From the NCBI GenBank assembly GCA_001592145.1, contig BCWJ01000001.1, forward strand, positions 124,001 through 188,000: DNA of 64,000 nucleotides, in the 5' to 3' direction. The notes beneath the pieces are model-generated. The model was not told the DNA's origin and did not search any database. It saw only the letters and a program-made list of their open reading frames with translations. Below are positions 1 through 64,000 of the stretch, piece after piece (the stretch's first letter is position 1; each line of letters starts with the position of its first letter). A program made the translations under genes and the position numbers. This stretch comes from Xylanimicrobium pachnodae JCM 13526 = NBRC 107786 (GTDB lineage: Bacteria; Actinomycetota; Actinomycetes; Actinomycetales; Cellulomonadaceae).

Positions 1-40
1 CGGTCTTGTCGGTTGTCCACAAAGCGCCGATCCTGGGTAC

Positions 41-406
41 ATGCACCAGGGCACGCTCGACGGCGTCGGCACTGCGGATCCGCACAAGCGGCCCGCAGAG
101 CTGCTGGCCGGTGTCGAGCAGACGATCGCCCGGCTGCGTGAGGAGAACCGCATCCTGCCCGTGCACGAGGGTCTGGTCCAGGCGGCCCGGCTCGCAGCCC
201 GCCGTGCGGAGTGGTCGAGTGGGGTCGCCGCGTCGAACTTCCTCAAGGAGCTCACGGGGATTCTCGACACGCTGCTCGCGCTCGAGGCGCCGGCCGTCGA
301 AGGTGAGGGGGAGCCCGAGAATGTCGGTGACCGCGTTACCAAGCTCTCGACCTTCCTCCAGCAGAGAGCCGGTCTGGCCGACGTTCCACACACCGAGGCG
401 TCCTGA
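41..406 (+). CDS. Putative terminase small subunit (start uncertain)
   Basis: A 121-residue, charged, mostly helical protein directly upstream of the large terminase. It contains a likely coiled segment (residues 23-42, ELLAGVEQTIARLREENR) and a C-terminal acidic region. I do not recognise a diagnostic motif; the call rests on position, size and helical character. The frame stays open to the left edge of the window, so the true start may be outside and the gene may be longer. It overlaps the likely terminase large subunit start at 321 by about 85 bp, unless that gene starts at 441. Confidence 0.55.
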   Translation: MHQGTLDGVGTADPHKRPAELLAGVEQTIARLREENRILPVHEGLVQAARLAARRAEWSSGVAASNFLKELTGILDTLLALEAPAVEGEGEPENVGDRVTKLSTFLQQRAGLADVPHTEAS

Positions 407-1925
407 CCGGTACTCCGACGGGCCGGTCTTCAACGAGTTCATGACCCTGCTGGGCCGGCCGCTGCGCGCTGAGCAGCAGCTGATCGCGGACGTCGGCCTC
501 GAGCGGATCGACGGGCCCGGCTCACCGTGGGCGTACAACATCGTCGACACGATCGTGGGCCGGCGGTTCGGCAAGACGGTCCTCGAGCTCGGCATCCCGC
601 TGTGGCGCGCGCACCTGGGCGACCTGACCCTGCCGACCGGCAAGGTTGTCCCGTTCCGCGGCGCGCACACCGCGCAGAACCTCACGGCCGCGAGGCGAAG
701 GTTCCTCGCCGACCATGTCGAGCCGCTGCGCGCGTTCCTGACCCCCGAGGAATGGGAACCGCGCGTGCACGAGGTCCTCGCCGCCTCGCAGACGTCCCTC
801 TCGATCGACCTCGCCGACCACCCACCCGGCGTCCTTCCCGACGGCCGGCACGAGCACGCCCAGCGCACGATCGTCGTGCCGCCCACCTACGACGGCGTGC
901 GCGGCGAGGGCTACCTACACCTCGGGTTCGACGAGGTCCTCACGATGACGCTCGCCGAGGGCGACCTGCTGACATCCGCGTCCCGGCCCACGATGGCCGA
1001 GTTCTTCGGCCATGCCCAGACCTGGCGGGTCAGCAACGTCGGCCTGTTCTCCGACGAGCGCACCTGGCTGCGCCAGATCCGCGACCGCGGCCGCGCCTCG
1101 ATCACCGAGGGCACGGGCCGCGGCCGCGCGTACTTCGAATACACGATCCCCGACGACGTCGACCCGCTCGACGAGCAGACCTGGTGGACCTACTACCCGC
1201 CGCTGGCCGGCGGCTGGGTCGGCGTCGAACAGCTGCGCGACGACCTGGCCGAGATGAGCCCCGAGGCGTTCGCGGCCGAGTACCTGGGCCGGTGGCCGGC
1301 GGCCAGGGCCGCGGCCGAGTGGCTCGCCCTGACCAAGGCCGACTGGACGGCCGCGCGGACCCTCGACGAGCAACCCGCCGGCACGCTCACCACCCTGGGC
1401 GTCGACATCGACCCGTACGGCCGCTCGTCGAGCATCGTCTCCGCGGCCACCGTCCCCGACGCGGACGGCGCGACGTTGCGCGACGTCGCGCTGGTCGAGG
1501 TGCTCGACCACCGGCCCCGCTCCGGGTGGGTCGTCGACGCGCTCGTCGACCACGGCCGGCCCTCCGCCCTCGTCGACCAGGTCGACTGGGTCGTCGTCGA
1601 CGACTACGGCGCCGGGCACGACCTGATCGCCGAGCTCGAGAAGGTCCCCGCGATCGCGCGCAAGCTGCTCACGACCAAGAGCGTCGAGCTTGTCTCGGCC
1701 TGCTACGGGTTCGACGCCGGCCTGCGCGAGCGCACGATCCGGTGGCGCGCGTCCGACTACCACGAGGCACTGACGGCGGCCGCGGCGGCCGCGCAGCGCA
1801 CGAGCGGGAAGGCGTGGCAGTGGGAGCGGCGTGTCGCCGTCTCGCAGACCCCGATCCTCGGGGCCACACTGGCGGTGTGGGCGCTGGGGCGCGCGCCCAT
1901 CCATCAGGAGGCAGCGATCTACTGA
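321..1925 (+). CDS. Phage terminase large subunit
   Basis: DNA-packaging motor: an ATPase that translocates phage DNA into the prohead plus a nuclease that cuts the concatemer. About 534 residues, normal for the family. The ATPase domain holds a Walker A-like GRRFGKT and a Walker B-like YLHLGFDE. The C-terminal nuclease region has an acidic strand (LGVDIDPYGRSSS) and a second one (WVVVDDYGAGHD). I chose ATG 321 because a GAGGGGGAG ribosome site lies just upstream and because the conserved N-terminal segment ending at LRAEQQL needs residues before the internal ATG at 441. The open frame runs further left to position 6, but that part reads as low-complexity out-of-frame sequence. Confidence 0.9.
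   Translation: MSVTALPSSRPSSSREPVWPTFHTPRRPDRYSDGPVFNEFMTLLGRPLRAEQQLIADVGLERIDGPGSPWAYNIVDTIVGRRFGKTVLELGIPLWRAHLGDLTLPTGKVVPFRGAHTAQNLTAARRRFLADHVEPLRAFLTPEEWEPRVHEVLAASQTSLSIDLADHPPGVLPDGRHEHAQRTIVVPPTYDGVRGEGYLHLGFDEVLTMTLAEGDLLTSASRPTMAEFFGHAQTWRVSNVGLFSDERTWLRQIRDRGRASITEGTGRGRAYFEYTIPDDVDPLDEQTWWTYYPPLAGGWVGVEQLRDDLAEMSPEAFAAEYLGRWPAARAAAEWLALTKADWTAARTLDEQPAGTLTTLGVDIDPYGRSSSIVSAATVPDADGATLRDVALVEVLDHRPRSGWVVDALVDHGRPSALVDQVDWVVVDDYGAGHDLIAELEKVPAIARKLLTTKSVELVSACYGFDAGLRERTIRWRASDYHEALTAAAAAAQRTSGKAWQWERRVAVSQTPILGATLAVWALGRAPIHQEAAIY
1470..1489. repeat. Near-exact copy of the prophage tandem palindrome
   Basis: GCGACGTTGCGCGACGTCGC: 19 of 20 positions match the (GCGACGTCGC)x2 element found exactly elsewhere in the prophage. 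It lies inside the terminase gene, so it may be a weak site or chance in GC-rich coding DNA. Confidence 0.45.
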
Positions 1926-1936
1926 CGGGGGAGACC

Positions 1937-2128
1937 GTGACCGCGCGCGCCCAGATCGACTCATCCACCTACTCGCATGTCGTGGTCTGCCGCTGCGGTT
2001 ACCGCGAGGTCTGCTCATCGACCAGCGCGGCCCGCGAGGTGCGCGACCGGCACGACCTTGCCGCGCACCCCGAGCACTACCGGCACGCCATCGAGGCGAT
2101 GTCGAAGCGTTCGACCCGACGCCGGTAG
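1937..2128 (+). CDS. Small phage protein with a CxC motif
   Basis: A 63-residue ORF with a GTG start preceded by GACGGGGGA. It fills the gap between terminase and portal, where actinophages often carry a small gene. Visible features are the CRCGYREVC cluster (three cysteines, possible metal ligands) and a histidine-rich stretch near RHDLAAHPEHYRH. A basic C-terminal tail (SKRSTRRR) suggests nucleic acid contact. I do not recognise a family. It is not apparent as a separate gene because its frame is open far upstream through the terminase. Confidence 0.55.
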   Translation: MTARAQIDSSTYSHVVVCRCGYREVCSSTSAAREVRDRHDLAAHPEHYRHAIEAMSKRSTRRR

Positions 2129-2141
2129 AACGTCCACCACC
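2128..2141 (+). repeat. Junction motif GAACGTCCACCACC, copy 1
   Basis: GAACGTCCACCACC follows the TAG stop of the small CxC gene and leads into the portal start. The next bases (CCGCGCGACGAT) nearly match those after copy 3 at 15458 (GCGGCGACGAT region). No ordinary Shine-Dalgarno is seen between it and the portal ATG. Confidence 0.6.
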
Positions 2142-2150
2142 CGCGCGACG

Positions 2151-3530
2151 ATGCCGCTCATGGTGACTCCAGACCAGCGAGCCCTCGCGGCGGGCGCCCG
2201 CGTGCTGACCGCGACCGACGGCCGCGACATGCTGGTCAACACCCCTGACGGGTGGGAGATCGACAAGCCATGGATGTGGTTTGACGGCCCCGCCGGCGGC
2301 AGCGGGACGGTCTACGGGAACCCGCCACCGAACGCGGCCGGCTACAACCGGTACGCGTGCATCCCCGCCGTGTCGCGGTGCACGTCGATCATCGCGGACA
2401 CCCTCGCGTCCATGCCGTTCAAGGTGCTGCGCGGCCGCGAGGTGCTCGACGTGCCCGACTGGCTCACCGACCCGCAGGCCGTGCGGATCGACGGGCGCAT
2501 CGCCGCGCCCGAGCTCGACGACGTCCGCTTCACCGGCCCCGAGTTTTGGGCTCAACACCTGACCTCGGTGCTCTGGAAGGGGGAGGGCATCGTCTACGCC
2601 CCGCTGCGCACCGTGACCGGGCAGCCCGTCCCGGGCGCGATGTGGAACCTCAACCCCGACGACGTCGCCGTGCACCACGGCCACTACTGGGTCGACGGGC
2701 ACGGTGTGACCAACTCCGAGAAGCTCGACCTCGAGGACCTGATCATCACGCGCGGGTACGTGCGCCCCGGCAAGCGGCGCGGCATCGGCGTCATCCAGAA
2801 CCACTTCGCGGACCTTGGCCTCGCGCTCGACGCCCGCGACTTCGCCGGGAACATGCTGCGCCGCGGCATCCCTGCCGGCTACCTCAAGGTCGACCAGCCC
2901 GACCTCAGCCAGGAGACCGCCGACAAGCTCAAGGAACGATGGGAGGCCGCGCACTCCGGCAACCGCAAGCGGATCGCGGTGCTCAACGCGGTCACCACGT
3001 TCCACGAGCTCCAGCTCGATCCGCAGACCATGCAGCTCCTCGAGATGCGCCGCTACTCGATCCTCGATATCTGCCTGATGTTCGGGGTCCCGCCCTCGCT
3101 GCTCGGCCTGCCCGGCGACTCCTCGACCTACGCGAACGTGGAGAGCAGGTTCATCGAGTTCGTGCAGTTCTGCCTCTTCATGTGGGCGCGCCGGCTCGAA
3201 GAGGCCCTGTCCGCCCAGGTTCCTCGCGGCACGTCGGTCAAGGTCAACCTCGACTCCCTGCGCCGCGCCGACACCACGACCCGCTACAACGCGCACAAGA
3301 CCGGCATCGAGGCCGGCTTCCTCGACGTCGAGGAGGTCCGCGCGATGGAGGACCTGCCCGCGGCGCCCGACACGCTGATCGCGCGTAACGAGGTCGCCGC
3401 CCGTGCCCGCGAGGCGCACGCCAAGAACCTCGAGCGGGCGGCCCGCGCCCACGGCCGCCGCCCGCTCGAGACCACCATCGCCGACGGTCACGAGGCCGCA
3501 CTGGAAATCAGCTACGGGAGCTACCGATGA
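2151..3530 (+). CDS. Phage portal protein
   Basis: Dodecameric ring at the capsid vertex through which DNA passes and onto which the tail docks. 459 residues, typical for HK97-type portals. Family-like features: an N-terminal segment with NRYACIPAVSRCTSIIADTL, a central region LEDLIITRGYVRPGKRRGIGVI, then LEMRRYSILDICLMFGVPPSLLG followed by SSTYANVE, which is the classic portal core. ATG 2151 is the first start after the upstream stop; ATG 2160 is an alternative. The stop overlaps the protease ATG by 4 bp (ATGA), so the two are translationally coupled. Confidence 0.93.
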   Translation: MPLMVTPDQRALAAGARVLTATDGRDMLVNTPDGWEIDKPWMWFDGPAGGSGTVYGNPPPNAAGYNRYACIPAVSRCTSIIADTLASMPFKVLRGREVLDVPDWLTDPQAVRIDGRIAAPELDDVRFTGPEFWAQHLTSVLWKGEGIVYAPLRTVTGQPVPGAMWNLNPDDVAVHHGHYWVDGHGVTNSEKLDLEDLIITRGYVRPGKRRGIGVIQNHFADLGLALDARDFAGNMLRRGIPAGYLKVDQPDLSQETADKLKERWEAAHSGNRKRIAVLNAVTTFHELQLDPQTMQLLEMRRYSILDICLMFGVPPSLLGLPGDSSTYANVESRFIEFVQFCLFMWARRLEEALSAQVPRGTSVKVNLDSLRRADTTTRYNAHKTGIEAGFLDVEEVRAMEDLPAAPDTLIARNEVAARAREAHAKNLERAARAHGRRPLETTIADGHEAALEISYGSYR

Positions 3531-4084
3531 GCACCGAGACACTGTCCGTGCCGCTCGAGCTGCGGTTCGTCGACGACGGGCCCGGCTACCTCGAGGGCAT
3601 CGCCGTTCCCTACGGGGAGGTCACCTACCTCGCCGCGGGGGAGCCGCGCGGGGAGCGGTTCATCGCCGGCGCGTTCACCGCCTCGCTGGCCGCCCGCGCT
3701 GCGTCCGGTATCCGCCTGGTCGACTCCCACCTTGAGGGGTTCGTGCGCCGGCCCTACGGCGTGCTGGCCGAGGCCGAGGACCGCGATGACGGGCTGTGGA
3801 CCCGGTGGCGGTTCTACGACACGCCGAGTGGGCAGGAGGGCCGCGCCGAGGCCCGCGCTGGCACCTACGGCGGCCTGTCCGTCGGGTTCAAGGCGGTTCG
3901 CCAGCGCCGGGCCGCCGACGGCGTCCGCGAGGTCCTCGAGGCCCAGCTCCACCACGTGGCCCTCGTCGACGAACCTGCCTACTCCGGCGCCCGCCTCCTG
4001 GCCGTGCGCGAGGCCGCCACCGTCGAGCGGCCAGCCCCGTGGGAGCCGCCCGAGATCCACGAGTTCCCCGATCCATGGTCCTGA
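3527..4084 (+). CDS. HK97-family prohead protease
   Basis: Serine protease that matures the prohead by cleaving scaffold or delta-domain sequences of the capsid protein. 185 residues. The catalytic histidine is H68 in LVDSHLEG and the serine is S118 in GTYGGLSVGF, spaced and flanked as in peptidase family U35/S78. Position between portal and capsid is canonical. The start overlaps the portal stop by 4 bp. The capsid gene downstream carries a long charged N-terminal delta-like domain, which fits a cleavable scaffold domain. Confidence 0.93.
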   Translation: MSTETLSVPLELRFVDDGPGYLEGIAVPYGEVTYLAAGEPRGERFIAGAFTASLAARAASGIRLVDSHLEGFVRRPYGVLAEAEDRDDGLWTRWRFYDTPSGQEGRAEARAGTYGGLSVGFKAVRQRRAADGVREVLEAQLHHVALVDEPAYSGARLLAVREAATVERPAPWEPPEIHEFPDPWS

Positions 4085-4098
4085 ACGTCCACCACCGC
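4083..4098 (+). repeat. Junction motif GAACGTCCACCACC, copy 2
   Basis: GAACGTCCACCACCGC overlaps the TGA stop of the protease gene (TGAACG). It shares 14 bp with copy 1 and 16 bp with copy 3. All three copies sit at gene ends or junctions of the late operon. Confidence 0.6.
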
Positions 4099-4126
4099 TC
4101 TTAGCGTCACCTCGTCGCCAGGATGT

Positions 4127-4196
4127 GGCCCCGCACGGGACCGCGGCGGCCCGCCGGCCCCGCACGGGACCGGAGGCGCAGGCCCCGCACGGGACC
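4127..4196 (+). repeat. Three direct copies of GGCCCCGCACGGGACC between protease and capsid genes
   Basis: Perfect 16-bp copies lie at 4127-4142, 4156-4171 and 4181-4196, with starts 29 and 25 bp apart. The unit is itself nearly dyad-symmetric (GGCCCC/GGGACC around GCAC). They occupy most of the 150-bp gap in an otherwise gapless operon, directly upstream of the most highly expressed phage gene. A regulatory role (protein binding, RNA processing or attenuation) is an inference. Confidence 0.75.
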
Positions 4197-4237
4197 CGCA
4201 GATCACCCACCCGATCTGTGGTCCCCAGGAGGCCGCG

Positions 4238-5473
4238 ATGAGCTACATCAGCCAGAAGGTCGACGAGCGCAAGCGCAACGACATCCTCATTCAGGGCATC
4301 TTCGACGCCGCGGAGAAGCGCGGCGGTGACGTCACCGACGACGAGAAGCGCCAGCTCGGCGAGATCGAGAACCGCAACAAGGTTCTCGACGCCGACATCG
4401 AGCGGTACAACAACCTCGCCGAGTCGTCCGAGAAGGCCCGCAAGCTCGGTATCGCCGCTGCGGAGCGCGAGGAGAACGCCGAGCGTCGCGATGCCGACGA
4501 CCCGCCCTCGCGGTCCAACACGCAGGTCCTCGAGACCCGTGCCGACTTCAACTTCGGCAAGAAGTTCGTCGAGTCGCCCGAGTTCAAGGACTACACCGGC
4601 TCCGGCCGCAGCCGCGCGACCGAGCTGCCCGGTCCCGCCTCAGCGGAGTTCCGCGCCGCGATCACGACCGGCACCGTGCCGGACGCGTTCAAGACGCAGG
4701 TGATCGCTGGCCCCAATGGCCCCGCGTTCTCGTTCCCGCTGCTCGACCTGCTCAACCGCGAGCAGATCAGCACCTCGGCGGCAACTTGGCTGCGGTGGCC
4801 CGAGGCGACCGACGCGGCACTGGTCGCCGAGGGCGACCTCAAGCCCGAGGCGACCCTCGAGCCGGAGGAAGAGGCGATCGCGCTCAAGACGTACGCGCAC
4901 TGGAAGGCGATCACCCGCCAGGCCCTCGAGGACGTCGACCGCATCGAGTCGATCGTCCAGGCCCGGCTCCTGCGCGGCGTGCTGCGCAAGCTCCAGTCCG
5001 CGGCCGCCGACGTCATCGTCACCGACTCCGGCATCGTCGAGGTCACCGCGCCGACCTTCCTCGAGGGAGCCCGTGCCGGCATCGCTACGCTCGAGGCGCT
5101 CGGCTACTCGCCGAACGCGATCGGCGTGAACCCCGCCGACGCGGCCACCCTCGACCTGCTCGCCATGGCGAACACCGTCGCCGGCGCCGTGCGCACCGGC
5201 GGCGCCTGGGGGCTGCCGTACGCGCCGGCCACCGCGTTCCCGCAGGGCACCCTCTACGTCGGCGACTTCACCCAGGCCGTGACCTGGTTCGACCGGGGCA
5301 ACACCTCGGTGTTCGTCACCGACTCGCACGCCGACTTCTTCCTGCGCAACCAGCTGGTCGTGCTCGCCGAGGCCCGCGCCGCGTTCGCCGTCACCGAGGC
5401 ACCCGCGATCGTCAAGGTCACCGTCACCGAGGCGACCGCACCCGAGACCGTCGCCGCCCGGTCCTCCAAGTAG
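4238..5473 (+). CDS. Phage major capsid protein (HK97 fold)
   Basis: Main shell subunit. 411 residues: an N-terminal charged, coiled-coil-rich delta-like domain (about residues 1-110, many Glu/Lys/Arg), then the HK97 capsid domain. Typical segments are FSFPLLDLLNREQISTSAATWLRWPE, AHWKAITRQALEDVDRIES and, near the C-terminus, YVGDFTQAVTWFDRGNTSVFVTDSHADFF. A strong AGGAGG lies 6 bp before the ATG. The preceding protease gene and the triple repeat upstream fit a processed and separately tuned capsid gene. Confidence 0.93.
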   Translation: MSYISQKVDERKRNDILIQGIFDAAEKRGGDVTDDEKRQLGEIENRNKVLDADIERYNNLAESSEKARKLGIAAAEREENAERRDADDPPSRSNTQVLETRADFNFGKKFVESPEFKDYTGSGRSRATELPGPASAEFRAAITTGTVPDAFKTQVIAGPNGPAFSFPLLDLLNREQISTSAATWLRWPEATDAALVAEGDLKPEATLEPEEEAIALKTYAHWKAITRQALEDVDRIESIVQARLLRGVLRKLQSAAADVIVTDSGIVEVTAPTFLEGARAGIATLEALGYSPNAIGVNPADAATLDLLAMANTVAGAVRTGGAWGLPYAPATAFPQGTLYVGDFTQAVTWFDRGNTSVFVTDSHADFFLRNQLVVLAEARAAFAVTEAPAIVKVTVTEATAPETVAARSSK

Positions 5474-5475
5474 CC

Positions 5476-5811
5476 ATGGCGACCGACGACACGCTCGTCG
5501 CCGCGGTCCGCACGTGGATCGCGCCGTCGAGCGTGCCCGAGGAGCTGCTCACCGAACTCGTCGTCGCCGAGCTCGAGGCCCAGGAACGCATCTGCTCCTG
5601 GCCCGGCCGCGACGCCTCACCCGACCCACAGCCGCGACCCAAGGCGCTCGACCTGGCGCTCAAGCGCCGGGTCGGGCGGGCCGCGGCCGCGCGCGGCGTC
5701 ACCCTGGGCATCGTCTCGACCGACTCCGACCTCGGCGCCACCCGCCTGCCTAGGTGGGACGCCGAGATCGAGCGATACGAGGCCCCCTACCGGGTGGTGG
5801 CGATCGCATGA
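5476..5811 (+). CDS. Putative head-tail connector protein
   Basis: 111 residues beginning MATDDTLVAAVRTWI, two bases after the capsid stop. The helical N-terminus, the LLTELVVAELEAQERICSWPG segment and position right after the capsid fit gp6-like adaptor proteins that attach to the portal ring. No diagnostic motif was recognised, so the function is positional. The stop overlaps the next gene by 4 bp (ATGA). Confidence 0.65.
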   Translation: MATDDTLVAAVRTWIAPSSVPEELLTELVVAELEAQERICSWPGRDASPDPQPRPKALDLALKRRVGRAAAARGVTLGIVSTDSDLGATRLPRWDAEIERYEAPYRVVAIA

Positions 5812-6194
5812 CCGTCCTCGAGCAGTCCAACACCCGCGACCTGGTGCGCACCGCGCTCGACGGCTTCGAGTTCGACCTGCCCGACGGGCGCACCTGCACC
5901 GTCCGCGGGTTCGCCACCATGCCGCCGGCCCCGCAGCCGCTCGACGCGTGGCCGCAGTGGGAGCAGACCGAGTGGGTCAACGCGTACGCGCACCGCACCA
6001 CCTGGGGCGTCGTCGTCCTGCTGCCCCAGGGCATGCCCGAGGACACGGGCCTCGACGACGCGATCGCCGCGCACATCGGCGCCCAGCTCGCCCAGCTCGG
6101 CGCGGTCATCGGCCCCGCCCAGCCGATCGGGCTGCGCACCAACGGGGGCACCGGCCCCACCCTCCCAGCCGTCTCCATCACCGTCGTCATCTGA
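5808..6194 (+). CDS. Putative head closure / neck protein
   Basis: 128 residues, translationally coupled to the connector gene. Contains a long central Trp-rich stretch (LDAWPQWEQTEWVNAYAHRTTWGVVVLLP) and ends in a beta-rich tail. By position it should be one of the stopper or tail-terminator proteins. No family recognised from sequence alone. Confidence 0.6.
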   Translation: MTVLEQSNTRDLVRTALDGFEFDLPDGRTCTVRGFATMPPAPQPLDAWPQWEQTEWVNAYAHRTTWGVVVLLPQGMPEDTGLDDAIAAHIGAQLAQLGAVIGPAQPIGLRTNGGTGPTLPAVSITVVI

Positions 6195-6203
6195 GGAGCC
6201 GTC

Positions 6204-6680
6204 ATGCCCATCAACGTCACCAAGCTCGGTCCCGGATCGCTCAAGATCACCGGCACCACCGGCGGCACCTTCCCGGACCTGTCGTGCCACCTCTCGTCCG
6301 GGGAGTACACCACCGACAAGAGCCAGGACGACCCGATCCCCGTGCTGTGCGGAGACAAGATCGCCTCGGCCGCCGACTACACGGCCGCGATCAGCGGCAC
6401 CGTGCTGCTCGACCTGGCAAACCCAGACTCGATCTTCTACTACTCCCAGGCCCACAAGGGCCAGGAGGTGCAGGTCGAGTACGTCCCGAACACCGAGGTC
6501 GGCACGAAGATCGCCGGCACGGTGACGATGGACCCCCTCGGCATCGCCGGGGACATCGGCAACAACGCCACCGCCGACTTCGAGTGGACCTTCACCGCCT
6601 ACCCGGAGATCACGCCGCCCACGGCCGCGGCCGCCAGCGTCGAGGACGCCCTCGCGACGACGTCGTCGAAGAAGTCCTGA
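6204..6680 (+). CDS. Putative major tail protein
   Basis: 158 residues rich in Thr, Gly and beta-prone segments (LKITGTTGGTFPDLSCHLSS, VTMDPLGIAGDIGNNATADFEWTFTAYPEI). This composition, together with position and a Shine-Dalgarno (TGAGGAGC before the ATG), fits a tube-forming major tail protein. It ends in a Ser/Lys tail. In most siphoviruses a tail-completion gene precedes the tube gene; here one (6680) follows it, so the two roles could be swapped. Confidence 0.6.
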   Translation: MPINVTKLGPGSLKITGTTGGTFPDLSCHLSSGEYTTDKSQDDPIPVLCGDKIASAADYTAAISGTVLLDLANPDSIFYYSQAHKGQEVQVEYVPNTEVGTKIAGTVTMDPLGIAGDIGNNATADFEWTFTAYPEITPPTAAAASVEDALATTSSKKS

Positions 6681-7063
6681 TGGCGCGTCGCGCGGTCGTC
6701 GAGATCCTCGGGGAGAAGGAGCTGCGCCGCACGCTCAAGAAGGCCGGCGTCGACATGGCCGACTTCCGCGTGGCGCACCTCCAGGCGTCCCAGATCGTCG
6801 CCGGCCGCGCCGCGCCGGTCACCCCCAAGGTGACCGGGGCGCTGCGCCAGTCCGTGCGGCCCGGGGCCACCCAGACCGCCGCGATCGTGCGCGCGGGATC
6901 CGCGCGCGTCCCCTACGCCAACCCCATCCACTGGGGCTGGCCCAAACGACACATCGCCGCCTCGCTGTTCCTGACGACCACGGCCGCGCAGACGGAGCCC
7001 ACCTGGGCGCCCATCTACATGGACCGGCTCGAACAGATCATCGGCGGCGTGAAAGGAGCCTGA
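6680..7063 (+). CDS. HK97 gp10-like tail completion / minor protein
   Basis: 127 residues. N-terminal ELRRTLKKAGVDMADFRVAHLQASQIVAGRAAPVTPKVTGALRQSVRP resembles HK97-gp10-type proteins, where TGALRxSVRP is a common element followed by a YANPIHWGWP-like segment, also present here. The start overlaps the preceding stop (TGATG). Likely role: neck or tail terminator assembly. Confidence 0.7.
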   Translation: MARRAVVEILGEKELRRTLKKAGVDMADFRVAHLQASQIVAGRAAPVTPKVTGALRQSVRPGATQTAAIVRAGSARVPYANPIHWGWPKRHIAASLFLTTTAAQTEPTWAPIYMDRLEQIIGGVKGA

Positions 7064-7371
7064 TGGCCACGATCACCGCCACCGTCACCTGGCAGGGCAC
7101 CAAGCACGACGTCACGGTGCGCCCCGTCGACCAGCTCGCCTACGAGCGCGTCGCCCGCCAGCTCAAGTGGCCCATGCCCGGCAACGACGCTCTCGGCCCG
7201 ATCACCTACCTGGGCTGGCTCTGCTGGCACTCCCTCAAGCGCACCGGCGTCCTCGCCGACGACGTGACCTGGGACCGGTTCGTCGACGAGGTCGACGACA
7301 TCGACGGCGGCGACGACGACGCCGACACGGCGGTCCCTACCCAGACGGCAGCGTCACCCGAGCACGGGTAA
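7063..7371 (+). CDS. Tail assembly chaperone, upstream (G-like) product
   Basis: 102 residues (ATG 7063, 1-bp overlap with previous stop). Position directly before the tape measure, small size and an acidic C-terminus (VDEVDDIDGGDDDAD) fit the G part of a tail chaperone pair that coats the tape measure during tail assembly. A second ORF in the -1 frame continues to 7481 and ends three bases before the tape measure start, as expected of a G-T frameshift product. Confidence 0.75.
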   Translation: MATITATVTWQGTKHDVTVRPVDQLAYERVARQLKWPMPGNDALGPITYLGWLCWHSLKRTGVLADDVTWDRFVDEVDDIDGGDDDADTAVPTQTAASPEHG

Positions 7372-7481
7372 CGCTCGCCGTCCTGACCAAGACCCCGCCG
7401 AGCTGGTGGCTCGACATCGATGACGACCTGGTCGAGACCTACCTCGACGTCTGGCTGGAGATCTACCCCGAGAGGAGTTGA
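7321..7481 (+). CDS. Tail assembly chaperone, -1 frameshift (T-like) extension
   Basis: In the frame one base back from the upstream gene, the sequence stays open from inside that gene to 7481. It ends with TLAVLTKTPPSWWLDIDDDLVETYLDVWLEIYPERS, which looks like real protein (Trp-rich, helical, acidic) and abuts the tape measure. No start codon gives it independent expression in the right place. A -1 slip between about 7321 and 7369 is therefore inferred. I see no textbook XXXYYYZ heptamer; CCC (7357) and GGG before the TAA stop (7366) are the candidates. Confidence 0.6.
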
Positions 7482-7484
7482 CCG

Positions 7485-10373
7485 GTGGCCTCCAAGGCAG
7501 TGAACCTCACCGTCAAGATCCTCGCGGACGCCAAGTCCGCCGCCAAGGGACTCAACGACGCCGGCGGCGCCGTCGGCAAGTTCAAGGCCGCCGCGTCCAA
7601 GGCCGGCACCGCCGTCGGCTCCGTCGTCTCGACCGGCCTCAAGGTCATCGGCGGCTCGATCGCCGCCGTGACCACCCTGGTCACGGGCCTCGCCCTCAAG
7701 GGCGGCATCTCCCGCGCCCTGAACATCCAGGACGCCAAGGCCCAGCTCTCCGGCCTCGGCCACAGCACCGAGTCCGTGACCGCGATCATGACCAACGCCT
7801 CGGCCGCGGTGAAGGGCACCGCGTTCGGGCTCGGCGAGGCCGCCACCACCGCGGCGTCCGCCGTCGCCGCCGGGATCGCCCCCGGCGAGGCGCTCCAGCG
7901 GACCCTCACGCTCGTCTCCGACGCCGCGACCATCGCCGGCACGGACATGGGCTCGATGGGGCAGATCTTCAACAAGGTCGCCGCGTCCAACAAAGTCCAG
8001 ATGGACGTCATCAACCAGCTCCACACCGCCGGCGTGCCCGCCCTCCAGTTCCTCGCCAAGGAGATGGGCGTCACCGCCGAAGAAGCCTCGAAGATGGCGA
8101 GCTCGGGGAAGATCGACTTCGAGACCTTCCAGCGGGCCATGGAGGCTGGGCTCGGCGGCGCCGCGCAGAAGAGCGGCGACACTGCCCGCGGCGCCTTCAA
8201 GAACGTGCTGGCCGCGCTGTCCCGCCTCGGCGAGAAGTTCGTCTCCCCGGCCATCGAGGGCGCCCCCACCCTGCTCAAGTCCGTCATCGGCACCGTCGAC
8301 TCGCTCGGCGAGGCCCTCCAGCCCGTCGCCGACCGGTTCTCCGCCTGGCTCATCCCCGCCATGGAGCGGGCGTCCGTCTGGGTCGCCCGCATCGACTTCG
8401 CCAAGGTCGCCGCGAGCCTGTCGTCGAAGCTCTCCCCGGCGATCAAGACGGCATCCTCGCTGCTCGCCCGGTTCGACCTCGGCAAGGCGCTCGACTCCGC
8501 CCGCACCGGCGCCGGCTACCTGTCCGGGCTGCTCACCATGCTCAACCCGCTCGGGGCCGTGCTGCGCGGCATGATGCCCGCCCTGGGCTCCGTGTCCGGG
8601 TCGCTCGCCGCGATCGGTGGCGCCGTCGGCGGCGTCCTGGCCGCGGTACTGCCCTCGCTCGTCGACTCGTTCGTCTCCCTGGCCCAGGTGGTCGGCGGGG
8701 CGCTCACCGCGGCGCTGCCCTCGGTCGCCTCCCTGCTCGACGTCGTCGCCGGACTCATCCCCGCGATCACCCCGGCCGTCCTCGCCCTGGTGCCCGCGAT
8801 CGTCACGATCGTCGCCGGCCTGATCAAGCTCACCGCCCCGCTGCTCGCCAACGAGAAGCTCGTCACGTCCGTCGTCGCCGCGTTCGTCGCGTGGAAGGTC
8901 ATCACCGGCATCATCGCCGGGGTCAAGGCCGCGGTGCTGCTCGCCAAGGGCGTCCAGCTCGGCTTCACCGCGGCGACCTACGGATCGCAGGGCGCGATGC
9001 TCGTCGCCGGCGCCTCCGCCAAGGTCTACACCGCCGTCATGAAGGTCCAGGCCACCTGGACCAAAGCGGTGACGGCCGCGACCAAGCTCGGCACCAAGGC
9101 CAAGATCGCCGACAAGGCCCAGACCGCGGCGCTGGCCGCCATGTACGCCGGCCAGTGGGTCAAGCAGCAGGCCCTCTCGATCGCGGGATGGGTACGCGAG
9201 ACCGCCGTCATGGCCGCGCACAAGACCGCCCAGTTCGCCTCCGCGGCCGCAACTAAGGCCGTCACCGCCGCCCAGTGGCTCTGGAACGCGGCCATGAGCG
9301 CGAACCCCATCGGCATCGTGATCATCGCGATTGCCACCCTCGTCGCGGCCGTCGTCCTCCTCTGGAAGAAGAGCGACGGGTTCCGCACCGCCGTCATCGC
9401 CACGTGGAAGGCGATCACCTCGGCAGTCTCGAGCGCCGTCGCGGCCATCCGGTCCGTGTGGGACAAGCTCGTGGCCTGGTTCAAGGCCATTCCAGGTCGG
9501 ATCGCCTCGGCTCTCTCCGCGCTCGGCTCCCAGGTCCGGGCCAAGTTCGACCAGGGCCGTGCCGGCGCCCAGGCTGTGTTCGACGCCGTGGTCACCTGGT
9601 TCCGCAACATCCCCGCCCGGGTTGCGTCCTCGGTCTCGGCCGTCGGCTCCCAGGTGCGCTCCCGCTTCGACCAGGCCCGCGCCGGCGCCCAAGCCGTCTT
9701 CGACAACGCCGTCGCATGGTTCCGGGGCATCCCCGCCCGGATCGCGGCCGCAGTCGCGGGCGTGGTCTCGCAGGTGCGAGCCAAGTTCGACCAGACCCGC
9801 GCCGGTGCCCAGGCCGCGTTCGACAGCCTCGTCTCCTGGGTACGCGGCATCCCCGGCCGGATCCTCGGCGCCCTCGGCTCCGTCGGCTCGCTGCTGTTCA
9901 ACGCCGGCAAGTCGATCCTCGACGGGCTCCTGAACGGCATCAAGCGCGGCTTCGAGTCGGTCAAGAACTTCGTCGGAGGGATCGGCTCATGGATCGCGTC
10001 CCACAAGGGCCCCAAGTCCTACGACCTCGCGCTCCTGCGCCCCGCCGGCGGCTGGATCATGGCCGGCCTGGACAACTCGATGCGCGACCAGCTCGGCACC
10101 CTCGCCCGCACCGCGCGGCTCGTCGGCGACACCGTCGCCACGAACATCGCCGGGCACGGCCCTGGTCGCCTGTCCGCCGTCGTCGGGCGCGCCAACGCCA
10201 ACCCGGGCGCGACGGGCGGCGTCGGGTCCGCGTTCGATTCCGTCGCCCTCGCGGCCGCGTTCGACGGCATCACCTTGTGGGTCGACGTCGACGGGCAGCC
10301 CGTGCGCGGCATCGTGCGCGCCGAGCTCGGCGCCCAGGTCGCCCACCGCCGCCTCGCCCAGTGGGGAGCCTGA
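7485..10373 (+). CDS. Tape measure protein
   Basis: 962 residues, GTG start. Sets tail length and is ejected with the DNA. N-terminal phage tail-tape region (ILADAKSAAKGLNDAGGAVGKFKAAASKAG), a TP901-like block (GLGEAATTAASAVAAGIAPGEALQRTLTLV), hydrophobic segments near residues 420-450 and 605-630 (NPIGIVIIAIATLVAAVVLLWKK), and four tandem 40-residue repeats at about 663-805. Each repeat starts VxWFxxIPxRI and ends AGAQAxFD; the fourth is truncated. In DNA the repeat is exactly 120 bp (9471, 9591, 9711, 9831). Such W-x-x-IP repeats are common in actinophage tape measures. Confidence 0.93.
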   Translation: MASKAVNLTVKILADAKSAAKGLNDAGGAVGKFKAAASKAGTAVGSVVSTGLKVIGGSIAAVTTLVTGLALKGGISRALNIQDAKAQLSGLGHSTESVTAIMTNASAAVKGTAFGLGEAATTAASAVAAGIAPGEALQRTLTLVSDAATIAGTDMGSMGQIFNKVAASNKVQMDVINQLHTAGVPALQFLAKEMGVTAEEASKMASSGKIDFETFQRAMEAGLGGAAQKSGDTARGAFKNVLAALSRLGEKFVSPAIEGAPTLLKSVIGTVDSLGEALQPVADRFSAWLIPAMERASVWVARIDFAKVAASLSSKLSPAIKTASSLLARFDLGKALDSARTGAGYLSGLLTMLNPLGAVLRGMMPALGSVSGSLAAIGGAVGGVLAAVLPSLVDSFVSLAQVVGGALTAALPSVASLLDVVAGLIPAITPAVLALVPAIVTIVAGLIKLTAPLLANEKLVTSVVAAFVAWKVITGIIAGVKAAVLLAKGVQLGFTAATYGSQGAMLVAGASAKVYTAVMKVQATWTKAVTAATKLGTKAKIADKAQTAALAAMYAGQWVKQQALSIAGWVRETAVMAAHKTAQFASAAATKAVTAAQWLWNAAMSANPIGIVIIAIATLVAAVVLLWKKSDGFRTAVIATWKAITSAVSSAVAAIRSVWDKLVAWFKAIPGRIASALSALGSQVRAKFDQGRAGAQAVFDAVVTWFRNIPARVASSVSAVGSQVRSRFDQARAGAQAVFDNAVAWFRGIPARIAAAVAGVVSQVRAKFDQTRAGAQAAFDSLVSWVRGIPGRILGALGSVGSLLFNAGKSILDGLLNGIKRGFESVKNFVGGIGSWIASHKGPKSYDLALLRPAGGWIMAGLDNSMRDQLGTLARTARLVGDTVATNIAGHGPGRLSAVVGRANANPGATGGVGSAFDSVALAAAFDGITLWVDVDGQPVRGIVRAELGAQVAHRRLAQWGA

Positions 10374-10375
10374 CC

Positions 10376-11899
10376 ATGGTCGTCATCTCCGACGTCGTCC
10401 GCCGCAACCACCATCTGCGCCCGACCGCGATGAGCCAGGGCAATCCGGGCGGCGGTGCGACGAACATCTTCGGCGGAGCCGCATCCAGTGGATGGACGAC
10501 TACGGCCGCGTTTGAGACGGGCGTGGAGACCCCGGTTCCGCGCATCACAACCACCTACACGAGGACGCACACGGGTACGACATCCACGGGCAGCGGTGAC
10601 TACGTGCGCCTGTACCTGTGCGACGGACTCAACCCCGCAGGAGATGGCAGCGCATTGCCGGCCGGAACGCGGTTCACGTTCGGCGCGCTCTTCTTCTCAG
10701 ACTGGGTGAACCCGGGCGACCCGGGTTCGCGCCTGAACGTTGCCGCATCGGCCCGCCCCTGGAGGTCGACGGGCAACAGGGATCCGCTACCCGTCCCTGG
10801 CTACCCGGGCTGGTATTGGGCGACGACATCGATCGTGACCAGCGGGAGTGATACCGGCGTCGGAGCCTTCGTCGGTGCAGAGCAGACCGACGCGACGTTG
10901 CAGACGTTCCCGTTCAGGTTCCGTGTCACAGCCTGCATCGTGGTCTCCGGCCCTGACGGACAGACGCCGGAGACATTGGCGTTCGAGGACTACTTCGACG
11001 GCGACACCCCCGACGTGAACACGCCGACAGGTGGCTGGTTCTACTCGTGGGATGGCACGCCGAATGCATCGCCGTCGTCGGCGCGGCAGTGGTGGCCGGC
11101 GGTCGTTGAGGCGCGGCTCCTGGCGGGCAGCGAACCGCAGGCGGTGCAGGTGGTGGTCTCGGGGCTGGAGCCGGGCCAGGCGTACACGCTGCGTGGCACA
11201 ACGGCGTCCGGTGACTCGTGGGCGGTGCCGGGTGGGCAGGGGATCGCGGGCGATGACCAGCAGCTCGTCGTGATCGACACGCTCGCGCCGCTCAATGCAC
11301 CGGTCACGTACGTCCTGACGTTGCCCGACGGCGTGCAGGTGAGCAGTGCCCCCATCGTGGTCCCGTGGACCGGCCCGGGGTGTGCGGTGTTCGCGTCGCT
11401 CGACGGGCTGCGTGCCGTGCCGGTCATGTGGGTCGACAACAAGCTTCCCGAGGCCCTCGAGGTCTACTCCTCGAGCTACGCGGTCCCGGGCCGCGCCCGC
11501 CGGCCCGGCCGGTACACGCCCACCGGTGACGGGACGGGGCAGCTCCAGATCCTGATCGCGTCCGGCGACCGGGAGGCGTGGCGGGAGCTGCTGCGCCCGG
11601 GCGAGGTGGTGGTGACCCGCACGGACGGCAGCATCGCGGACTGGCCCGCCGTCGAGATCATCGCGTGCGCCGCCCTGTCCTCGGTGCTGCGGCCCTTGGC
11701 GTCCGACCCGACCGCGCGCCTGTGGACGATCGAGTACGAGCTCGTCGACCTGCCCGACCCGTCCGTCGTGCTCGTCGTGCACACGTGGGACGACTTCGAC
11801 GCCATCTACGCCGACCGGACGTGGGACGACTTCGACGCTGAGTGGCGCGAGCGGACGTGGGACGACTTCGACGCCTACGACTGGGGGCAGCGGCTATGA
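10376..11899 (+). CDS. Minor tail protein (distal tail-like)
   Basis: 507 residues, ATG two bases after the tape measure stop. Beta-rich and Gly/Thr-rich throughout, with a galactose-binding/jelly-roll-like N-terminal part (WTTTAAFETGVETPVPR through YWATTSIVTSGSDTGVGAFV) and a central FN3-like region (VVVSGLEPGQAYTLRGTT). It ends in three 12-residue tandem repeats built on TWDDFDA (DNA period 36 bp: 11783, 11819, 11855). Position after the tape measure fits the distal tail or baseplate hub. The exact role is not shown by sequence. Confidence 0.75.
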   Translation: MVVISDVVRRNHHLRPTAMSQGNPGGGATNIFGGAASSGWTTTAAFETGVETPVPRITTTYTRTHTGTTSTGSGDYVRLYLCDGLNPAGDGSALPAGTRFTFGALFFSDWVNPGDPGSRLNVAASARPWRSTGNRDPLPVPGYPGWYWATTSIVTSGSDTGVGAFVGAEQTDATLQTFPFRFRVTACIVVSGPDGQTPETLAFEDYFDGDTPDVNTPTGGWFYSWDGTPNASPSSARQWWPAVVEARLLAGSEPQAVQVVVSGLEPGQAYTLRGTTASGDSWAVPGGQGIAGDDQQLVVIDTLAPLNAPVTYVLTLPDGVQVSSAPIVVPWTGPGCAVFASLDGLRAVPVMWVDNKLPEALEVYSSSYAVPGRARRPGRYTPTGDGTGQLQILIASGDREAWRELLRPGEVVVTRTDGSIADWPAVEIIACAALSSVLRPLASDPTARLWTIEYELVDLPDPSVVLVVHTWDDFDAIYADRTWDDFDAEWRERTWDDFDAYDWGQRL

Positions 11900-13023
11900 G
11901 CATGCTCGCTGCTGCCCCCGACTCGCTCCTGGCCGGGTGGGCGTCCTGGTCGCCCCAGGTCGCGTCGTGGTACCTGGGGCAGGTCGTCGCGCTCGAGGTG
12001 CCCGTTCGTGGTGGGTCCGTGACCTGGGACGCCTCACGCACCGTGCAAGGGTCGCTCGAGCTCACCGTTCCGCGGTTTGCGGTCGTCGACGACGTCGATG
12101 GCGTCCGCCGGCAGATCGACTGGCTCCCACCGGGCACCCGCGCCGACCACCCGCTCGAGCGGTTCGGGCAGGAGCTCACCGCGGCGGTCGAGGTCGGGTC
12201 GCCGCTCCGCCGCGAGGGCTTCATCAGCCGCCTGGGCCGGTTCGCGATCCAGGAGACCTCCGAGCAGGACGACGGGTCCGTGCAGGTCAACGCGTCCTCC
12301 CGCCTCCAGATCATCGTCGACGCCGGACTGACGACGCCGGTCGCGCCCCGCGAGGACGGCACTCTCGCCAGCGAGTTCCGCCGACTGCTGCCCGCCGGGT
12401 TCGCCGTCACGATCGATCCCGCGCTCGTCGACCGGCCCGTGCCGCGGTCGCTGGAGTGGGCGGACGACCGCATGGCCGCGCTGCTGTCGATCGCGAACGC
12501 GTGGCCGGCGCGCCTGCGCGAGGACGTCGACGGGAACCTCCTCCTGCTGCCGCCGCTGCCCGACGTCGTGACCCCCACGATCACGCTCACGGATGGTGAG
12601 GACGGCACGATCGTCAGTGCCCCGCGGTCGACGACACGGGCCGGCACCTACAACCAGGTGGTCGCGCGTGGTGAGGACGACGGCGAGGACACCGGCCGCC
12701 CACCCGTCCAGGCCACCGCCGAGATGACCCGGGGCCCGCTGGCCACGAGCACCTACAACCCCGTCACGGCGTACTACGCGAGTCCGCTGCTCACCACCGA
12801 GGCCCAGTGTCGGGCCGCCGCGTCGACGAGGCTCGCGAACCTCCTGCGCCCCGCCCGCACCATCACGGTCACGCACGCCCCCGACCCCAGGATCATGCTC
12901 GACACCGCCGTCCGGGCGCGCCGCGACGACTCGACGTGGACCGGGTACGTCGTCGCCACCCAGATCCCGCTCACCGCCGCGGACGGTCCCCAGACCACCA
13001 TCGTGGGGATCGGGGGACAGTGA
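11896..13023 (+). CDS. Minor tail protein (DUF5047-like)
   Basis: 375 residues, start overlapping the preceding stop by 4 bp. Segments such as VSRTVQ-like SVTWDASRTVQGSLELTVPRF and the later ITLTDGEDGTIVSAPRSTTRAGTYNQVVARGEDD resemble actinophage minor tail proteins often labelled DUF5047. These probably belong to the baseplate/hub. The family name is from memory of the pattern, not a search. Ends with a 1-bp overlap to the next gene. Confidence 0.7.
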   Translation: MSMLAAAPDSLLAGWASWSPQVASWYLGQVVALEVPVRGGSVTWDASRTVQGSLELTVPRFAVVDDVDGVRRQIDWLPPGTRADHPLERFGQELTAAVEVGSPLRREGFISRLGRFAIQETSEQDDGSVQVNASSRLQIIVDAGLTTPVAPREDGTLASEFRRLLPAGFAVTIDPALVDRPVPRSLEWADDRMAALLSIANAWPARLREDVDGNLLLLPPLPDVVTPTITLTDGEDGTIVSAPRSTTRAGTYNQVVARGEDDGEDTGRPPVQATAEMTRGPLATSTYNPVTAYYASPLLTTEAQCRAAASTRLANLLRPARTITVTHAPDPRIMLDTAVRARRDDSTWTGYVVATQIPLTAADGPQTTIVGIGGQ

Positions 13024-14294
13024 TGGTCTCCGACCTCGAGCTCCTGGCCGACATGCACCTCGCACCGGCCGGGTTCCGTCCCGAGTCCGACCGCACCGCC
13101 GTCACGACCGGCGTCGTGCTCGGCTACGACGCGAGCTCACGCCTGGCGACCGTAGCCGTCGCAGGGGGAGAGGGCGCCCTGATCCGTGCCGCCGGCGACG
13201 TCGACTGGGCCGCGATCGCGTCCGCCGAGGATGAGGCGCACCACACCTGCTACGTGCTGCGCGACCAGCGCACCGGCGCGTCCCTGCTCGCCGTCGCACC
13301 CGTCAACCCGCCGGCGTCGCCGGCGCTGCCCGGGATCGCACGCGTCACCGCGATCCAGTCCGCCGGCTTCCAGGTCACCGTCGTCGACGCCGACGGCGAC
13401 GAGTTCACCGGCACCGGCATGCAGACCTACACCTCGCCGGCCGTGGGCGACGTCGTCGGACTGTCCTGGGCGCCCGACGGCACCCTGCTGGTGCTCGGCC
13501 GGATCGGGACGGACGCCGCCGCCCCGGCTACCCCCACGGCCCCCTCGGTCTCCCGCGCCGGCGGCACCGTGACCATCGCATGGACCATGCCGGATGGTGC
13601 CCGCCAGATGCGCCGACGGGTCTCGTCGAACGGCGGCAGCACCTGGTCGACGTCGGGCTGGACCACCGCCACCTCTGCCACCGCCGCGATCGGGCAGGGG
13701 CAGACCCTCCTCGTCCAGGTCCAGGCGCAGAACTCCGTCGGCACCTCCGCGTGGTCGACGAGCGCGTCGACCACATGGCCGGCCCCGACGCCATCCCTGG
13801 TGACCCGCACCATCACGATCCGCCCGCACGACTCCGCCACCTACCGCGTGCCGCGCGCCGCCTGGGACCGATGGAACGTCGACCGATACGGCGGCGCGTC
13901 CACCCTCTACCAGGGCGACGGGTACGGGTCCGGGCAGCTCATCGGTGCCGCGTTCTACGGCGACCAGATCGTGCGCCTGGGCGCCGAGGAGATCGTCTCG
14001 ATCACCGTCCTGCTCCGCGGCGCCGGCCTCGCCGCACCGTCATTCCCGGCCGTGACCGTGCGCGGCATCACCAACGGGACCCGCCCCGGCGGCGCCCCCA
14101 CCCAGACCGGTGGCACCGCCACGGCAGCCCCCGGCCAGTCCGGCACCGCACGAGCCGCGCTGCCCGACCTCAACGCCTGGCGCACCGGCGCCATCCGAGG
14201 GCTCGCAACCGTCGGCGCCGGGTACGCGGCGGTGCGCGGCACCTCAGCCGCCGACGGCATGGCCCTCGACGTCACCTACCGGGTCCGCCAGTGA
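13023..14294 (+). CDS. Minor tail protein with FN3-like domain
   Basis: 423 residues. The N-terminal ~160 residues form small beta-barrel-like repeats (VLGYDASSRLATVAV, ITVV-type DADGDEFTGTG, VGLSWAPDGTLLVLG). Then comes an FN3-like domain at about 165-260 (APSVSRAGGTVTIAWTMPDG to VQVQAQNSVGTSAWSTS) and a C-terminal beta domain with TITIRPHDSATYRVPRAAWDRW and GGASTLYQG. Probably a baseplate spike or adhesin carrier that precedes the fibre gene. Confidence 0.75.
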   Translation: MVSDLELLADMHLAPAGFRPESDRTAVTTGVVLGYDASSRLATVAVAGGEGALIRAAGDVDWAAIASAEDEAHHTCYVLRDQRTGASLLAVAPVNPPASPALPGIARVTAIQSAGFQVTVVDADGDEFTGTGMQTYTSPAVGDVVGLSWAPDGTLLVLGRIGTDAAAPATPTAPSVSRAGGTVTIAWTMPDGARQMRRRVSSNGGSTWSTSGWTTATSATAAIGQGQTLLVQVQAQNSVGTSAWSTSASTTWPAPTPSLVTRTITIRPHDSATYRVPRAAWDRWNVDRYGGASTLYQGDGYGSGQLIGAAFYGDQIVRLGAEEIVSITVLLRGAGLAAPSFPAVTVRGITNGTRPGGAPTQTGGTATAAPGQSGTARAALPDLNAWRTGAIRGLATVGAGYAAVRGTSAADGMALDVTYRVRQ

Positions 14295-14303
14295 GGAGCA
14301 CCG

Positions 14304-14462
14304 ATGCCTGACCTGCCCTTCGAGCTCGACGCCTGGCAGTCCATCTGCCCGCACTGCGCCGCCGTCGTCGCCGCCCTCGACCACCACATCACCCACGCCC
14401 ACCCTGCGACGTCGCGCGACGTCGCACCCGAGACCCCCGAGGCCGAGGAGGCCGAGCGATGA
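14304..14462 (+). CDS. Zinc-ligand mini-protein in the tail-fibre module
   Basis: 52 residues, preceded by GTGAGGAGC. Contains CPHC at residues 15-18 followed by a histidine cluster (HHITHAH), a plausible single zinc knuckle. Its C-terminus is acidic. The codons for ATSRDVA are the DNA of the tandem palindrome at 14405-14426. It ends ATGA-overlapped with the tail-fibre gene, so it is coupled to fibre expression. No family recognised; small zinc proteins at this place are common in actinophages. Confidence 0.6.
   Translation: MPDLPFELDAWQSICPHCAAVVAALDHHITHAHPATSRDVAPETPEAEEAER
14405..14426. repeat. Prophage tandem palindrome, exact copy
   Basis: Two abutting GCGACGTCGC palindromes (14406-14425), extended by flanking T and A to 22 bp of dyad symmetry. 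Lies inside the mini-protein gene, just before the tail-fibre gene. Confidence 0.8.
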
Positions 14463-15031
14463 TCGATCCGCGCACCCAGCACGAGGTCCCCGGCGGCGAC
14501 GACCGCCCCGAGCGCGCCTGGCACAACCGCCTGTCCGACTCGATCCACGACACCCTCACCTTCGCGACCCTCGCCGACGCCAACGACTGGGCCGCCGACT
14601 ACCCCACGCACGCCGTCGACGGCCGCCACGCGTGGGTCACCGCCGAGAATGCTGTTTATGTGCGCTCCAGCGGGGCGTGGGCGCAGGTGTGGCCAACGCC
14701 GCCTGCGGATACCACGGCACCCTTGGTGACCGACGTCGCGGCCGGGTGGGAGTTCAGCGCGTACGCCCGACGTCGCAACGGGGTCTGCACGCTCAAGGTC
14801 GAGGCCACTACCTGGCCCGACGTGGCTATAGGTGGCTCGAACACACAGTTGTGTCGCATCGAGGAAGGCTTCCGGCCGGGGATCGAGGCGGGAGTCACCT
14901 GGTCGGATCACGCCGCGTTCGGCCGTATCGGCGCAGATGGTCTCGTGACCATCCAGTACCGCCTTGTCAACGCCGCAGCTGGGCCGCCTGGAAACGCCGT
15001 GATCGGGTTCGCCACGTTCGTGCTCGCCTAG
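14459..15031 (+). CDS. Phase-variable tail fibre / receptor-binding protein, expressed form
   Basis: 190 residues. Residues 1-75 are the constant part (MIDPRTQHEVPGGDDRPERA... to ENAVYVRSSGAWA). Residues 76-190 are the variable C-terminal domain: beta-rich, with GWEFSAYARRR and IEEGFRPGIEAGVTW, resembling a small beta-sandwich head domain. The junction lies inside the left 43-bp inverted repeat, which codes for residues 62-75. Inversion of 14685-15401 would swap the C-terminus for the antisense-encoded alternative, in frame, giving a protein of about 199 residues. Host recognition is inferred from position between minor tail and lysis genes and from the cassette architecture. Confidence 0.8.
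   Translation: MIDPRTQHEVPGGDDRPERAWHNRLSDSIHDTLTFATLADANDWAADYPTHAVDGRHAWVTAENAVYVRSSGAWAQVWPTPPADTTAPLVTDVAAGWEFSAYARRRNGVCTLKVEATTWPDVAIGGSNTQLCRIEEGFRPGIEAGVTWSDHAAFGRIGADGLVTIQYRLVNAAAGPPGNAVIGFATFVLA
14642..14684 (+). repeat. Left inverted repeat (crossover site) of the invertible cassette
   Basis: 43 bp beginning GCCGAGAATGCTGTTTATGT and ending GCGTGGGCGC. Identical, in opposite orientation, to 15402-15444. It encodes AENAVYVRSSGAWA. The four consecutive T-ending codons AAT GCT GTT TAT are atypical for this GC-rich gene set, as expected if the DNA itself is the recombination site. Confidence 0.88.
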
Positions 15032-15444
15032 CCGCGGATCCACACTCCGCTGGCAGTTCGCGACGTGCCGGTGTCCCATGTCGCGTTGGCCAGCATCGCC
15101 GAGACGATGAGCATCCCCTGCGCGTTCAGATAGAGGTTCGTCATGGGCCCAGATCCGAGGATGCCCCAGGGGACGGCGAGGTTCGGGCGTACGGGTTCGG
15201 CGATCTGCGCGATGTTGACGTTCGCGTTGTCGCCCGTTCCCCCGGCAGTGATGGTCGCCCCGTTGCGTAGCAGGAGCAGCTCCAGGCTGTGAACTCGGTT
15301 GACGGCACAGTAGGCGCGAACCTCGACCGACCACCCGTCCTGCGCCGTGACCAGCCCATCTGGCGGCGTCGTCGTGTACGCATCGGTGGCGGACCACTCG
15401 AGCGCCCACGCCCCGCTGGAGCGCACATAAACAGCATTCTCGGC
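15028..15444 (-). CDS. Silent alternative C-terminal cassette of the tail fibre
   Basis: On the minus strand the frame enters through the right repeat (AENAVYVRSSGAWA) and continues LEWSATDAYTTTPPDGL... to ...TASGVWIRG and a TAG stop at 15028. The unique part is 124 residues. It has no start codon or ribosome site of its own; upstream of the repeat the frame reads as arginine-rich nonsense. It shares the layout of the expressed domain: GW near the start, an I-x-E-x-x-RP turn, Gly-Met/Leu-Val strand, and a W-x-x-G near the end. It is therefore likely a diverged paralogue held in reserve. Confidence 0.85.
   Translation of the reverse strand, partial: AENAVYVRSSGAWALEWSATDAYTTTPPDGLVTAQDGWSVEVRAYCAVNRVHSLELLLLRNGATITAGGTGDNANVNIAQIAEPVRPNLAVPWGILGSGPMTNLYLNAQGMLIVSAMLANATWDTGTSRTASGVWIRG
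15402..15444 (-). repeat. Right inverted repeat (crossover site) of the invertible cassette
   Basis: Exact reverse complement of 14642-14684. Bases outside differ (TCGAG inside, AGCCGC outside), so the repeat is exactly 43 bp. Confidence 0.88.
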
Positions 15445-15457
15445 AGCCGCGCCCCCA

Positions 15458-15483
15458 GAACGTCCACCACCGCGGCGACGATC
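15458..15483 (+). repeat. Junction motif GAACGTCCACCACC, copy 3
   Basis: GAACGTCCACCACCGC followed by GGCGACGATC lies 13 bp beyond the right inverted repeat and just before the acidic mini-gene. Apart from one extra or changed base it matches copy 1 over about 25 bp, though the two places are 13 kb apart. Confidence 0.65.
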
Positions 15484-15488
15484 ACCGC

Positions 15489-15593
15489 ATGACCGCTCCA
15501 GACGACACCGACTACCACGGCGACGAGCTGAGCGACGACGGCCTCCCGCTCGAGGCGACCGCCGCCGACGAGGACGATGAGGAGCCAGACTGA
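15489..15593 (+). CDS. Acidic mini-protein upstream of endolysin
   Basis: 34 residues (MTAPDDTDYHGDELSDDGLP, then LEATAADEDDEEPD), with 14 Asp/Glu. The stop TGA overlaps the endolysin ATG (TGATGG), so translation through it would couple to the endolysin. Too short for homology judgement; it could be a leader peptide, a fibre-associated remnant or not a protein at all. Confidence 0.4.
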   Translation: MTAPDDTDYHGDELSDDGLPLEATAADEDDEEPD

Positions 15594-16486
15594 TGGTCGC
15601 GATCGCCACCCGCGCCTCCTGGGGCGCCCGCTACGCCGACGGCGACAAGACCCTCACGGGCCTGGCCGCCGAGGTGTTCGTCCACCACACCGTCAGCACG
15701 CAGCTGCCGGCGACCGCCACGGTCGACCAGGAGCGCGCCCAGGTGCGCGCGGTCGAGCAGACCGGCCAGAACCGGTTCGGCACCGGCATCAGCTACAACG
15801 TGCTCATCTTCCCGTCCGGCCGCGCCTACCAGGGCGTGTCGTGGAACCGCCGCGGCACCCACACCGGCGGACGCAACAGCACCAGCCGGTCCATCTGCTT
15901 CGTCGGGAACTACGAGACCAACCAGCCCACGGCCGCCCAGCTCGCCACCGCGGCCGCCATCTACGACGAGGGCAGGGGCAAGTGGTGGAAGATCACCGCC
16001 CCGCTGCGCGGCCACTGCGACGTCTCCGTGACCGCCTGCCCCGGCAAGAACGTGTTCTCCCGCCTCCCCGAGATCCGCGCTGGCAACCCGGGCGGCACGC
16101 CGGCGCCGGCCCCGGCGCCGTCGGGACTCAAGGTCGACGGGTTCTGGGGTTCGGCGACGAGCACCCGGCTCCAGCAGGTCCTCGGCACCCCCGCCGACGG
16201 CGTCGTGTCCCACCAGACCGCCGCGTGGCGCAGCCAGAACCCGGGCCTGACCACGGGCTGGGACTGGACCGGCAAGGCGGGCGACGGCGGATCGCAGATG
16301 ATCGCCGAGCACCAGCGGCGGCTCAAGGCGCGTGGCCGCTACGCCGGCGCGATCGACGGCAAGGCCGGCCCGCAGTACTTCCGCGGCCTCCAGGCCGACC
16401 TCGGTACTCCCGTCGACGGCACCATCTCCGAGCAGTCCCGCATGGTCATGGCGCTCCAGCGGCGCCTCAACGCGGGGACGGTCTGA
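15593..16486 (+). CDS. Endolysin: N-acetylmuramoyl-L-alanine amidase
   Basis: 297 residues. Type-2 amidase/PGRP fold at residues 1-165: VFVHHTVS supplies a zinc histidine (H31 or H32), SYNVLIFPSGRAYQGV is the conserved core, and RGHCDVSVTACPGKN supplies H141 and C149. After a Pro-Ala linker (168-176) two peptidoglycan-binding-like repeats follow (KVDGFWGSATSTRLQQVLG and a later LQADLGTPVDGTISEQSRMVM). It cleaves the glycan-peptide amide bond at the end of the lytic cycle. Neighbouring membrane proteins are the holin candidates. Confidence 0.93.
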   Translation: MVAIATRASWGARYADGDKTLTGLAAEVFVHHTVSTQLPATATVDQERAQVRAVEQTGQNRFGTGISYNVLIFPSGRAYQGVSWNRRGTHTGGRNSTSRSICFVGNYETNQPTAAQLATAAAIYDEGRGKWWKITAPLRGHCDVSVTACPGKNVFSRLPEIRAGNPGGTPAPAPAPSGLKVDGFWGSATSTRLQQVLGTPADGVVSHQTAAWRSQNPGLTTGWDWTGKAGDGGSQMIAEHQRRLKARGRYAGAIDGKAGPQYFRGLQADLGTPVDGTISEQSRMVMALQRRLNAGTV

Positions 16487-16890
16487 TGCCCGCCCACGCC
16501 CGCCCCGTCGACCCGCGGCCGCGCACGATCGCGACGATCTCCCTCATCGTCGCCACCCTGGGCCATGCGATCCCGTACGGCACCGCATCGGGCCCCGCCA
16601 ACCCGGACCTCAACGCCCTCGAGGTCGCCCTGTCGATCCTCGCCCTGCTCGCCGGCGTCGGCCTGATCCTGGACCTGTCCCGCCTCGGCAGCGACGTCGC
16701 GCGACGTCGCGGGTCGGCGTTCATGGTCGCCGGGTTCGTGTGGGCGGTCATCACGGTCTACGTCCTGGCGGCCCCCGGCGACCACACGCTGTGGTGGCGC
16801 ATCGGCCACGCGATCCCCGACGCCGCCTGGGCCGTCCTCGCCCTGACCGCCTGGCGCCTGGCTGCCACCCGCCACGAGGTGACTCCATGA
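16486..16890 (+). CDS. Membrane protein, candidate holin
   Basis: 134 residues, 1-bp overlap with the endolysin stop. Four hydrophobic segments: about 14-33, 45-64 (ALSILALLAGVGLILDL), 78-97 (FMVAGFVWAVITVYVLAA) and 110-128. The tandem palindrome at 16691-16710 encodes part of the loop SDVARRRG between segments two and three. Position after the endolysin supports a holin or antiholin role, but four segments is more than usual. Confidence 0.65.
   Translation: MPAHARPVDPRPRTIATISLIVATLGHAIPYGTASGPANPDLNALEVALSILALLAGVGLILDLSRLGSDVARRRGSAFMVAGFVWAVITVYVLAAPGDHTLWWRIGHAIPDAAWAVLALTAWRLAATRHEVTP
16691..16710. repeat. Prophage tandem palindrome, exact copy
   Basis: GCGACGTCGC twice, back to back, inside the candidate holin gene. 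Confidence 0.8.
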
Positions 16891-17030
16891 CGCCCGATCT
16901 GCGCGCCGAGCTCATCGCGGTGCTCGTCGGTGCCGCCATCACCGTCCTGTGGCGAATCATCGACCGCTTCCTGCCCGACGACGACGACGCGCACCCGCTG
17001 CCACCGCACCCGAGCAGCGACGACGACTGA
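16887..17030 (+). CDS. Small single-span membrane protein, candidate holin
   Basis: 47 residues, ATGA overlap with the preceding gene. One N-terminal transmembrane helix (AELIAVLVGAAITVLWRIIDRFL) and a short acidic/His-Pro cytoplasmic tail. Size and topology fit small class III-like actinophage holins. It is the last plus-strand phage gene before a terminator. Confidence 0.65.
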   Translation: MTPDLRAELIAVLVGAAITVLWRIIDRFLPDDDDAHPLPPHPSSDDD

Positions 17031-17038
17031 CACGCCGA

Positions 17039-17070
17039 CGGCGCCCTCCCCGCAACGGGGAAGGGCGCCG
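17039..17070. terminator. Bidirectional terminator between lysis genes and lipoprotein gene
   Basis: GC-rich hairpin: CGGCGCCCT-CCCCG, loop CAA, CGGGG-A-AGGGCGCCG, with one bulged A. It lies between the end of the rightward late operon (17030) and the end of the leftward lipoprotein gene (17084), so it can serve both. Confidence 0.75.
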
Positions 17071-17083
17071 TGGCATGGCAGTG

Positions 17084-17695
17084 TCAGAGGCCGACGCCGG
17101 TAGCGCCGTACTCGGCCTGCTCCTGCGTGAACCCGTCGAAGTCGACGAGCTGCGTGATCAGACCGGCCCGTGAGAAGCCCATCACGTCGAGGTACGCCTG
17201 CGCGGATCGCACGGCCTGCTCGTTCCAGTCGACGTCGAGCGCGTCGACGGCGGCCGTCGCGTCCTCCTCGGAGAACCTCTCGAACTCGACGAGCTGGTTG
17301 ATCAGGCCCGAGCGTGAGAAGCCCGTGGTGTCGAGGTACGACTGTGCCGAACGGCCCGCCTGCTCGACCCAGTCCACACCCAGCGAGTCCACCGCGACCG
17401 TGACGTCCTCCTCGGCGTGCTGGTCGAACTCGACGAGCTGGTTGATCAGGCCGTCACGCGAGAAGCCCATGAACTCGAGGTAGCTCTCCGCACCGCGGCG
17501 GGCCTGCTCCTGCGCCGCCGTGAGCTCGGGGCCCTCGGCCTCGGCCTCGGCCTCCTCGACCTCCGGCTCCGCCGGCTGCTCGGTCGCCTGCTCGGTGGCC
17601 GGCTGCTCCGCCGACGCGTCGTCCTCGACGGCGCACGCTGTCAGGCCGACCGCCGCCACCGCGGCGACCGCGGCCGCCATGAACTTCCTGCGCAT
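17084..17695 (-). CDS. Ltp-like surface lipoprotein, probable superinfection exclusion
   Basis: 203 residues. A lipoprotein signal peptide (MRRKFMAAAV... with lipobox LTAC, C21) is followed by an acidic low-complexity stalk (about 22-58). Then come three repeats of about 48 residues (65-112, 113-160, 161-203) of the form A-x-x-YLxxxGFSRxGLIxQLVEF-xx-FxxEDAxxAVDxLxVDW. This is the host-cell-surface Ltp repeat known from lactic phage TP-J34, where the lipoprotein blocks DNA injection by related phages. A clear GGAGG lies 5 bp before ATG 17695. Leftward orientation against the late genes marks it as a lysogenic-conversion gene. The exclusion role is by family analogy. Confidence 0.85.
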   Translation of the reverse strand: MRRKFMAAAVAAVAAVGLTACAVEDDASAEQPATEQATEQPAEPEVEEAEAEAEGPELTAAQEQARRGAESYLEFMGFSRDGLINQLVEFDQHAEEDVTVAVDSLGVDWVEQAGRSAQSYLDTTGFSRSGLINQLVEFERFSEEDATAAVDALDVDWNEQAVRSAQAYLDVMGFSRAGLITQLVDFDGFTQEQAEYGATGVGL

Positions 17696-17904
17696 GAATC
17701 CTCCAAGTGGAATGTCGTGCTCACAGAGTCCGCCAGCCGCGCCCGCCACTCGGCCCGGTGGCGCGTACACGAGGTGGCAGCGGCGACGCATGTAGGTGGC
17801 GCGCGATGACGCGTGCGCGGCGCGAACCGCCAGGCAGAGTGCGACCCGCCTACCCGCGGGAAAGCCACCGCCCGCATCGCCCCATGCGACGTCGGGGATT
17901 CGTG

Positions 17905-17949
17905 CTGCCAACCCGCAGGTTGGGAGTTCGAACCCCTACCCGCGCGCCA
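17905..17949 (+). other. Degenerate tRNA 3'-end-like sequence
   Basis: GGTTGGGAGTTCGAACCCCTA reads as a T-arm that pairs perfectly if one A (17925) is bulged. It is followed by a 7-nt acceptor-like CCCGCGC, a G discriminator and CCA (17947-17949). No D-arm or matching 5' acceptor is found in the 75 bases before, so this is not a whole tRNA. It resembles the attR tRNA end at 20001-20023 and may be a fossil attachment site or pseudo-tRNA. Its end overlaps the 3' end of the HTH gene. Confidence 0.4.
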
Positions 17950-18370
17950 CCCAGACGCACAGCGCCCCGTTGGGCCCGAACGGGCCGCCGTCGACCAGGC
18001 CCGCGCTCACCATGCGCCGCACTCCACCGACCGTGGTCCCGATCTCCGCGGCGTAGTCGCCGTAGGTGACGAGCCGCGGCCCGCGCGGCGCCCGCTGCAG
18101 CGCCTCTGCGATCGCGACCAAGGCGGCCCCCTCGAGCCCGCCGACCACCGGCTCCGCGACACGTGCGACGTCGCGCGACGTCGCACCCGCCGCGACCGCC
18201 TCGAGGTCCGCCCGGGTCGGTCGCGGCGTGCCCGCCATGACCATCGTTTTGCCGTCGATCTCCGCGACGGCGTCCGCCGGCAGCGCGCCGACCTCGATCC
18301 ACCGCTCGACAGTGCGCTTCGACACACCATGACCGCGCGCGTACCTGTCCTTCGTCATCCAAGGGTTCAT
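17936..18370 (-). CDS. HTH protein, excisionase / recombination directionality factor candidate
   Basis: 144 residues. N-terminal MerR/Xis-like winged helix: WMTKDRYARGHGVSKRTVERWIEVGALPADAVAEIDGKTMVM. A middle spacer and a second HTH-like part follow (LVTYGDYAAEIGTTVGGVRRMVSAGLVDGG). ATG 18370 overlaps the upstream stop by 4 bp; an ATG at 18382 is an alternative. The tandem palindrome (18163-18186) encodes the GATSRDVA stretch in the middle. Position next to integrase suggests a directionality factor, but a repressor-like regulator is also possible. Confidence 0.65.
   Translation of the reverse strand: MNPWMTKDRYARGHGVSKRTVERWIEVGALPADAVAEIDGKTMVMAGTPRPTRADLEAVAAGATSRDVARVAEPVVGGLEGAALVAIAEALQRAPRGPRLVTYGDYAAEIGTTVGGVRRMVSAGLVDGGPFGPNGALCVWVARG
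18163..18186. repeat. Prophage tandem palindrome, exact copy
   Basis: Core at 18165-18184; the flanks extend the dyad to 24 bp (GT...AC). It lies inside the HTH gene, the longest perfect copy. Confidence 0.82.
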
Positions 18371-18609
18371 GCTTTGCTCCATCCGTTGATCGCGGTTCGC
18401 CGCGCGTTGTCGAAGAGGGTCGCGAGCTGGGCCGCGTGCTCGGGTTGGTCGTGCCTGGCGTAGAACGCCACCCAGGCCAGGGCGTCGCTCACGTACGTGG
18501 TCAGCTCGACGACGTCGGCGGCGGTGTGAAGGGCATGCACCAGGTCCTTGCAGTACCCCGCGCGCAGCTCCCACGCCTCGTCGCTGTGGTCGCAGGAGTC
18601 ACAGGCCAC
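18367..18609 (-). CDS. Small phage protein with CxxC motif
   Basis: 80 residues, GTG start at 18609, overlapping the upstream gene by 11 bp and the HTH gene by 4 bp. Begins VACDSCDHSDEAWELRAGYCKD, with three cysteines and a histidine that could bind metal, then a helical body ending DNARRTAINGWSKA. No family recognised; it is part of a four-gene leftward integrase-side operon. Confidence 0.6.
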   Translation of the reverse strand: MACDSCDHSDEAWELRAGYCKDLVHALHTAADVVELTTYVSDALAWVAFYARHDQPEHAAQLATLFDNARRTAINGWSKA

Positions 18610-18895
18610 GGTCCACCGCCTCGCTGCCGAACTCGCGGAGCTTCCCGTCCTCCGCGCGCATGCGCCGCAGTTCGCGGGCCGCGATCAGGAGCTCGGCCTC
18701 GAACCCCACCCAGCGGCCGCCGCCGTCGGCGGCAACCGCGAACATCACCGCGAGGTCCGCGATGAGCTTCTCTTGACGCTCGTGCCGGTGCCGGGGCAGC
18801 ACGTAACCGAGTCGCACAACGTCAGACGCGTTCCAGCGTTCCAGCCACACCGACACGTCCTGCTCTGCCAGGTCGGGCTCGGGCTCGGTCATCAC
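18599..18895 (-). CDS. Hypothetical phage protein
   Basis: 98 residues from GTG 18895 (or 97 from ATG 18892). Helical, charged: DLAEQDVSVWLERWNASDVVRLGYVLPRHRHERQEKLIADLAVMF, then a GGGRWVGFEAELLIAARELRRMR helix. AGGAGAGG lies about 12 bp upstream, immediately followed (further upstream) by the tandem palindrome at 18914. No function recognised. Confidence 0.55.
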   Translation of the reverse strand: MMTEPEPDLAEQDVSVWLERWNASDVVRLGYVLPRHRHERQEKLIADLAVMFAVAADGGGRWVGFEAELLIAARELRRMRAEDGKLREFGSEAVDRGL

Positions 18896-18913
18896 GGGGT
18901 CCTACCTCTCCTG

Positions 18914-18933
18914 CGACGTCGCGCGACGTCGCG
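18914..18933. repeat. Prophage tandem palindrome, exact copy (intergenic)
   Basis: Sits in the gap upstream of the three-gene leftward set, overlapping its probable promoter/leader region, next to the ribosome site of the 98-residue gene. It is the best placed copy for an operator role. Confidence 0.82.
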
Positions 18934-18982
18934 GTTGTCGAACGGGGACGGAGCCGGCCGGCTCCCAGATCGGGTGTGCTTC

Positions 18983-19013
18983 GGAGCCTGGCGGCTCCAA
19001 ATCTGGAGATTTG
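18983..19013 (-). terminator. Paired hairpins downstream of integrase
   Basis: Two adjacent perfect dyads, GGAGCC-TGGC-GGCTCC (18983-18998) and CAAATC-TGGA-GATTTG (18998-19013), which can also form an alternative CTCCA-AATC-TGGAG hairpin. They lie 10-40 bp past the integrase stop in its direction of transcription. This suggests termination or switching between alternative structures. Confidence 0.55.
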
Positions 19014-19022
19014 TGGTCCAGA

Positions 19023-19877
19023 TCACGCCGCGTTGTCGGCGATCGCGTTGATGAGGCGCCGTTTCGCGTCGTCGGGCAGGCGGACGTAGCGGCGCGTGGT
19101 CGCGGGCGACGCGTGCCCGAGGAGGTCCTGGACCACGAAGACATCGCGGTCGACGGCGTAGGCGAGCGTCGCAAACCTGTGGCGGAGGCTGTGCATCGTC
19201 CACTCGCCCGGAAGGCGCTTCGCGATCAGCTTGCCGACCCAGCGCGGACTCAGGTGCCTGCCGTCGTCGCCGGGGAAGATGTAGCCCGGGCCGAGCGCGA
19301 CGATCCGCGCCGCGATTGCCGGGCGCAGCGGCACGAGGCGCTCCTTGCGGCCCTTGCCGTGCACGAGCAGCGACCAGCCGCCGAGGTCCTGGAGGACGTC
19401 GCGCGTGTGGATCTGTGCCACCTCGGCCCGCCGCAGGCCGCATTGACCTGCGAGTTCGATCATGAGCCGCTCGCGCGGCGTTGCGGCGGCCAGTGCCTCG
19501 CGCAGCACCATGTCGGGGGTCGGCCGGGGGAGCGGCTGGCCGGCCTTGACGGGTGGCAGGTCGGTGGCCGGGTTCTCGGTGATGCGGCGCATCTTGACGC
19601 CCCAGGTGTAGAAGCCGCGCAGCGAGCTCCGCACGTTCCGGCGCGTCTCCGACGCCCAGGTCTTCGACCCCATCCACTCGACGAGGTCCTCGAGTGTCAG
19701 CTCCCACGGGCCGCGCTCACCGGCCCACGCGGCGAGCCAGCGCACGTGGTCGGTGCGGGTACGGATGGAGGACTCCTCGCGCCCGCCGGCGCGCAGCGAG
19801 GCAGCCCAGGACGAGATCTCGGTGGCCCACTCAGGGCAAGCAGGTGTGCTCATGCCGAGGTGATGTACCGAACCCAT
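19023..19877 (-). CDS. int: Tyrosine recombinase, phage integrase
   Basis: 284 residues (from 19877; ATG at 19853 is an alternative). N-terminal SAM-like core-binding domain (about 13-100) and C-terminal catalytic domain with the complete tyrosine recombinase set: R149 in GQCGLRRAEV, K175 in HGKGRKERLVPL, H229-x-x-R232 in MHSLRHRFAT, H255 in LLGHASPATT and the nucleophile Y264 in TRRYVRL. It integrates the phage at the tRNA-Arg-like 3' end only 110 bp away. It is the only recombinase in the window and therefore a possible, though unproven, actor on the invertible cassette. Confidence 0.95.
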   Translation of the reverse strand: MGSVHHLGMSTPACPEWATEISSWAASLRAGGREESSIRTRTDHVRWLAAWAGERGPWELTLEDLVEWMGSKTWASETRRNVRSSLRGFYTWGVKMRRITENPATDLPPVKAGQPLPRPTPDMVLREALAAATPRERLMIELAGQCGLRRAEVAQIHTRDVLQDLGGWSLLVHGKGRKERLVPLRPAIAARIVALGPGYIFPGDDGRHLSPRWVGKLIAKRLPGEWTMHSLRHRFATLAYAVDRDVFVVQDLLGHASPATTRRYVRLPDDAKRRLINAIADNAA

Positions 19878-19906
19878 CTACGCGGCCCGATCAACCAGCG
19901 ACGCGA

Positions 19907-19928
19907 CGCGACGTCGCGCGACGTCGCG
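19907..19928. repeat. Prophage tandem palindrome, exact copy (integrase promoter side)
   Basis: Core 19908-19927 with C and G flanks extending symmetry to 22 bp. It lies between the integrase start and attR, where an operator controlling integrase or an arm-type site for recombination would be expected. Confidence 0.82.
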
Positions 19929-19986
19929 GCGGAACGGCAAGACCTTGGCGGCGCTGCCGCTGGTCATGGAGCCGCTGACTCCAAAG

Positions 19987-20023
19987 CAGAAGGTTGGGGG
20001 TTCGAATCCCTCCGGGCGCACCA
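19987..20023 (+). other. attR core: tRNA-Arg-like 3' end
   Basis: CAGAAGGTTGGGGGTTCGAA, then TCCCTCCGGGCGCACCA, reads as the end of an anticodon stem, variable loop, perfect T-arm (GGGGG/CCCTC), acceptor strand CGGGCGC, discriminator A and CCA. It matches the known actinobacterial tRNA-Arg pattern. The required 5' acceptor GCGCCCG and a D-arm are absent upstream, so only the 3' part is here: the phage-derived copy created at integration. The intact tRNA is expected left of the window at attL, pointing rightward. Confidence 0.8.
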
Positions 20024-20025
20024 GC

Positions 20026-20067
20026 GAAGACCCCTGATCGAGGCGAAAGTCTCGATCGGGGGTCTTC
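20026..20067 (+). terminator. Hairpin after the tRNA-like attR end
   Basis: 17-bp stem with one G-T wobble (GAAGACCCCTGATCGAG / CTCGATCGGGGGTCTTC) and an 8-nt loop. It begins 3 bp after the CCA. Probably the original terminator of the host tRNA, now separated from the intact gene by the prophage. Confidence 0.75.
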
Positions 20068-20090
20068 TGCGTTGTGGGGTGCCCCGGCCG

Positions 20091-21872
20091 TCAGGCGTCG
20101 ATCAGGCCGTACTGCTCCAGGAGCTCGCCGATCTGGGTGTCGGCGACCTTCTTGTGCAGGAGCTTGCGCGCGATCGGGCCGCCGGGCAGCTCGAGGGGGG
20201 CGCCGTCGCGCAGCCGTCCCGTGGCGGCGAGGAGGGAACGCACGTCGTAGGTCGAGCCGTAGACCTCGGGTACGCCGCGTTCGATGTCGAGCAGGGTGTA
20301 CACGGCTTCCATGGGGGTGCGCACCGAGTACTCGGTGGTGAAGATGCAGTCGCGCTGGGCGGACTCGGCGAACTGGCCGATGAAGGCGAAGTTGACGGAT
20401 CCGTCGGGGACGACGTCGGGCCGGTCTCCGGACGCGCGGGGCATGAAGAATGCGGTGACGTACGGCATCATCACGGGCACGCACTTCGCTCCGGTGGCGG
20501 CGAGCTCGTCGATCTGGTCGACGGGGACGCCCAGGTGGTAGAGCCACTCGCGGGTGATCTCCTCGCCGGTGGACTCCTGGATGGTCTTGCCCGTGTAGTC
20601 GCCGGGCACGTCGGAGAACAGGGCGTACACCCACACGACGATCTCGTCGGGCTTCTGCTGCTTGAAGTGGGGCTGGCGGTTCACGGTCCAGGACATCAGC
20701 CAGCGGGAGTCCTGGGCGGTCACGATCCCGCCCGTGACGACCTTCCCGCTGAACGGGTCGCGCTGGGCGATCTTCTCGATGTACGCGGGGATGCGGGCGT
20801 CGGTGGTGGTGACGGTCGCGGACTCCCACTTGGTCTCGGGGATGTGCCCGCCGAACACGTCCGGGCGGCCGAACGACGGGTCCTTGGCGGCGATCCTGCG
20901 CCACAGGTCCCACGCGGGGGCGGGGCCCTCGTCGAGCGTCGCCGGGGTGTGCTGGTCGCCTTCGCTGGAGTTCTCCGTCAGGGATCCGATGGTCATGAAC
21001 AGCAGGTCGTCCTGCGTCAGGTCGACGCCGTTGCCGGGCGCGCCGTGCGCGCGCGACTCCCAGTGCAGGCGCGTGGCCTGCTTGCGTCCGGTGACCGGGT
21101 CGATGTCGAAGTCGACGTCGGTGACGGTGGTGGAGAAGTGGAAGGTGACGCCCTGGTCGAGCAGCCAGGTGTACAGGGGCAGCACGAGCGACTCGTACTG
21201 GTTGTACTTGGTGAACTTCAGGGCGGAGAAGTCGGGCAGCCCGCCGATGTGGTGGACGAAGCGGTGCAGGTAGAGCTTCATCTCCAGCGCGGAGTGCCAT
21301 TCCTCGAAGGCGAACATGGTGCGCCAGTACAGCCAGAAGTTGCTGGCGAGGAACTCGCGGGAGAAGACCTCGTCGATGCGCTTGTCCGCGAGGTCCTCGC
21401 GGGTGGCGAGGAACACCTTGATGAGTTCCTTCTGCGCCTTGTCGGTCAGGTCGAACCGGCCGTCGGTGTGCGCGTCCTGGCCGCGGTTCACGGTGGCGCG
21501 CTGCAACGAGTAGTTCGGGTCGTCCTGGTTGAGCCAGTAGAACTCGTCCAGGACGCTCGCGTCGTCGACCTCCAGGGACGGGATGGAGCGGAACAGGTCC
21601 CACAGGCACTCGAAGTGGTCCTCCATCTCCCGGCCGCCGCGGATCACGAACCCCTTGGCGGGTCGCTTGATGCCGTCGAGGGCCCCGCCCGGCAGGTCGA
21701 GCTCCTCGAGGATGGTGATCTTGTCTCCGGGCATCTGCCCGTCGCGGATGAGGAACGCGGCGCCGGCCAGCGACGCCAGCCCTGCCCCGACGAACCACGC
21801 CGTCTTCTGGTCGACGCCTGCCGGCTTCCTGGGCCGGGCGAAGGCTTCGTAGTTCCCACTGGTGTAGCGCAT
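20091..21872 (-). CDS. ohyA: Oleate hydratase (MCRA family)
   Basis: FAD-dependent hydration of cis-9 unsaturated fatty acids to 10-hydroxy acids; often linked to detoxifying host or environmental oleate. 593 residues, normal for the family. The N-terminal dinucleotide-binding motif is AWFVGAGLASLAGAAFL (residues 25-41), followed by the typical GGREMEDHFECLWDLF, NFWLYWRTMFAFEEWHSA, SLTENSSEGD and NFAFIGQFAE segments of MCRA proteins. A GAGAGG lies about 9 bp before the start. It is divergent from nothing but follows a TetR gene in the same direction, its likely regulator. Confidence 0.93.
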   Translation of the reverse strand: MRYTSGNYEAFARPRKPAGVDQKTAWFVGAGLASLAGAAFLIRDGQMPGDKITILEELDLPGGALDGIKRPAKGFVIRGGREMEDHFECLWDLFRSIPSLEVDDASVLDEFYWLNQDDPNYSLQRATVNRGQDAHTDGRFDLTDKAQKELIKVFLATREDLADKRIDEVFSREFLASNFWLYWRTMFAFEEWHSALEMKLYLHRFVHHIGGLPDFSALKFTKYNQYESLVLPLYTWLLDQGVTFHFSTTVTDVDFDIDPVTGRKQATRLHWESRAHGAPGNGVDLTQDDLLFMTIGSLTENSSEGDQHTPATLDEGPAPAWDLWRRIAAKDPSFGRPDVFGGHIPETKWESATVTTTDARIPAYIEKIAQRDPFSGKVVTGGIVTAQDSRWLMSWTVNRQPHFKQQKPDEIVVWVYALFSDVPGDYTGKTIQESTGEEITREWLYHLGVPVDQIDELAATGAKCVPVMMPYVTAFFMPRASGDRPDVVPDGSVNFAFIGQFAESAQRDCIFTTEYSVRTPMEAVYTLLDIERGVPEVYGSTYDVRSLLAATGRLRDGAPLELPGGPIARKLLHKKVADTQIGELLEQYGLIDA

Positions 21873-21932
21873 GGTGGTGTACCTCTCTGTGGTGGTGCCG
21901 CCCCTGGCCTGGTGGGCGGGCGGCGGACGTTC

Positions 21933-22583
21933 TTAGCGGGTGGGTGCGGCGGTGGCCGAGGCCAGGAAGCCGTCAATGATCTGGGTGACCTGTGCGCGCA
22001 GCTCCTCGGCGGCGTCCGACTCGGCGTGGACGCCGGTCAGCGGCTGGACGAGCAGCAGGTTGAGCACGGCGAACACGCTGCGCGCGGCACGGCCGGCGGC
22101 CGCTTGCAGCGCGTCGGCTGCGGCAGGGTCCGGGGTGGGGGCCGCGGCGAGGAGCCGGGCCGCGACGAGGGTCTCGAGGCGGGCCACCTGGGCGAGGCCC
22201 TCGGCACGGAATTTCTCGGTGGGCGAGCCGAACAGCAGCTCTCGCTGGTACACGGCCGAGTTCTCGGCGTGCTGGGCGTGCGTCAGGACGGCACCGACCA
22301 GTGCGCTGACGGCCCGCGCGGGGTCGTCCTCGCTCTGCGCGGCACGGTCTCCGGCGTCGATCGCGGTGGAGAACCGGTCGTTGAAGACCATGAGGAACAG
22401 CTCGCCCTTGGTGGCCGCGTAGCGGAACAGCGTGCCCGCACCGACGTCGGCTCGCTCGGCGATCTCCTGGGTGGTGGCGCCCTCGAACCCGCGCTCGTCG
22501 AAGAGCCGGGCGGCGGCGGCGCGGATGCGGCGCAGCTTCTCGGTCGCGTTGCGTTCGCGGCGTCCGGGCTGGGTGGTGCTCAT
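21933..22583 (-). CDS. TetR-family regulator
   Basis: 216 residues. N-terminal HTH: RRIRAAAARLFDERGFEGATTQEIAERADVGAGTLFRYAATKGELFLMVF (about 17-67), the TetR signature. The C-terminal ligand domain is helical. AGGAGG lies 5 bp before the ATG. It is 60 bp upstream of, and co-directional with, oleate hydratase, so control of that gene in response to fatty acids is likely. An imperfect 12-bp dyad just upstream (22596-22623) is the probable own operator. Confidence 0.88.
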   Translation of the reverse strand: MSTTQPGRRERNATEKLRRIRAAAARLFDERGFEGATTQEIAERADVGAGTLFRYAATKGELFLMVFNDRFSTAIDAGDRAAQSEDDPARAVSALVGAVLTHAQHAENSAVYQRELLFGSPTEKFRAEGLAQVARLETLVAARLLAAAPTPDPAAADALQAAAGRAARSVFAVLNLLLVQPLTGVHAESDAAEELRAQVTQIIDGFLASATAAPTR

Positions 22584-22595
22584 GGAACCTCCTAT

Positions 22596-22623
22596 GGAGC
22601 GTGCTCATTACTGAGCGTACTCC
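22596..22623. promoter_or_regulatory. Candidate TetR operator
   Basis: GGAGCGTGCTCA-TTAC-TGAGCGTACTCC: half-sites complementary at 10 of 12 positions. It lies 13-40 bp upstream of the TetR start, in the 106-bp gap shared with the divergent MarR gene. Confidence 0.65.
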
Positions 22624-22654
22624 GTTTTCCGGTTCGCGCCATTCCGGACGGAGG

Positions 22655-22683
22655 TAGACAGGTTGCCTGATCAGTTTTACTGT
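22655..22683 (+). promoter_or_regulatory. Promoter of the MarR-MFS operon, leaderless
   Basis: -35 TAGACA (22655-22660), 17-bp spacer, -10 TACTGT (22678-22683). The expected transcription start, seven bases on, is the G of GTG 22690, implying a leaderless mRNA. GACAG/CTGTC arms flank the promoter and could be a MarR site. Confidence 0.6.
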
Positions 22684-22689
22684 CTGTAC

Positions 22690-23127
22690 GTGCCCGGTTC
22701 AGCGCCCCCCGACGTCGACCAGATCGCCCACGAGCTCCTGGCGACGTTCCTGCGTCTGCGTCGCAGCCTGCGGGCGGTCTCCGCCGCCGACGGGCTGAGC
22801 CCGTCACAGGCCACGGCCCTGACGCGGCTCGGCAAGGGGGAGGCCGTCACGGCGAGCGCCCTGGCCACCCTGGAGAACGTGCGGCCACAGTCCATGGCCG
22901 CGATCGTCGACGTGCTCGAAGAGCGTGGCCTGGTCACCCGGGAGCCGGACCCGCACGACGGTCGCCGCCGGATCCTGCGCCTCACCGATGCCGGGAGAGA
23001 GGCCTTCGACGGCGACATCGCGGCCCGTGACGAGTGGCTGACCCTGGCCTTGCGCGCGCGTCTCGACGACGACGAGCTGCGCACCCTCGACGCGGCCCTG
23101 GGCCTGATCGCGCGGGTCACGCGATGA
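22690..23127 (+). CDS. MarR-family regulator
   Basis: 145 residues from GTG 22690. The upstream in-frame TTG 22663 would put the -10 box inside the gene, so I prefer the leaderless GTG. Winged helix: LSPSQATALTRLGKGEAVTASALATLENVRPQSMAAIVDVLEERGLVTREPDPHDGRRRILRLTDAG, with the typical DxRRR wing. ATGA-coupled to an MFS exporter, suggesting autoregulated control of efflux of a small aromatic or toxic compound. Confidence 0.88.
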   Translation: MPGSAPPDVDQIAHELLATFLRLRRSLRAVSAADGLSPSQATALTRLGKGEAVTASALATLENVRPQSMAAIVDVLEERGLVTREPDPHDGRRRILRLTDAGREAFDGDIAARDEWLTLALRARLDDDELRTLDAALGLIARVTR

Positions 23128-24602
23128 CGCTGCCGGAAGGCGCCCCCGGCCCGTTCCCGCGCCGCCTGATCGCCCCGATGATCCTGGGCTCGGTGCTCAA
23201 CCCGCTGAACACGTCGTTGCTCGCGGTGGCGCTGATCCCGATCGGGGTGGCGTTCGGCGCACCTCCCGCACAGACGGCCTGGCTGGTCAGCGCGCTGTAC
23301 CTGGCGTGCGCGGTGGGCCAGCCGGTCATGGGTCGGCTCATCGACGCCTACGGGCCGCGCCGGCTCTACCTGATCGGCACCGCGCTCGTGGGGGTGGGCG
23401 GGCTGCTGGGTGCGCTGGCCCCGCACCTGGGTGTGCTCGTGGCGGCGCGCGTGCTCATCGGTCTCGGGACGTGCGCGGGGTACCCGGCGTCGATGTCGCT
23501 CATCAAGCACGACGCCGAGCGCACCGGGCGGGCGTCGCCGACCAGCCTCCTGGCGGCGTTGTCGTTCGCGAACCAGGTGGTGGCGGTGCTGGGGCCGACG
23601 CTCGGCGGGCTGCTGGTGGACGCCGCGGGATGGCGTGCGGTGTTCACGGTCAACGTGCCGTTCTCGGTGGCGTGCCTGGTGCTCGGCGTCCTCTACCTGC
23701 CGCGCTGGCGCCGCCCCGCGGGCGTGTCCCGGCCGCGCTGGGACCTCGCGGGGATCGCCCTGTTCTCCATCGCGCTCGTCGCGGTCATGGTCGTGCTGAT
23801 GGACCCGACGACGGCGCCGTGGCGGCTGCTGACCCTCGCCGTGGTGGCCGGCGCCGCGTTCGTGCGACGTGAGCTGCGCGTGCCCGATCCCTTCCTCGAC
23901 GTGCGCGTGCTCGGCCTAAACAAGCCCCTGCTGGTCACCTATGCGCGCCAGCTCCTGACCGGCGTGGTCATGTACTCGGTGGTGTACGGGCTGCCGCAGT
24001 GGCTGGAGCACGGCCGCGGCCTCACGCCCTCGCAGACGGGGCTGGTGCTGCTGCCCATGTTCGCCACCGCCATGGTGACCACCGTGCTCACCCGCCGTCA
24101 GCGTGGTGTGCTGGGCAGGCTCGGGGTCGGGTCGGGGCTCCAGCTCGCGGCCTGCGTGGCCCTCCTGGCCATGCACGACGCCACGCCCGTCGTGGTGCTG
24201 CTGGTGATCCTGGCCGCGTTCGGCGTGCCCCAGGCGCTCAACGGCCTGGGCAACCAGTACGCGCTGTACCTGCAGGCCACCCCCGCCCAGATCGGCGCCG
24301 CCTCCGGCCTGTTCCGCACGTTCATGTACCTGGGTGCGCTCACCTCGGCCGCCGCGACGGCGGCCGCCTACCGCGAGGCCGCGGACACCCCCGGCCTGCA
24401 CGCCCTGGCCGCGTTCGCGGCGGTGTGCGCCGCGCTGCTCCTCGCGACGGTCGTCGTCGAGGCGCTGGTCCGACGCCGACGCCGACGCCCACCACGCCGC
24501 CCCGCACCGCCCGACGCCGATCGCGACGCCGGGCACCCCGCCGGAGACCAACCCGCCGGAACCCACCGCACCGGAACCCACCACAGCAGGAGCACGCCAT
24601 GA
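23124..24602 (+). CDS. MFS transporter (drug efflux type)
   Basis: 492 residues with about 14 hydrophobic segments. N-terminal LNPLNTSLLAVALIPIG and GRLIDAYGPRRLYLIGT (loop 2-3 motif A-like) and ARVLIGLGTCAGYPASMSLI place it in the major facilitator superfamily, DHA-type. The C-terminal 40 residues are Arg/Pro/His-rich and cytoplasmic. It is coupled 5' to the MarR gene and 3' (4-bp overlap) to a cysteine-hydrolase-like gene. Confidence 0.88.
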   Translation: MTLPEGAPGPFPRRLIAPMILGSVLNPLNTSLLAVALIPIGVAFGAPPAQTAWLVSALYLACAVGQPVMGRLIDAYGPRRLYLIGTALVGVGGLLGALAPHLGVLVAARVLIGLGTCAGYPASMSLIKHDAERTGRASPTSLLAALSFANQVVAVLGPTLGGLLVDAAGWRAVFTVNVPFSVACLVLGVLYLPRWRRPAGVSRPRWDLAGIALFSIALVAVMVVLMDPTTAPWRLLTLAVVAGAAFVRRELRVPDPFLDVRVLGLNKPLLVTYARQLLTGVVMYSVVYGLPQWLEHGRGLTPSQTGLVLLPMFATAMVTTVLTRRQRGVLGRLGVGSGLQLAACVALLAMHDATPVVVLLVILAAFGVPQALNGLGNQYALYLQATPAQIGAASGLFRTFMYLGALTSAAATAAAYREAADTPGLHALAAFAAVCAALLLATVVVEALVRRRRRRPPRRPAPPDADRDAGHPAGDQPAGTHRTGTHHSRSTP

Positions 24603-25183
24603 CCGTCACCGCCATCGACCCGCACGCCGCGCTGGTCGTCATCGACCTGCAGGCCGGGATCGTCGCCGGCAACACCGCCCCGCACCCGTCCGCCGACGTC
24701 GTCGCCCGGTGTGCCGCCCTGGCCGACGCGTTCCGTGCGGCCGGCCAGCTCGTGGTGCTCGTCCACGTCAGCTTCCGGCCCGACGGCGCCGACGCCGTGC
24801 CCGGGCGCACCGACGCTCCCGGTCCGGCCGGACCCCGGCCCGCGGGGTGGGACGTCATCGTCGGCGATGTCGGCGGCCCCGCCGGGATCGGCGACGACGT
24901 CGTCGTCACCAAGCGCAACTGGGGCGCCTTCTTCGGCACGGACCTGGACGTCCAGCTCCGGCGGCGCGGCGTGACGCAGGTGGTGATCTGCGGCATCGCG
25001 ACGACGAAGGGCGTCGAGTCCACCGCCCGGCAGGCCCACGAACGCGGCTACCACGTGGTGATCCCCACCGACGCCGTCACGGACCGTGACGCGGGCGATC
25101 ACGAGCACTCGGTCACGCGCGTCTTCCCGCTCATCGCCCAGACGGGGACGACGGCGCAGGTCCTGGACCTCGTCGCGCGGTGA
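24599..25183 (+). CDS. Isochorismatase-like hydrolase
   Basis: 194 residues, ATGA-coupled to the MFS gene. ALVVIDLQ provides the catalytic Asp; VVTKRNWGAFFGTDLDVQLRRRG provides the Lys; the family loop reads VVICGIATTKGVESTARQAHERGY. At the place where cysteine hydrolases carry the nucleophile (xxGxxTxxCV) this protein has Gly (TKGVES). The sequence therefore fits the non-cysteine isochorismatase branch rather than nicotinamidase/N-carbamoylsarcosine hydrolases. Substrate unknown; it may process the compound exported by the neighbour. Confidence 0.82.
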   Translation: MTVTAIDPHAALVVIDLQAGIVAGNTAPHPSADVVARCAALADAFRAAGQLVVLVHVSFRPDGADAVPGRTDAPGPAGPRPAGWDVIVGDVGGPAGIGDDVVVTKRNWGAFFGTDLDVQLRRRGVTQVVICGIATTKGVESTARQAHERGYHVVIPTDAVTDRDAGDHEHSVTRVFPLIAQTGTTAQVLDLVAR

Positions 25184-25204
25184 GAGCCGGTGCCCGGGGG
25201 CCGC

Positions 25205-26221
25205 TCACTCCTCGGCCCGGGTGCGCCGGCGCCGGTACGCGGCAGGCGGCTGGCCCGTCGCCGCGATGACGGCGCGGTACATGGAGACGGTGGACCCGTA
25301 GCCCGAACGGAGGGCGATCTCGGCGTTCGTCAGCGGGGCGAGGCGTTCGTCGCCCAGGAGGGTCAGCGCGTGCTGCAGCCGGAAGTGGGCGATCCACTCC
25401 GTGCAGCCGCGTTCACCTTCGAAGATGCGCTGCACCGTGCGCACGGAGATCCCCGCCGCGTGCGCGACGCGCTTCGTGGTCAGGGACGGCTCCGTGTAGT
25501 GGTGGCGGATGTAGTCGAGCACGAAGCTCCGGGGCGCCTGCCGGTCGCCGTCCTCCAGCGGCGGCGCCGAGGCAAGGGTGGCCAGGGCCAGGGACTCGAG
25601 CCCGCGGCGTGCCTGCACGCGGTCCGCCCGGTGGGCGTTCGAGCCGTCGTACCGCAGCAGGGCCCGCCCGTAGGCGGCCAGCCCTTCGAGCGCCGCGTTC
25701 CGGGTGGGCCAGTGGGCCAGCGGAACGTCCTGCAGGTGCGTGGCGAACAGGGGATCGTCAGCCGCCAGGTCGAGCTGGACGCGTGAGGACGTCTCGCTCA
25801 CGTCATAGCTGAGCGGGAGGTTGCCGGGAAGCAGCACCCCGCTGCCGGGCCGGAGGTCGAGGGTGTGCTTCCCGATCCAGACGGTGCCGCCGCCTTCGAG
25901 CATGATGATGAGGCGGCTGACCGGGTGGCTGTGCCCGAAGTTCGCGTCGGCGTCGGAGAGCTCGTGCGGCGTGTACTTCATGGTGCACAGGTCCACGGGC
26001 CCGTACCGGCCGGCAACGATCCGTGCCCGGAAGCCGTCCTGCTCCACGGCACTGCGCGCTCTCCCGGAGAACGAGCGAAGACCGTCACCGCCCTCGAGCC
26101 ACAGTGCCGACTTCCGTCCCGTGGGATCCGGCGTCACGTCGATCGAGGTGCACCCGGGCGCGGCGTGCTGGCGTGCCGGTGCGTGTGGCGCCTCGCGGGT
26201 GCGCTGGCTCGATGCGGTCAT
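25205..26221 (-). CDS. AraC-family transcriptional regulator
   Basis: 338 residues from ATG 26221; the frame is open further upstream but that part is Arg/Pro-rich and improbable. An N-terminal cupin-like sensor (FGHSHPVSRLIIMLEGGGTVWIGKHTLDLRPGSGVLLPGN) is followed by a C-terminal double HTH: LTTKRVAHAAGISVRTVQRIFEGERGCTEWIAHFRLQHAL and NAEIALRSGYGSTVSMYRAVIAATGQPPAAYRRR. It is convergent with the MFS operon. Target and ligand are not evident. Confidence 0.88.
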   Translation of the reverse strand: MTASSQRTREAPHAPARQHAAPGCTSIDVTPDPTGRKSALWLEGGDGLRSFSGRARSAVEQDGFRARIVAGRYGPVDLCTMKYTPHELSDADANFGHSHPVSRLIIMLEGGGTVWIGKHTLDLRPGSGVLLPGNLPLSYDVSETSSRVQLDLAADDPLFATHLQDVPLAHWPTRNAALEGLAAYGRALLRYDGSNAHRADRVQARRGLESLALATLASAPPLEDGDRQAPRSFVLDYIRHHYTEPSLTTKRVAHAAGISVRTVQRIFEGERGCTEWIAHFRLQHALTLLGDERLAPLTNAEIALRSGYGSTVSMYRAVIAATGQPPAAYRRRRTRAEE

Positions 26222-26341
26222 CGCAGCATGGTGTGGCCGGGCGCGGCAGCGGCGCGCGGGTAGGCGCGGACTCGACGGCGTCACGGCGGCAAATGACCTC
26301 CGAGACGGCAGCGCTCCGGCTGAAGACGGCCGCGGCGGGGC

Positions 26342-26355
26342 TTGACCCAGGTCAA
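26342..26355. promoter_or_regulatory. FNR/Crp-type operator upstream of the metal-transport operon
   Basis: TTGAC-CCAG-GTCAA, a perfect 14-bp dyad of FNR-box form, 79 bp before the HMA protein start. A Crp/Fnr gene lies at the far end of the same locus (28567-29247), its likely reader. Confidence 0.72.
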
Positions 26356-26433
26356 GGACCGACGCGCACGAACTGCGTACCTTCGGTGACATCAGCCCGT
26401 ACCGGGCGATCCACAGCGAAGGAAGGAACCGTC

Positions 26434-26676
26434 ATGACCACCACCGCACCCACCCAGATCGTCGACACCACGCTGCGCGCCGAGGGGTTCACCTGCCCGT
26501 CCTGCGTCGCCAAGATCGAGAAGCGCGTGGGGCGCCTGCCCGGGGTCGAGACGGTGCAGGTCCACTACGCCACGTCGCGCATCGAGGTCACGCACGACAC
26601 CACCGAGACGAGCGTGGACGACCTGGTCGCGGCGATCGCCAAGGCCGGGTACACCGCCCGCCCGGCCGCCTTCTGA
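26434..26676 (+). CDS. Heavy-metal-associated (HMA) metallochaperone
   Basis: 80 residues with a full HMA ferredoxin-like domain: TLRAEGFTCPSCVAKIEKRVGRLPGVETVQVHYATSRIEVTHD. The metal-binding CPSC is at residues 21-24. GGAAGGAA is a good ribosome site. Gene order HMA protein then P-type ATPase, 13 bp apart, indicates delivery of soft metal (copper, zinc or cadmium) to the pump, which itself has no N-terminal HMA domain. Confidence 0.9.
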   Translation: MTTTAPTQIVDTTLRAEGFTCPSCVAKIEKRVGRLPGVETVQVHYATSRIEVTHDTTETSVDDLVAAIAKAGYTARPAAF

Positions 26677-26689
26677 GACGCCGGTCACC

Positions 26690-28708
26690 ATGAGCAAGCT
26701 GTCGTTCCTCCACCATCCATGGACCGTCCCGGGTGTCTCCGGGACCCTGATCGCGGCGTCGTTCGTCGTGAGCCGCCTGGCGGGTGCCGGGTGGCCGGGC
26801 GACGCCCTCATGGCCGCGGCCGCCGTCGTCGCCGGGGCGCCGGTGCTCGTCAAGGCCGCCCGAGCGCTGCTGGCCCGCGTCGTCGGCATCGACCTGCTGG
26901 TCTCGATCGCCGTGATCGGCGCCATGATCCTGCGGAACTACTGGGAGGCCGCCGCGGTGACCTTCCTGTTCGCCGTCGGCCACGCGCTCGAAGCGGCCAC
27001 GCTGAACAAGACCCGTTCGGCGCTCGCGGAGCTCGTCGCGGTGGCGCCCGACGTCGCCGTCGTGATGCGGGACGGCGCGCAGGTGGAGGTGCCGGCCGGG
27101 GCCGTGACCCCGGGCGAGACGGTGCTGGTCAAGAACGGTTCCAAGGTGCCGGTCGACGGCGTCGTGCTGGCCGGCGCGGGGGCGATCGACGAGGCGTCGA
27201 TCACCGGCGAGTCCCTCCCCGTGGAGAAGGTCGTCGGGGACACCGTGTTCGCCGGGACCGTCGCCACGGGCGGGTTCCTGCAGGTGACGGCCACCGGCGT
27301 CGGCGCGGACACCACGCTGGCCCGGATCATCCACCGCGTCGAGGAGGCGCAGGACGCGAAGGCCAAGGCCGCCCGGTTCATGGACCGGTTCTCCGCCTGG
27401 TACACGCCGGCGATCATGGTGCTGGCCGTCGTCGTCGGCCTGACCACCGGGAACCTGGTGCTCGCCCTGACCCTGCTGGTCATCGCCTGCCCCGGCGCGC
27501 TGGTCATCTCCATCCCCGTCTCCATCGTGGCCGGGATCGGCCGCGGCGCCCGCGAAGGCATCCTCATCAAGGGCGGCGAGTACCTGGAGACGGCCGCGAA
27601 GATCGACGCCGTCGCGCTCGACAAGACGGGCACCCTCACGCAGGGCACCCCCTTCCTCACGGACGTGGTCGTGCTCGACGACACCCTGGACCAGGACGAC
27701 GTGCTGCTGGTCGCGGCCCGCGCCGAGGCCGGGTCGGAGCACCCGCTGGCCCGCCCCGTGCTCGACGCCGCCGCCGAGCGCGGACTGGGAACGGTCGGCC
27801 TGCCGGAACACACCGAGCCGGTGCCCGGCAAGGGCATCGTCGCCACCCTGGACGGCCGCCGTGTCGCGGTGGGCAACCTGGCGTTGATGTCGGCCGAGGG
27901 CGCGTCCTCGCAGGCCGCCCGCGCGACGGTCGAGGACCTCGCCGCCGCCGGGCGCACCCCGCTGGTGGTCGCCCGCGACGGGCAGGTGATCGGCGTCATC
28001 GCCGTCGCCGACCGCATCCGGGAGGACGCCGCGCGGATGGTGGCTGCGCTGCACGCCGCCGGCGTGACGACGGTGGTCATGCTGACCGGCGACGTCGCGC
28101 CCGTCGCGAACGCCGTCGCCGCCCAGGTCGGGATCGACGACGTCCACGCCGGGCTGCTGCCCGAGGACAAGCTCGACGTCGTCACCGGCCTCCAGCGCCA
28201 GGGCCGCACCGTGGCCATGGTGGGCGACGGCGTCAACGACGCACCCGCCCTTGCCGTCGCCGACATCGGCGTGGCCATGGGCGCCGCCGGCACCGGCGTC
28301 GCCATCGAGACCGCCGACATCGCCCTGATGAGGGACGACCTGCTAGCGCTCCCGCAGGCCGTCTCGCTGGCCCGGCGCACCGTGGCCGTCATGCGCCAGA
28401 ACATCGCCGTCGCGCTCGGCACGGTCACGCTGCTCATGGCGGGAGTGCTGTTCGGTGGCGTCACCATGGCGGTCGGGATGCTGGTCCACGAGGCGTCCGT
28501 GCTCGTGGTGATCCTCAACGCGATGCGGCTCCTGCGGCGCCGCCCTCGCCGGGGTGCGGGTGCGGGTCAGGCGGCGGGGTCGCCGCGCTCCGCGAGCGCG
28601 GCCGGGTCCAGGATCGCGACGCGCCGCCCCGGCAGCACCTCGATCAGCCCGTCGGCCGCCAGCGCGCCGAGCCGCCGCGAGAAGGTCTCCGGCGTCGTCC
28701 CCAGGTAG
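26690..28708 (+). CDS. P1B-type heavy-metal ATPase with CPG transport motif
   Basis: 672 residues. Actuator TGES at 172-175, phosphorylation site DKTGT at 311-315, SEHPLA (from 349), TGD and GDGVNDAPAL hinge motifs, and a final helix pair ending HEASVLVVILNAMRLL as in Zn/Cd/Cu pumps. The membrane metal site reads CPG (267-269) instead of the usual CPC. The last ~50 residues after LLRRRPRR are Ala/Gly/Ser/Arg-rich and antisense to the convergent Crp/Fnr gene (142-bp overlap), so the tail is probably non-functional extension. FNR-type control is suggested by the upstream box. Confidence 0.9.
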   Translation: MSKLSFLHHPWTVPGVSGTLIAASFVVSRLAGAGWPGDALMAAAAVVAGAPVLVKAARALLARVVGIDLLVSIAVIGAMILRNYWEAAAVTFLFAVGHALEAATLNKTRSALAELVAVAPDVAVVMRDGAQVEVPAGAVTPGETVLVKNGSKVPVDGVVLAGAGAIDEASITGESLPVEKVVGDTVFAGTVATGGFLQVTATGVGADTTLARIIHRVEEAQDAKAKAARFMDRFSAWYTPAIMVLAVVVGLTTGNLVLALTLLVIACPGALVISIPVSIVAGIGRGAREGILIKGGEYLETAAKIDAVALDKTGTLTQGTPFLTDVVVLDDTLDQDDVLLVAARAEAGSEHPLARPVLDAAAERGLGTVGLPEHTEPVPGKGIVATLDGRRVAVGNLALMSAEGASSQAARATVEDLAAAGRTPLVVARDGQVIGVIAVADRIREDAARMVAALHAAGVTTVVMLTGDVAPVANAVAAQVGIDDVHAGLLPEDKLDVVTGLQRQGRTVAMVGDGVNDAPALAVADIGVAMGAAGTGVAIETADIALMRDDLLALPQAVSLARRTVAVMRQNIAVALGTVTLLMAGVLFGGVTMAVGMLVHEASVLVVILNAMRLLRRRPRRGAGAGQAAGSPRSASAAGSRIATRRPGSTSISPSAASAPSRREKVSGVVPR

Positions 28709-29247
28709 GTCGCCACCTGGTTCTTCGGCATCGGCAGGTGCACCACCGCTCGACCTCCCGCCCACGTGGCCGGGAGGTCGAGCAGGTAGGCGGCCACCCG
28801 AGCCCCCACGTCCGACGACGTCAGCGCCGCGACCATCCGCTCCGACGACGCCAGCTTCTCGGCCAGCGCCCGCAGCATCCCGACGCCGATCCCCGGCATG
28901 GTGGCGAGCAGGCCGGCCAGGTCGCCGTGGTCGAACGAGCACACGCGGGTGTCCTCCAGCGCGATCGTGTCCGCCGCGGGCGGGCCGCCCGTGAGGAACG
29001 CGTCCTCGCCCGTGGCCTCTCCCGGCCCGACGACGCGGACGATCGACTCCCGCCCGTCCGCCGCGAGGCGACGCACCTTGACCCGGCCCTCGTGCACCAC
29101 GAACAGGCGCGACGACGGCTCGCCCGCGCGGGACAGCGCCCCGCCCGCCGCGACCGTCACCGGGCGGGCGTGCCGGGCCACCTCACCCTGCTGCTCACCG
29201 GTCAGGCCGGCGAACATGGGGACGCGCGAGACGCAGGTGTCGGCCAC
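28567..29247 (-). CDS. Crp/Fnr-family regulator
   Basis: 226 residues. Cyclic-nucleotide-binding-like beta-barrel at about 12-110 (LFVVHEGRVKVRRLAADGRESIVRVVGPGEATGEDAFL) and a C-terminal HTH (LPMPKNQVATYLGTTPETFSRRLGALAADGLIEV), the E-x-x-SR recognition helix that reads TTGA half-sites. No FNR-type four-cysteine cluster is present (only C5 and one other), so it does not sense oxygen by [4Fe-4S] in the classical way. It overlaps the P-type ATPase end on the opposite strand. Likely regulator of the TTGAC-N4-GTCAA site at 26342. Confidence 0.88.
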   Translation of the reverse strand: MADTCVSRVPMFAGLTGEQQGEVARHARPVTVAAGGALSRAGEPSSRLFVVHEGRVKVRRLAADGRESIVRVVGPGEATGEDAFLTGGPPAADTIALEDTRVCSFDHGDLAGLLATMPGIGVGMLRALAEKLASSERMVAALTSSDVGARVAAYLLDLPATWAGGRAVVHLPMPKNQVATYLGTTPETFSRRLGALAADGLIEVLPGRRVAILDPAALAERGDPAA

Positions 29248-29363
29248 GCCAGCATCCTGCCACCGCGCGCGCCGGAAGCTCGGACGTCACCCATGGACCG
29301 GCGCATCGCTCTGACACGGGAAAGCGCTTCCTGCGGACGCTCTGCTTGGCCCATGATCCGGCC

Positions 29364-29819
29364 ATGAACGTCCACATCTATCGCACCGACCTCGCGTGGT
29401 CGGGCAGCACCGGCCAGGGCTATCGCAGCTACGACCGTACGCACTCCGTGCGGATGGGCGACACCCCGTCGCTGACGCTCAGCGCCGACCCGGCGTTCCG
29501 CGGCGACCCGAGCCTGCCCAACCCGGAGCAGCTCCTGCTCGCGGCGGCGAGCTCGTGCCAGCTCCTGTCGTTCCTCGCGGTGGCGGCGCGCGCCGGCGTC
29601 GACGTCGTCGCCTACACCGACGCCGCGCGCGCGATCATGCCCGGCGACGCCGTGCCCGTGCGGATCACGGCGATCTCGCTGCATGTCAGCGTCGTCGTGC
29701 GCGGCGCCGACGAGCAGACGGTGCGGCGCCTCCTGGAGGAGGCGCACGAGCAGTGCTACATCGCCTCCACGCTGGCGACGCCCGTGGACGTCACCGCCGA
29801 GGTGGAGGTGCTGGCGTAG
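29364..29819 (+). CDS. OsmC-family peroxide reductase
   Basis: 151 residues from ATG 29364. The catalytic cysteines are in SSCQLLSFLAVAARAGVDV and EQCYIAST, with the typical PNPEQLLLAAASSC helix. It reduces organic hydroperoxides using thiols, in the cytoplasm. Convergent with adenylosuccinate lyase. Confidence 0.88.
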   Translation: MNVHIYRTDLAWSGSTGQGYRSYDRTHSVRMGDTPSLTLSADPAFRGDPSLPNPEQLLLAAASSCQLLSFLAVAARAGVDVVAYTDAARAIMPGDAVPVRITAISLHVSVVVRGADEQTVRRLLEEAHEQCYIASTLATPVDVTAEVEVLA

Positions 29820-29823
29820 GCGC

Positions 29824-31272
29824 TCAGGCCAGGTAGTCCTCGACCAGCCGGGCGGCCAGGCCCGTGTACGTGGCCGGGGTCAGGGCCGCCAGGCGTGCGG
29901 CGACGTCGTCGGGCAGGCCCAGGGTGCCGATGAACTCCCGCATGCGGGCGGCGTCCACGCGCTGGCCGCGCGTGAGGTCCTTGAGCCGCTCGTACGGGTT
30001 CTCCATGCCGGGCACCCCGGCCACGGAGGCGGCGCGCATCGCGGACTGGACGGGCTCGCCGAGCACCTCCCAGTTGTGGTCCAGGTCGTCGGCCATGAGG
30101 TCGGCGTTCGCGTGCAGGGCCGTCAGCCCGCGGCGCACGTTGTCGATGGCGAGCAGCGAGTGGCCGAACGCCGGGCCGATGTTGCGCTGCGTGGTCGAGT
30201 CCGTCAGGTCGCGCTGCATGCGCGAGGTGACCAGGGTGGCCGCCAGGGTGTCGAGCAGCGAGCAGGAGATCTCCAGGTTCGCCTCGGCGTTCTCGAACCG
30301 GATCGGGTTGACCTTGTGCGGCATCGTGCTCGACCCCGTCGCGCCGGCCACCGGGATCTGGGTGAAGAAGCCCAGCGAGATGTACGTCCACACGTCGGTG
30401 GCCAGGTTGTGCAGGATGCGGTTGAACCGCGCGACGTCCGCGTAGACCTCGGCCTGCCAGTCGTGCGACTCGATCTGCGTGGTCAGCGGGTTCCACGTCA
30501 GGCCCAGATGCTCCACGAACGCCTTGCTGACCGCGGGCCAGTCGGCCGTGGGGACGGCCACCACGTGGGCGCCGTACGTGCCCGTGGCCCCGTTGAGCTT
30601 GCCCAGGAACTCGGCGCCCTCGATGCGGCGCAGCTGGCGGCGCAGCCGGTGCGCGAGCACGGCCAGCTCCTTGCCCAGCGTCGTCGGCGTGGCGGGCTGG
30701 CCGTGGGTGCGGCTCAGCATCGGCACGTCCGCGAGGTCGCGCGCCATGCCCGCGACCTGGTCGGCCAGCGCGGTGGCCGCGGGCAGCCACACCTGCTGGA
30801 TCGCGCCCTGGACCATGAGCGCGTAGCTCAGGTTGTTGATGTCCTCGGACGTGCACGCGAAGTGCACCAGCTCGCTCGCGGCGGGCAGGCTCGTGCCGGG
30901 GATCGCCTCGGGCGCGGCCGCGATGCGGCGCTTGATGAAGTACTCCACCGCCTTGACGTCGTGCACCGTCTCGCGCTCGATGGCGGCGAGCTCCGCGATC
31001 TCCTCGGCCCCGAACGACGCCGGGATCGCGCGCAGGTAGGCCACCTCGTCGTCGGACAGCGTGGGGGCGCCGGGAACTACCGACTGGGTGCACAGCGTGA
31101 TCAACCACTCCACCTCGACGTGCAGGCGCTCGCGGTTCAGGGCGGCCTCGCTCAGGTGGTCCACCAGCGGCGCGACCGCGCCGCGGTACCTCCCGTCGAG
31201 CGGGCCCAGGGCGATGGGCGGGGTCACGTCGGCCAGGGACACGCGGGGTGCGGAGATGGTCACGCCCCGCAT
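29824..31272 (-). CDS. purB: Adenylosuccinate lyase
   Basis: 482 residues from ATG 31272 (a GTG at 31263 is an alternative). Cleaves SAICAR and adenylosuccinate in purine synthesis. The fumarase/aspartase signature GSSTMPHKVNPIRFENAEAN, the ACTSEDINNLSYAL helix and SRTHGQPATPTTLGKEL are all present. The N-terminus SLADVTPPIALGPLDGRYR is the usual actinobacterial and proteobacterial PurB start. The frame upstream of 31272 is low complexity. Confidence 0.95.
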   Translation of the reverse strand: MRGVTISAPRVSLADVTPPIALGPLDGRYRGAVAPLVDHLSEAALNRERLHVEVEWLITLCTQSVVPGAPTLSDDEVAYLRAIPASFGAEEIAELAAIERETVHDVKAVEYFIKRRIAAAPEAIPGTSLPAASELVHFACTSEDINNLSYALMVQGAIQQVWLPAATALADQVAGMARDLADVPMLSRTHGQPATPTTLGKELAVLAHRLRRQLRRIEGAEFLGKLNGATGTYGAHVVAVPTADWPAVSKAFVEHLGLTWNPLTTQIESHDWQAEVYADVARFNRILHNLATDVWTYISLGFFTQIPVAGATGSSTMPHKVNPIRFENAEANLEISCSLLDTLAATLVTSRMQRDLTDSTTQRNIGPAFGHSLLAIDNVRRGLTALHANADLMADDLDHNWEVLGEPVQSAMRAASVAGVPGMENPYERLKDLTRGQRVDAARMREFIGTLGLPDDVAARLAALTPATYTGLAARLVEDYLA

Positions 31273-31380
31273 TCTCCCATCCCGGGGCTTGTCCCCAGCG
31301 GGGCCGGGCGGCCCCGCGTCCACACCCCGCCCCGCACCGCCGACGACGACGACGCGGCGCTACCTACCGTCGCCGTGCAA

Positions 31381-31402
31381 GTGCACGTGATGAGTGCACG
31401 TG
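31381..31402 (+). repeat. Direct repeat of GTGCACGTG upstream of the WXG-like gene
   Basis: GTGCACGTG at 31381-31389 and 31394-31402, starts 13 bp apart, in the leader region of the WXG-like/lipase pair, with two more GTGCA partial units to 31422. Possible regulator site; no promoter hexamers confirmed. Confidence 0.4.
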
Positions 31403-31443
31403 CCGGTGCAGGGTCCGGTGCACGAGACGGGGAGGTACGCCGC

Positions 31444-31725
31444 ATGGGCGAGGGCTGGTGGAACACGACGGGTGGGTTCGGCGGGAGCGGGATCCGGCCG
31501 GTCGACGGGGGCCTGGCGGACGCCCGGGCGGACCTCGCGGCCGTCGACTCCGCCGTCCAGGAGGCGAGTGACGCCCTGCGCCGGGCCACCGAGATCGACT
31601 GGCGGTCCACGGCGGCGGACCAGTTCCGGGTCTGGGCGGACGCACTCGCCCAGAACCTGTGGAGCGAGGCGCGGGAGCTGGACGCCACCGCGCTCGCCGC
31701 GACCCGCCTGGCGGTGGCGGGATGA
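31444..31725 (+). CDS. WXG100-like small helical protein
   Basis: 93 residues from ATG 31444 (GGGGAGGT 8 bp upstream; ATG 31390 in frame is an alternative). Predicted helix-turn-helix protein with the turn at IDWRSTAADQFRVWADALAQNL, similar to the W-x-G turn of ESAT-6/WXG100 proteins though with S for G. It is ATGA-coupled to a large hydrolase with its own N-terminal helical region. This resembles a WXG partner of a type VII-secreted enzyme. No ESX core genes are in the window. Confidence 0.6.
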   Translation: MGEGWWNTTGGFGGSGIRPVDGGLADARADLAAVDSAVQEASDALRRATEIDWRSTAADQFRVWADALAQNLWSEARELDATALAATRLAVAG

Positions 31726-33344
31726 GCGACCCGATCGACACCCTCGTGGTCGTCGGCGGGACGTCGGTGACCGGCGTCGACGCCGCAACCGTGCGCGAGG
31801 CCGCCGCCCGGATGGGCCACGCCGCCGGGCGGCTGGAAGCGGCCGCGTTCCGGGCGACGCAGGCGGCCCGCGGGTTCGACGGCGCGGCGTTCACCGCCGG
31901 TCCGGCCAGCATCGAGTCCACCCCCAACGGCTCTCTCGGGGGACCCGGCTCTCTCGGGGGACTCGGTGCCGATGCCGTGCCGACCCGGTGCGTCGCCTCA
32001 CCCGCCTCGTGCTACGGCACGCTCGCCGACGATGCGCGCCACCACGCACGCCGGTTGCGTGAGCTGGCGCAGCAGTGCACGACGCTGCGGGACCGGTTGC
32101 TGCGCGCGGCGGGGCTGTACGAGTACACGGAGTCCGCGACCGAGCACCTGATCGGAGCGGGCGTCGGCGCGGCCGCGGCCGCGGTGGGCGTCGCCGTGTC
32201 GACCCCGGCGGGGCAGGCGGCCATCGCCGTCGACGCCGTGGTCCTGGGCATGATCGGGTGGCAGTTCCACCGGACCACGGGTGGCGCGACGACTGTGGCG
32301 GCGAAGGTGGTGGGTGCCCGCGTGGCGCGCGAGACGCTCCGCACGCTTGCCCCGTACACCGACGAGGCCGTCCAGGGCCTGGCGGTCGGGATCACCGCCG
32401 CGCACCCGTTCGCGTCCGGGTACGACTTCTCGGTCCAGGGTGCCGCCACCACCCTGTCCCGCCTGGTGGCCCTGCTGCTGCCCGAGACCACCGCCACCGT
32501 GACGGAGGTGCGCTCGGACGCGCTCACCAGGTCCGGGTCCGGGACCATCCGGACTGCCCTCGTCAACCTGGACAAGCTGTACGCCCACGGCCAGGAGGAA
32601 TGGCCGGACCTGCCCACGGGAGCGGGCGGCCCTGGCGGCGGCCCCGGTGCCGTGGACATGGACGGCGTGCCGGCGGCCACCATCTCCGTCGAGAAGGTGA
32701 CGCACGACGACGGCACCGTGAGCTGGGTGGTGCTCATCCCCGGCACCGAGGAGCTCTTGTCCGGCACCAACCCGCTCGACGGGCGCAGCGACCTGGAGAT
32801 CATGGCGCGCGACGGCGCGGTCACCGCCGACGCCGCGGCGGCCGTCGAGGCGGCGCTCGCCGAGGCCGGGGTGGGCTCGGACGAGCCCGTGGTGCTCGTC
32901 GGGCACTCGCTGGGCGGGCTCGCGGCGGCCGCGCTGGCCGACTCCGCATCGTTCCGGAGCCGGTACCGGATCGGGGGGATCGTGACGGCCGGATCGCCGA
33001 CCGCCTCGTTCACCACCCCGAAGGGTGTGCCCGTGCTGGAGCTCAGCGACGACGAGGGCCTGGTGGCGAACACGGACGGCCGCTCCGGGGCGGAGAGCCC
33101 CAGCACCCCGGACCGGGTCACCGTGTCGCGGCGCCTGGCCGCGTCGGACGACCCGACGGACCAGCAGGCGTCCCAGAGCACCGCCACCGCCCACGGCGAC
33201 CCGACGCAGATCCGCACCTACGACCTGGCGCGCGAGAGCGGCAACGTGCAGGTCGAGGGGATCGTGGACCGCATCGAGCCCCTCATGTCCGGCAGCAGCT
33301 CCGAGGTGCGCTACTTCGCGGCCTCGCGCGTGGCTGAGCCGTGA
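31722..33344 (+). CDS. Alpha/beta-hydrolase (lipase-like) with WXG-like N-terminus
   Basis: 540 residues. N-terminal ~140 residues form helical bundles (ATVREAAARMGHAAGRLEAAAFRATQAARGF, LADDARHHARRLRELAQQCTTLRDRLLRAAGLYEY). Two hydrophobic helices follow (about 145-190), then a linker and a C-terminal alpha/beta-hydrolase with nucleophile elbow VVLVGHSLGGLAAAALA. A Ser-Asp-His triad is likely but only the Ser is certain. A short tandem duplication encodes GSLGG twice (about 31930-31965). Could be a secreted effector or a cell-envelope lipase; the coupled WXG-like gene favours export. Confidence 0.7.
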   Translation: MSDPIDTLVVVGGTSVTGVDAATVREAAARMGHAAGRLEAAAFRATQAARGFDGAAFTAGPASIESTPNGSLGGPGSLGGLGADAVPTRCVASPASCYGTLADDARHHARRLRELAQQCTTLRDRLLRAAGLYEYTESATEHLIGAGVGAAAAAVGVAVSTPAGQAAIAVDAVVLGMIGWQFHRTTGGATTVAAKVVGARVARETLRTLAPYTDEAVQGLAVGITAAHPFASGYDFSVQGAATTLSRLVALLLPETTATVTEVRSDALTRSGSGTIRTALVNLDKLYAHGQEEWPDLPTGAGGPGGGPGAVDMDGVPAATISVEKVTHDDGTVSWVVLIPGTEELLSGTNPLDGRSDLEIMARDGAVTADAAAAVEAALAEAGVGSDEPVVLVGHSLGGLAAAALADSASFRSRYRIGGIVTAGSPTASFTTPKGVPVLELSDDEGLVANTDGRSGAESPSTPDRVTVSRRLAASDDPTDQQASQSTATAHGDPTQIRTYDLARESGNVQVEGIVDRIEPLMSGSSSEVRYFAASRVAEP

Positions 33345-33351
33345 GCTCCGC

Positions 33352-33765
33352 TCAGCGGCGGGCCTTCTTCGGGGCGAACCGGTTGATGATCACCTGGAAC
33401 ACGGCGATCACCAGGGCGGCCAGCACGTACCACCAGAACCCGCCGGTGATGTGCAGGCCCCAGGGCTGGTCGCCGAACCAGTTGCGGTCCGTGATCCACA
33501 CGACCAGCCACAGCAGGAACGCGTTGACCACCAGGGAGAACAGACCCAGGGTCAGGAGGTACAGGGGCAGCGAGAACATCTTGACGATCGGTTTGATGAA
33601 CGCGTGCACCAGGTTGAAGATCAGGGCCACCACGATCACGGCCAGCACGGTGCCCAGCGCGGTGCCGTCGTCGACGATGTCGACGTGGTTCGGGATCACC
33701 AGGCTGGTCAGCCACAGGGCGAGGGCGGTCACGAGGACACGGACGACGAAGTACATGGGTGCCAT
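33352..33765 (-). CDS. Phage-holin-4-like membrane protein
   Basis: 137 residues with four hydrophobic helices. FVVRVLVTALALWLTSLVIP, GTALGTVLAVIVVALIFNLVHAFIKPIVKMFSLPLYLLTLGLFSLVVNAFLLWLVVW is the conserved pattern of the DUF/PF04020 holin-4 superfamily (despite the name, a common chromosomal membrane protein). Function unknown. Its start is only 6 bp from the divergent aminotransferase start, so the two promoters must overlap or lie inside the neighbours. Confidence 0.82.
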   Translation of the reverse strand: MAPMYFVVRVLVTALALWLTSLVIPNHVDIVDDGTALGTVLAVIVVALIFNLVHAFIKPIVKMFSLPLYLLTLGLFSLVVNAFLLWLVVWITDRNWFGDQPWGLHITGGFWWYVLAALVIAVFQVIINRFAPKKARR

Positions 33766-33771
33766 CGTGGC

Positions 33772-34890
33772 ATGCTGAGCGCCGTGGAGACAGGCCCAAC
33801 CCGCTCGCAGGACACGACCACCGACGTTCCGTTGCGCCCCGCCGTCGCGGCGCTGCCGCCGTACGTGCCGGGCGCGCGCCCGGCGCCGGGGGAGCACCTG
33901 TGGAAGCTGTCGTCGAACGAGAACCCGTACGGGCCGCTCCCGTCGGTGGTCGAGGCCATCGCGCAGGCCGCCGCCGACGCCAACCGGTACCCCGACATGT
34001 ACGCGACCGACCTGGTCGAGGCGCTCGCCGCGCACGCGGGGGTCGACGCCGACCAGGTGGTGGTGGGCAACGGCTCCGTGGCCGTGCTCGCGCACCTGCT
34101 CGCGGCCGTGGTCGACGCGGGGGACGAGGTCGTCTACCCGTGGCGCTCGTTCGAGGCGTACCCGATCGCGGTGGCCGTCGCGGGCGGGCGTTCCGTGCAG
34201 GTGCCCGTGCGGTCCGACGGGCGGCTCGACCTGCCCGCGATGGCCGCCGCCGTGACCGACCGCACCCGCGTGGTGCTGGTCTGCACGCCCAACAACCCCA
34301 CCGGCCCGTCGGTGCGCGCCCGCGAGCTGGAAGAGTTCGTGGCCGCCGTGCCCGGCGACGTGATGGTCGTGGTGGACGAGGCGTACCTCGAGTTCGTGCG
34401 CGACCCCGAAGCGCCTGACGCCGTCGCCCTGTTCCGCGAGCACCCCAACGTGGTGCTGCTGCGTACCCTGTCCAAGGCGTACGGGCTGGCCGGGTTGCGC
34501 GTCGGCTACGCGGTGGCGCACCCGCGGCTGGCCGCCGGCATCCGCGCGGTGTCCACGCCGTTCGGGGTGTCCCACGTGGCGCAGCAGGCCGCGCTGGCCT
34601 CGTTGCGCCCGCAGGCACAGGCCGAGCTCCTGGCCCGCGTCGACGCCCTCGTCGTCGAGCGTGCCCGGGTGCAGGACGCCCTGGCCGCCCAGGGGTGGGA
34701 CCTGCCCGAGTCGCAGGCCAACTTCGTGTGGTTCCCCCTGGGGGAGCGGACCCTGGAGTGCGCCGCGCAGGCCCGCGCCGCCGGCGTGCTGGTGCGCCCC
34801 TTCGCGGGCGACGGCATCCGCGTGAGCATCGGCGAGCCCGGGGCCAACGACGCACTCCTGGCGGCCGCGGCCACCTGGCTCGAGCGGTAG
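33772..34890 (+). CDS. hisC: Histidinol-phosphate / aromatic aminotransferase
   Basis: 372 residues, fold-type I PLP enzyme. SSNENPYGPLPSV at the substrate arm, the PLP-binding segment VVGNGSVAVL, CTPNNPTGP, DEAYLEF, the Schiff-base lysine in RTLSKAYGLAGLRVGYAV and the C-terminal RPFAGDGIRVSIGEP. The family includes histidinol-phosphate aminotransferase and the phenylalanine/aromatic aminotransferase Pat of actinobacteria. With no his genes near it, the aromatic role is equally possible. Confidence 0.85.
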   Translation: MLSAVETGPTRSQDTTTDVPLRPAVAALPPYVPGARPAPGEHLWKLSSNENPYGPLPSVVEAIAQAAADANRYPDMYATDLVEALAAHAGVDADQVVVGNGSVAVLAHLLAAVVDAGDEVVYPWRSFEAYPIAVAVAGGRSVQVPVRSDGRLDLPAMAAAVTDRTRVVLVCTPNNPTGPSVRARELEEFVAAVPGDVMVVVDEAYLEFVRDPEAPDAVALFREHPNVVLLRTLSKAYGLAGLRVGYAVAHPRLAAGIRAVSTPFGVSHVAQQAALASLRPQAQAELLARVDALVVERARVQDALAAQGWDLPESQANFVWFPLGERTLECAAQARAAGVLVRPFAGDGIRVSIGEPGANDALLAAAATWLER

Positions 34891-35073
34891 CTGCACCCTG
34901 GAGGGCGCGCCACGGGGAGCCGGTGCGGTGCGGCGATGAGCCCGATCGTTGTCCGCCCGCCGACGGTGTCGCAAGCACGGACTCGAGCCCGACGGCGCCA
35001 GTCGCATCGAGGACGGCGTCCGCACGATCCGCCTGACCCGCCGCTCGGCGCCCGAGACTCAGTGACGGAACGG

Positions 35074-35141
35074 TCTGGTCGTCGACGTGCGGTCTGGTAG
35101 TCGGTTCAGGCCGACGACCAGACCGCACGTCGACGACCAGA
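35074..35141. repeat. Long palindromic element, family copy 1
   Basis: 31-bp arms with one mismatch and a 6-nt loop (TTCAGG). Each arm contains two direct copies of the 12-mer TCTGGTCGTCGA-like unit, so four units in all. The same unit and layout recur at 54656-54725. A strong hairpin at either end of plus-strand genes could also terminate transcription. Confidence 0.8.
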
Positions 35142-35290
35142 GGGTGCCGGCCCTGGCCGGACGGGGCGGCCGCGGCCACCTGGCGCTGAGCCTCGTCATC
35201 GCCTGCGGCCGCGGGAAGCCCGTTGTGGGATCCCTCCAAGCGGCGTGCGCAGATATTGGCAACCCTTGGAACGGCGCTGTGGACTTCGGC

Positions 35291-35325
35291 AACCTACGCT
35301 TGCGTAGGCTACGAAACCGTAGGTT
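35291..35325. promoter_or_regulatory. Nested dyads upstream of the 2-oxoacid dehydrogenase operon
   Basis: Three CCTACG/CGTAGG half-site pairs: CCTACGC-TT-GCGTAGG (35293-35308), CTACG-AAAC-CGTAG (35309-35322) and an outer AACCTACG...CGTAGGTT (35291-35325). It lies 21-55 bp before the GTG start of E1 alpha, the right place for an operator array. Confidence 0.7.
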
Positions 35326-35345
35326 CGCCGACTGAGGGAGACCGC

Positions 35346-36491
35346 GTGGCACCCGTCGCTGACGAGCAGGGCCTGCTCCAGATCCTCGACCCCTCCGGAG
35401 CGCTCGTGGAGACGCCGGAGAACGCCGCATACCGTGCGCGCATCGCGCACCTGGGCGCAGACGATCGCCGGGCCATGTACCGCGACATGGTGCTCACGCG
35501 CCGCTTCGACGACGAGGCCACGGCGCTCCAGCGGCAGGGTGAGCTCGCGCTGTTCGCGCAGGCACGCGGCCAGGAGGCGGCGCAGGTCGGGTCCGCCCAC
35601 GCGCTGGCCCCGCAGGACTACGTGTTCCCCTCCTACCGCGAGCACGGGGTGCTGCACGTGCGCGGCGTGGACCCGATCGACCGGCTGCGGCTCTTCCGCG
35701 GGCAGGACCACGGCGGCTGGGACCCGGCGGAGCACAACGCGCAGCTCTACACCCTGGTGCTCGGCTCGCAGGTGCTGCACGCCACCGGGTACGCCATGGG
35801 CGTGCAGCGCGACGGTCTGGTCGGCACCGGGGACCCGGACAAGGACACCGCCGTCGTCGTCTACTTCGGGGACGGGACGACGTCGCAGGGCGACGTCCAC
35901 GAGGCCATGGTGTTCGCGTCCGTCAACGACGCCCCCACGGTGTTCTTCCTCCAGAACAACCAGTGGGCCATCTCCGAGCCCACCGCACGCCAGGCCAAGG
36001 TGCCGTTCGCGGCCCGCGGCGCCGGGTACGGCATCCCGTCCGTGCGCGTGGACGGCAACGACGTGCTGGCCTGCTACGCCGTGACGCTCGAAGCCCTGGA
36101 GCGCGCGCACGCGGGTGGCGGTCCCACGTTCATCGAAGCGTTCACCTACCGCATGGGCGCGCACACGACGTCGGACGACCCCACGCGCTACCGCACGCGC
36201 GAGGAGGAGGAGTACTGGCGCCGCCGCGACCCGATCGACCGCCTCGCAGCCCTGCTCACGGCGTCGGGCGAGTGGGACGAGGCGTGGGCGGCGGGCGTGG
36301 CGGCGGACGCCGAGGCGCTGGCCGCGCGCATCCGCACGCAGACCCGTGAGCTGGGCGCGCCGCCCACCGCGGCCATGTTCGAGCACGTGTACGCCACACC
36401 GCACGCGACCGTGGCGGAAGAGGCCGCGTGGCAGGCCGAGTACGAGAACGCCGCAGCCGACAACGCCGCATACGAGGAGGCGACCCGATGA
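35346..36491 (+). CDS. pdhA: 2-oxoacid dehydrogenase E1 component, alpha subunit
   Basis: 381 residues from GTG 35346 (GAGGGAG just upstream). TPP-binding motif GDGTTSQGDVHEAMVFASVNDAPTVFFLQNNQWAIS. SYREHG and RMGAHTTSDDPTRYR are typical of pyruvate and branched-chain E1 alpha. First gene of an E1 alpha-E1 beta-E2 operon without E3. Substrate could be pyruvate or branched-chain 2-oxoacids; the two-subunit E1 in actinobacteria is most often the branched-chain complex. Confidence 0.92.
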   Translation: MAPVADEQGLLQILDPSGALVETPENAAYRARIAHLGADDRRAMYRDMVLTRRFDDEATALQRQGELALFAQARGQEAAQVGSAHALAPQDYVFPSYREHGVLHVRGVDPIDRLRLFRGQDHGGWDPAEHNAQLYTLVLGSQVLHATGYAMGVQRDGLVGTGDPDKDTAVVVYFGDGTTSQGDVHEAMVFASVNDAPTVFFLQNNQWAISEPTARQAKVPFAARGAGYGIPSVRVDGNDVLACYAVTLEALERAHAGGGPTFIEAFTYRMGAHTTSDDPTRYRTREEEEYWRRRDPIDRLAALLTASGEWDEAWAAGVAADAEALAARIRTQTRELGAPPTAAMFEHVYATPHATVAEEAAWQAEYENAAADNAAYEEATR

Positions 36492-37513
36492 CCGCGCTCA
36501 TGGAGCGTCCCGGAGCGACCACGACGTCCGGCACGCAGACCCTCACGTTCGCCAAGGCGCTCACCCTCGGCATGCGGGCGGCGCTCGCGGCCGACCCGAA
36601 GACGCTCCTCATGGGTGAGGACATCGGCACGCTGGGCGGCGTGTTCCGCGTGACGGACGGGTTGCAGGCCGAGTTCGGTGCCGACCGCGTCGTGGACTCC
36701 CCGCTCGCCGAGTCCGGCATCGTGGGCACCGCCATCGGGCTGGCGCTGCGCGGGTACCGCACCATCTGCGAGATCCAGTTCGACGGGTTCGTGTTCCCCG
36801 CGTTCGACCAGATCACCACTCAGCTCGCCAAGATGCACAACCGGTCGGGTGGACGCCTCACCGTGCCCGTGGTGATCCGCATCCCGTTCGGCGGCGGCAT
36901 CGGCGCCGTGGAGCACCACTCCGAGAGCCCCGAGGTGCTGTTCGCGCACACCGCCGGGCTGCGCGTCGTCTCCCCGGCCACGCCGCAGGACGCGTACGAC
37001 ATGATCCGCGCGGCCGTCACCTGCCCCGACCCGGTGATCTTCCTGGAGCCCAAGGGCCGGTACTGGACCAAGGGTCCGGTGGACCTGGACGCGCCGCCGG
37101 CCGCCGGGATCCTCGACACCGCCCGGGTGGCCCGGCCCGGCACGGACGTCACGCTCGTCGCGTACGGCCCGACGGTGCTCACGGCGCTCAAGGCCGCCGA
37201 CGCGCTCGCCGCCGAGGGCACGTCCGCCGAGGTCGTGGACCTGCGCGCCATCTCCCCGCTCGACGTGCCCGCCGTGGTCGCGTCCGTGCGCAAGACGGGC
37301 CGCTGCGTCGTCGTGCACGAGGCGCCGACCGTGCACGGGGTGGGCGCCGAGATCGCGGCGCGCGTCACCGAGGAGGCCTTCCACTCCCTGGAGGCGCCCG
37401 TCATCCGGGTGGGCGGGTTCCACGTCCCCTACCCCGTGGCAAAGCTGGAGCACGAGTACCTGCCGTCCGTGGACCGCGTGCTCGACGCCGTCGACCGCTC
37501 GCTGGCGTACTGA
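36488..37513 (+). CDS. pdhB: 2-oxoacid dehydrogenase E1 component, beta subunit
   Basis: 341 residues, ATGA overlap with E1 alpha. Transketolase pyrimidine-binding domain: [51 protein letters not shown]-terminal transketolase domain follows ([41 protein letters not shown]). Forms the alpha2beta2 E1 decarboxylase with the preceding gene. Confidence 0.93.
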
Positions 37514-37529
37514 AGGGACCTGTTCGCAC

Positions 37530-38978
37530 ATGTCGCAGCGTTTCCCCCTGCCCGACGTCGGTGAGGGCCTGACCGAGGCCGAGATCGTCGAGTGGCGCGT
37601 CGCCGTGGGCGACACGGTGGCCGTCAACCAGGTGCTCGTCGAGATCGAGACCGCCAAGTCGCTCGTCGAGCTGCCCTCGCCGTTCGCCGGGACGGTCGTC
37701 GCCCTGCTGGTCGCCGAGGGCGACACGGTGGACGTGGGCACCCCGATCATCGAGGTCAGCTCCGACGCCGCGGCCGCCCCGGTGGTCGAGCCTTCCCCGG
37801 TGGTCGAGCCTGCCGAGACCGCGCCTGTCGAGACCGCGTCGTCCGACTCCGGCTCGGTGCTGGTCGGCTACGGCACCGCCGACGCCGGAGCGACGGGCCG
37901 CCGACGCCGCCGTAGAGGCACGCCGCCCGCCGCCGCCCCGGTGGCCGAGCCTGCTCCGCCCGGCGAGCGTGGTGCGACCGCGCCCGACCCCGGGGCCATC
38001 TCCGTCCCGGCCGCGAACGGCAACGGCGCGGCCGCGCAGGGCCGCGTGCTCGCCAAGCCGCCCGTGCGCAAGCTGGCCAAGGAGCTCGGCGTGGACCTCG
38101 CGTCCGTGACCCCCACGGGCCCGGGCGGCATCGTGACCCGTGAGGACCTGGTGGCCCACGCGGAGGCGGCCAAGGCCCGCACGCTGGGCAACTACCCGGC
38201 CGACCCCTCGGACCCCTCGGACGACGCGCCCGACGCCGACCAGCCCTGGCTCGCCACGGGATCCGTCTCCCCGGACGGCCGACGCACCCGCGTCCCGGTC
38301 AAGTCGGTGCGCAAGCGCACGGCCGAGGCGATGGTGGCCAGCGCGTTCTCCGCCCCGCACGTCACCGTGTTCCACACCGTGGACGTCACCAAGACGATGA
38401 AGCTCATCGCGGCGCTCAAGGCCGACCGCGAGTTCTCCGACGTGCGCGTCACCCCGCTGCTCATCGCCATGAAGGCCGTGCTGCTGGCCATCAACCGGCA
38501 CCCGGAGATCAACGCGAGCTGGGACGACGCCGCCCAGGAGATCGTCTACAAGCACTACGTGAACCTCGGGATCGCCGCCGCGACCCCGCGAGGACTGGTG
38601 GTTCCCAACATCAAGGACGCCCACCGCCTCGACCTGCTCCACCTCGCCCGGGCTCTCGCCGATCTCACGGCGACCGCGCGTGCCGGCCGCACCACCCCCG
38701 CGGCCATGTCGGACGGAACCTTCACGATCACCAATGTGGGGGTCTTCGGCATCGACACCGGCACGCCGATCCTGAACCCGGGCGAGGCGGGAATCCTCGC
38801 CTTCGGCGTCATCCGCGAGACGCCGTGGGTGCACCACGGGAAGATCAAGCCGCGCTGGGTCACCAACCTGTCGCTCAGCTTCGACCACCGCCTGGTGGAC
38901 GGCGAGCTCGGCTCCCGGTTCCTGGCCGACGTCGCCCGCGTGCTGGAGGACCCAGCCCGGGCGCTCGCCTGGGCGTGA
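37530..38978 (+). CDS. Dihydrolipoamide acyltransferase (E2)
   Basis: 482 residues. A single lipoyl domain with K43 in [11 protein letters not shown]; a Pro/Glu/Val-rich linker; a peripheral subunit-binding domain at about 169-205 ([31 protein letters not shown]); and a C-terminal catalytic domain ending [16 protein letters not shown] with H453. One lipoyl domain fits branched-chain or acetoin-type E2 better than multi-lipoyl pyruvate E2. The stop lies inside a 14-bp tandem repeat. Confidence 0.93.
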
Positions 38979-39027
38979 CCTAGCCGGCGTGACCTAGCCG
39001 GCGTGACCCGGACGGCGTGAGCCGGCC
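38972..39027 (+). repeat. Four-unit 14-bp tandem repeat at the E2 gene end
   Basis: GGCGTGACCTAGCC twice (38972, 38986), then GGCGTGACCCGGAC (39000) and GGCGTGAGCCGGCC (39014). The first unit contains the E2 stop codon. Between convergent genes; could also reflect slippage with no function. Confidence 0.7.
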
Positions 39028-39048
39028 GCGGCGCCCAGGCAGTTCCGC

Positions 39049-39894
39049 TCAGTCGCTGCCGACGTGGTCGCCGTGGTGGTCGAGCCCGGCCGTGCCCTGC
39101 TTCCAGTAGCCGTCGACGTCGACCTGCTCCTGGGGCAGGCCGAGCTCGTGGCGCAGGTAGCGGCGGATCGGGGTGAGCACGCCCGCCTCGCCCGCCGCGA
39201 ACGCGAACCAGTCCGTGCCCGCGGGCGGGGCCCAGGCGCGCAGGGCGCGTTCGAGGCCGCCCGAACCCTCGGTGTTCCGGTGCACCCAGCGGACCTCGAC
39301 GCCGTCGCGCGCGGTGAGGGGCAGCTCGTCGGCGGCGTCGTCGACCTCGAGGAAGGCGAGCGCGCGGGCGCCGTCGGGCAGCTCGTCGAGCAGGCGGGCG
39401 ACGGCCGGGATGGCGGTCTCGTCGCCCAGGGCGAGGTAGAACGGGTAGCCGGTGGGGAACATCAGGTGGCCGCGCGGCCCCATGACGCCGAGCTGGTCTC
39501 CGGCACGGGCGGTGGCGGCCCAGCGTCCGGCGGGCCCGTGCTCGTGCAGCACGAAGTCCAGGCTCAGCTCGCGGGCCGTCGGGTCCCAGGCGCGCACGGT
39601 GTAGTCGCGCACGGTGTAGTCGCGCACGAGCGGCGCCTCCCCCTCGGGGGTGCGCAGCCCGGCGGCCGTGCGCACGGGCAGCGAGACCCGCCCGGTGGCG
39701 GGGTCGGGCAGCACGACCTTGACGTGGTCGGCGGGCGCGAACCGGGCGAAGGGGAACCCCTCGTCCAGGTCGGCGCCGGTGAGCACCACGCGGCGCAGGC
39801 GCGGACCCAGGTCGGTGACGCGGTCGACGGTCAGGACGCGGCGGCCCACTGCGGGCAGCGGCGCGCGGGTGGTGGTGCGGGTCATGGTTGCCAC
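39049..39894 (-). CDS. Siderophore-interacting protein (FAD ferric reductase)
   Basis: 281 residues from GTG 39894 (ATG 39885 also possible). N-terminal FAD-binding SIP domain: FAPADHVKVVLPDP, RDYTVRxW. C-terminal SIP domain: YLALGDETAIPAVARLLDEL, WFAFAAGEAGVLTPIRRYLRHELGL, DGYWKQGTAG. Releases iron from ferric siderophores in the cytoplasm. The FAD motif is duplicated as RDYTVRDYTV by a 15-bp tandem repeat near 39592-39625. A DtxR/IdeR box upstream indicates iron repression. Confidence 0.92.
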   Translation of the reverse strand: MATMTRTTTRAPLPAVGRRVLTVDRVTDLGPRLRRVVLTGADLDEGFPFARFAPADHVKVVLPDPATGRVSLPVRTAAGLRTPEGEAPLVRDYTVRDYTVRAWDPTARELSLDFVLHEHGPAGRWAATARAGDQLGVMGPRGHLMFPTGYPFYLALGDETAIPAVARLLDELPDGARALAFLEVDDAADELPLTARDGVEVRWVHRNTEGSGGLERALRAWAPPAGTDWFAFAAGEAGVLTPIRRYLRHELGLPQEQVDVDGYWKQGTAGLDHHGDHVGSD

Positions 39895-39910
39895 ATTTCT
39901 CGCGTGCGAA

Positions 39911-39929
39911 TTAGGGCAGGCTTACCTTA
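39911..39929. promoter_or_regulatory. DtxR/IdeR iron box
   Basis: TTAGGGCAGGCTTACCTTA matches the 19-bp consensus TTAGGTTAGSCTAACCTAA at 15 positions. It begins 17 bp upstream of the siderophore-interacting protein start. Confidence 0.85.
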
Positions 39930-40080
39930 GTGCCCGGTGCGACTGGTTGGTGCGACCTGCCCAGCACGCGAGACCGTCGGAGTTCCCTCCCTGAACCGAC
40001 CGGGCCGCTGTGACCTGATCGCCTGGTCCCGGCTGCGTGCGGGCGCCCGGGCACGGTGCCCTGCCGCCTACCCTGGTCGC

Positions 40081-42204
40081 GTGACCGCCACCTCGACCGG
40101 TACCGACGCACCCCGCCGCCGACTCGCCGGACTGCTGCCCGGCGCCCTGCCCGGTGCCCTGCCCGGTGCGGCCGTGGTCGCGCTCGCCTTCGTCGTGGCC
40201 GCCGGTGCGCTCACCTCCGCGTTCGCCGCCGGGGCCTTCAGCGACCCGGGCGCCCTGGTGCGCTGGGGGCTGCCGGTGGCCCAGACGCTCGGCAACCTCG
40301 CGGCCGCGCTCACGCTGGGCGGTCTCGTGGCCGCCGCGGGATTCGTGGGTCCGGGCCGGTTCCAGAGGATCGCGCTCACCACCGCGGCCGCGTCGTCGTC
40401 GGCCTGGGCGCTGCTGGGCGTGGTCGCGCTCGTCGCGCAGTACTCCGTGGTGTCGTTGACCCCGCCCGACGACGCCGCGTTCGGCCCCGGGCTGTGGAAG
40501 TACGTCACCGAGTTCGAGCTGGGCCGCGCCGCCCTGATCATCGTGGTGCTCGCCGCCGTCACGGCGATGGCGGCGCTCGCGGTGCGCGGGGCGCGCGGGG
40601 CGCTCGCCGTGGCCGTGATGCCGCTCGTGGCGCTCGCGTACCAGGCGTCCACGGGGCACGCGGCCGGGGCGGCCGGGCACTCGCTCGCCGTCGGCGCCAT
40701 GTTCCTGCACCTGGTCGGGGCGGCCCTGTGGGTGGGCGGGCTGGGCGTCATCGCCGTCATGGTGGTCGCCGCGCGCAGGCCGCGGCCCGACGGCGGAGCC
40801 GACGAGGATGGGGCCGATGGTGGGGCCGACGACGGGGCCGACGCCTGGGCGGCCGCCGTGCCCCGGTTCAGCGTCGTGGCCGGATGGTGCCTGGCCGCGG
40901 TCGGCTTCTCCGGCGTGGTCAGCGCGTGGATCCGGCTCGGGTCGGTGGGGGACCTGGTCGGCACGCGGTACGGGTGGCTCGTGCTGGCCAAGGCCGTGCT
41001 GCTGGCCGGGCTCGGGGCCCTCGGGCTGGTGCACCGCCGCCGCGTCGTCGGTCACCTGGCCCGCCTGCGGACCCGGGGGACCGCGGACGCCGGGGACCTG
41101 CAGCGGGGCGCCGCCGCCCGGCTGTTTGCGCGCCTCGCGGCCGTCGAGGTGCTGGTCATGGGGGCCGTGTCAGGCGTCGCCGTCGGTCTTGCGTCGTCGG
41201 CGCCGCCCGTGCCCGACGACGTCGTGGTCGACACCTCCCCGGCGTTCCGCCTCACGGGCTGGCCGTTGCCGCCCGAGCTCACGGGTGCACGCTGGGTGAC
41301 CGAGTGGAGGCTGGACCCGCTGTTCGCCTTCGCGTGCGTGGCGGGCATCGTCGTCTACCTGATGTGGGCACACCGCCTGGGCCGGCGCGGCGACCGCTGG
41401 CCCGTGGGCCGCACCATCTCCTGGTGCTCCGGCGTCGTCATCGTCGCGTGGGTGACGAACGGCGGACCGGCGGTCTACGGCGAGGTGCTGTTCAGCGCGC
41501 ACATGGTGGGGCACATGATCCTGGCCCTGCTGGTGCCCATGCTGCTGGTGCTGGGCGCGCCGATCACCCTGCTGATGCGCGCGATCCCCGCCCGCAAGGA
41601 CGGCTCGCGGGGGCCGCGCGAATGGACGCTCGGGTTCGTGCACTCGCGGTGGGGCCGGCTCGTGGCGAACCCGATCGTGGCCGCCGTCGTGTTTGTGGGC
41701 GGGATGATCCTCTTCTACTACACGCCCGCGTTCGACTGGTCGCTGCGCAGCCACGTGGGGCACGTGTGGATGGTCGTGCACTTCACGATGGCCGGGTACC
41801 TGTTCGCGAACGCGCTCGTCGGCATCGACCCGGGCCCGCAGCGGCCCAGCCACCCGCTGCGCATCGTGCTGCTGTTCGCGTCGATGGCGTTCCACGCGTT
41901 CTTCGGGGTGGCCCTCATGAGCCAGACGACGCTGCTCGCGGCCTCCTGGTTCGGCAACATGGGGCGCCCGTGGGGCGACTCGGCCATCGTGGACCAGCAG
42001 CTCGGCGGGTCCGTCGCGTGGGGGATCGGGGAGCTGCCCACCCTGGCGCTCGCCATCACGGTGGCGGTCATGTGGACCAAGTCCGACGAGCGGGAGGCCA
42101 AGCGCCGCGACCGGCAGGCCGACCGCACCGGGGACGCCGAGCTGGCCGACTACAACGCCATGCTGGCGAAGATGGCGGAGCGCGACGCCCGCAACGTGGA
42201 CTAG
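40081..42204 (+). CDS. CopD-CtaG fusion membrane protein
   Basis: 707 residues from GTG 40081, with a TACCCT box 7 bases before it, so possibly leaderless. N-terminal half (about 25-375): CopD-like copper-resistance membrane domain (GHSLAVGAMFLHLVGAALWVGGLGVIAVMV). C-terminal half (about 415-700): caa3 oxidase assembly factor CtaG-like domain (FSAHMVGHMILALLVPMLLVLGAPITLLMRA and WMVVHFTMAGYLFANALVGIDPGP, with many conserved His). Such fusions are common in actinobacteria. Role: copper import/delivery to cytochrome oxidase. Confidence 0.9.
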   Translation: MTATSTGTDAPRRRLAGLLPGALPGALPGAAVVALAFVVAAGALTSAFAAGAFSDPGALVRWGLPVAQTLGNLAAALTLGGLVAAAGFVGPGRFQRIALTTAAASSSAWALLGVVALVAQYSVVSLTPPDDAAFGPGLWKYVTEFELGRAALIIVVLAAVTAMAALAVRGARGALAVAVMPLVALAYQASTGHAAGAAGHSLAVGAMFLHLVGAALWVGGLGVIAVMVVAARRPRPDGGADEDGADGGADDGADAWAAAVPRFSVVAGWCLAAVGFSGVVSAWIRLGSVGDLVGTRYGWLVLAKAVLLAGLGALGLVHRRRVVGHLARLRTRGTADAGDLQRGAAARLFARLAAVEVLVMGAVSGVAVGLASSAPPVPDDVVVDTSPAFRLTGWPLPPELTGARWVTEWRLDPLFAFACVAGIVVYLMWAHRLGRRGDRWPVGRTISWCSGVVIVAWVTNGGPAVYGEVLFSAHMVGHMILALLVPMLLVLGAPITLLMRAIPARKDGSRGPREWTLGFVHSRWGRLVANPIVAAVVFVGGMILFYYTPAFDWSLRSHVGHVWMVVHFTMAGYLFANALVGIDPGPQRPSHPLRIVLLFASMAFHAFFGVALMSQTTLLAASWFGNMGRPWGDSAIVDQQLGGSVAWGIGELPTLALAITVAVMWTKSDEREAKRRDRQADRTGDAELADYNAMLAKMAERDARNVD

Positions 42205-42836
42205 ACCGGGGCGATCAGCAGGTCCACCAGGGTCTCCAGCGCCTCGGGGGCCGTCACCGTGGTGCCCGCGGCGTAGGCGTCGCGCGAGGCGGAGTCGTGG
42301 GCGGCGAGCAGGAGCTCGACGGCGGTGCCCGGCTCGACGGTGAAGCGCAGCCCGACGCCGGCCAGGAGGCGGGTCAGGGCCGCGGACAGCTCGGCGCGCA
42401 GCCAGGCCTGCTGCTCGCGCCACAGGACGCCCACCTGCGGGTCGCGCATGGCGAGCAGCTCGAACTCGGCGTTCATGAGGAACCAGGTGGACTCGGGGGT
42501 CTTGCCCTCGGTCACCGACGCGATCACGGTGCGGATGACGTCGCGGTCGATGTGGTCGGGCGCCGAGCCGTGGACCGCGGCGGCGTCGATCCCCGAGACG
42601 GCGGCCTCCAGGGCCGCCAGGTGGACGCGCGCCTGCCGGTGGGAGAGCGCGATGAAGAGCTGCTCCTTGGACGCGAAGTTCGAGTAGAAGGCGCCCCGCG
42701 TGAACCCGGCGGCCTCGGTGATGGCCTCGACCGACGCGGCCCCGAACCCGGTGCGGGCGAACACCTGCGCGGCGGCGTCGAGCAGGCGCTCGCGGGTGCG
42801 TTCGCGGCGGGGCGAGATGGCTGCGGCGTCGGTCAC
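42201..42836 (-). CDS. TetR-family regulator of the MmpL operon
   Basis: 211 residues from GTG 42836 (ATG 42854 in frame is an alternative but overlaps the operator). HTH: RTRERLLDAAAQVFARTGFGAASVEAITEAAGFTRGAFYSNFASKEQLFIAL. On the minus strand a -10 TACACT (42849-42844) lies 7 bases before the GTG, suggesting a leaderless transcript. The paired ATACA-N4-TGTAT dyads overlap this promoter, so it is likely autoregulated and represses the divergent MmpL gene. Confidence 0.88.
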   Translation of the reverse strand: MTDAAAISPRRERTRERLLDAAAQVFARTGFGAASVEAITEAAGFTRGAFYSNFASKEQLFIALSHRQARVHLAALEAAVSGIDAAAVHGSAPDHIDRDVIRTVIASVTEGKTPESTWFLMNAEFELLAMRDPQVGVLWREQQAWLRAELSAALTRLLAGVGLRFTVEPGTAVELLLAAHDSASRDAYAAGTTVTAPEALETLVDLLIAPV

Positions 42837-42852
42837 GTCACCCAGTGTACGC

Positions 42853-42883
42853 ATACAGGGGTGTATCGAATACAGTGGTGTAT
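42853..42883. promoter_or_regulatory. Twin TetR operator
   Basis: Two perfect dyads, ATACA-GGGG-TGTAT (42853-42866) and ATACA-GTGG-TGTAT (42870-42883), centres 17 bp apart, in the divergent region between TetR and MmpL. Confidence 0.85.
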
Positions 42884-42964
42884 CCGTTAGGCTGTCGTCA
42901 TCTGACCGGGGTTCCGTCGTCGCATCAACCGCACACCCCTCCGCACCGCACTCCTGGAGCACGC

Positions 42965-45901
42965 ATGTCCTCCGTCCTCTACCAGCTCGGCCGCTGGGCG
43001 ATCCGTGCCCGCCGCCTCGTCGTCGTCGGGTGGATCGTGATCCTCGCCGTCGTCGGCGGCACCGCCGGTCTGGTGATGCAGAGCCTCGACAACGAGGTGA
43101 CCATCCCCGGCACCGAGGCGAACGAGGCGCTCGAACGCCTCGCAGCGACGTTCCCCGAGGTCAGCGGCGTGTCCGCGCAGGTGGTCATCGTCGCGCCGCA
43201 GGGCGGCACGATCGCCGACGCCGACATGTCCGGCCCCATCGACGACGCCGTGGCCGCGTTCGGGGACCTCGACCAGGTGGTCGCCGTGACCGCACCGGGC
43301 GACGACGTCATGGCCGCGAGCGTCAACGACGCCGGGACCGCGACCATCCTCCAGGTGCAGCTCGACGGCGACCTGGGCTCCATCACGGACGCCACCAAGG
43401 ACGCCCTGACCGACGAGACCGCCGCGCTCCAGGCGGCCCTGCCCGACGGCGCCGAGGCCCACCTGGGCGGCCAGCTCTTCGCCACCGAGTTCCCCGCGAT
43501 CTCCGTGACCGAGGGGCTGGGCCTCATCGTCGCCCTCGTCGTGCTCGTGCTCACCCTCGGCTCGTTCGTCGCCGCGGGGCTGCCGCTCGTCAACGCCCTG
43601 GTGGGCGTCGGCGTGTCCATGGGGCTGCTGTTCGCGGCTACCTCCGTGGCCACGATCGGGTCGACGACGCCGATGCTCGCGGTCATGCTCGGCCTGGCCG
43701 TGGGCATCGACTACGCCCTGTTCATCGTGTCGCGCCACCGCGACCTGCTGCGCGACGGGCTGGCCGTCGAGGAGTCCATCGCGCGCTCCGTGGCCACCGC
43801 CGGGTCGGCCGTCGTGTTCGCGGGCCTGACCGTGATGATCGCGCTCGTCGGGCTGGGCGTCGCGGGCATCCCGTTCCTCACCGTCATGGGCGTGGCCGCC
43901 GCCGCGGCCGTCGCCGTCGCCGTGCTCGTCTCGCTCACCCTGCTGCCCGCGCTGCTCGGCTTCGCGGGGGACCGGCTGCGGCCGAAGGCGAAGGCCCCCG
44001 CGAAGGACTCGGCGCCCCGGAAGCGGCGGTCGAAGGAGCCCGCACGGCAGCGGCGCGAGGGCGGGTTCTTCGGAGCGTGGGTGCGCGGGGTCACGCGCTG
44101 GCCCATCGTCACGATCCTCGTCGTCGTCGTGGGCCTCGGCGCGCTGACGTGGCCGGCCACCGGCCTGCGGCTCGCACTGCCCGACGCCGGGGTGCTGCCG
44201 CGCGACTCGAGCGCCCGCATCACCTACGACACCATCTCGGACGAGTTCGGCCCCGGGTTCAACGGGCCCCTCATCGTGACCGCCCCGATCGTCACCAGCA
44301 CCGACCCGCTGGGCCTCATGGACGCGCTCGCGGACGAGATCCGGGCGCTGCCCGGCGTGGCCGACGTGCCGCTGGCCACCCCCAACCAGTCCGCGGACAC
44401 CGGCATCATCCAGGTGATCCCCGAGGGCGGGCCGACGTCGGTGGCCACCGAGGACCTGGTGCACGAGATTCGCGCGCTGCGACCGCACCTCCAGGCGGAG
44501 TACGGCGTGGACATCGCCGTCACGGGCTTCACGGCCGTGGGCATCGACGTGTCCGCCAAGCTGGGCGAGGCGCTGCTGCCGTTCGGCATCGTCGTCGTCG
44601 GGCTGTGCCTGGTGCTGCTGACCATGGTGTTCCGCTCGCTGTGGGTGCCCGTCAAGGCGTCGCTCGGCTACCTGCTGAGCGTGGGCGCGGCCTTCGGCGT
44701 CGTGACGCTCGTGTTCCAGCACGGGTTCCTGGCCGACTTCCTCAACGTGGCCCGCACCGGGCCGATCATCAGCTTCATGCCCATCGTGCTCATGGGCGTG
44801 CTGTTCGGGCTCGCCATGGACTACGAGGTGTTCCTGGTCTCCCGCATGCGTGAGGACTATGTCCATGACAGCGGGGTCTCGACGGGCTCGGCCGGCGCGG
44901 AGCAGGGCCGGGCGCGGCGGGCCGTGCACTCCGGGTTCCGCGGCTCGGCGCCCGTGGTCACCGCCGCCGCCGTCATCATGTTCGGCGTGTTCGTCGCGTT
45001 CGTCCCCGAGGGCGACGCGAACCTCAAGCCCATCGCGCTGGGCCTCGCCGTGGGCGTCGCCGTGGACGCGTTCGTCGTCCGCATGGTGCTGGTGCCCGCC
45101 GTCATGGCGCTGCTGGGCGAGCGCGCCTGGTACTTCCCGCGCTGGCTCGACCGCGTGCTGCCGCACTTCGACGTCGAGGGGGAGGGCGTCACCAAGGAGC
45201 TCGCGCTCGCCGACTGGCCCGAACCCGGGGCCACCGACGTGGTGGTCGCGCACCAGCTCACGGTCGCCGGGCCCTCCGGTCCCGGTGCCGCACCGGTCGC
45301 CGGTCCCGTCACCGTGCGCGTGCCCGACGGCGGAGCGCTCGTGGTGCACGCCGACGCCACCTCGCCGGTGGACGCCCTGCTGCTCGCCCTCGCCGGGCGC
45401 CTGCACCTGGACGCGGAGGCGGGGGCGGTCAAGGTGGCCGGGTACGTGCTGCCCGAACGCGCCGGTGCGGTGCGCCGCCGCGTCGCCGTCGTCGACGCCG
45501 CGGCCCTCGCGCCGCACGCCGTGCCCGCCGCGGTCCGTGCGGTGCTGCCGGGGACGGGCCGTCGGACGACGGTGCGCGCCGTCGTCGTGCTGCACTCCGA
45601 CGCGCTCACGCGGCGCGCCGACCGCGACGCCCTGGCCGCGGCGTTGCGCGACGCCCAGGGTGCCGGGGTGGCCGTGCTGCTCGGCACGGTGGCCCCGGAC
45701 GACGAGCCCGCGCGCGACCTGGTCCCCACCGGGGTGGTGGTCCGGGCCCATTGCTCACCGCAATATTCATCGCTCCCAGCAATGGCCTCGTGGAACGCAC
45801 CTGACCCTGGGGCGCACGGCCCCGGACCCGTCTCGCCCGCACCGGCGTCCCCGGCGGCCGCGCACGCCCCCCTGCTCGACGACACGGAGGTGTCGCTGTG
45901 A
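42965..45901 (+). CDS. MmpL-family (RND) transporter with C-terminal ABC-like extension
   Basis: 978 residues. Two MmpL repeats, each a helix, an exported domain and five helices. GLAVGIDYALFIVSRHRD and GLAMDYEVFLVSRMREDY are the proton-relay motifs. After about residue 755 a 220-residue extension follows. Its middle (VRVPDGGALVVHADATSPVDALLLALAGRLHL through GYVLPERAGAVRRRVAVVD) parallels the start of an ABC ATPase domain but lacks the P-loop GxGKT. The last ~50 residues after a local AT-rich patch (about 45748-45785) are Pro/Ala-rich. Likely exports a lipid or drug; co-transcribed with a YhgE protein. Confidence 0.88.
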   Translation: MSSVLYQLGRWAIRARRLVVVGWIVILAVVGGTAGLVMQSLDNEVTIPGTEANEALERLAATFPEVSGVSAQVVIVAPQGGTIADADMSGPIDDAVAAFGDLDQVVAVTAPGDDVMAASVNDAGTATILQVQLDGDLGSITDATKDALTDETAALQAALPDGAEAHLGGQLFATEFPAISVTEGLGLIVALVVLVLTLGSFVAAGLPLVNALVGVGVSMGLLFAATSVATIGSTTPMLAVMLGLAVGIDYALFIVSRHRDLLRDGLAVEESIARSVATAGSAVVFAGLTVMIALVGLGVAGIPFLTVMGVAAAAAVAVAVLVSLTLLPALLGFAGDRLRPKAKAPAKDSAPRKRRSKEPARQRREGGFFGAWVRGVTRWPIVTILVVVVGLGALTWPATGLRLALPDAGVLPRDSSARITYDTISDEFGPGFNGPLIVTAPIVTSTDPLGLMDALADEIRALPGVADVPLATPNQSADTGIIQVIPEGGPTSVATEDLVHEIRALRPHLQAEYGVDIAVTGFTAVGIDVSAKLGEALLPFGIVVVGLCLVLLTMVFRSLWVPVKASLGYLLSVGAAFGVVTLVFQHGFLADFLNVARTGPIISFMPIVLMGVLFGLAMDYEVFLVSRMREDYVHDSGVSTGSAGAEQGRARRAVHSGFRGSAPVVTAAAVIMFGVFVAFVPEGDANLKPIALGLAVGVAVDAFVVRMVLVPAVMALLGERAWYFPRWLDRVLPHFDVEGEGVTKELALADWPEPGATDVVVAHQLTVAGPSGPGAAPVAGPVTVRVPDGGALVVHADATSPVDALLLALAGRLHLDAEAGAVKVAGYVLPERAGAVRRRVAVVDAAALAPHAVPAAVRAVLPGTGRRTTVRAVVVLHSDALTRRADRDALAAALRDAQGAGVAVLLGTVAPDDEPARDLVPTGVVVRAHCSPQYSSLPAMASWNAPDPGAHGPGPVSPAPASPAAAHAPLLDDTEVSL

Positions 45902-48300
45902 ACGCCCTGACCCGCCCCGACCACCGGATCGGCCTCGACCACCGGCCGGGGCTCCGCCACCGGCTCGGGCTCGACCGCCGCGGGGGCCTTGCGCGCCTGA
46001 TCGCCGTCGCGCTGCTGCCCGTCATGGTGCTCGGGCTGCTGCTCGCCGCCCTGTGGAACCCCGTCGACCGGCTCGACACCGTGCACGCCGCCATCGTGAA
46101 CCTCGACGAACCCGTGACCGTCGACGGGCAGACCGTGCCGCTCGGTCGCCAGCTCGCCGCCGGGCTCGTCTCCGGGGCGGCGCCGTCCACCGAGCAGACC
46201 CTCAAGGCGGCACCCGCCACCGACGCCGGCTACCAGTGGCAGATCACCAACGCCGCGGACGCCCGCGCCGGACTGGCCGACGGCACGTTCGAGGCCGTGG
46301 TCACCATCCCGAAGGACTTCTCCGCCGCCGCCACCTCCTTCAGCGGTGACGCCGCGGACGCCCGCCAGGCCACCATCGACATCGCCACGCCCCCCGGCGG
46401 ACGCGTCGCCGACGCCGTCATCGCGCGGTACGTCGCCTCCACCGCCACCTCCGTCATGGGGTCCTCGCTGACGCAGACCTACGTGGACAACGTGCTCATC
46501 GGCCTGACCACCATGTCCGACCAGCTCGGCCAGGCCGCCGACGGCGCCACCGCGCTCGCCGACGGAGCCACGCAGGCGTCCGACGGCGCCGGTCAGCTCG
46601 CCGACGGCGCAGGCCAGCTCGCGGACGGCGCCACTGCTGCGGCGTCGGGCGCGAACCAGCTCGCGACGGGTGCCGGGCAGCTCGCCGGGGGTGCGCGCAG
46701 CGCGGCGGACGGCGCGAACCAGCTCGCCGCGGGCGCCTCCCAGGCGGCGTCGGGCGCGCGCGACCTGGCCACCGGGGCCGACACCCTGGCCGGCGGCGCG
46801 ACGGCGCTCGCCACGGGGGCCGGCGGCGTCGCGGGCGGCATCGCGGACAGCCAGGCCGGAGCCCAGGACCTCGCCACCGGGGTCCAGGACCTCGCGGCGG
46901 GGCTCACGCAGATGTCCGACCAGGTGACCGCCGCGCGCGACACCGTGACCGGCGTCCTGCCGCCCCTCACCGACCTGACCGACGGGCTGATCTCCGCCGC
47001 CGGAGACATCCAGGCCACCGGAAACGCCATGGTCACGGAGCTCACCACGCAGATCGACGCCCTGCGCGCCGCGGGGTGCACGGAGGCCGACACCGACGCG
47101 CCGTGCTCCCTGCTGCCCGGGCTCGTGGCGCTGCGCACCGGCATCCAGCAGGGCGTCGCCCAGCTCGACGACCCCCAGGCCGTGGCGGGGAGCATCCAGG
47201 CCGGCGTGGGCCAGCTCGACGCCATGGTGGACGGCCTGTCCGACGCCGCCCAGGGCGCCACCGCGCTCGGCGCCGGGGTCCAGGACCTCGCCGACGGCCT
47301 CGGCAACCTGGCGGGCGGCGCGAACCAGGTGGCCGACGGCGCCACCGGTCTCGCCTCCGGCGCGGGTGACCTCGCCACCGGGGCGCGCGCCCTGAGCGGC
47401 GGCGTCGCGCAGGTGGCTGACGGCTCCGCCGGCCTCTCGAACGGCGTCGGCCAGCTCGCGACGGGCGCCACCGGCATCGCGGGCGGCACCCGCGACCTCG
47501 CGGGCGGCGTCGGCGAGCTCGCGACCGGCGCGGGCGGCCTCGCCACCGGAGCCGACGGCATCAAGGACGGCGCCCAGCAGCTCGCCACCGGGGCGGGCGA
47601 CCTGGCCGACGGTCTCGGTACCGCCGTCAGCAGCCTCCCCTCGTACACGGACGCGGAGCGGGCGAACCTCTCCGCCGTCGTCGCCGACCCCGTCAGGGCG
47701 CCCGGCGACGACTCCCTGGACGTGGGCTCGACCGGCCCGCTGTTCGCGGTGATCGCCCTGTGGCTCGGGGCGCTCGGCCTGACCACGGTGGTGCGGCCCT
47801 CGCGGGCCCGGGCGCTCGCGGCGACGCGCGGCACCGTGGGCATCGCCCTGCGCGACCTGGCGGTCCCCTCGGCGGTCGCCGTGGTGACGGGCGCCGTCGT
47901 CGGCGGCATCCTGGCCGGGGTCGAGCACCTGTCCGTGGGCGGGTGGGTCGGCGCCATCGGGCTCGGCGCGGTGGTCTCCGTGGTGTTCGTGGCGCTGCAC
48001 CAGGGCTTCACGCTGCTGCTGGGCGACCTGGCGCGCGGCGCGTCGCTGCTCATCGCGGTGCTCGTGATCGCCACCGGCGTCGTGGCCACGGTCCCGGCCT
48101 GGCTGGTCGGCGTGGCCGACTTCCTGGCCATCGGCGCCGCCCGGCGCGCGCTCGTGGGACTGGTGGTGCCCGGTGCCGGCGGCGTCGTCGCCCCCGTGGT
48201 GAGCCTCGTGGTGTGGGGTCTGGCGGGCGTGGCGCTGGCCGTGCTCATGACGGCCCGCGCCCGGACCCTGCGCGTGAGCAGGCTGCTCGCGGCAGGATGA
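45898..48300 (+). CDS. YhgE/Pip-family membrane protein
   Basis: 800 residues, GTG start in a GTGA overlap with the MmpL stop. One N-terminal helix (LIAVALLPVMVLGLLLAALW), an exported head (IVNLDEPVTVDGQTVPLGRQLAAGLV), a long run of GA-x-x-LA-x-G heptad-like repeats predicted as coiled coil (about 215-580), and five or six C-terminal helices in an ABC-2-type fold. In Firmicutes the homologue is the phage infection protein/EsaA receptor. Here it probably partners the MmpL protein in export. Confidence 0.88.
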   Translation: MNALTRPDHRIGLDHRPGLRHRLGLDRRGGLARLIAVALLPVMVLGLLLAALWNPVDRLDTVHAAIVNLDEPVTVDGQTVPLGRQLAAGLVSGAAPSTEQTLKAAPATDAGYQWQITNAADARAGLADGTFEAVVTIPKDFSAAATSFSGDAADARQATIDIATPPGGRVADAVIARYVASTATSVMGSSLTQTYVDNVLIGLTTMSDQLGQAADGATALADGATQASDGAGQLADGAGQLADGATAAASGANQLATGAGQLAGGARSAADGANQLAAGASQAASGARDLATGADTLAGGATALATGAGGVAGGIADSQAGAQDLATGVQDLAAGLTQMSDQVTAARDTVTGVLPPLTDLTDGLISAAGDIQATGNAMVTELTTQIDALRAAGCTEADTDAPCSLLPGLVALRTGIQQGVAQLDDPQAVAGSIQAGVGQLDAMVDGLSDAAQGATALGAGVQDLADGLGNLAGGANQVADGATGLASGAGDLATGARALSGGVAQVADGSAGLSNGVGQLATGATGIAGGTRDLAGGVGELATGAGGLATGADGIKDGAQQLATGAGDLADGLGTAVSSLPSYTDAERANLSAVVADPVRAPGDDSLDVGSTGPLFAVIALWLGALGLTTVVRPSRARALAATRGTVGIALRDLAVPSAVAVVTGAVVGGILAGVEHLSVGGWVGAIGLGAVVSVVFVALHQGFTLLLGDLARGASLLIAVLVIATGVVATVPAWLVGVADFLAIGAARRALVGLVVPGAGGVVAPVVSLVVWGLAGVALAVLMTARARTLRVSRLLAAG

Positions 48301-48304
48301 CCTG

Positions 48305-49135
48305 GTGATCCCCGACATCGAGCTCAACAACGGCGTCCGCATCCCGCAGCTCGGGTTCGGCACGTACAAGCTGCCGCCCGAGCGCACGCGGGACCTGGTG
48401 CTCACCGCGTTCGACGCCGGGTACCGTCACGTGGACACCGCGCAGATGTACCGCAACGAGCGCGAGGTGGGCCAGGCCGTCGCCGCGAGCGGCCTGCCCC
48501 GCGGTGACGTGTTCGTCACCACCAAGCTCAACAACGCGTTCCACGCGCACGACGACGCCCTCGCCGCGTTCGAGCGCTCGCTGGACGCGCTGGCCCTGGA
48601 GTTCGTGGACCTGTTCCTCATCCACTGGCCGCTGCCCGCCGTCGGCCTGTACCCGCAGGCGTGGGCGGCCCTGGAGGAGATCTACGCCTCCGGGCGGGCG
48701 CGGGCCATCGGCGTGTCCAACTTCCAGCCCTCGCACCTGACGCGCGTGCTGGAGACCGGCACCGTGACCCCGGCCGTCAACCAGATCGAGGTGCACCCGT
48801 ACCTGCGCCAGGACGAGGTGCGCGCCTTCGACGCCGCCCACGGCATCGTCACGCAGGCGTGGTCGCCGCTCGGGCGCGGGACCGTGCTGGCCGACCCCGT
48901 GATCGCTCAGGTCGCGGCCCGCCACGGTGTCACCCCCGCGCAGGCGGTGCTGCGCTGGCACCTCCAGCGCGGCGACGTCGTGTTCCCCAAGTCGGCCACC
49001 CCGGCGCGCATCCGCGAGAACGCGGACGCGTTCGGGTTCGCTCTCGACGCCGACGACGTGGCCGCCATCGACGCCCTCGACCGGGGCGAGCGCACCGGCT
49101 CCCACCCGGACCAGGAGAACCGCACCGGGCGGTGA
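48305..49135 (+). CDS. Aldo/keto reductase
   Basis: 276 residues, GTG start four bases after the YhgE stop. Catalytic tetrad visible: Asp and Tyr in HVDTAQMYRNE, Lys in VTTKLNN, His in LIHWPLP. NADPH site motifs VFPKSATPARIRENADAFGF are at the C-terminus. Typical of AKR5-like 2,5-diketo-gluconate/methylglyoxal reductases. Likely part of the same transcript. Confidence 0.9.
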   Translation: MIPDIELNNGVRIPQLGFGTYKLPPERTRDLVLTAFDAGYRHVDTAQMYRNEREVGQAVAASGLPRGDVFVTTKLNNAFHAHDDALAAFERSLDALALEFVDLFLIHWPLPAVGLYPQAWAALEEIYASGRARAIGVSNFQPSHLTRVLETGTVTPAVNQIEVHPYLRQDEVRAFDAAHGIVTQAWSPLGRGTVLADPVIAQVAARHGVTPAQAVLRWHLQRGDVVFPKSATPARIRENADAFGFALDADDVAAIDALDRGERTGSHPDQENRTGR

Positions 49136-49157
49136 GGGCGCCGACGGCGGATGGCGA

Positions 49158-51053
49158 TCAGCGCCCGCCGAACCCGCCGAACCCGCCCGCGATGGACTGG
49201 CCGGCCGACACGCTGGTGGACGAGCCGTCGTCGCCCGTGATCGTGTAGGTGCCGTCCGCGGTGACGTCGGGCGTCGAGACGATGATGGCCGCCGCCGTCT
49301 TGGCGACCGTGACCTGCGCGATCGCGGAACCGTCCGCCCCGGTGACCGTGAGCGTGGTGCCCGCCTCGGCCGCCTGGTCGAGCCGCGCCGCCACCCACGC
49401 CTGCGGTGAGTCGGCGTCGGGCGTCTCCGCCATCCCGGCGCTGCCCACGGCCACGAGCGTGCCGCCCGAGACCGTGATGCCGCTGGCCGAGTCGAGCGGG
49501 CCGTTCCCGTCGTTCGTCGGGCCCTGCACGACGACGTCGCCGCCCGTCATGGTGAACAGGCCGTTGGAGTCGAGGCCGTCGCCGCCGGCGTCGACCGTGA
49601 GCGTGCCGCCCGAGATCGTCAGCGACGCGACGGTCGCCCCCTCGCCGGGCATGCCGCCGCCGGGCATTCCCCCGCCGCCGGGCATGTCGGTGGGCATATC
49701 GGTCGGCATGTCGGTCGGCATCCCGTCGGGCAGGTCCGTGGGCCTCTGGCCGGGGGCCCCGCCGCCGGGCATATCGGTGGGCATGTCGGTCGGCATGTCG
49801 GTGGGCATTCCGCTGGGCATGTCGGTCGGCATGTCGGTGGGCATTCCGCTGGGCATGTCGCCGGGCGCCCCGCCGCCGGGGCCACCGCCCATGCCGCCGC
49901 CCATGTCGCCGGCCGTCGCGTCGGTGGCCGTGGTGGTGCCGTCCGAGGCGTTGACGCCGTCGTCGTTCGACGTGACGTCGATGGTGCCGCCCGCGAGGGT
50001 GATGTCGGTGCCCTCCAGGCCCTCCTCCGACGTCTCCACGGTGATCGTGCCGCCCTCGATCACAAGGGCCAGGTCGGCGTGCACGCCGTCGTCCCCGGCG
50101 TTGACCGTCAGGGCGCCGCCCGTGACGACCACGTCGGTGGCGGCGTTGACGCCGTCCTCACCCGACGTGACGTCGATGGTGCCGTCCGTGATGAGCACGT
50201 ACCCGGCACCCGAGTCGGAGTCGTTGTCGGACTTCAGGGCGTGCCCACCGGTCGCGTCGACGGTGAGCGTGCCGCCCTGGACCACCAGGTAGTCCTTGCC
50301 GCGCACGCCGTCGTCCACGGCCGTGACCTTGACGTCCGCGTCGATGACCAGCCCGTCCTTCGCGCCGATGCCGTCGTTCGCCTGCCCCGTGACGGTCAGC
50401 GTGCCGCCGCCCGAGATCGCCAGGTCGGCGGTGGAGAACAGGGCCGCGTTGGGGGCGTTGTCCTCGTCCGTCTCCTCGTAGGTGGCGGCGTCGGTGAGCG
50501 CGTTGTCGCTGCCGTCGGCCAGCACGACGGACACCTGGTCGGCGTCCGTCACCGCGATCGCGGCCGACGTCGCACTGGTGATGGTGGCGCCGTCCAGCAC
50601 GAGCCGCACCACGCCGTCGTCGGAGCTGTTCACCACCACCTGGCCGTCGAGCGTGCCCGTGAGGCGGTACGTGCCCGGTGCGGTGATCGTGACCGTGCCG
50701 TCGTTCACGTCCACCGCACCCGAGTCCGCGGTCGCGCTCGAGCCGCTCAGGGTCACCGCGACCTCGTCGGCCGCGTCCCACGTCTGATCGACCAGCGCGG
50801 CCGTGGCGGAGTAGTCGAGGTTCTCGGCCATGACCTCGGCCGCTGACTTCCCCTCGTTGTCCGTGCTCGCGTCCGGGGACACCGCGTCGGACACCTCGGT
50901 GGCGTTCGTGTCGGTGGTCGACGACGACGACGCGGCGTCGTCGGCCGAGCACGCCGCGACGAGGCCGGAGGTGAGCACGGCGGTGAGCACGGCGACGCTG
51001 CCGACGGCGAGCGTGCGACGCGTGGAACGGGTGGTGTGCTTGAGACGGTTCAT
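49158..51053 (-). CDS. Secreted carbohydrate-binding lipoprotein (Cthe_2159-like)
   Basis: 631 residues from ATG 51053. Lipoprotein signal with lipobox ending VAAC, an acidic Ser/Thr linker, then right-handed beta-helix-type repeats (AISGGGTLTVTGQANDGIGAKDGL, LVVQGGTLTVDATGGHALKSD and so on). This is the pattern of the calcium-dependent polysaccharide-binding family founded by Cthe_2159. A low-complexity insert (DNA 49654-49895) holds many Met-Pro-Thr-Asp units. It is ATGA-coupled after a VTC-domain gene and a DUF4956 gene, a set often seen with CotH kinases and cell-surface polyphosphate or mineral handling. Confidence 0.82.
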   Translation of the reverse strand: MNRLKHTTRSTRRTLAVGSVAVLTAVLTSGLVAACSADDAASSSSTTDTNATEVSDAVSPDASTDNEGKSAAEVMAENLDYSATAALVDQTWDAADEVAVTLSGSSATADSGAVDVNDGTVTITAPGTYRLTGTLDGQVVVNSSDDGVVRLVLDGATITSATSAAIAVTDADQVSVVLADGSDNALTDAATYEETDEDNAPNAALFSTADLAISGGGTLTVTGQANDGIGAKDGLVIDADVKVTAVDDGVRGKDYLVVQGGTLTVDATGGHALKSDNDSDSGAGYVLITDGTIDVTSGEDGVNAATDVVVTGGALTVNAGDDGVHADLALVIEGGTITVETSEEGLEGTDITLAGGTIDVTSNDDGVNASDGTTTATDATAGDMGGGMGGGPGGGAPGDMPSGMPTDMPTDMPSGMPTDMPTDMPTDMPGGGAPGQRPTDLPDGMPTDMPTDMPTDMPGGGGMPGGGMPGEGATVASLTISGGTLTVDAGGDGLDSNGLFTMTGGDVVVQGPTNDGNGPLDSASGITVSGGTLVAVGSAGMAETPDADSPQAWVAARLDQAAEAGTTLTVTGADGSAIAQVTVAKTAAAIIVSTPDVTADGTYTITGDDGSSTSVSAGQSIAGGFGGFGGR

Positions 51054-51859
51054 GACGAGATCCCTTCGGTGTCGACCACCTGGTCGTTGAGCAGGCGCCG
51101 CCACGGGTGGTCAGGAAGCGTGGGGTCGAGCAGAGCGAGTCCGGTGCCGAACTTCGAGATGCGGTCGGGCCGGTGCCCGGCCCGCCACAGGATCCGGTCG
51201 GCCGACGACGGCGCGGAGCCCGCGGACTTCGTCTCGACGACCGTCAGGGGGAACACGGCAGATCGACCGTGGCCGCCGGGGCCGGTGAGCAGCGTCCACA
51301 CCAGGCCCGTGTCCGCGGTCAGCCGGGCGTCGGGCAGCAGCACGGTGGTGCGCCGGAAGCGGGTGGCGAGCACCGGGGTGAGGCTGGCGGCGCGCGCGCC
51401 CGGGGTGGCGCCGCCGCTGTGGGTGGCCACCAGCCGGTCCGCCACGAACCCCACCCCGGCCCCGAGGCTGGCGGCGTCGTCGTGCGGCTGACGGTGCTTG
51501 ACCGTCACCCCGCGGCTGCCGCGGCACTTGACCTCCAGGAAGCAGGCGCCGGAGTCCACGTAGGTGCGGGTGCGCACCTTGAACCGGCGGCGACGGCGTC
51601 GGGCGGTGAGCCGGAACGCGAGCAGGTCCGGGGTGTCGAAGTAGGTGGAGGAGTAGGTGTGGCTGCGCGCACCGTCGATCTCCAGCACCCGGGCCGTGGG
51701 CGCGAGCGCGGTCAGCAGGTCGTGCGCCTCTGCGGGGGTCACCGCGTACTTGCGGTCCACGCGCGTCTGGAGCGCGGCCGTCGCGTTCAGCTCCTCGAGG
51801 CTCACCGGGGCGATGCGGTCCAGCAGCCCCGTGGGTGGGGTGTCGGCGAGCGCGCTCAT
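51050..51859 (-). CDS. VTC-domain polyphosphate polymerase-like protein
   Basis: 269 residues. TTM-fold tunnel motifs: TRVDRKYAV, SSTYFDTPDLLAF, RRRRRFKVRTRTYVDSGACFLEVKCR and late VVETKSAG. This family in yeast (Vtc4) makes polyphosphate from ATP. It overlaps both neighbours by 4 bp, so one operon: DUF4956, VTC, carbohydrate-binding lipoprotein. Confidence 0.88.
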   Translation of the reverse strand: MSALADTPPTGLLDRIAPVSLEELNATAALQTRVDRKYAVTPAEAHDLLTALAPTARVLEIDGARSHTYSSTYFDTPDLLAFRLTARRRRRRFKVRTRTYVDSGACFLEVKCRGSRGVTVKHRQPHDDAASLGAGVGFVADRLVATHSGGATPGARAASLTPVLATRFRRTTVLLPDARLTADTGLVWTLLTGPGGHGRSAVFPLTVVETKSAGSAPSSADRILWRAGHRPDRISKFGTGLALLDPTLPDHPWRRLLNDQVVDTEGISS

Positions 51860-52455
51860 CGGTCGCCCGCCAGGGAGTGCAGCGCCGGCGTCTGGCCCGC
51901 GGGCGCCGGCGCCGCTGACGGCGTGAAACGGACCTCCACCAGGGTGGAGTCGTTGACCAGGTCCAGGCGCTGGACCGACGCGGAGTGCACGGTGCCGCCC
52001 AGCAGCGACTCCAGGTACCCCTTCAGTGCGCCACCATCGGTGATGGCACGGTCCACCATGACCAGCTGGGTGTGCGACCGGCCGGCCAGCCGCGGGTGGT
52101 CGGCCACGGCCAGCACCACCAGGACCAGGGCCATCCCGGCCAGGCCCAGGGCCCCACCGGACGAGCCCAGCCCGCCCAGCAGGCCCAGCGCGAGCGCCGC
52201 GAAGTAGTACGCGATCTCGTGGTGGGAGAGCTCCGCGGACCGCAGCCGGATGATGGACAGCACGCCGAACAGGCCCAGGCCCAGCCCGGCGGCCACCGCG
52301 GTGCTCGCGAGCACGGACGACACCGCGAGCACCCCCACGTTGACCACCAGATACGCCACCACCAGGTCACGACGCCGGTGGCGCGGCAGGTACAGGGCGA
52401 AGGCGAGGATCGAGACGGCGACGACGTCGGCCGCCCAGAACAGTGCCGGTGACAT
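51856..52455 (-). CDS. DUF4956 membrane protein
   Basis: 199 residues from ATG 52455. Four N-terminal helices (FWAADVVAVSILAFALYL; LVVAYLVVNVGVLAVSSVLA; FGVLSIIRLRSAELSHHEIAYYFAALALGLLGGL; LGLAGMALVLVVLAVA) and a C-terminal cytoplasmic domain. LSIIRLRxxxLSxxEIAYYF is the DUF4956 hallmark. First gene of the three-gene operon; it usually accompanies VTC and CotH proteins. Confidence 0.88.
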   Translation of the reverse strand: MSPALFWAADVVAVSILAFALYLPRHRRRDLVVAYLVVNVGVLAVSSVLASTAVAAGLGLGLFGVLSIIRLRSAELSHHEIAYYFAALALGLLGGLGSSGGALGLAGMALVLVVLAVADHPRLAGRSHTQLVMVDRAITDGGALKGYLESLLGGTVHSASVQRLDLVNDSTLVEVRFTPSAAPAPAGQTPALHSLAGDR

Positions 52456-52579
52456 GGCGTACTCCCAGTGGCTCGGGGGGTTTGGGGCGATTGCCCTAGG
52501 TAACACCACGGCCATTGGCGCGATCTGAGGCCTACCTTTGCGCCACCTATGACCAGGTCCCCTGGGGGAGACTTGACCC

Positions 52580-54637
52580 GTGACTGTCTCCCGTGTCCCG
52601 CGTGTCCGTGCGTCCGAGCTCGTCGGGCGGGGGTGGCTCAACACCGGTGGGAAGGCTCTCGACCTCGCCGACCTGCGCGGACGCGTCGTCGTGCTGGACT
52701 TCTGGACCTTCTGCTGCGTCAACTGCCTGCACGTGCTCGACGAGCTGCGCGAGGTCGAGGCGCGGTTCGATGACGTGCTCGTCGTCGTCGGCGTGCACTC
52801 GCCCAAGTTCGCGCACGAGGCAGACCCGGACGCCCTGGCCGCCGCCGTCGAACGCTACGGCGTCGAGCATCCCGTGCTCGACGACCCCGAGCTGACCACC
52901 TGGGGCGCCTACGCTGCGCGCGCCTGGCCCACGCTCGTCGTGATCGACCCCGAGGGGTACATCGTGGCGACCATGGCGGGGGAGGGGCACGGGTCGGCGC
53001 TCGCGGCACTGGTCGAGGAGCTCGTGGCCGAGCACGACGCGAAGGGCACCCTGCACCGCGGGGCCGGGCCGTACGTGCCGCCGCCCCCGCGCGAGGGCAC
53101 GCTGCGCTTCCCCGCGAAGGCGGTCGCGTTACCGGGGGGCAGCCTTCTGGTCGCCGACGCCGGGCACCACTCGCTGGCCGAGCTGCTGCCCGACGGCGAG
53201 ACGCTCGTGCGGCGCATCGGGTCCGGCTCCCGTGGGCTCGCGGACGGCGGCCCCGGCGAGGCGCGCTTCGCCGAACCCAACGGGCTGTGCCTGGTCCCCG
53301 AGCACCTGCGCGCCCGCGTGGGCTACGACGTCGTCGTCGCGGACACGGGCAACCACGCGCTGCGTGGGGTGCGCCTCGCGGACGGGCTCGTGGTCACGAT
53401 CGCCGGGACCGGCGCCCAGTACCAGGTGGGCGGCCAGGAGAACGTGACCCTGGGCGGGCGCACCCGCGCGTACGACGTCGGGGAGCCGTTCGTCGCCGAC
53501 GCGTCCGGCACCGCCGCGGGCCGGACGCCCGAGGAGCTGCCCGCGTCCGCCGTGCGGCTCTCCTCCCCGTGGGACGTGGCCTGGTCCGACGTCGCCGGCG
53601 CCTTCCTGGTGGCCATGGCGGGGACGCACACCCTGTGGCTGTTCGACCCGACGGCCCCGCGCCCCGGCGCGTACGGCACCGTGCGGCTGCTGGCCGGAAC
53701 CATGAACGAGGGGCTGGTCGACGGGGTGGGCGACACCTCCTGGTTCGCGCAACCCTCCGGGCTCGCCCGGTCCACCCGGGACGCGTACCTCATGAGCGAC
53801 GACGGCGTGTGGACGCGCGACCAGGCGCTCGCCGCGGGCCAGGAGACGTTCTGGGTGGGCGACGCCGAGACCTCCGCGCTGCGCTCGGTCGTGCTGAGCC
53901 GCCAGCCGGAGGGTGTCCAGGCGGCGAGCGTGCTCACGTGGGTGGGCGCGGGGCTGTTCGACTTCGGGCATCGTGACGGGCCGCTCGACGAGGCGCGGCT
54001 GCAGCACCCGCTCGGCGTCGCCGCGCTCCCGGACGGCTCCGTCGTCGTCGCCGACACCTACAACGGCGCGCTGCGCCGCGTCGAGACCTGGTGGGACGAC
54101 GACGCCCGGGCCGAGACCGGGCGGGTCACCACGCTCGCGACAGGGCTCGCCGAGCCGAGCGGGGTGCTGGTGGAGCCTGGCGCCCACGGGGCGGTCACCT
54201 TGCTTGTTGTCGAGTCCGCCGCGCACCGGCTCACCCGGATCGCGCTGCCTGCCGCGCAGACGCTCGACCGCGGGGTGGGCCGTTCCCGGCGCCCCGCCAC
54301 GGCCGTCGCCCCCGGGCCGCTGCGCCTGGAGGTGCCGTTCGTGCCCGCGCCCGGGCAGAAGCTCGACGACCGGTGGGGTCCGTCGACGTCGCTGGACGTC
54401 AGCGCCACCCCACCCGAGCTGCTGCTCGACGGCGCGGGCCCGGGCACCGACCTGACGCGTGACCTGGTGATCAACCCGGACGTCGTCGGCGGCGTGCTGC
54501 ACGTGACCGCCAAGGCCGCGAGCTGCGACGCGGAGGGCGACTACCCCGCCTGCCACCTCGCCCAGCAGGACTGGGGCGTCCCGGTGACGGTCACTCCGGC
54601 CGCGGACGCGCTGCTCACGCTCCCGCTGCGCGGGTAG
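52580..54637 (+). CDS. NHLRC2-like protein: thioredoxin-like plus NHL beta-propeller
   Basis: 685 residues from GTG 52580. Thioredoxin-like domain (about 20-150) with the redox motif WTFCCVNCLHVLDEL, GVHSPKFAHE and WPTLVVIDPEG. A long NHL-repeat propeller follows (ADAGHHSLAELLPDG, GFAEPNGLC-like RFAEPNGLCLV, ADTGNHALRGV, ADTYNGALRRVE). The arrangement matches NHLRC2. No signal peptide, so cytoplasmic. Physiological role not established for bacteria. Confidence 0.88.
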   Translation: MTVSRVPRVRASELVGRGWLNTGGKALDLADLRGRVVVLDFWTFCCVNCLHVLDELREVEARFDDVLVVVGVHSPKFAHEADPDALAAAVERYGVEHPVLDDPELTTWGAYAARAWPTLVVIDPEGYIVATMAGEGHGSALAALVEELVAEHDAKGTLHRGAGPYVPPPPREGTLRFPAKAVALPGGSLLVADAGHHSLAELLPDGETLVRRIGSGSRGLADGGPGEARFAEPNGLCLVPEHLRARVGYDVVVADTGNHALRGVRLADGLVVTIAGTGAQYQVGGQENVTLGGRTRAYDVGEPFVADASGTAAGRTPEELPASAVRLSSPWDVAWSDVAGAFLVAMAGTHTLWLFDPTAPRPGAYGTVRLLAGTMNEGLVDGVGDTSWFAQPSGLARSTRDAYLMSDDGVWTRDQALAAGQETFWVGDAETSALRSVVLSRQPEGVQAASVLTWVGAGLFDFGHRDGPLDEARLQHPLGVAALPDGSVVVADTYNGALRRVETWWDDDARAETGRVTTLATGLAEPSGVLVEPGAHGAVTLLVVESAAHRLTRIALPAAQTLDRGVGRSRRPATAVAPGPLRLEVPFVPAPGQKLDDRWGPSTSLDVSATPPELLLDGAGPGTDLTRDLVINPDVVGGVLHVTAKAASCDAEGDYPACHLAQQDWGVPVTVTPAADALLTLPLRG

Positions 54638-54655
54638 CGGCGGGTAGCGGCGGCG

Positions 54656-54725
54656 GTCTGGTCGTCGGTTTGTGGTCTGGTCGTCAGTTCAACCGGACGA
54701 CCAGACCACAAACCGACGACCAGAC
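54656..54725. repeat. Long palindromic element, family copy 2
   Basis: Perfect 30-bp arms and a 10-nt loop. Each arm carries two direct GTCTGGTCGTC units, the same 12-mer layout as at 35074-35141, while the bases between units (GGTTTGTG versus GACGTGCG) differ in a compensated way in both arms. Lies between two convergent genes, where it may also act as a terminator. Confidence 0.82.
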
Positions 54726-54743
54726 GGAGGCGCGCGAACCTCC

Positions 54744-57363
<2,620 letters not shown>

Positions 57364-57374
<11 letters not shown>

Positions 57375-58251
57375 CGGGGGGTGGTCCTTCCTTCGAGGCG
57401 GACGCGCAGTGCGCCCGACGGCGTGCGGTGACAAGTTCGATGACGCGGCCGGCGGCCTCCTCGAGCGCCAGGCTCGTGGTGTCCAGCACGGGGCAGCCCA
57501 GCCGCCGCTGGATCTGCGAGACCGCCTCCAGCTCGTCGAAGATGCGGGCCAGGTCCGCGTAGCCCCCGAGCGTGCCGCCCGCCGTCGTCGTGATCCCCAT
57601 GAGGGACACGCGCCGACGCCGGATCTCGAGCAGCCGCTCCGGGTCGATCGTGAGGCCGACGACCTTCCACGGGTCGGCCGCGAACAGCTCGTCGGGCGGC
57701 GGCACCCCGGCCACCAGGGGGATGTTGGCCGTCGGGTACCCCAGGTAGCCCAGGTACATCGACAGCGGCGTCTTGCCCGTGCGGGACGCCCCCACCAGGA
57801 CGATGTCGGCCTCCGCGATGGAGTCGGTCAGGTTCCCGTCGTCGTTCGCGACGGCGAACTCCATGGCGTGGATGCGCTCGAAGTAGTCGGCGGCCAGGCC
57901 CACGGGTTCGACGACGCGCGCCGGGTCCAGGCCCGTGCGCGCCGTCACGGCGTCGAGCGCCGGCGCCATGAGGTCCGCGAACGGGACGTCGAGCCGCGCG
58001 CACGCGTCCCGGATCCGGGCGTGCAGGGCGACGTCGACGACGGTGCAGAACACGACGGCGTCCTGCGGGGCCTCGTGCAGCGCCTCGACCGCGACGTCGA
58101 CACCGCGCGCGTCCCGGATGCGCGGATGGCGCACCACGTTGACCGTCAGGTCGGGGTACTGGGCCTGGACGGCCCGCGCCACGCGCGCCCCCGTGTCACC
58201 GGTCGAATCGGCAACCACGTGGACGTCGACGGTTCGCCCCGGCGCGGCCAT
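57364..58251 (-). CDS. PPDK regulatory protein (bifunctional kinase/phosphorylase)
   Basis: 295 residues, DUF299/PPSR family. P-loop VGASRTGKTPLSMYLGYLGYPTANIPLV and the N-terminal VHVVADSTGDTGARVARAVQAQ are diagnostic. It switches PPDK off by ADP-dependent phosphorylation of a threonine and on by Pi-dependent dephosphorylation. Gene overlap with ppdK confirms the pairing (rather than PEP synthase). Confidence 0.93.
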
Positions 58252-58388
58252 ACGAGCAGGCTAGGCCGGGAGCCGCGCTCCGGCAGGCCCGGAGCCCCGC
58301 CCTGGCGCCCGCTGACACCTGCCGCGCCCCGCGAGGGAGCCACTCCATCCCACAGAACCGTGAGTCGTGACGCCGTAGCGCGCGTCGG

Positions 58389-59660
58389 TCATGGTCCCAG
58401 CAGCGCGAGGGGCACCACCGCTACGCCGTCGGCGCGGCGGTAGGCGAACTCTCCTGTCGTGATCACCATCTTGTCTGCGAGGCGCGGACCGAGTTGGTCC
58501 TCCAGCCAGTTGAGGTGTTTGACGTCGGCGTCGTGGACGGTGTCGGCGAGCTTGACCTCGATCGCGACGACGGAGCGGTCCGGCCCTTCAACGATCAGAT
58601 CGATCTCGCGGTCGGTGTCCGAGGTCCTCAGGTGTCCGACACGCGAGTCGGCGGCACCCGCGTACACGCGGACGCTCTGTGCGGTGAGGGACTCGAACAG
58701 CGCTCCGAGCCAGGTACCGACGTGTACTCCGACACGCTGACCTTCACCACGGAGCAGACCCGCGCGACCCACTCCGACCAGATGCGCGGCGATCGCCGGG
58801 TCGACGAGGTGATGCTTAGGTGACTTCGTCAGGCTCTTGAGCGGGTTGAACGCCGTCGACCATGCCGGTAGCGGGTCCAGGACAAAGATTCGGGCAAGAT
58901 GCTCTCGGTAACCGATCACCGTGCCACGAGCCGGCTTCTCATCATCGCCTGGCGTCGCAGCGTCGAGGATCTTCGTGTACGTGGTGTCAGACGACGTCGC
59001 AGCACCGTAGGCCTGCAGCCAGCGCCGCAACGCGTCCGGGCGGCGCACCTCGATGCCGTTCTCGGGTAGTTCGTGGTCGACGATGCGGTCGATGTAACTG
59101 CCCAGCTGGAGCGTGCGCGCTCGTGGCGCCAGGTCACGGATCCCGGGGAAACCCGACGCGAGAATCTCATCGACGTACCCGGACAGCGTGACCTCCGATC
59201 GGCCGGTGATAGCAGGGCGATCACCAGCGAGCAGCGTCGCCAGGGACACCGTAGGGTCGGCGATGCCGCGCTCGGCAATGGAGAGCGGACGCATCATGAG
59301 CCTGACGATCCGGCCCGCACCCGAGTGGATCCGAACTCCTGGGGCCACACCGGCTGATCCCGCGAGCAGGAACTGGCCGCCGCTCCTGTCGGTGTCGACC
59401 GCGGACTTCACGACGTCCCAGACCGACGGCTCGAGCTGCCACTCGTCAATGAGCACGGGCGGTTCAAGCTCCGTGACGTGCCTGAGGTTGCCGGCGATCG
59501 TGGCCCGCTGGGCCGGCAGCGCCAGGTTGACGACCGTTCGTGCTCGCTGTGTCGCGGTCGCCGTCTTTCCTACGCCCTTGGCTCCTTCGATGGCGATGGC
59601 GGCGAGGTCGCCGAACACGTCGTCGAGCAGGCCGTCGATGATTCGCCGCTGGTACGTCAC
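58389..59660 (-). CDS. AAA ATPase with DUF4143 domain
   Basis: 423 residues from GTG 59660. AAA_14-type ATPase: Walker A GAKGVGKTA (residues 26-34), Walker B-like PPVLIDEWQ, QFLLAGSAG sensor. The C-terminal DUF4143 has the nuclease-like core EIDLIVEGPDRSVVAIEVKLADTVHDADVKHLNWLEDQLG. Widespread orphan family in bacteria and archaea with unknown function, sometimes in variable islands. It is preceded by a 230-bp region of lower GC than its neighbours, which suggests recent acquisition. Confidence 0.88.
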   Translation of the reverse strand: MTYQRRIIDGLLDDVFGDLAAIAIEGAKGVGKTATATQRARTVVNLALPAQRATIAGNLRHVTELEPPVLIDEWQLEPSVWDVVKSAVDTDRSGGQFLLAGSAGVAPGVRIHSGAGRIVRLMMRPLSIAERGIADPTVSLATLLAGDRPAITGRSEVTLSGYVDEILASGFPGIRDLAPRARTLQLGSYIDRIVDHELPENGIEVRRPDALRRWLQAYGAATSSDTTYTKILDAATPGDDEKPARGTVIGYREHLARIFVLDPLPAWSTAFNPLKSLTKSPKHHLVDPAIAAHLVGVGRAGLLRGEGQRVGVHVGTWLGALFESLTAQSVRVYAGAADSRVGHLRTSDTDREIDLIVEGPDRSVVAIEVKLADTVHDADVKHLNWLEDQLGPRLADKMVITTGEFAYRRADGVAVVPLALLGP

Positions 59661-59890
59661 CTGGGCAATCTAGCAGGACCAGTGCTCCTATTGAACGTTT
59701 CAGGGAACATCTGTTGAACAGTTGAGGGTAAGTCTGCTGCACGCATCCAGGACGATCTGGTGGACAACCGGCGCCTTCCGGAGCGGCTGTGGAGGCCTGG
59801 AGCGCAGCGACGCCGTGACCGTGCTTGCGCATTCCGGAACGCGCAAGATCCTGCGCACTTGAGAATGTGCAGGCTTGTGCGCAACCCGGT
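59661..59890. other. Lower-GC intergenic region with several dyads
   Basis: Contains CTGTT-G-AACAG (59711-59721), CTTGCGC...GCGCAAG (59824-59847) and CCTGCGCAC...GTGCAGG (from 59850) hairpins. Upstream of the DUF4143 ATPase and downstream of the HAD gene. May hold promoter, operator and terminator signals; I cannot assign them individually. Confidence 0.45.
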
Positions 59891-60544
59891 TCAGGGAACC
59901 GGGTAGCTGAGCACGCGGGGGAGGTCCAGAAGGGTGTCGATGACGTGGGCGCGGGCCGCCTCCGGGCGGGTGGCATGCAGGTGGCCCCACGGTCCGCGGC
60001 GGATCAGCACCGGCAGCATCCCGGCGTCGGCGGCGGGCAGCACGTCGTTGTCGGTGCGGTCGCCCACGTAGGCGACATCGGTGGGGTCGACGCCGGCGAG
60101 CGTGGCCGCGGCGGCGAAGAACTCCGGCGCGGGCTTCTCCACACCCAGCTCGGCGGAGTTGCCGATGGCGTCCACGGGCAGGTTCATGGTGCGCAGGGCG
60201 GCCAGCGCGGCGGGCGGCTGGTTGCCCGCGATCACCAGGCGCAATCCCCCGTCTCGCAGCGCGGTCATGGCGGGGAGCACGTCGGGGTACAGGTCGTCGG
60301 CGTCGAACCCGGAGCGCAGCCCGTCCGGGTCGGCGGCGGCCCACGCGGCCTCCTCGGCGTCCAGGTCCAGGCCGGGGCGCACCGCCTCGAACGCCCACGC
60401 GACGGGCCGGTCCAGCGCGGCGGCAGCACCCACCAGGCCCAGCATCGTCAGCCGGGTCACGCCCAGCCGGTCCGCCCAGCGGGTCCAGATCCGGGTCTCG
60501 TCGATCAGGGTCTCACCGACGTCGAACACCACCGCGCGCACCAT
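59891..60544 (-). CDS. HAD-superfamily hydrolase
   Basis: 217 residues from ATG 60544. Motif I VVFDVGETLID (the usual second Asp is Gly: DVGET, as in several HAD phosphatases of the HAD-IA type), motif II VIAGNQ, motif III KPAPEFF and motif IV YVGDRTDNDVLPA. Substrate unknown. Confidence 0.85.
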   Translation of the reverse strand: MVRAVVFDVGETLIDETRIWTRWADRLGVTRLTMLGLVGAAAALDRPVAWAFEAVRPGLDLDAEEAAWAAADPDGLRSGFDADDLYPDVLPAMTALRDGGLRLVIAGNQPPAALAALRTMNLPVDAIGNSAELGVEKPAPEFFAAAATLAGVDPTDVAYVGDRTDNDVLPAADAGMLPVLIRRGPWGHLHATRPEAARAHVIDTLLDLPRVLSYPVP

Positions 60545-60570
60545 GACGGGCAAGCCTACGGGGCGGCGGG

Positions 60571-62256
60571 TCACAGGCCGAGGCGGTCCAGGACGGGGAG
60601 GGCTGCGCGCACGGCTCCCCGTGCGGTGGCGGCGTCGCGCGCGCCCAGGGCCAGGTGGGCGAGCTCGCGGCAGCGCTCCGTCGTCGTCGTCGCGAGCACG
60701 GCGCCGACGTCGCCGAGCGCGGCGGGAGCCATGGACAGTGAGGTGACGCCGAGGCCCACGAGCACGGGCGCGAGCACCGGGTCGCCCGCCGCCTCCCCGC
60801 AGACGCCGACGGGGCGGGGGCCGGAGGCCGCCGACGAGGCGTCCCGGGCGCCCTCGCACGTGGCCGCGACGAGGCGCAGCACGGCGGGCTGCCACGGTGT
60901 CGACAGCGTGGCGAGCGAGCCGAGGTCGCGGTCGGCGGCCATCGTGTACTGCGTGAGGTCGTTGGTGCCCAGGCTCGCGAACGTGGCCCGGTCCAGGATC
61001 CAGCGTGCGGCGAGGGCGGCGGCCGGCACCTCGATCATGACGCCGGCCCGGTCCAGGCCGTGCGCGGTGCAGTGGGCCACGAACCAGTCGGCCTCGTCGG
61101 CGGTGGCGACCATGGGAGCCATGACCCACACCTGCGCGTCGGTGGCAGCGGCCGCGGCGGCGATCGCGGCGAGCTGCCGCTCCAGGAGGTCGGGGTGGGC
61201 GGCGGCAGCGCGCAGCCCGCGCACGCCGAGCGCCGGGTTGGGCTCCCCGCCGTCGGAGAGGTAGGGCAGCGGGCGGTCCGCCCCCGCGTCCAGGGTGCGC
61301 ACCACCACCTTCCGCCCGCCGAACGCGTCGAGCACGCTGCGGTAGGCGCGGGTCTGCTCCGCGAGGCTCGGCTCCTCCGCCCGGCCCAGGAACAGGAACT
61401 CCGTGCGGAACAGCCCCACGCCCTCGGCGCCCACGGCCACGGCCGCCTTCGCCGACGCCAGGTCTGCGACGTTGGCCAGCAGCTCGACGTGGGCGCCGTC
61501 GGCGGTGCGGCCGTGCCCGGAGAACTCCCGGAACGGGTGGGTCACGGTGGCCACCGCGACCGCCTCCGCGCTCGGACGGCGGTGCACCGTCCCGGCGCTG
61601 CCGTCCACCAGCACCGTCTCGCCGTCGGTCAGGCGGTCTGCACCGTCGACGGCGACGACGGCGGGGATGCCCAGCGCGCGCGCCACGATGGCGGTGTGCG
61701 ACGTCGGGCCGCCGCTCTCCGTGACCAGCGCGAGGGTCTGGGCCGGGTCCAGGGTGGCCGTGTCGGCGGGGGCGAGGTCGTGCGCGACCAGCACGAACGG
61801 GTGCCCGGGCTCGGGGATGCCCGGCGGGCGGCCCCCGGTGAGCTCGGCGACGATCCGGTCGCGCACGTGCCGGGCGTCCCGCGTCCGGTCGAGGTGGTGG
61901 CCGTCCGCGGCCTCCCACTGGTCGATGAGCGCCTGGGTCGCCTCCCACACCGCGCGCTCCGGCGTCTCCCCGCGCTCACGGACCAGGGCGGTGGCGCACC
62001 GGGCGAGCGCCGGGTCGGCGCACCGGGCCGCGGTGGCGGTCAGCAGGTCGGCGGCGGTCCCCGCGGCGCGGTCGGCCCGCTCCAGCAGGTCGGCGGTCAC
62101 GGTGCGTACCGCCTGGGTGATGCGGTGTGCGGCCTCCTCGGCGTCGGCGCTCTCGGGCAGCCGCGCCAGCGGCGGCTCGGGTACCGGTGGCGGCATCGTC
62201 ACGACGACGCCGGCGGCCCGCCCGGGGCTCACGGGTACGCCACGCAGCGAGGTCAT
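60571..62256 (-). CDS. ptsI: PTS enzyme I (PEP-protein phosphotransferase)
   Basis: 561 residues from ATG 62256. GVPVSPGRAAGVV start, phosphohistidine motif GGPTSHTAIVARALGIP (His near 187), VGLFRTEFLFLGR, the PEP-binding barrel GTNDLTQYTMAADR and VCGEAAGDP. Transfers phosphate from PEP to HPr. HPr and EII genes are not adjacent. The nearby ppdK would feed the same PEP pool. Confidence 0.93.
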   Translation of the reverse strand: MTSLRGVPVSPGRAAGVVVTMPPPVPEPPLARLPESADAEEAAHRITQAVRTVTADLLERADRAAGTAADLLTATAARCADPALARCATALVRERGETPERAVWEATQALIDQWEAADGHHLDRTRDARHVRDRIVAELTGGRPPGIPEPGHPFVLVAHDLAPADTATLDPAQTLALVTESGGPTSHTAIVARALGIPAVVAVDGADRLTDGETVLVDGSAGTVHRRPSAEAVAVATVTHPFREFSGHGRTADGAHVELLANVADLASAKAAVAVGAEGVGLFRTEFLFLGRAEEPSLAEQTRAYRSVLDAFGGRKVVVRTLDAGADRPLPYLSDGGEPNPALGVRGLRAAAAHPDLLERQLAAIAAAAAATDAQVWVMAPMVATADEADWFVAHCTAHGLDRAGVMIEVPAAALAARWILDRATFASLGTNDLTQYTMAADRDLGSLATLSTPWQPAVLRLVAATCEGARDASSAASGPRPVGVCGEAAGDPVLAPVLVGLGVTSLSMAPAALGDVGAVLATTTTERCRELAHLALGARDAATARGAVRAALPVLDRLGL

Positions 62257-62396
62257 GCGTCGATGATGGCGTACCGGACGTACCGGGTGCGGCAGGGCAC
62301 GGCAAAGCGAGACGGTCTTGTGACCGGACGCGGGCGGCGGCGGGCACCGTCGGGGCCGACCCACGGATCGACCAGGACCGACGTATCGTTCGAAGC

Positions 62397-63251
62397 ATGC
62401 CTGCCGAGTTCCCGGTCACGCTCTCGACGGCGTCGGTGTACCCGCGCCGGGCGGCCTACGCCTTCGAGTCGGCGGCGGAGCTCGGGTACGACGGCGTCGA
62501 GGTCATGGTCTGGTCGGACCCCGCCACGCAGGACCCCGCCGCCCTGGAGCGGATGTCCCGCCACCACGGCGTCCCCATCCGCTCCCTGCACGCGCCCACG
62601 CTCCTGGTGAGCCAGAACGTCTGGGGTCGCGACCCGGCCACCAAGCTGCGCCGCACCGTGGACATGGCGGCGGAGCTGGGGGCGGGCACCGTCGTCGTGC
62701 ACCCCCCGTTCCGGTGGCAGTACCGGTATGCGCGCGGGTTCCAGGACCAGGTGCGCGAGCTGACCGCCACCACGGGCGTCACGCTCGCGGTCGAGAACAT
62801 GTACCCGTGGCGGGCCAGGTCGCGCAGCGACCGGCACTACGTGGCCTACCTGCCCGGCTGGGACGCGACGAAGTTCGGCTACGAGCACGTCACGCTCGAC
62901 CTGTCGCACGCGGCCGCCGCGCAGCAGCGCGGCATGGACCTGGTGCGCGCGTTCGGCGAGCGGCTCGCGCACCTCCACCTGGCCGACGGGTCCGGGGCGC
63001 CGCGGGACGAGCACCTGGTCCCGGGGCGGGGCGCGATGGACTGTGCCGACGTGCTCACTGCCCTGGCGCGGGGAGGCTTCGGCGGCGACGTTGTGGTCGA
63101 GATCTCGACGCGGCGGGACAGATCCGCCCACGAACGCCACCTGGACCTGGAGTCCTCGCTCCTGTTCGCCCGCTCCTACCTGCGGCGGGACCCGGTCGAG
63201 TACCGGCCGCCGGAACCGTCGCATAGGTACCTTCCGGCCGACGCCTGGTAG
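62397..63251 (+). CDS. TIM-barrel sugar phosphate isomerase/epimerase-like protein
   Basis: 284 residues from ATG 62397 (a TATCGT box is 8-13 bp upstream, so the leader is very short). AP-endonuclease-2/xylose-isomerase-like fold: LGYDGVEVMVW, IRSLHAPTLL, VVVHPPFRWQ, VENMYPWR, LDLSHAAAA, HLHLADGSGAPRDEHLVPGRG and VVVEIST, with His, Glu and Asp at the metal-site positions. The actual substrate is unknown. Confidence 0.85.
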   Translation: MPAEFPVTLSTASVYPRRAAYAFESAAELGYDGVEVMVWSDPATQDPAALERMSRHHGVPIRSLHAPTLLVSQNVWGRDPATKLRRTVDMAAELGAGTVVVHPPFRWQYRYARGFQDQVRELTATTGVTLAVENMYPWRARSRSDRHYVAYLPGWDATKFGYEHVTLDLSHAAAAQQRGMDLVRAFGERLAHLHLADGSGAPRDEHLVPGRGAMDCADVLTALARGGFGGDVVVEISTRRDRSAHERHLDLESSLLFARSYLRRDPVEYRPPEPSHRYLPADAW

Positions 63252-63392
63252 TGCGGTTGCGGATTTGTTCAGCCGCTAGGGCCAGAACCGCGCCATCCGG
63301 AGCGGCCAACCGTGCCACCACTGAGTGGGTTTACGTGTTTTCCGGGGCACTGTTGTGTCCTCAGCCCAAGACCAGGACACGGAGGGTTCGCC

Positions 63393-63905
63393 ATGAGTCG
63401 CAGTTGCCCGAGCCGCCGGCGTGTTGCCGGTGTCAGCTCGCACCACCGCCTGGTGGAGATCGCCGAGGTGCTCGACCAGATCTCCGCGCTGCGTGCTCAG
63501 GCGGCGTGCGCGCAGGACCCGTTCGGCGGCGACCCGTTCGGCACGGACCCGTTCGACGCGGACCTGTTCCAGGGCGCGCCCCTCGCGTGCGACGCCGCGT
63601 TCGGCGCGGCCCCGGCCGCGGCCGTGCCCGCCGCCAACATCGCGGACGCCGCGGACACCCGGCTGCGGTCGGTGCTGTTCGCGCTCCTCGACACCCCCGG
63701 CCAGGAGGCCTGGGAGTCGGCGCGCGAGATCGAGGTGCTGCCCAGCTACTTCCCGGGGCTGTCGACGCCGTCCCCGCTGGGGACCACGCTCGGCGACCTC
63801 GTGTACGCGCTCGGCCTGCCGGACCGTGACTGCCCCACGCGCGAGACGCTGCTGCGCGCCCTGCGCAGCGCCACCGAGCAGTTCGGGACCCCGATGCCGG
63901 GCTGA
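63393..63905 (+). CDS. Hypothetical protein with DPF repeats
   Basis: 170 residues from ATG 63393 (GGAGGG upstream). Basic N-terminus, a helix (HHRLVEIAEVLDQISALRAQAACA), then DPFGGDPFGTDPFDADLF, an Ala-rich stretch and a C-terminal helical part. No family recognised. The preceding ~140 bp gap holds nothing else I can name; the 95 bases after it to the window end show no gene. Confidence 0.6.
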   Translation: MSRSCPSRRRVAGVSSHHRLVEIAEVLDQISALRAQAACAQDPFGGDPFGTDPFDADLFQGAPLACDAAFGAAPAAAVPAANIADAADTRLRSVLFALLDTPGQEAWESAREIEVLPSYFPGLSTPSPLGTTLGDLVYALGLPDRDCPTRETLLRALRSATEQFGTPMPG

Positions 63906-64000
63906 GAACCACCACCGGAGCACCTCCGCCACCCAGGACGTCCGTGCCGCGGACGCCGCCGAGCGCGGCGTTCCCCGGCGGTCGGGCGCGAAAAGTACGC

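Follow-up and report, generated by a model that had tools for sequence, protein, structure and literature searches.

Can a short tail-fibre gene in an actinobacterial prophage exchange its tip by DNA inversion and, if so, which recombinase would carry out the exchange? The question is raised by a pair of inverted repeats in a 64-kb window (the whole stretch of DNA analysed; C1:124001-188000 in a draft genome of 4.0 Mb and 79 contigs). The first-pass annotation had described perfect 43-bp inverted repeats around 717 bp, a plus-strand fibre gene running through the left repeat, and a minus-strand frame running through the right one with the same peptide in the same phase before a different 124-residue tip. 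Comparison of the arms bore out these descriptions, coordinates included. In window positions, the cassette consists of:

14459..15031, plus strand: short tail-fibre/receptor-binding-type gene in its current orientation, 190 aa, constant part and tip A (by family membership)
14459-14683, plus strand: constant part of the fibre gene, 75 aa
14642..14684, plus strand: left arm of the perfect 43-bp inverted repeat (arm comparison)
14684..15031, plus strand: tip A, 115 aa, now fused to the constant part (arm analysis and codon-position GC)
15028..15402, minus strand: tip B, 124 aa, now silent (arm analysis and codon-position GC)
15402..15444, minus strand: right arm of the perfect 43-bp inverted repeat (arm comparison)

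The arms are identical over exactly 43 nt and their match ends sharply at either side. Both encode the peptide AENAVYVRSSGAWA, in the same phase on either strand. The two tips are convergent, and only one is joined to the start-bearing constant part. Exact inverted 25-mer matches in the window numbered 26, with 19 from the 43-bp pair and seven from two hairpin-sized repeats near 35074 and 54656. A 78-nt query beginning with the left repeat matched strongly at two places in the 4.0-Mb genome, the two arms themselves; the next best among the 25 matches listed covered 25 nt at 88%.

Inversion is predicted to yield a 199-aa protein with its first 75 residues unchanged, in agreement with the earlier proposal that the silent tip would be fused in frame to the constant part. 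The same annotation gave the silent tip no start of its own. This holds in that the start-bearing constant part is joined to one tip; as a general statement it needs qualifying. An in-phase GTG lies inside each repeat, both here and in the Xylanimonas example described below, and the silent frame stays mechanically open, antisense to the genes downstream, as far as a GTG at 15609. These codons make an independent start possible by sequence, and tip B might be expressed on its own. The opposite orientation was not found in either example, each a single assembly showing one orientation. The IMG/VR copies derive from the same assemblies; that of the window prophage is identical over 13,395/13,395 nt, has the same orientation and adds no independent evidence.

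Upstream of the fibre gene come a tape measure gene and two more tail genes, downstream an endolysin gene, in a prophage that ends in an integrase gene and an attachment site:

7485..10373, plus strand: tail tape measure protein (phrog_58, 1.1e-64, one of several tape-measure families matched; phrog_971, which ranks first, carries an endolysin label)
11896..13023, plus strand: tail protein (phrog_1887, 1.9e-36; 44% to its counterpart in the Xylanimonas prophage)
13023..14294, plus strand: tail protein directly before the fibre gene (41% to its counterpart in the Xylanimonas prophage)
15593..16486, plus strand: amidase endolysin (PF01510, 1e-18)
19023..19877, minus strand: phage tyrosine integrase, 284 aa (PF00589, 2.6e-18; phrog_1 integrase, 3.6e-41; best PDB match 5vfz Gp33, 2.5e-17)
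19987..20021, plus strand: attR core, 35 bp, identical to the 3' end of tRNA-Arg(acg)

The prophage is inserted in tRNA-Arg(acg). The intact tRNA lies beyond the window at C1:117135-117208 and, with the 35-bp core, delimits a prophage of ~27 kb that ends within the window. From its position and family, the fibre presumably has a receptor-binding role. Its structure predictions were poor (mean pLDDT of 43 for the fibre and 44 for tip B) and a PDB profile search of the fibre family returned weak hits only (best E 0.14).

Several other features of this prophage were recorded. A repressor-like ORF (C1:117173-117607, minus strand; L032:13173-13607) has its end in the prophage within the tRNA/att core (..DVRPEGFEPPTF); at the attR side (19880-20021) the same frame is 36 residues longer, running to ..SLVDRAA, and the integrase ends in ..NAA. 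The ..SLVDRAA and ..NAA ends could serve as degradation tags. The arrangement of repressor, att site and integrase is the anatomy of integration-dependent immunity, as outlined for mycobacteriophage BPs in the part of the source cited (PMC4557955). A perfect 20-bp palindrome, GCGACGTCGCGCGACGTCGC, has seven exact copies, and 10 copies at ≤2 mismatches, in C1:84001-188000, with 10/10 inside the prophage (window positions 1470, 14406, 16691, 18165, 18913 and 19908; C1:120853, 121818, 122183 and 122607); these are possible repressor operators. A second tRNA-3'-end-like fragment at the right end (17918-17949; 82% over 33 nt to the attR tRNA fragment) is perhaps a relic of another integration. A lipoprotein with three Ltp repeats is encoded at 17084-17911 on the minus strand (PF07553, 1.7e-38), a type that we take to be a superinfection-exclusion factor.

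Related prophages have short fibres with a related N-terminus and a variable C-terminus after the same tail gene, with one fixed tip each. We scanned 13 loci with a related tail gene or fibre for exact inverted repeats of at least 14 bp (loop 60-4000), and one longer than 16 bp occurred only in Xylanimonas; the other 12 loci include two pairs with the same fibre (L097/L124 and L099/L125) and one incomplete locus (L100). An imperfect 36-bp direct repeat was also seen in genome G236 (L121:3731 and 4266), its two copies 535 bp apart and ~3.6 kb past the related tail gene. The search for relatives matched 5/298 genomes: the window's own genome, Xylanimonas (G027, with a cassette), G152 (complete fibre, no repeat), and G142 and G042. 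The last two were rejected as fibre relatives, their matching frames belonging to another kind of protein, presumably peptidase-like. The second tail gene (13023..14294) had matches in 12/396 genomes of the order, and larger stretches were taken for six of these besides the window's own. When the fibre, tip B and the Xylanimonas silent tip were searched by tblastn against 50,697 phage records, nothing matched at E ≤0.1, and a protein scan of genome contigs found no relative. In viral contigs, neither the fibre nor tip B picked up anything but the window prophage; the first tail gene found both prophages, and the second found both plus five relatives.

The silent tips look like real coding sequence, as judged by their GC signature at the third codon position. 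Over the 123 codons past the repeat, tip B has codon-position GC of 0.62/0.54/0.85, and the Xylanimonas silent tip has 0.57/0.55/0.94. Among five tips compared, the Xylanimonas silent tip matched that of the complete fibre at locus L036 (29% over 114 aa, E = 7e-9); tip B matched it weakly (28% over 120, E = 0.002) and tip A at E = 0.09 only.

The cassette is not a one-off, since the same anatomy recurs with diverged sequence in a second genus. Xylanimonas oleitrophica PW21 (NZ_QKWH01000001.1), from the same family as the window's genome (a family that we place in Micrococcales), encodes a homologous fibre with 46% identity over 78 residues of the constant part. This fibre has its own perfect 40-bp inverted repeat, different in sequence from the window repeat. 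The shared peptide is again read in phase from either strand, and the two tips converge. Four tail genes, the fibre included, are common to the two prophages at 39-46% amino acid identity, and they have no recombinase in common. The two examples descend from a common ancestor, so that together they amount to a single sampling of the site.

When the two repeats were compared, 23/24 nt were identical across a core (GAGAATGCTGTTTAYGTGCGCTCC), against 113/183 directly upstream. The core is written in codons that the prophage otherwise avoids: AAT, GCT, GTT and TAT (TAC in Xylanimonas), used for their residues 0/49, 9/389, 3/210 and 0/33 times, respectively, in six gene stretches of the window prophage. 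The joint probability of these rare codons is ~5e-8 (with 0.5 entered for zero counts). The complete fibre at L036 has the same peptide motif in ordinary GC-ending codons and no repeat. At ≤3 mismatches, the core occurs in 2/221 genomes of the family, at four places that form two inverted pairs (backwards control, 0), and in 1/396 genomes of the order, the window's own (backwards control, one match). In viral contigs the core pattern gave four stretches, namely both prophages and two single matches judged to be chance; a looser pattern gave 15, with pairs only in the two prophages. In genome contigs there were 14 stretches, with a pair only in Xylanimonas. Because the core is kept in rare codons and above its surroundings, selection seems to act on the DNA itself, beyond the peptide, as it would on a crossover site.

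Taken with the coding signature of the tips and the example from a second genus, the rare-codon core argues that the locus is very probably an invertible tail-tip cassette, a two-state switch of a tailed actinobacterial prophage. The earlier suggestion that the prophage varies its tip is supported to this extent, whilst flipping itself was not observed. We infer that the segment flips and that the two tips would bind different receptors, so that a switch of tip could change host range.

What, then, would flip the segment? In the Gin, Cin and Min systems of Mu, P1 and p15B, a serine invertase inverts a segment carrying alternative fibre C-termini. To our knowledge, known tail-fibre inversion systems carry their own invertase, save one bifidophage case without a named enzyme. 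The window cassette is like Gin/Cin/Min in its constant fibre part and in the inverted repeats that flank alternative C-termini in phase, but those systems encode the serine invertase with the segment and a genome-wide PF00239 search found none with this cassette. A serine invertase was rejected as the flipping enzyme: the lone PF00239 match lies on another contig (C30) and adjoins a TnpB-like ORF, which presumably makes it an IS607-type enzyme. The comparison with Mu, P1 and Min made at first pass is therefore apt for the anatomy and fails for the enzyme, which must be another. In Xylanimonas there were two PF00239 matches, both on contig C1 and neither on the fibre contig; the one above cut-off is a resolvase/invertase-like protein beside a transposase-like ORF.

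Genome-wide searches with PF00589 and PF00239 detected no dedicated invertase in the prophage. PF00589 had 16 matches in the window's genome, and the one in the prophage is the 284-aa integrase adjoining attR, the sole recombinase found there. The two hosts, unlike the two prophages, do have recombinases in common, which speaks for a host enzyme: XerD (78%), XerC (79%) and a third that is Xer-like (81%); a 221-aa protein (79%) is shared as well. The Xer names are those of the best NCBIfam models, with equivalog scores (XerD, 323/330 bits; XerC, 284/335) under the strict cut-offs; at subfamily level, the XerD-type protein satisfies model NF001399. The host thus encodes XerC and XerD, as Xer-driven inversion requires. 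The third Xer-like tyrosine recombinase lies 1.2 kb from the chromosomal dif in the window's genome (G000:C10:94208-95872) and 3.9 kb from it in Xylanimonas (G027:C26:87636-92042).

We compared the repeats with dif, the chromosomal site of XerC/XerD. Two 28-bp sites, with putative arms, were placed on the repeats:

14639..14666, plus strand: left dif-like site, with XerC-type arm 14639-14649, spacer TGCTGT 14650-14655 and XerD-type arm 14656-14666
15420..15447, minus strand: right dif-like site, inverted, with the same spacer

The spacer TGCTGT is present in all four copies, two in the window and two in Xylanimonas; that of host dif is TGCACA. A dif-like sequence, CCGATAATGCACATTATGTCAT or close to it, was found in 7/7 family genomes tested, in the window's own at C10:94208-94227 with a weaker second match 0.6 kb away. 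Against a dif profile built from the seven family genomes, 0/2000 dinucleotide shuffles reached the score of the window repeat; the left Xylanimonas repeat was matched by 28 (arms) or 54 (all positions) of 2000 shuffles, and a reversed-dif control by 60 and 61 of 500. The fibre site (ACCGCCGAGAA|TGCTGT|TTATGTGCGCT) was also aligned with the Frankia alni dif (CACGCCGATAA|TGCACA|TTATGTCAAGT; XerC arm|spacer|XerD arm), as given in the part of the source cited (PMC3025954). The left site, at 18/28, was the best of ~208,000 positions in C1:84001-188000; 1/400 shuffles reached this score and 0/400 reached that of the right site (17/28). In 100 kb of Xylanimonas, three positions beat the fibre site (left, 16/28; right, 15/28), and the scores were reached by seven and 18 of 400 shuffles, respectively.

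A plain count against the host's own dif was unremarkable: 15/28, reached by 19 (left) and five (right) of 400 shuffles, with 46 of ~208,000 positions, the fibre sites included, scoring 15 or higher. With the eight inner bases of each arm counted, 12/16 was reached only by the two fibre sites, in a register one base off that of the profile. The match is imperfect: the XerC arm has GAGAA in place of GATAA, and the outer part of the XerD arm is divergent. The register was picked after inspection, and the window and Xylanimonas sites share ancestry. Overall, the resemblance to dif is specific in register and suggestive rather than conclusive.

On this evidence, inversion of the cassette by host XerC/XerD is the reading that we favour, at slightly below an even chance. 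The 43-bp repeats would hold inverted 28-bp dif-like sites with identical spacers, at which the host's chromosome-dimer-resolution enzymes, XerC and XerD, would act in trans with no dedicated invertase from the phage; each flip would fuse the 75-residue constant part to tip A or tip B. As the spacer differs from that of host dif, flipping would be favoured over recombination with the chromosome. The flip points would resemble the host Xer site because the phage seems to have no flipping enzyme of its own.

Other recombinases have to be weighed against host XerC/XerD. The prophage's small tyrosine integrase might double as the invertase and recombine the fibre sites in addition to its att sites. 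No other recombinase was detected in the prophage; this one is encoded 3.6 kb from the cassette, has the size of a Xer protein and matches mainly Xer-type NCBIfam models. Its best solved relative, 5vfz Gp33, is presumably the Brujita integrase, which, by a paper's title, is reportedly arm-less, directionless and promiscuous. We nevertheless regard this as unlikely. For the 35-bp att core, the likeness to the repeat is no greater than for shuffled sequence (75-90 of 400 shuffles reach its 14/28, and 53 of 60 its 13/24), and the Xylanimonas prophage, which has the same fibre core, carries a 492-aa integrase (C11:528010, ~51 kb from the fibre) with no BLAST hit to that of the window; its genome has no close copy of the 284-aa integrase (best E 4.6e-9, 42% over 107 aa). 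It is rather unlikely, too, that another recombinase serves the cassette in trans, be it the third Xer-like protein or an enzyme of another element. The conservation of the former between hosts and its closeness to dif, together with the 16 PF00589 matches in the genome, leave room for one, and service in trans has likewise been suggested for a bifidophage inversion without a flanking recombinase in the part of the source cited (PMC6109161). However, nothing links these candidates to the repeat sequence; the one known class of sites similar to it is that of XerC/XerD.

The locus might instead have no active switch, being either a frozen inverted duplication of a tip or subject to rare RecA-dependent flips. 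Repeats of 40-43 bp could recombine homologously at a low rate, and each of the two examples was seen in a single orientation. Yet homologous recombination needs no set sequence, whilst here a 24-bp core is conserved between genera in rare codons; moreover, the repeats are perfect although the adjoining sequence has diverged, and codon bias is kept in the silent tips. We consider an inactive locus distinctly improbable.

The first-pass annotation knew of no well-described equivalent with so small a fibre in Micrococcales phages; among actinobacterial phages there are two precedents. The nearest known system is the Rin shufflon of Bifidobacterium prophages, in which, according to the part of the source cited, the constant N-terminus of a receptor-binding protein is inverted onto several alternative short C-termini of 95-100 aa; a predicted dedicated tyrosine invertase gene flanks the locus and the rix site is 11 bp (PMC6109161). 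Rin and the window cassette are alike in lying in an actinobacterial prophage, in joining a constant part to alternative short tips and in the tyrosine-type enzyme proposed. They differ in that the cassette has two tips, a 43-bp repeat with a dif-like core and no dedicated invertase detected; a Rin-type tyrosine invertase apart from the integrase was not found by PF00589 in the prophage. The rix site (TTCCCTAACCC) scored at best 6/11 in the four repeat copies, as did 339-367 of 400 shuffles. By the features tested, the cassette belongs neither to Gin/Cin/Min nor to Rin.

The second precedent, in bifidophages integrated at tRNA-Met, is closest to the window cassette in lacking an adjacent enzyme: ~500 bp flips with no flanking recombinase and the enzyme is suggested to act in trans (PMC6109161). 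It differs in its 8-bp site (CAGGGTTA), which matches the window repeat no better than chance, and in that, in the part of the source cited, the proteins have no identified function and no particular enzyme is proposed (PMC6109161). Enzyme-less use of host XerC/XerD at dif-like sites is described for pdif modules and for IMEX elements such as CTX-type phages (PMC13141974, PMC5357621). In the passages cited, Acinetobacter plasmids undergo inversion between two pdif sites of opposite orientation whose 6-bp spacers are identical, a configuration also present in the window and in Xylanimonas; pdif recombination is said there to require XerC (PMC13141974), and divergence of the XerD arm is tolerated in IMEX phages (PMC5357621). 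The pdif and IMEX sites there serve module shuffling or integration, whereas the window sites lie inside a tail gene and their Xer role is predicted. Among the matches listed in the open-access literature, with subscription papers outside the search, there was no report of tail-fibre inversion by XerC/XerD.

Relative to Rin, a dif-like, host-driven tip inversion would be new, if true; the locus offers a testable candidate enzyme, a defined site that is conserved as DNA inside coding sequence, and examples in two genera. It is conceivable, with chances a little short of balanced, that the dif-like sites double as the codons for ENAVYVRS and that host XerC/XerD flip the tip, in which case the phage could do without an invertase and its flipping might keep step with the host cell cycle. 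If the switch is Xer-driven, similar cassettes may have gone overlooked, as no invertase gene would flag them, and the phage would have turned the host's chromosome-separation enzymes into a host-recognition switch.
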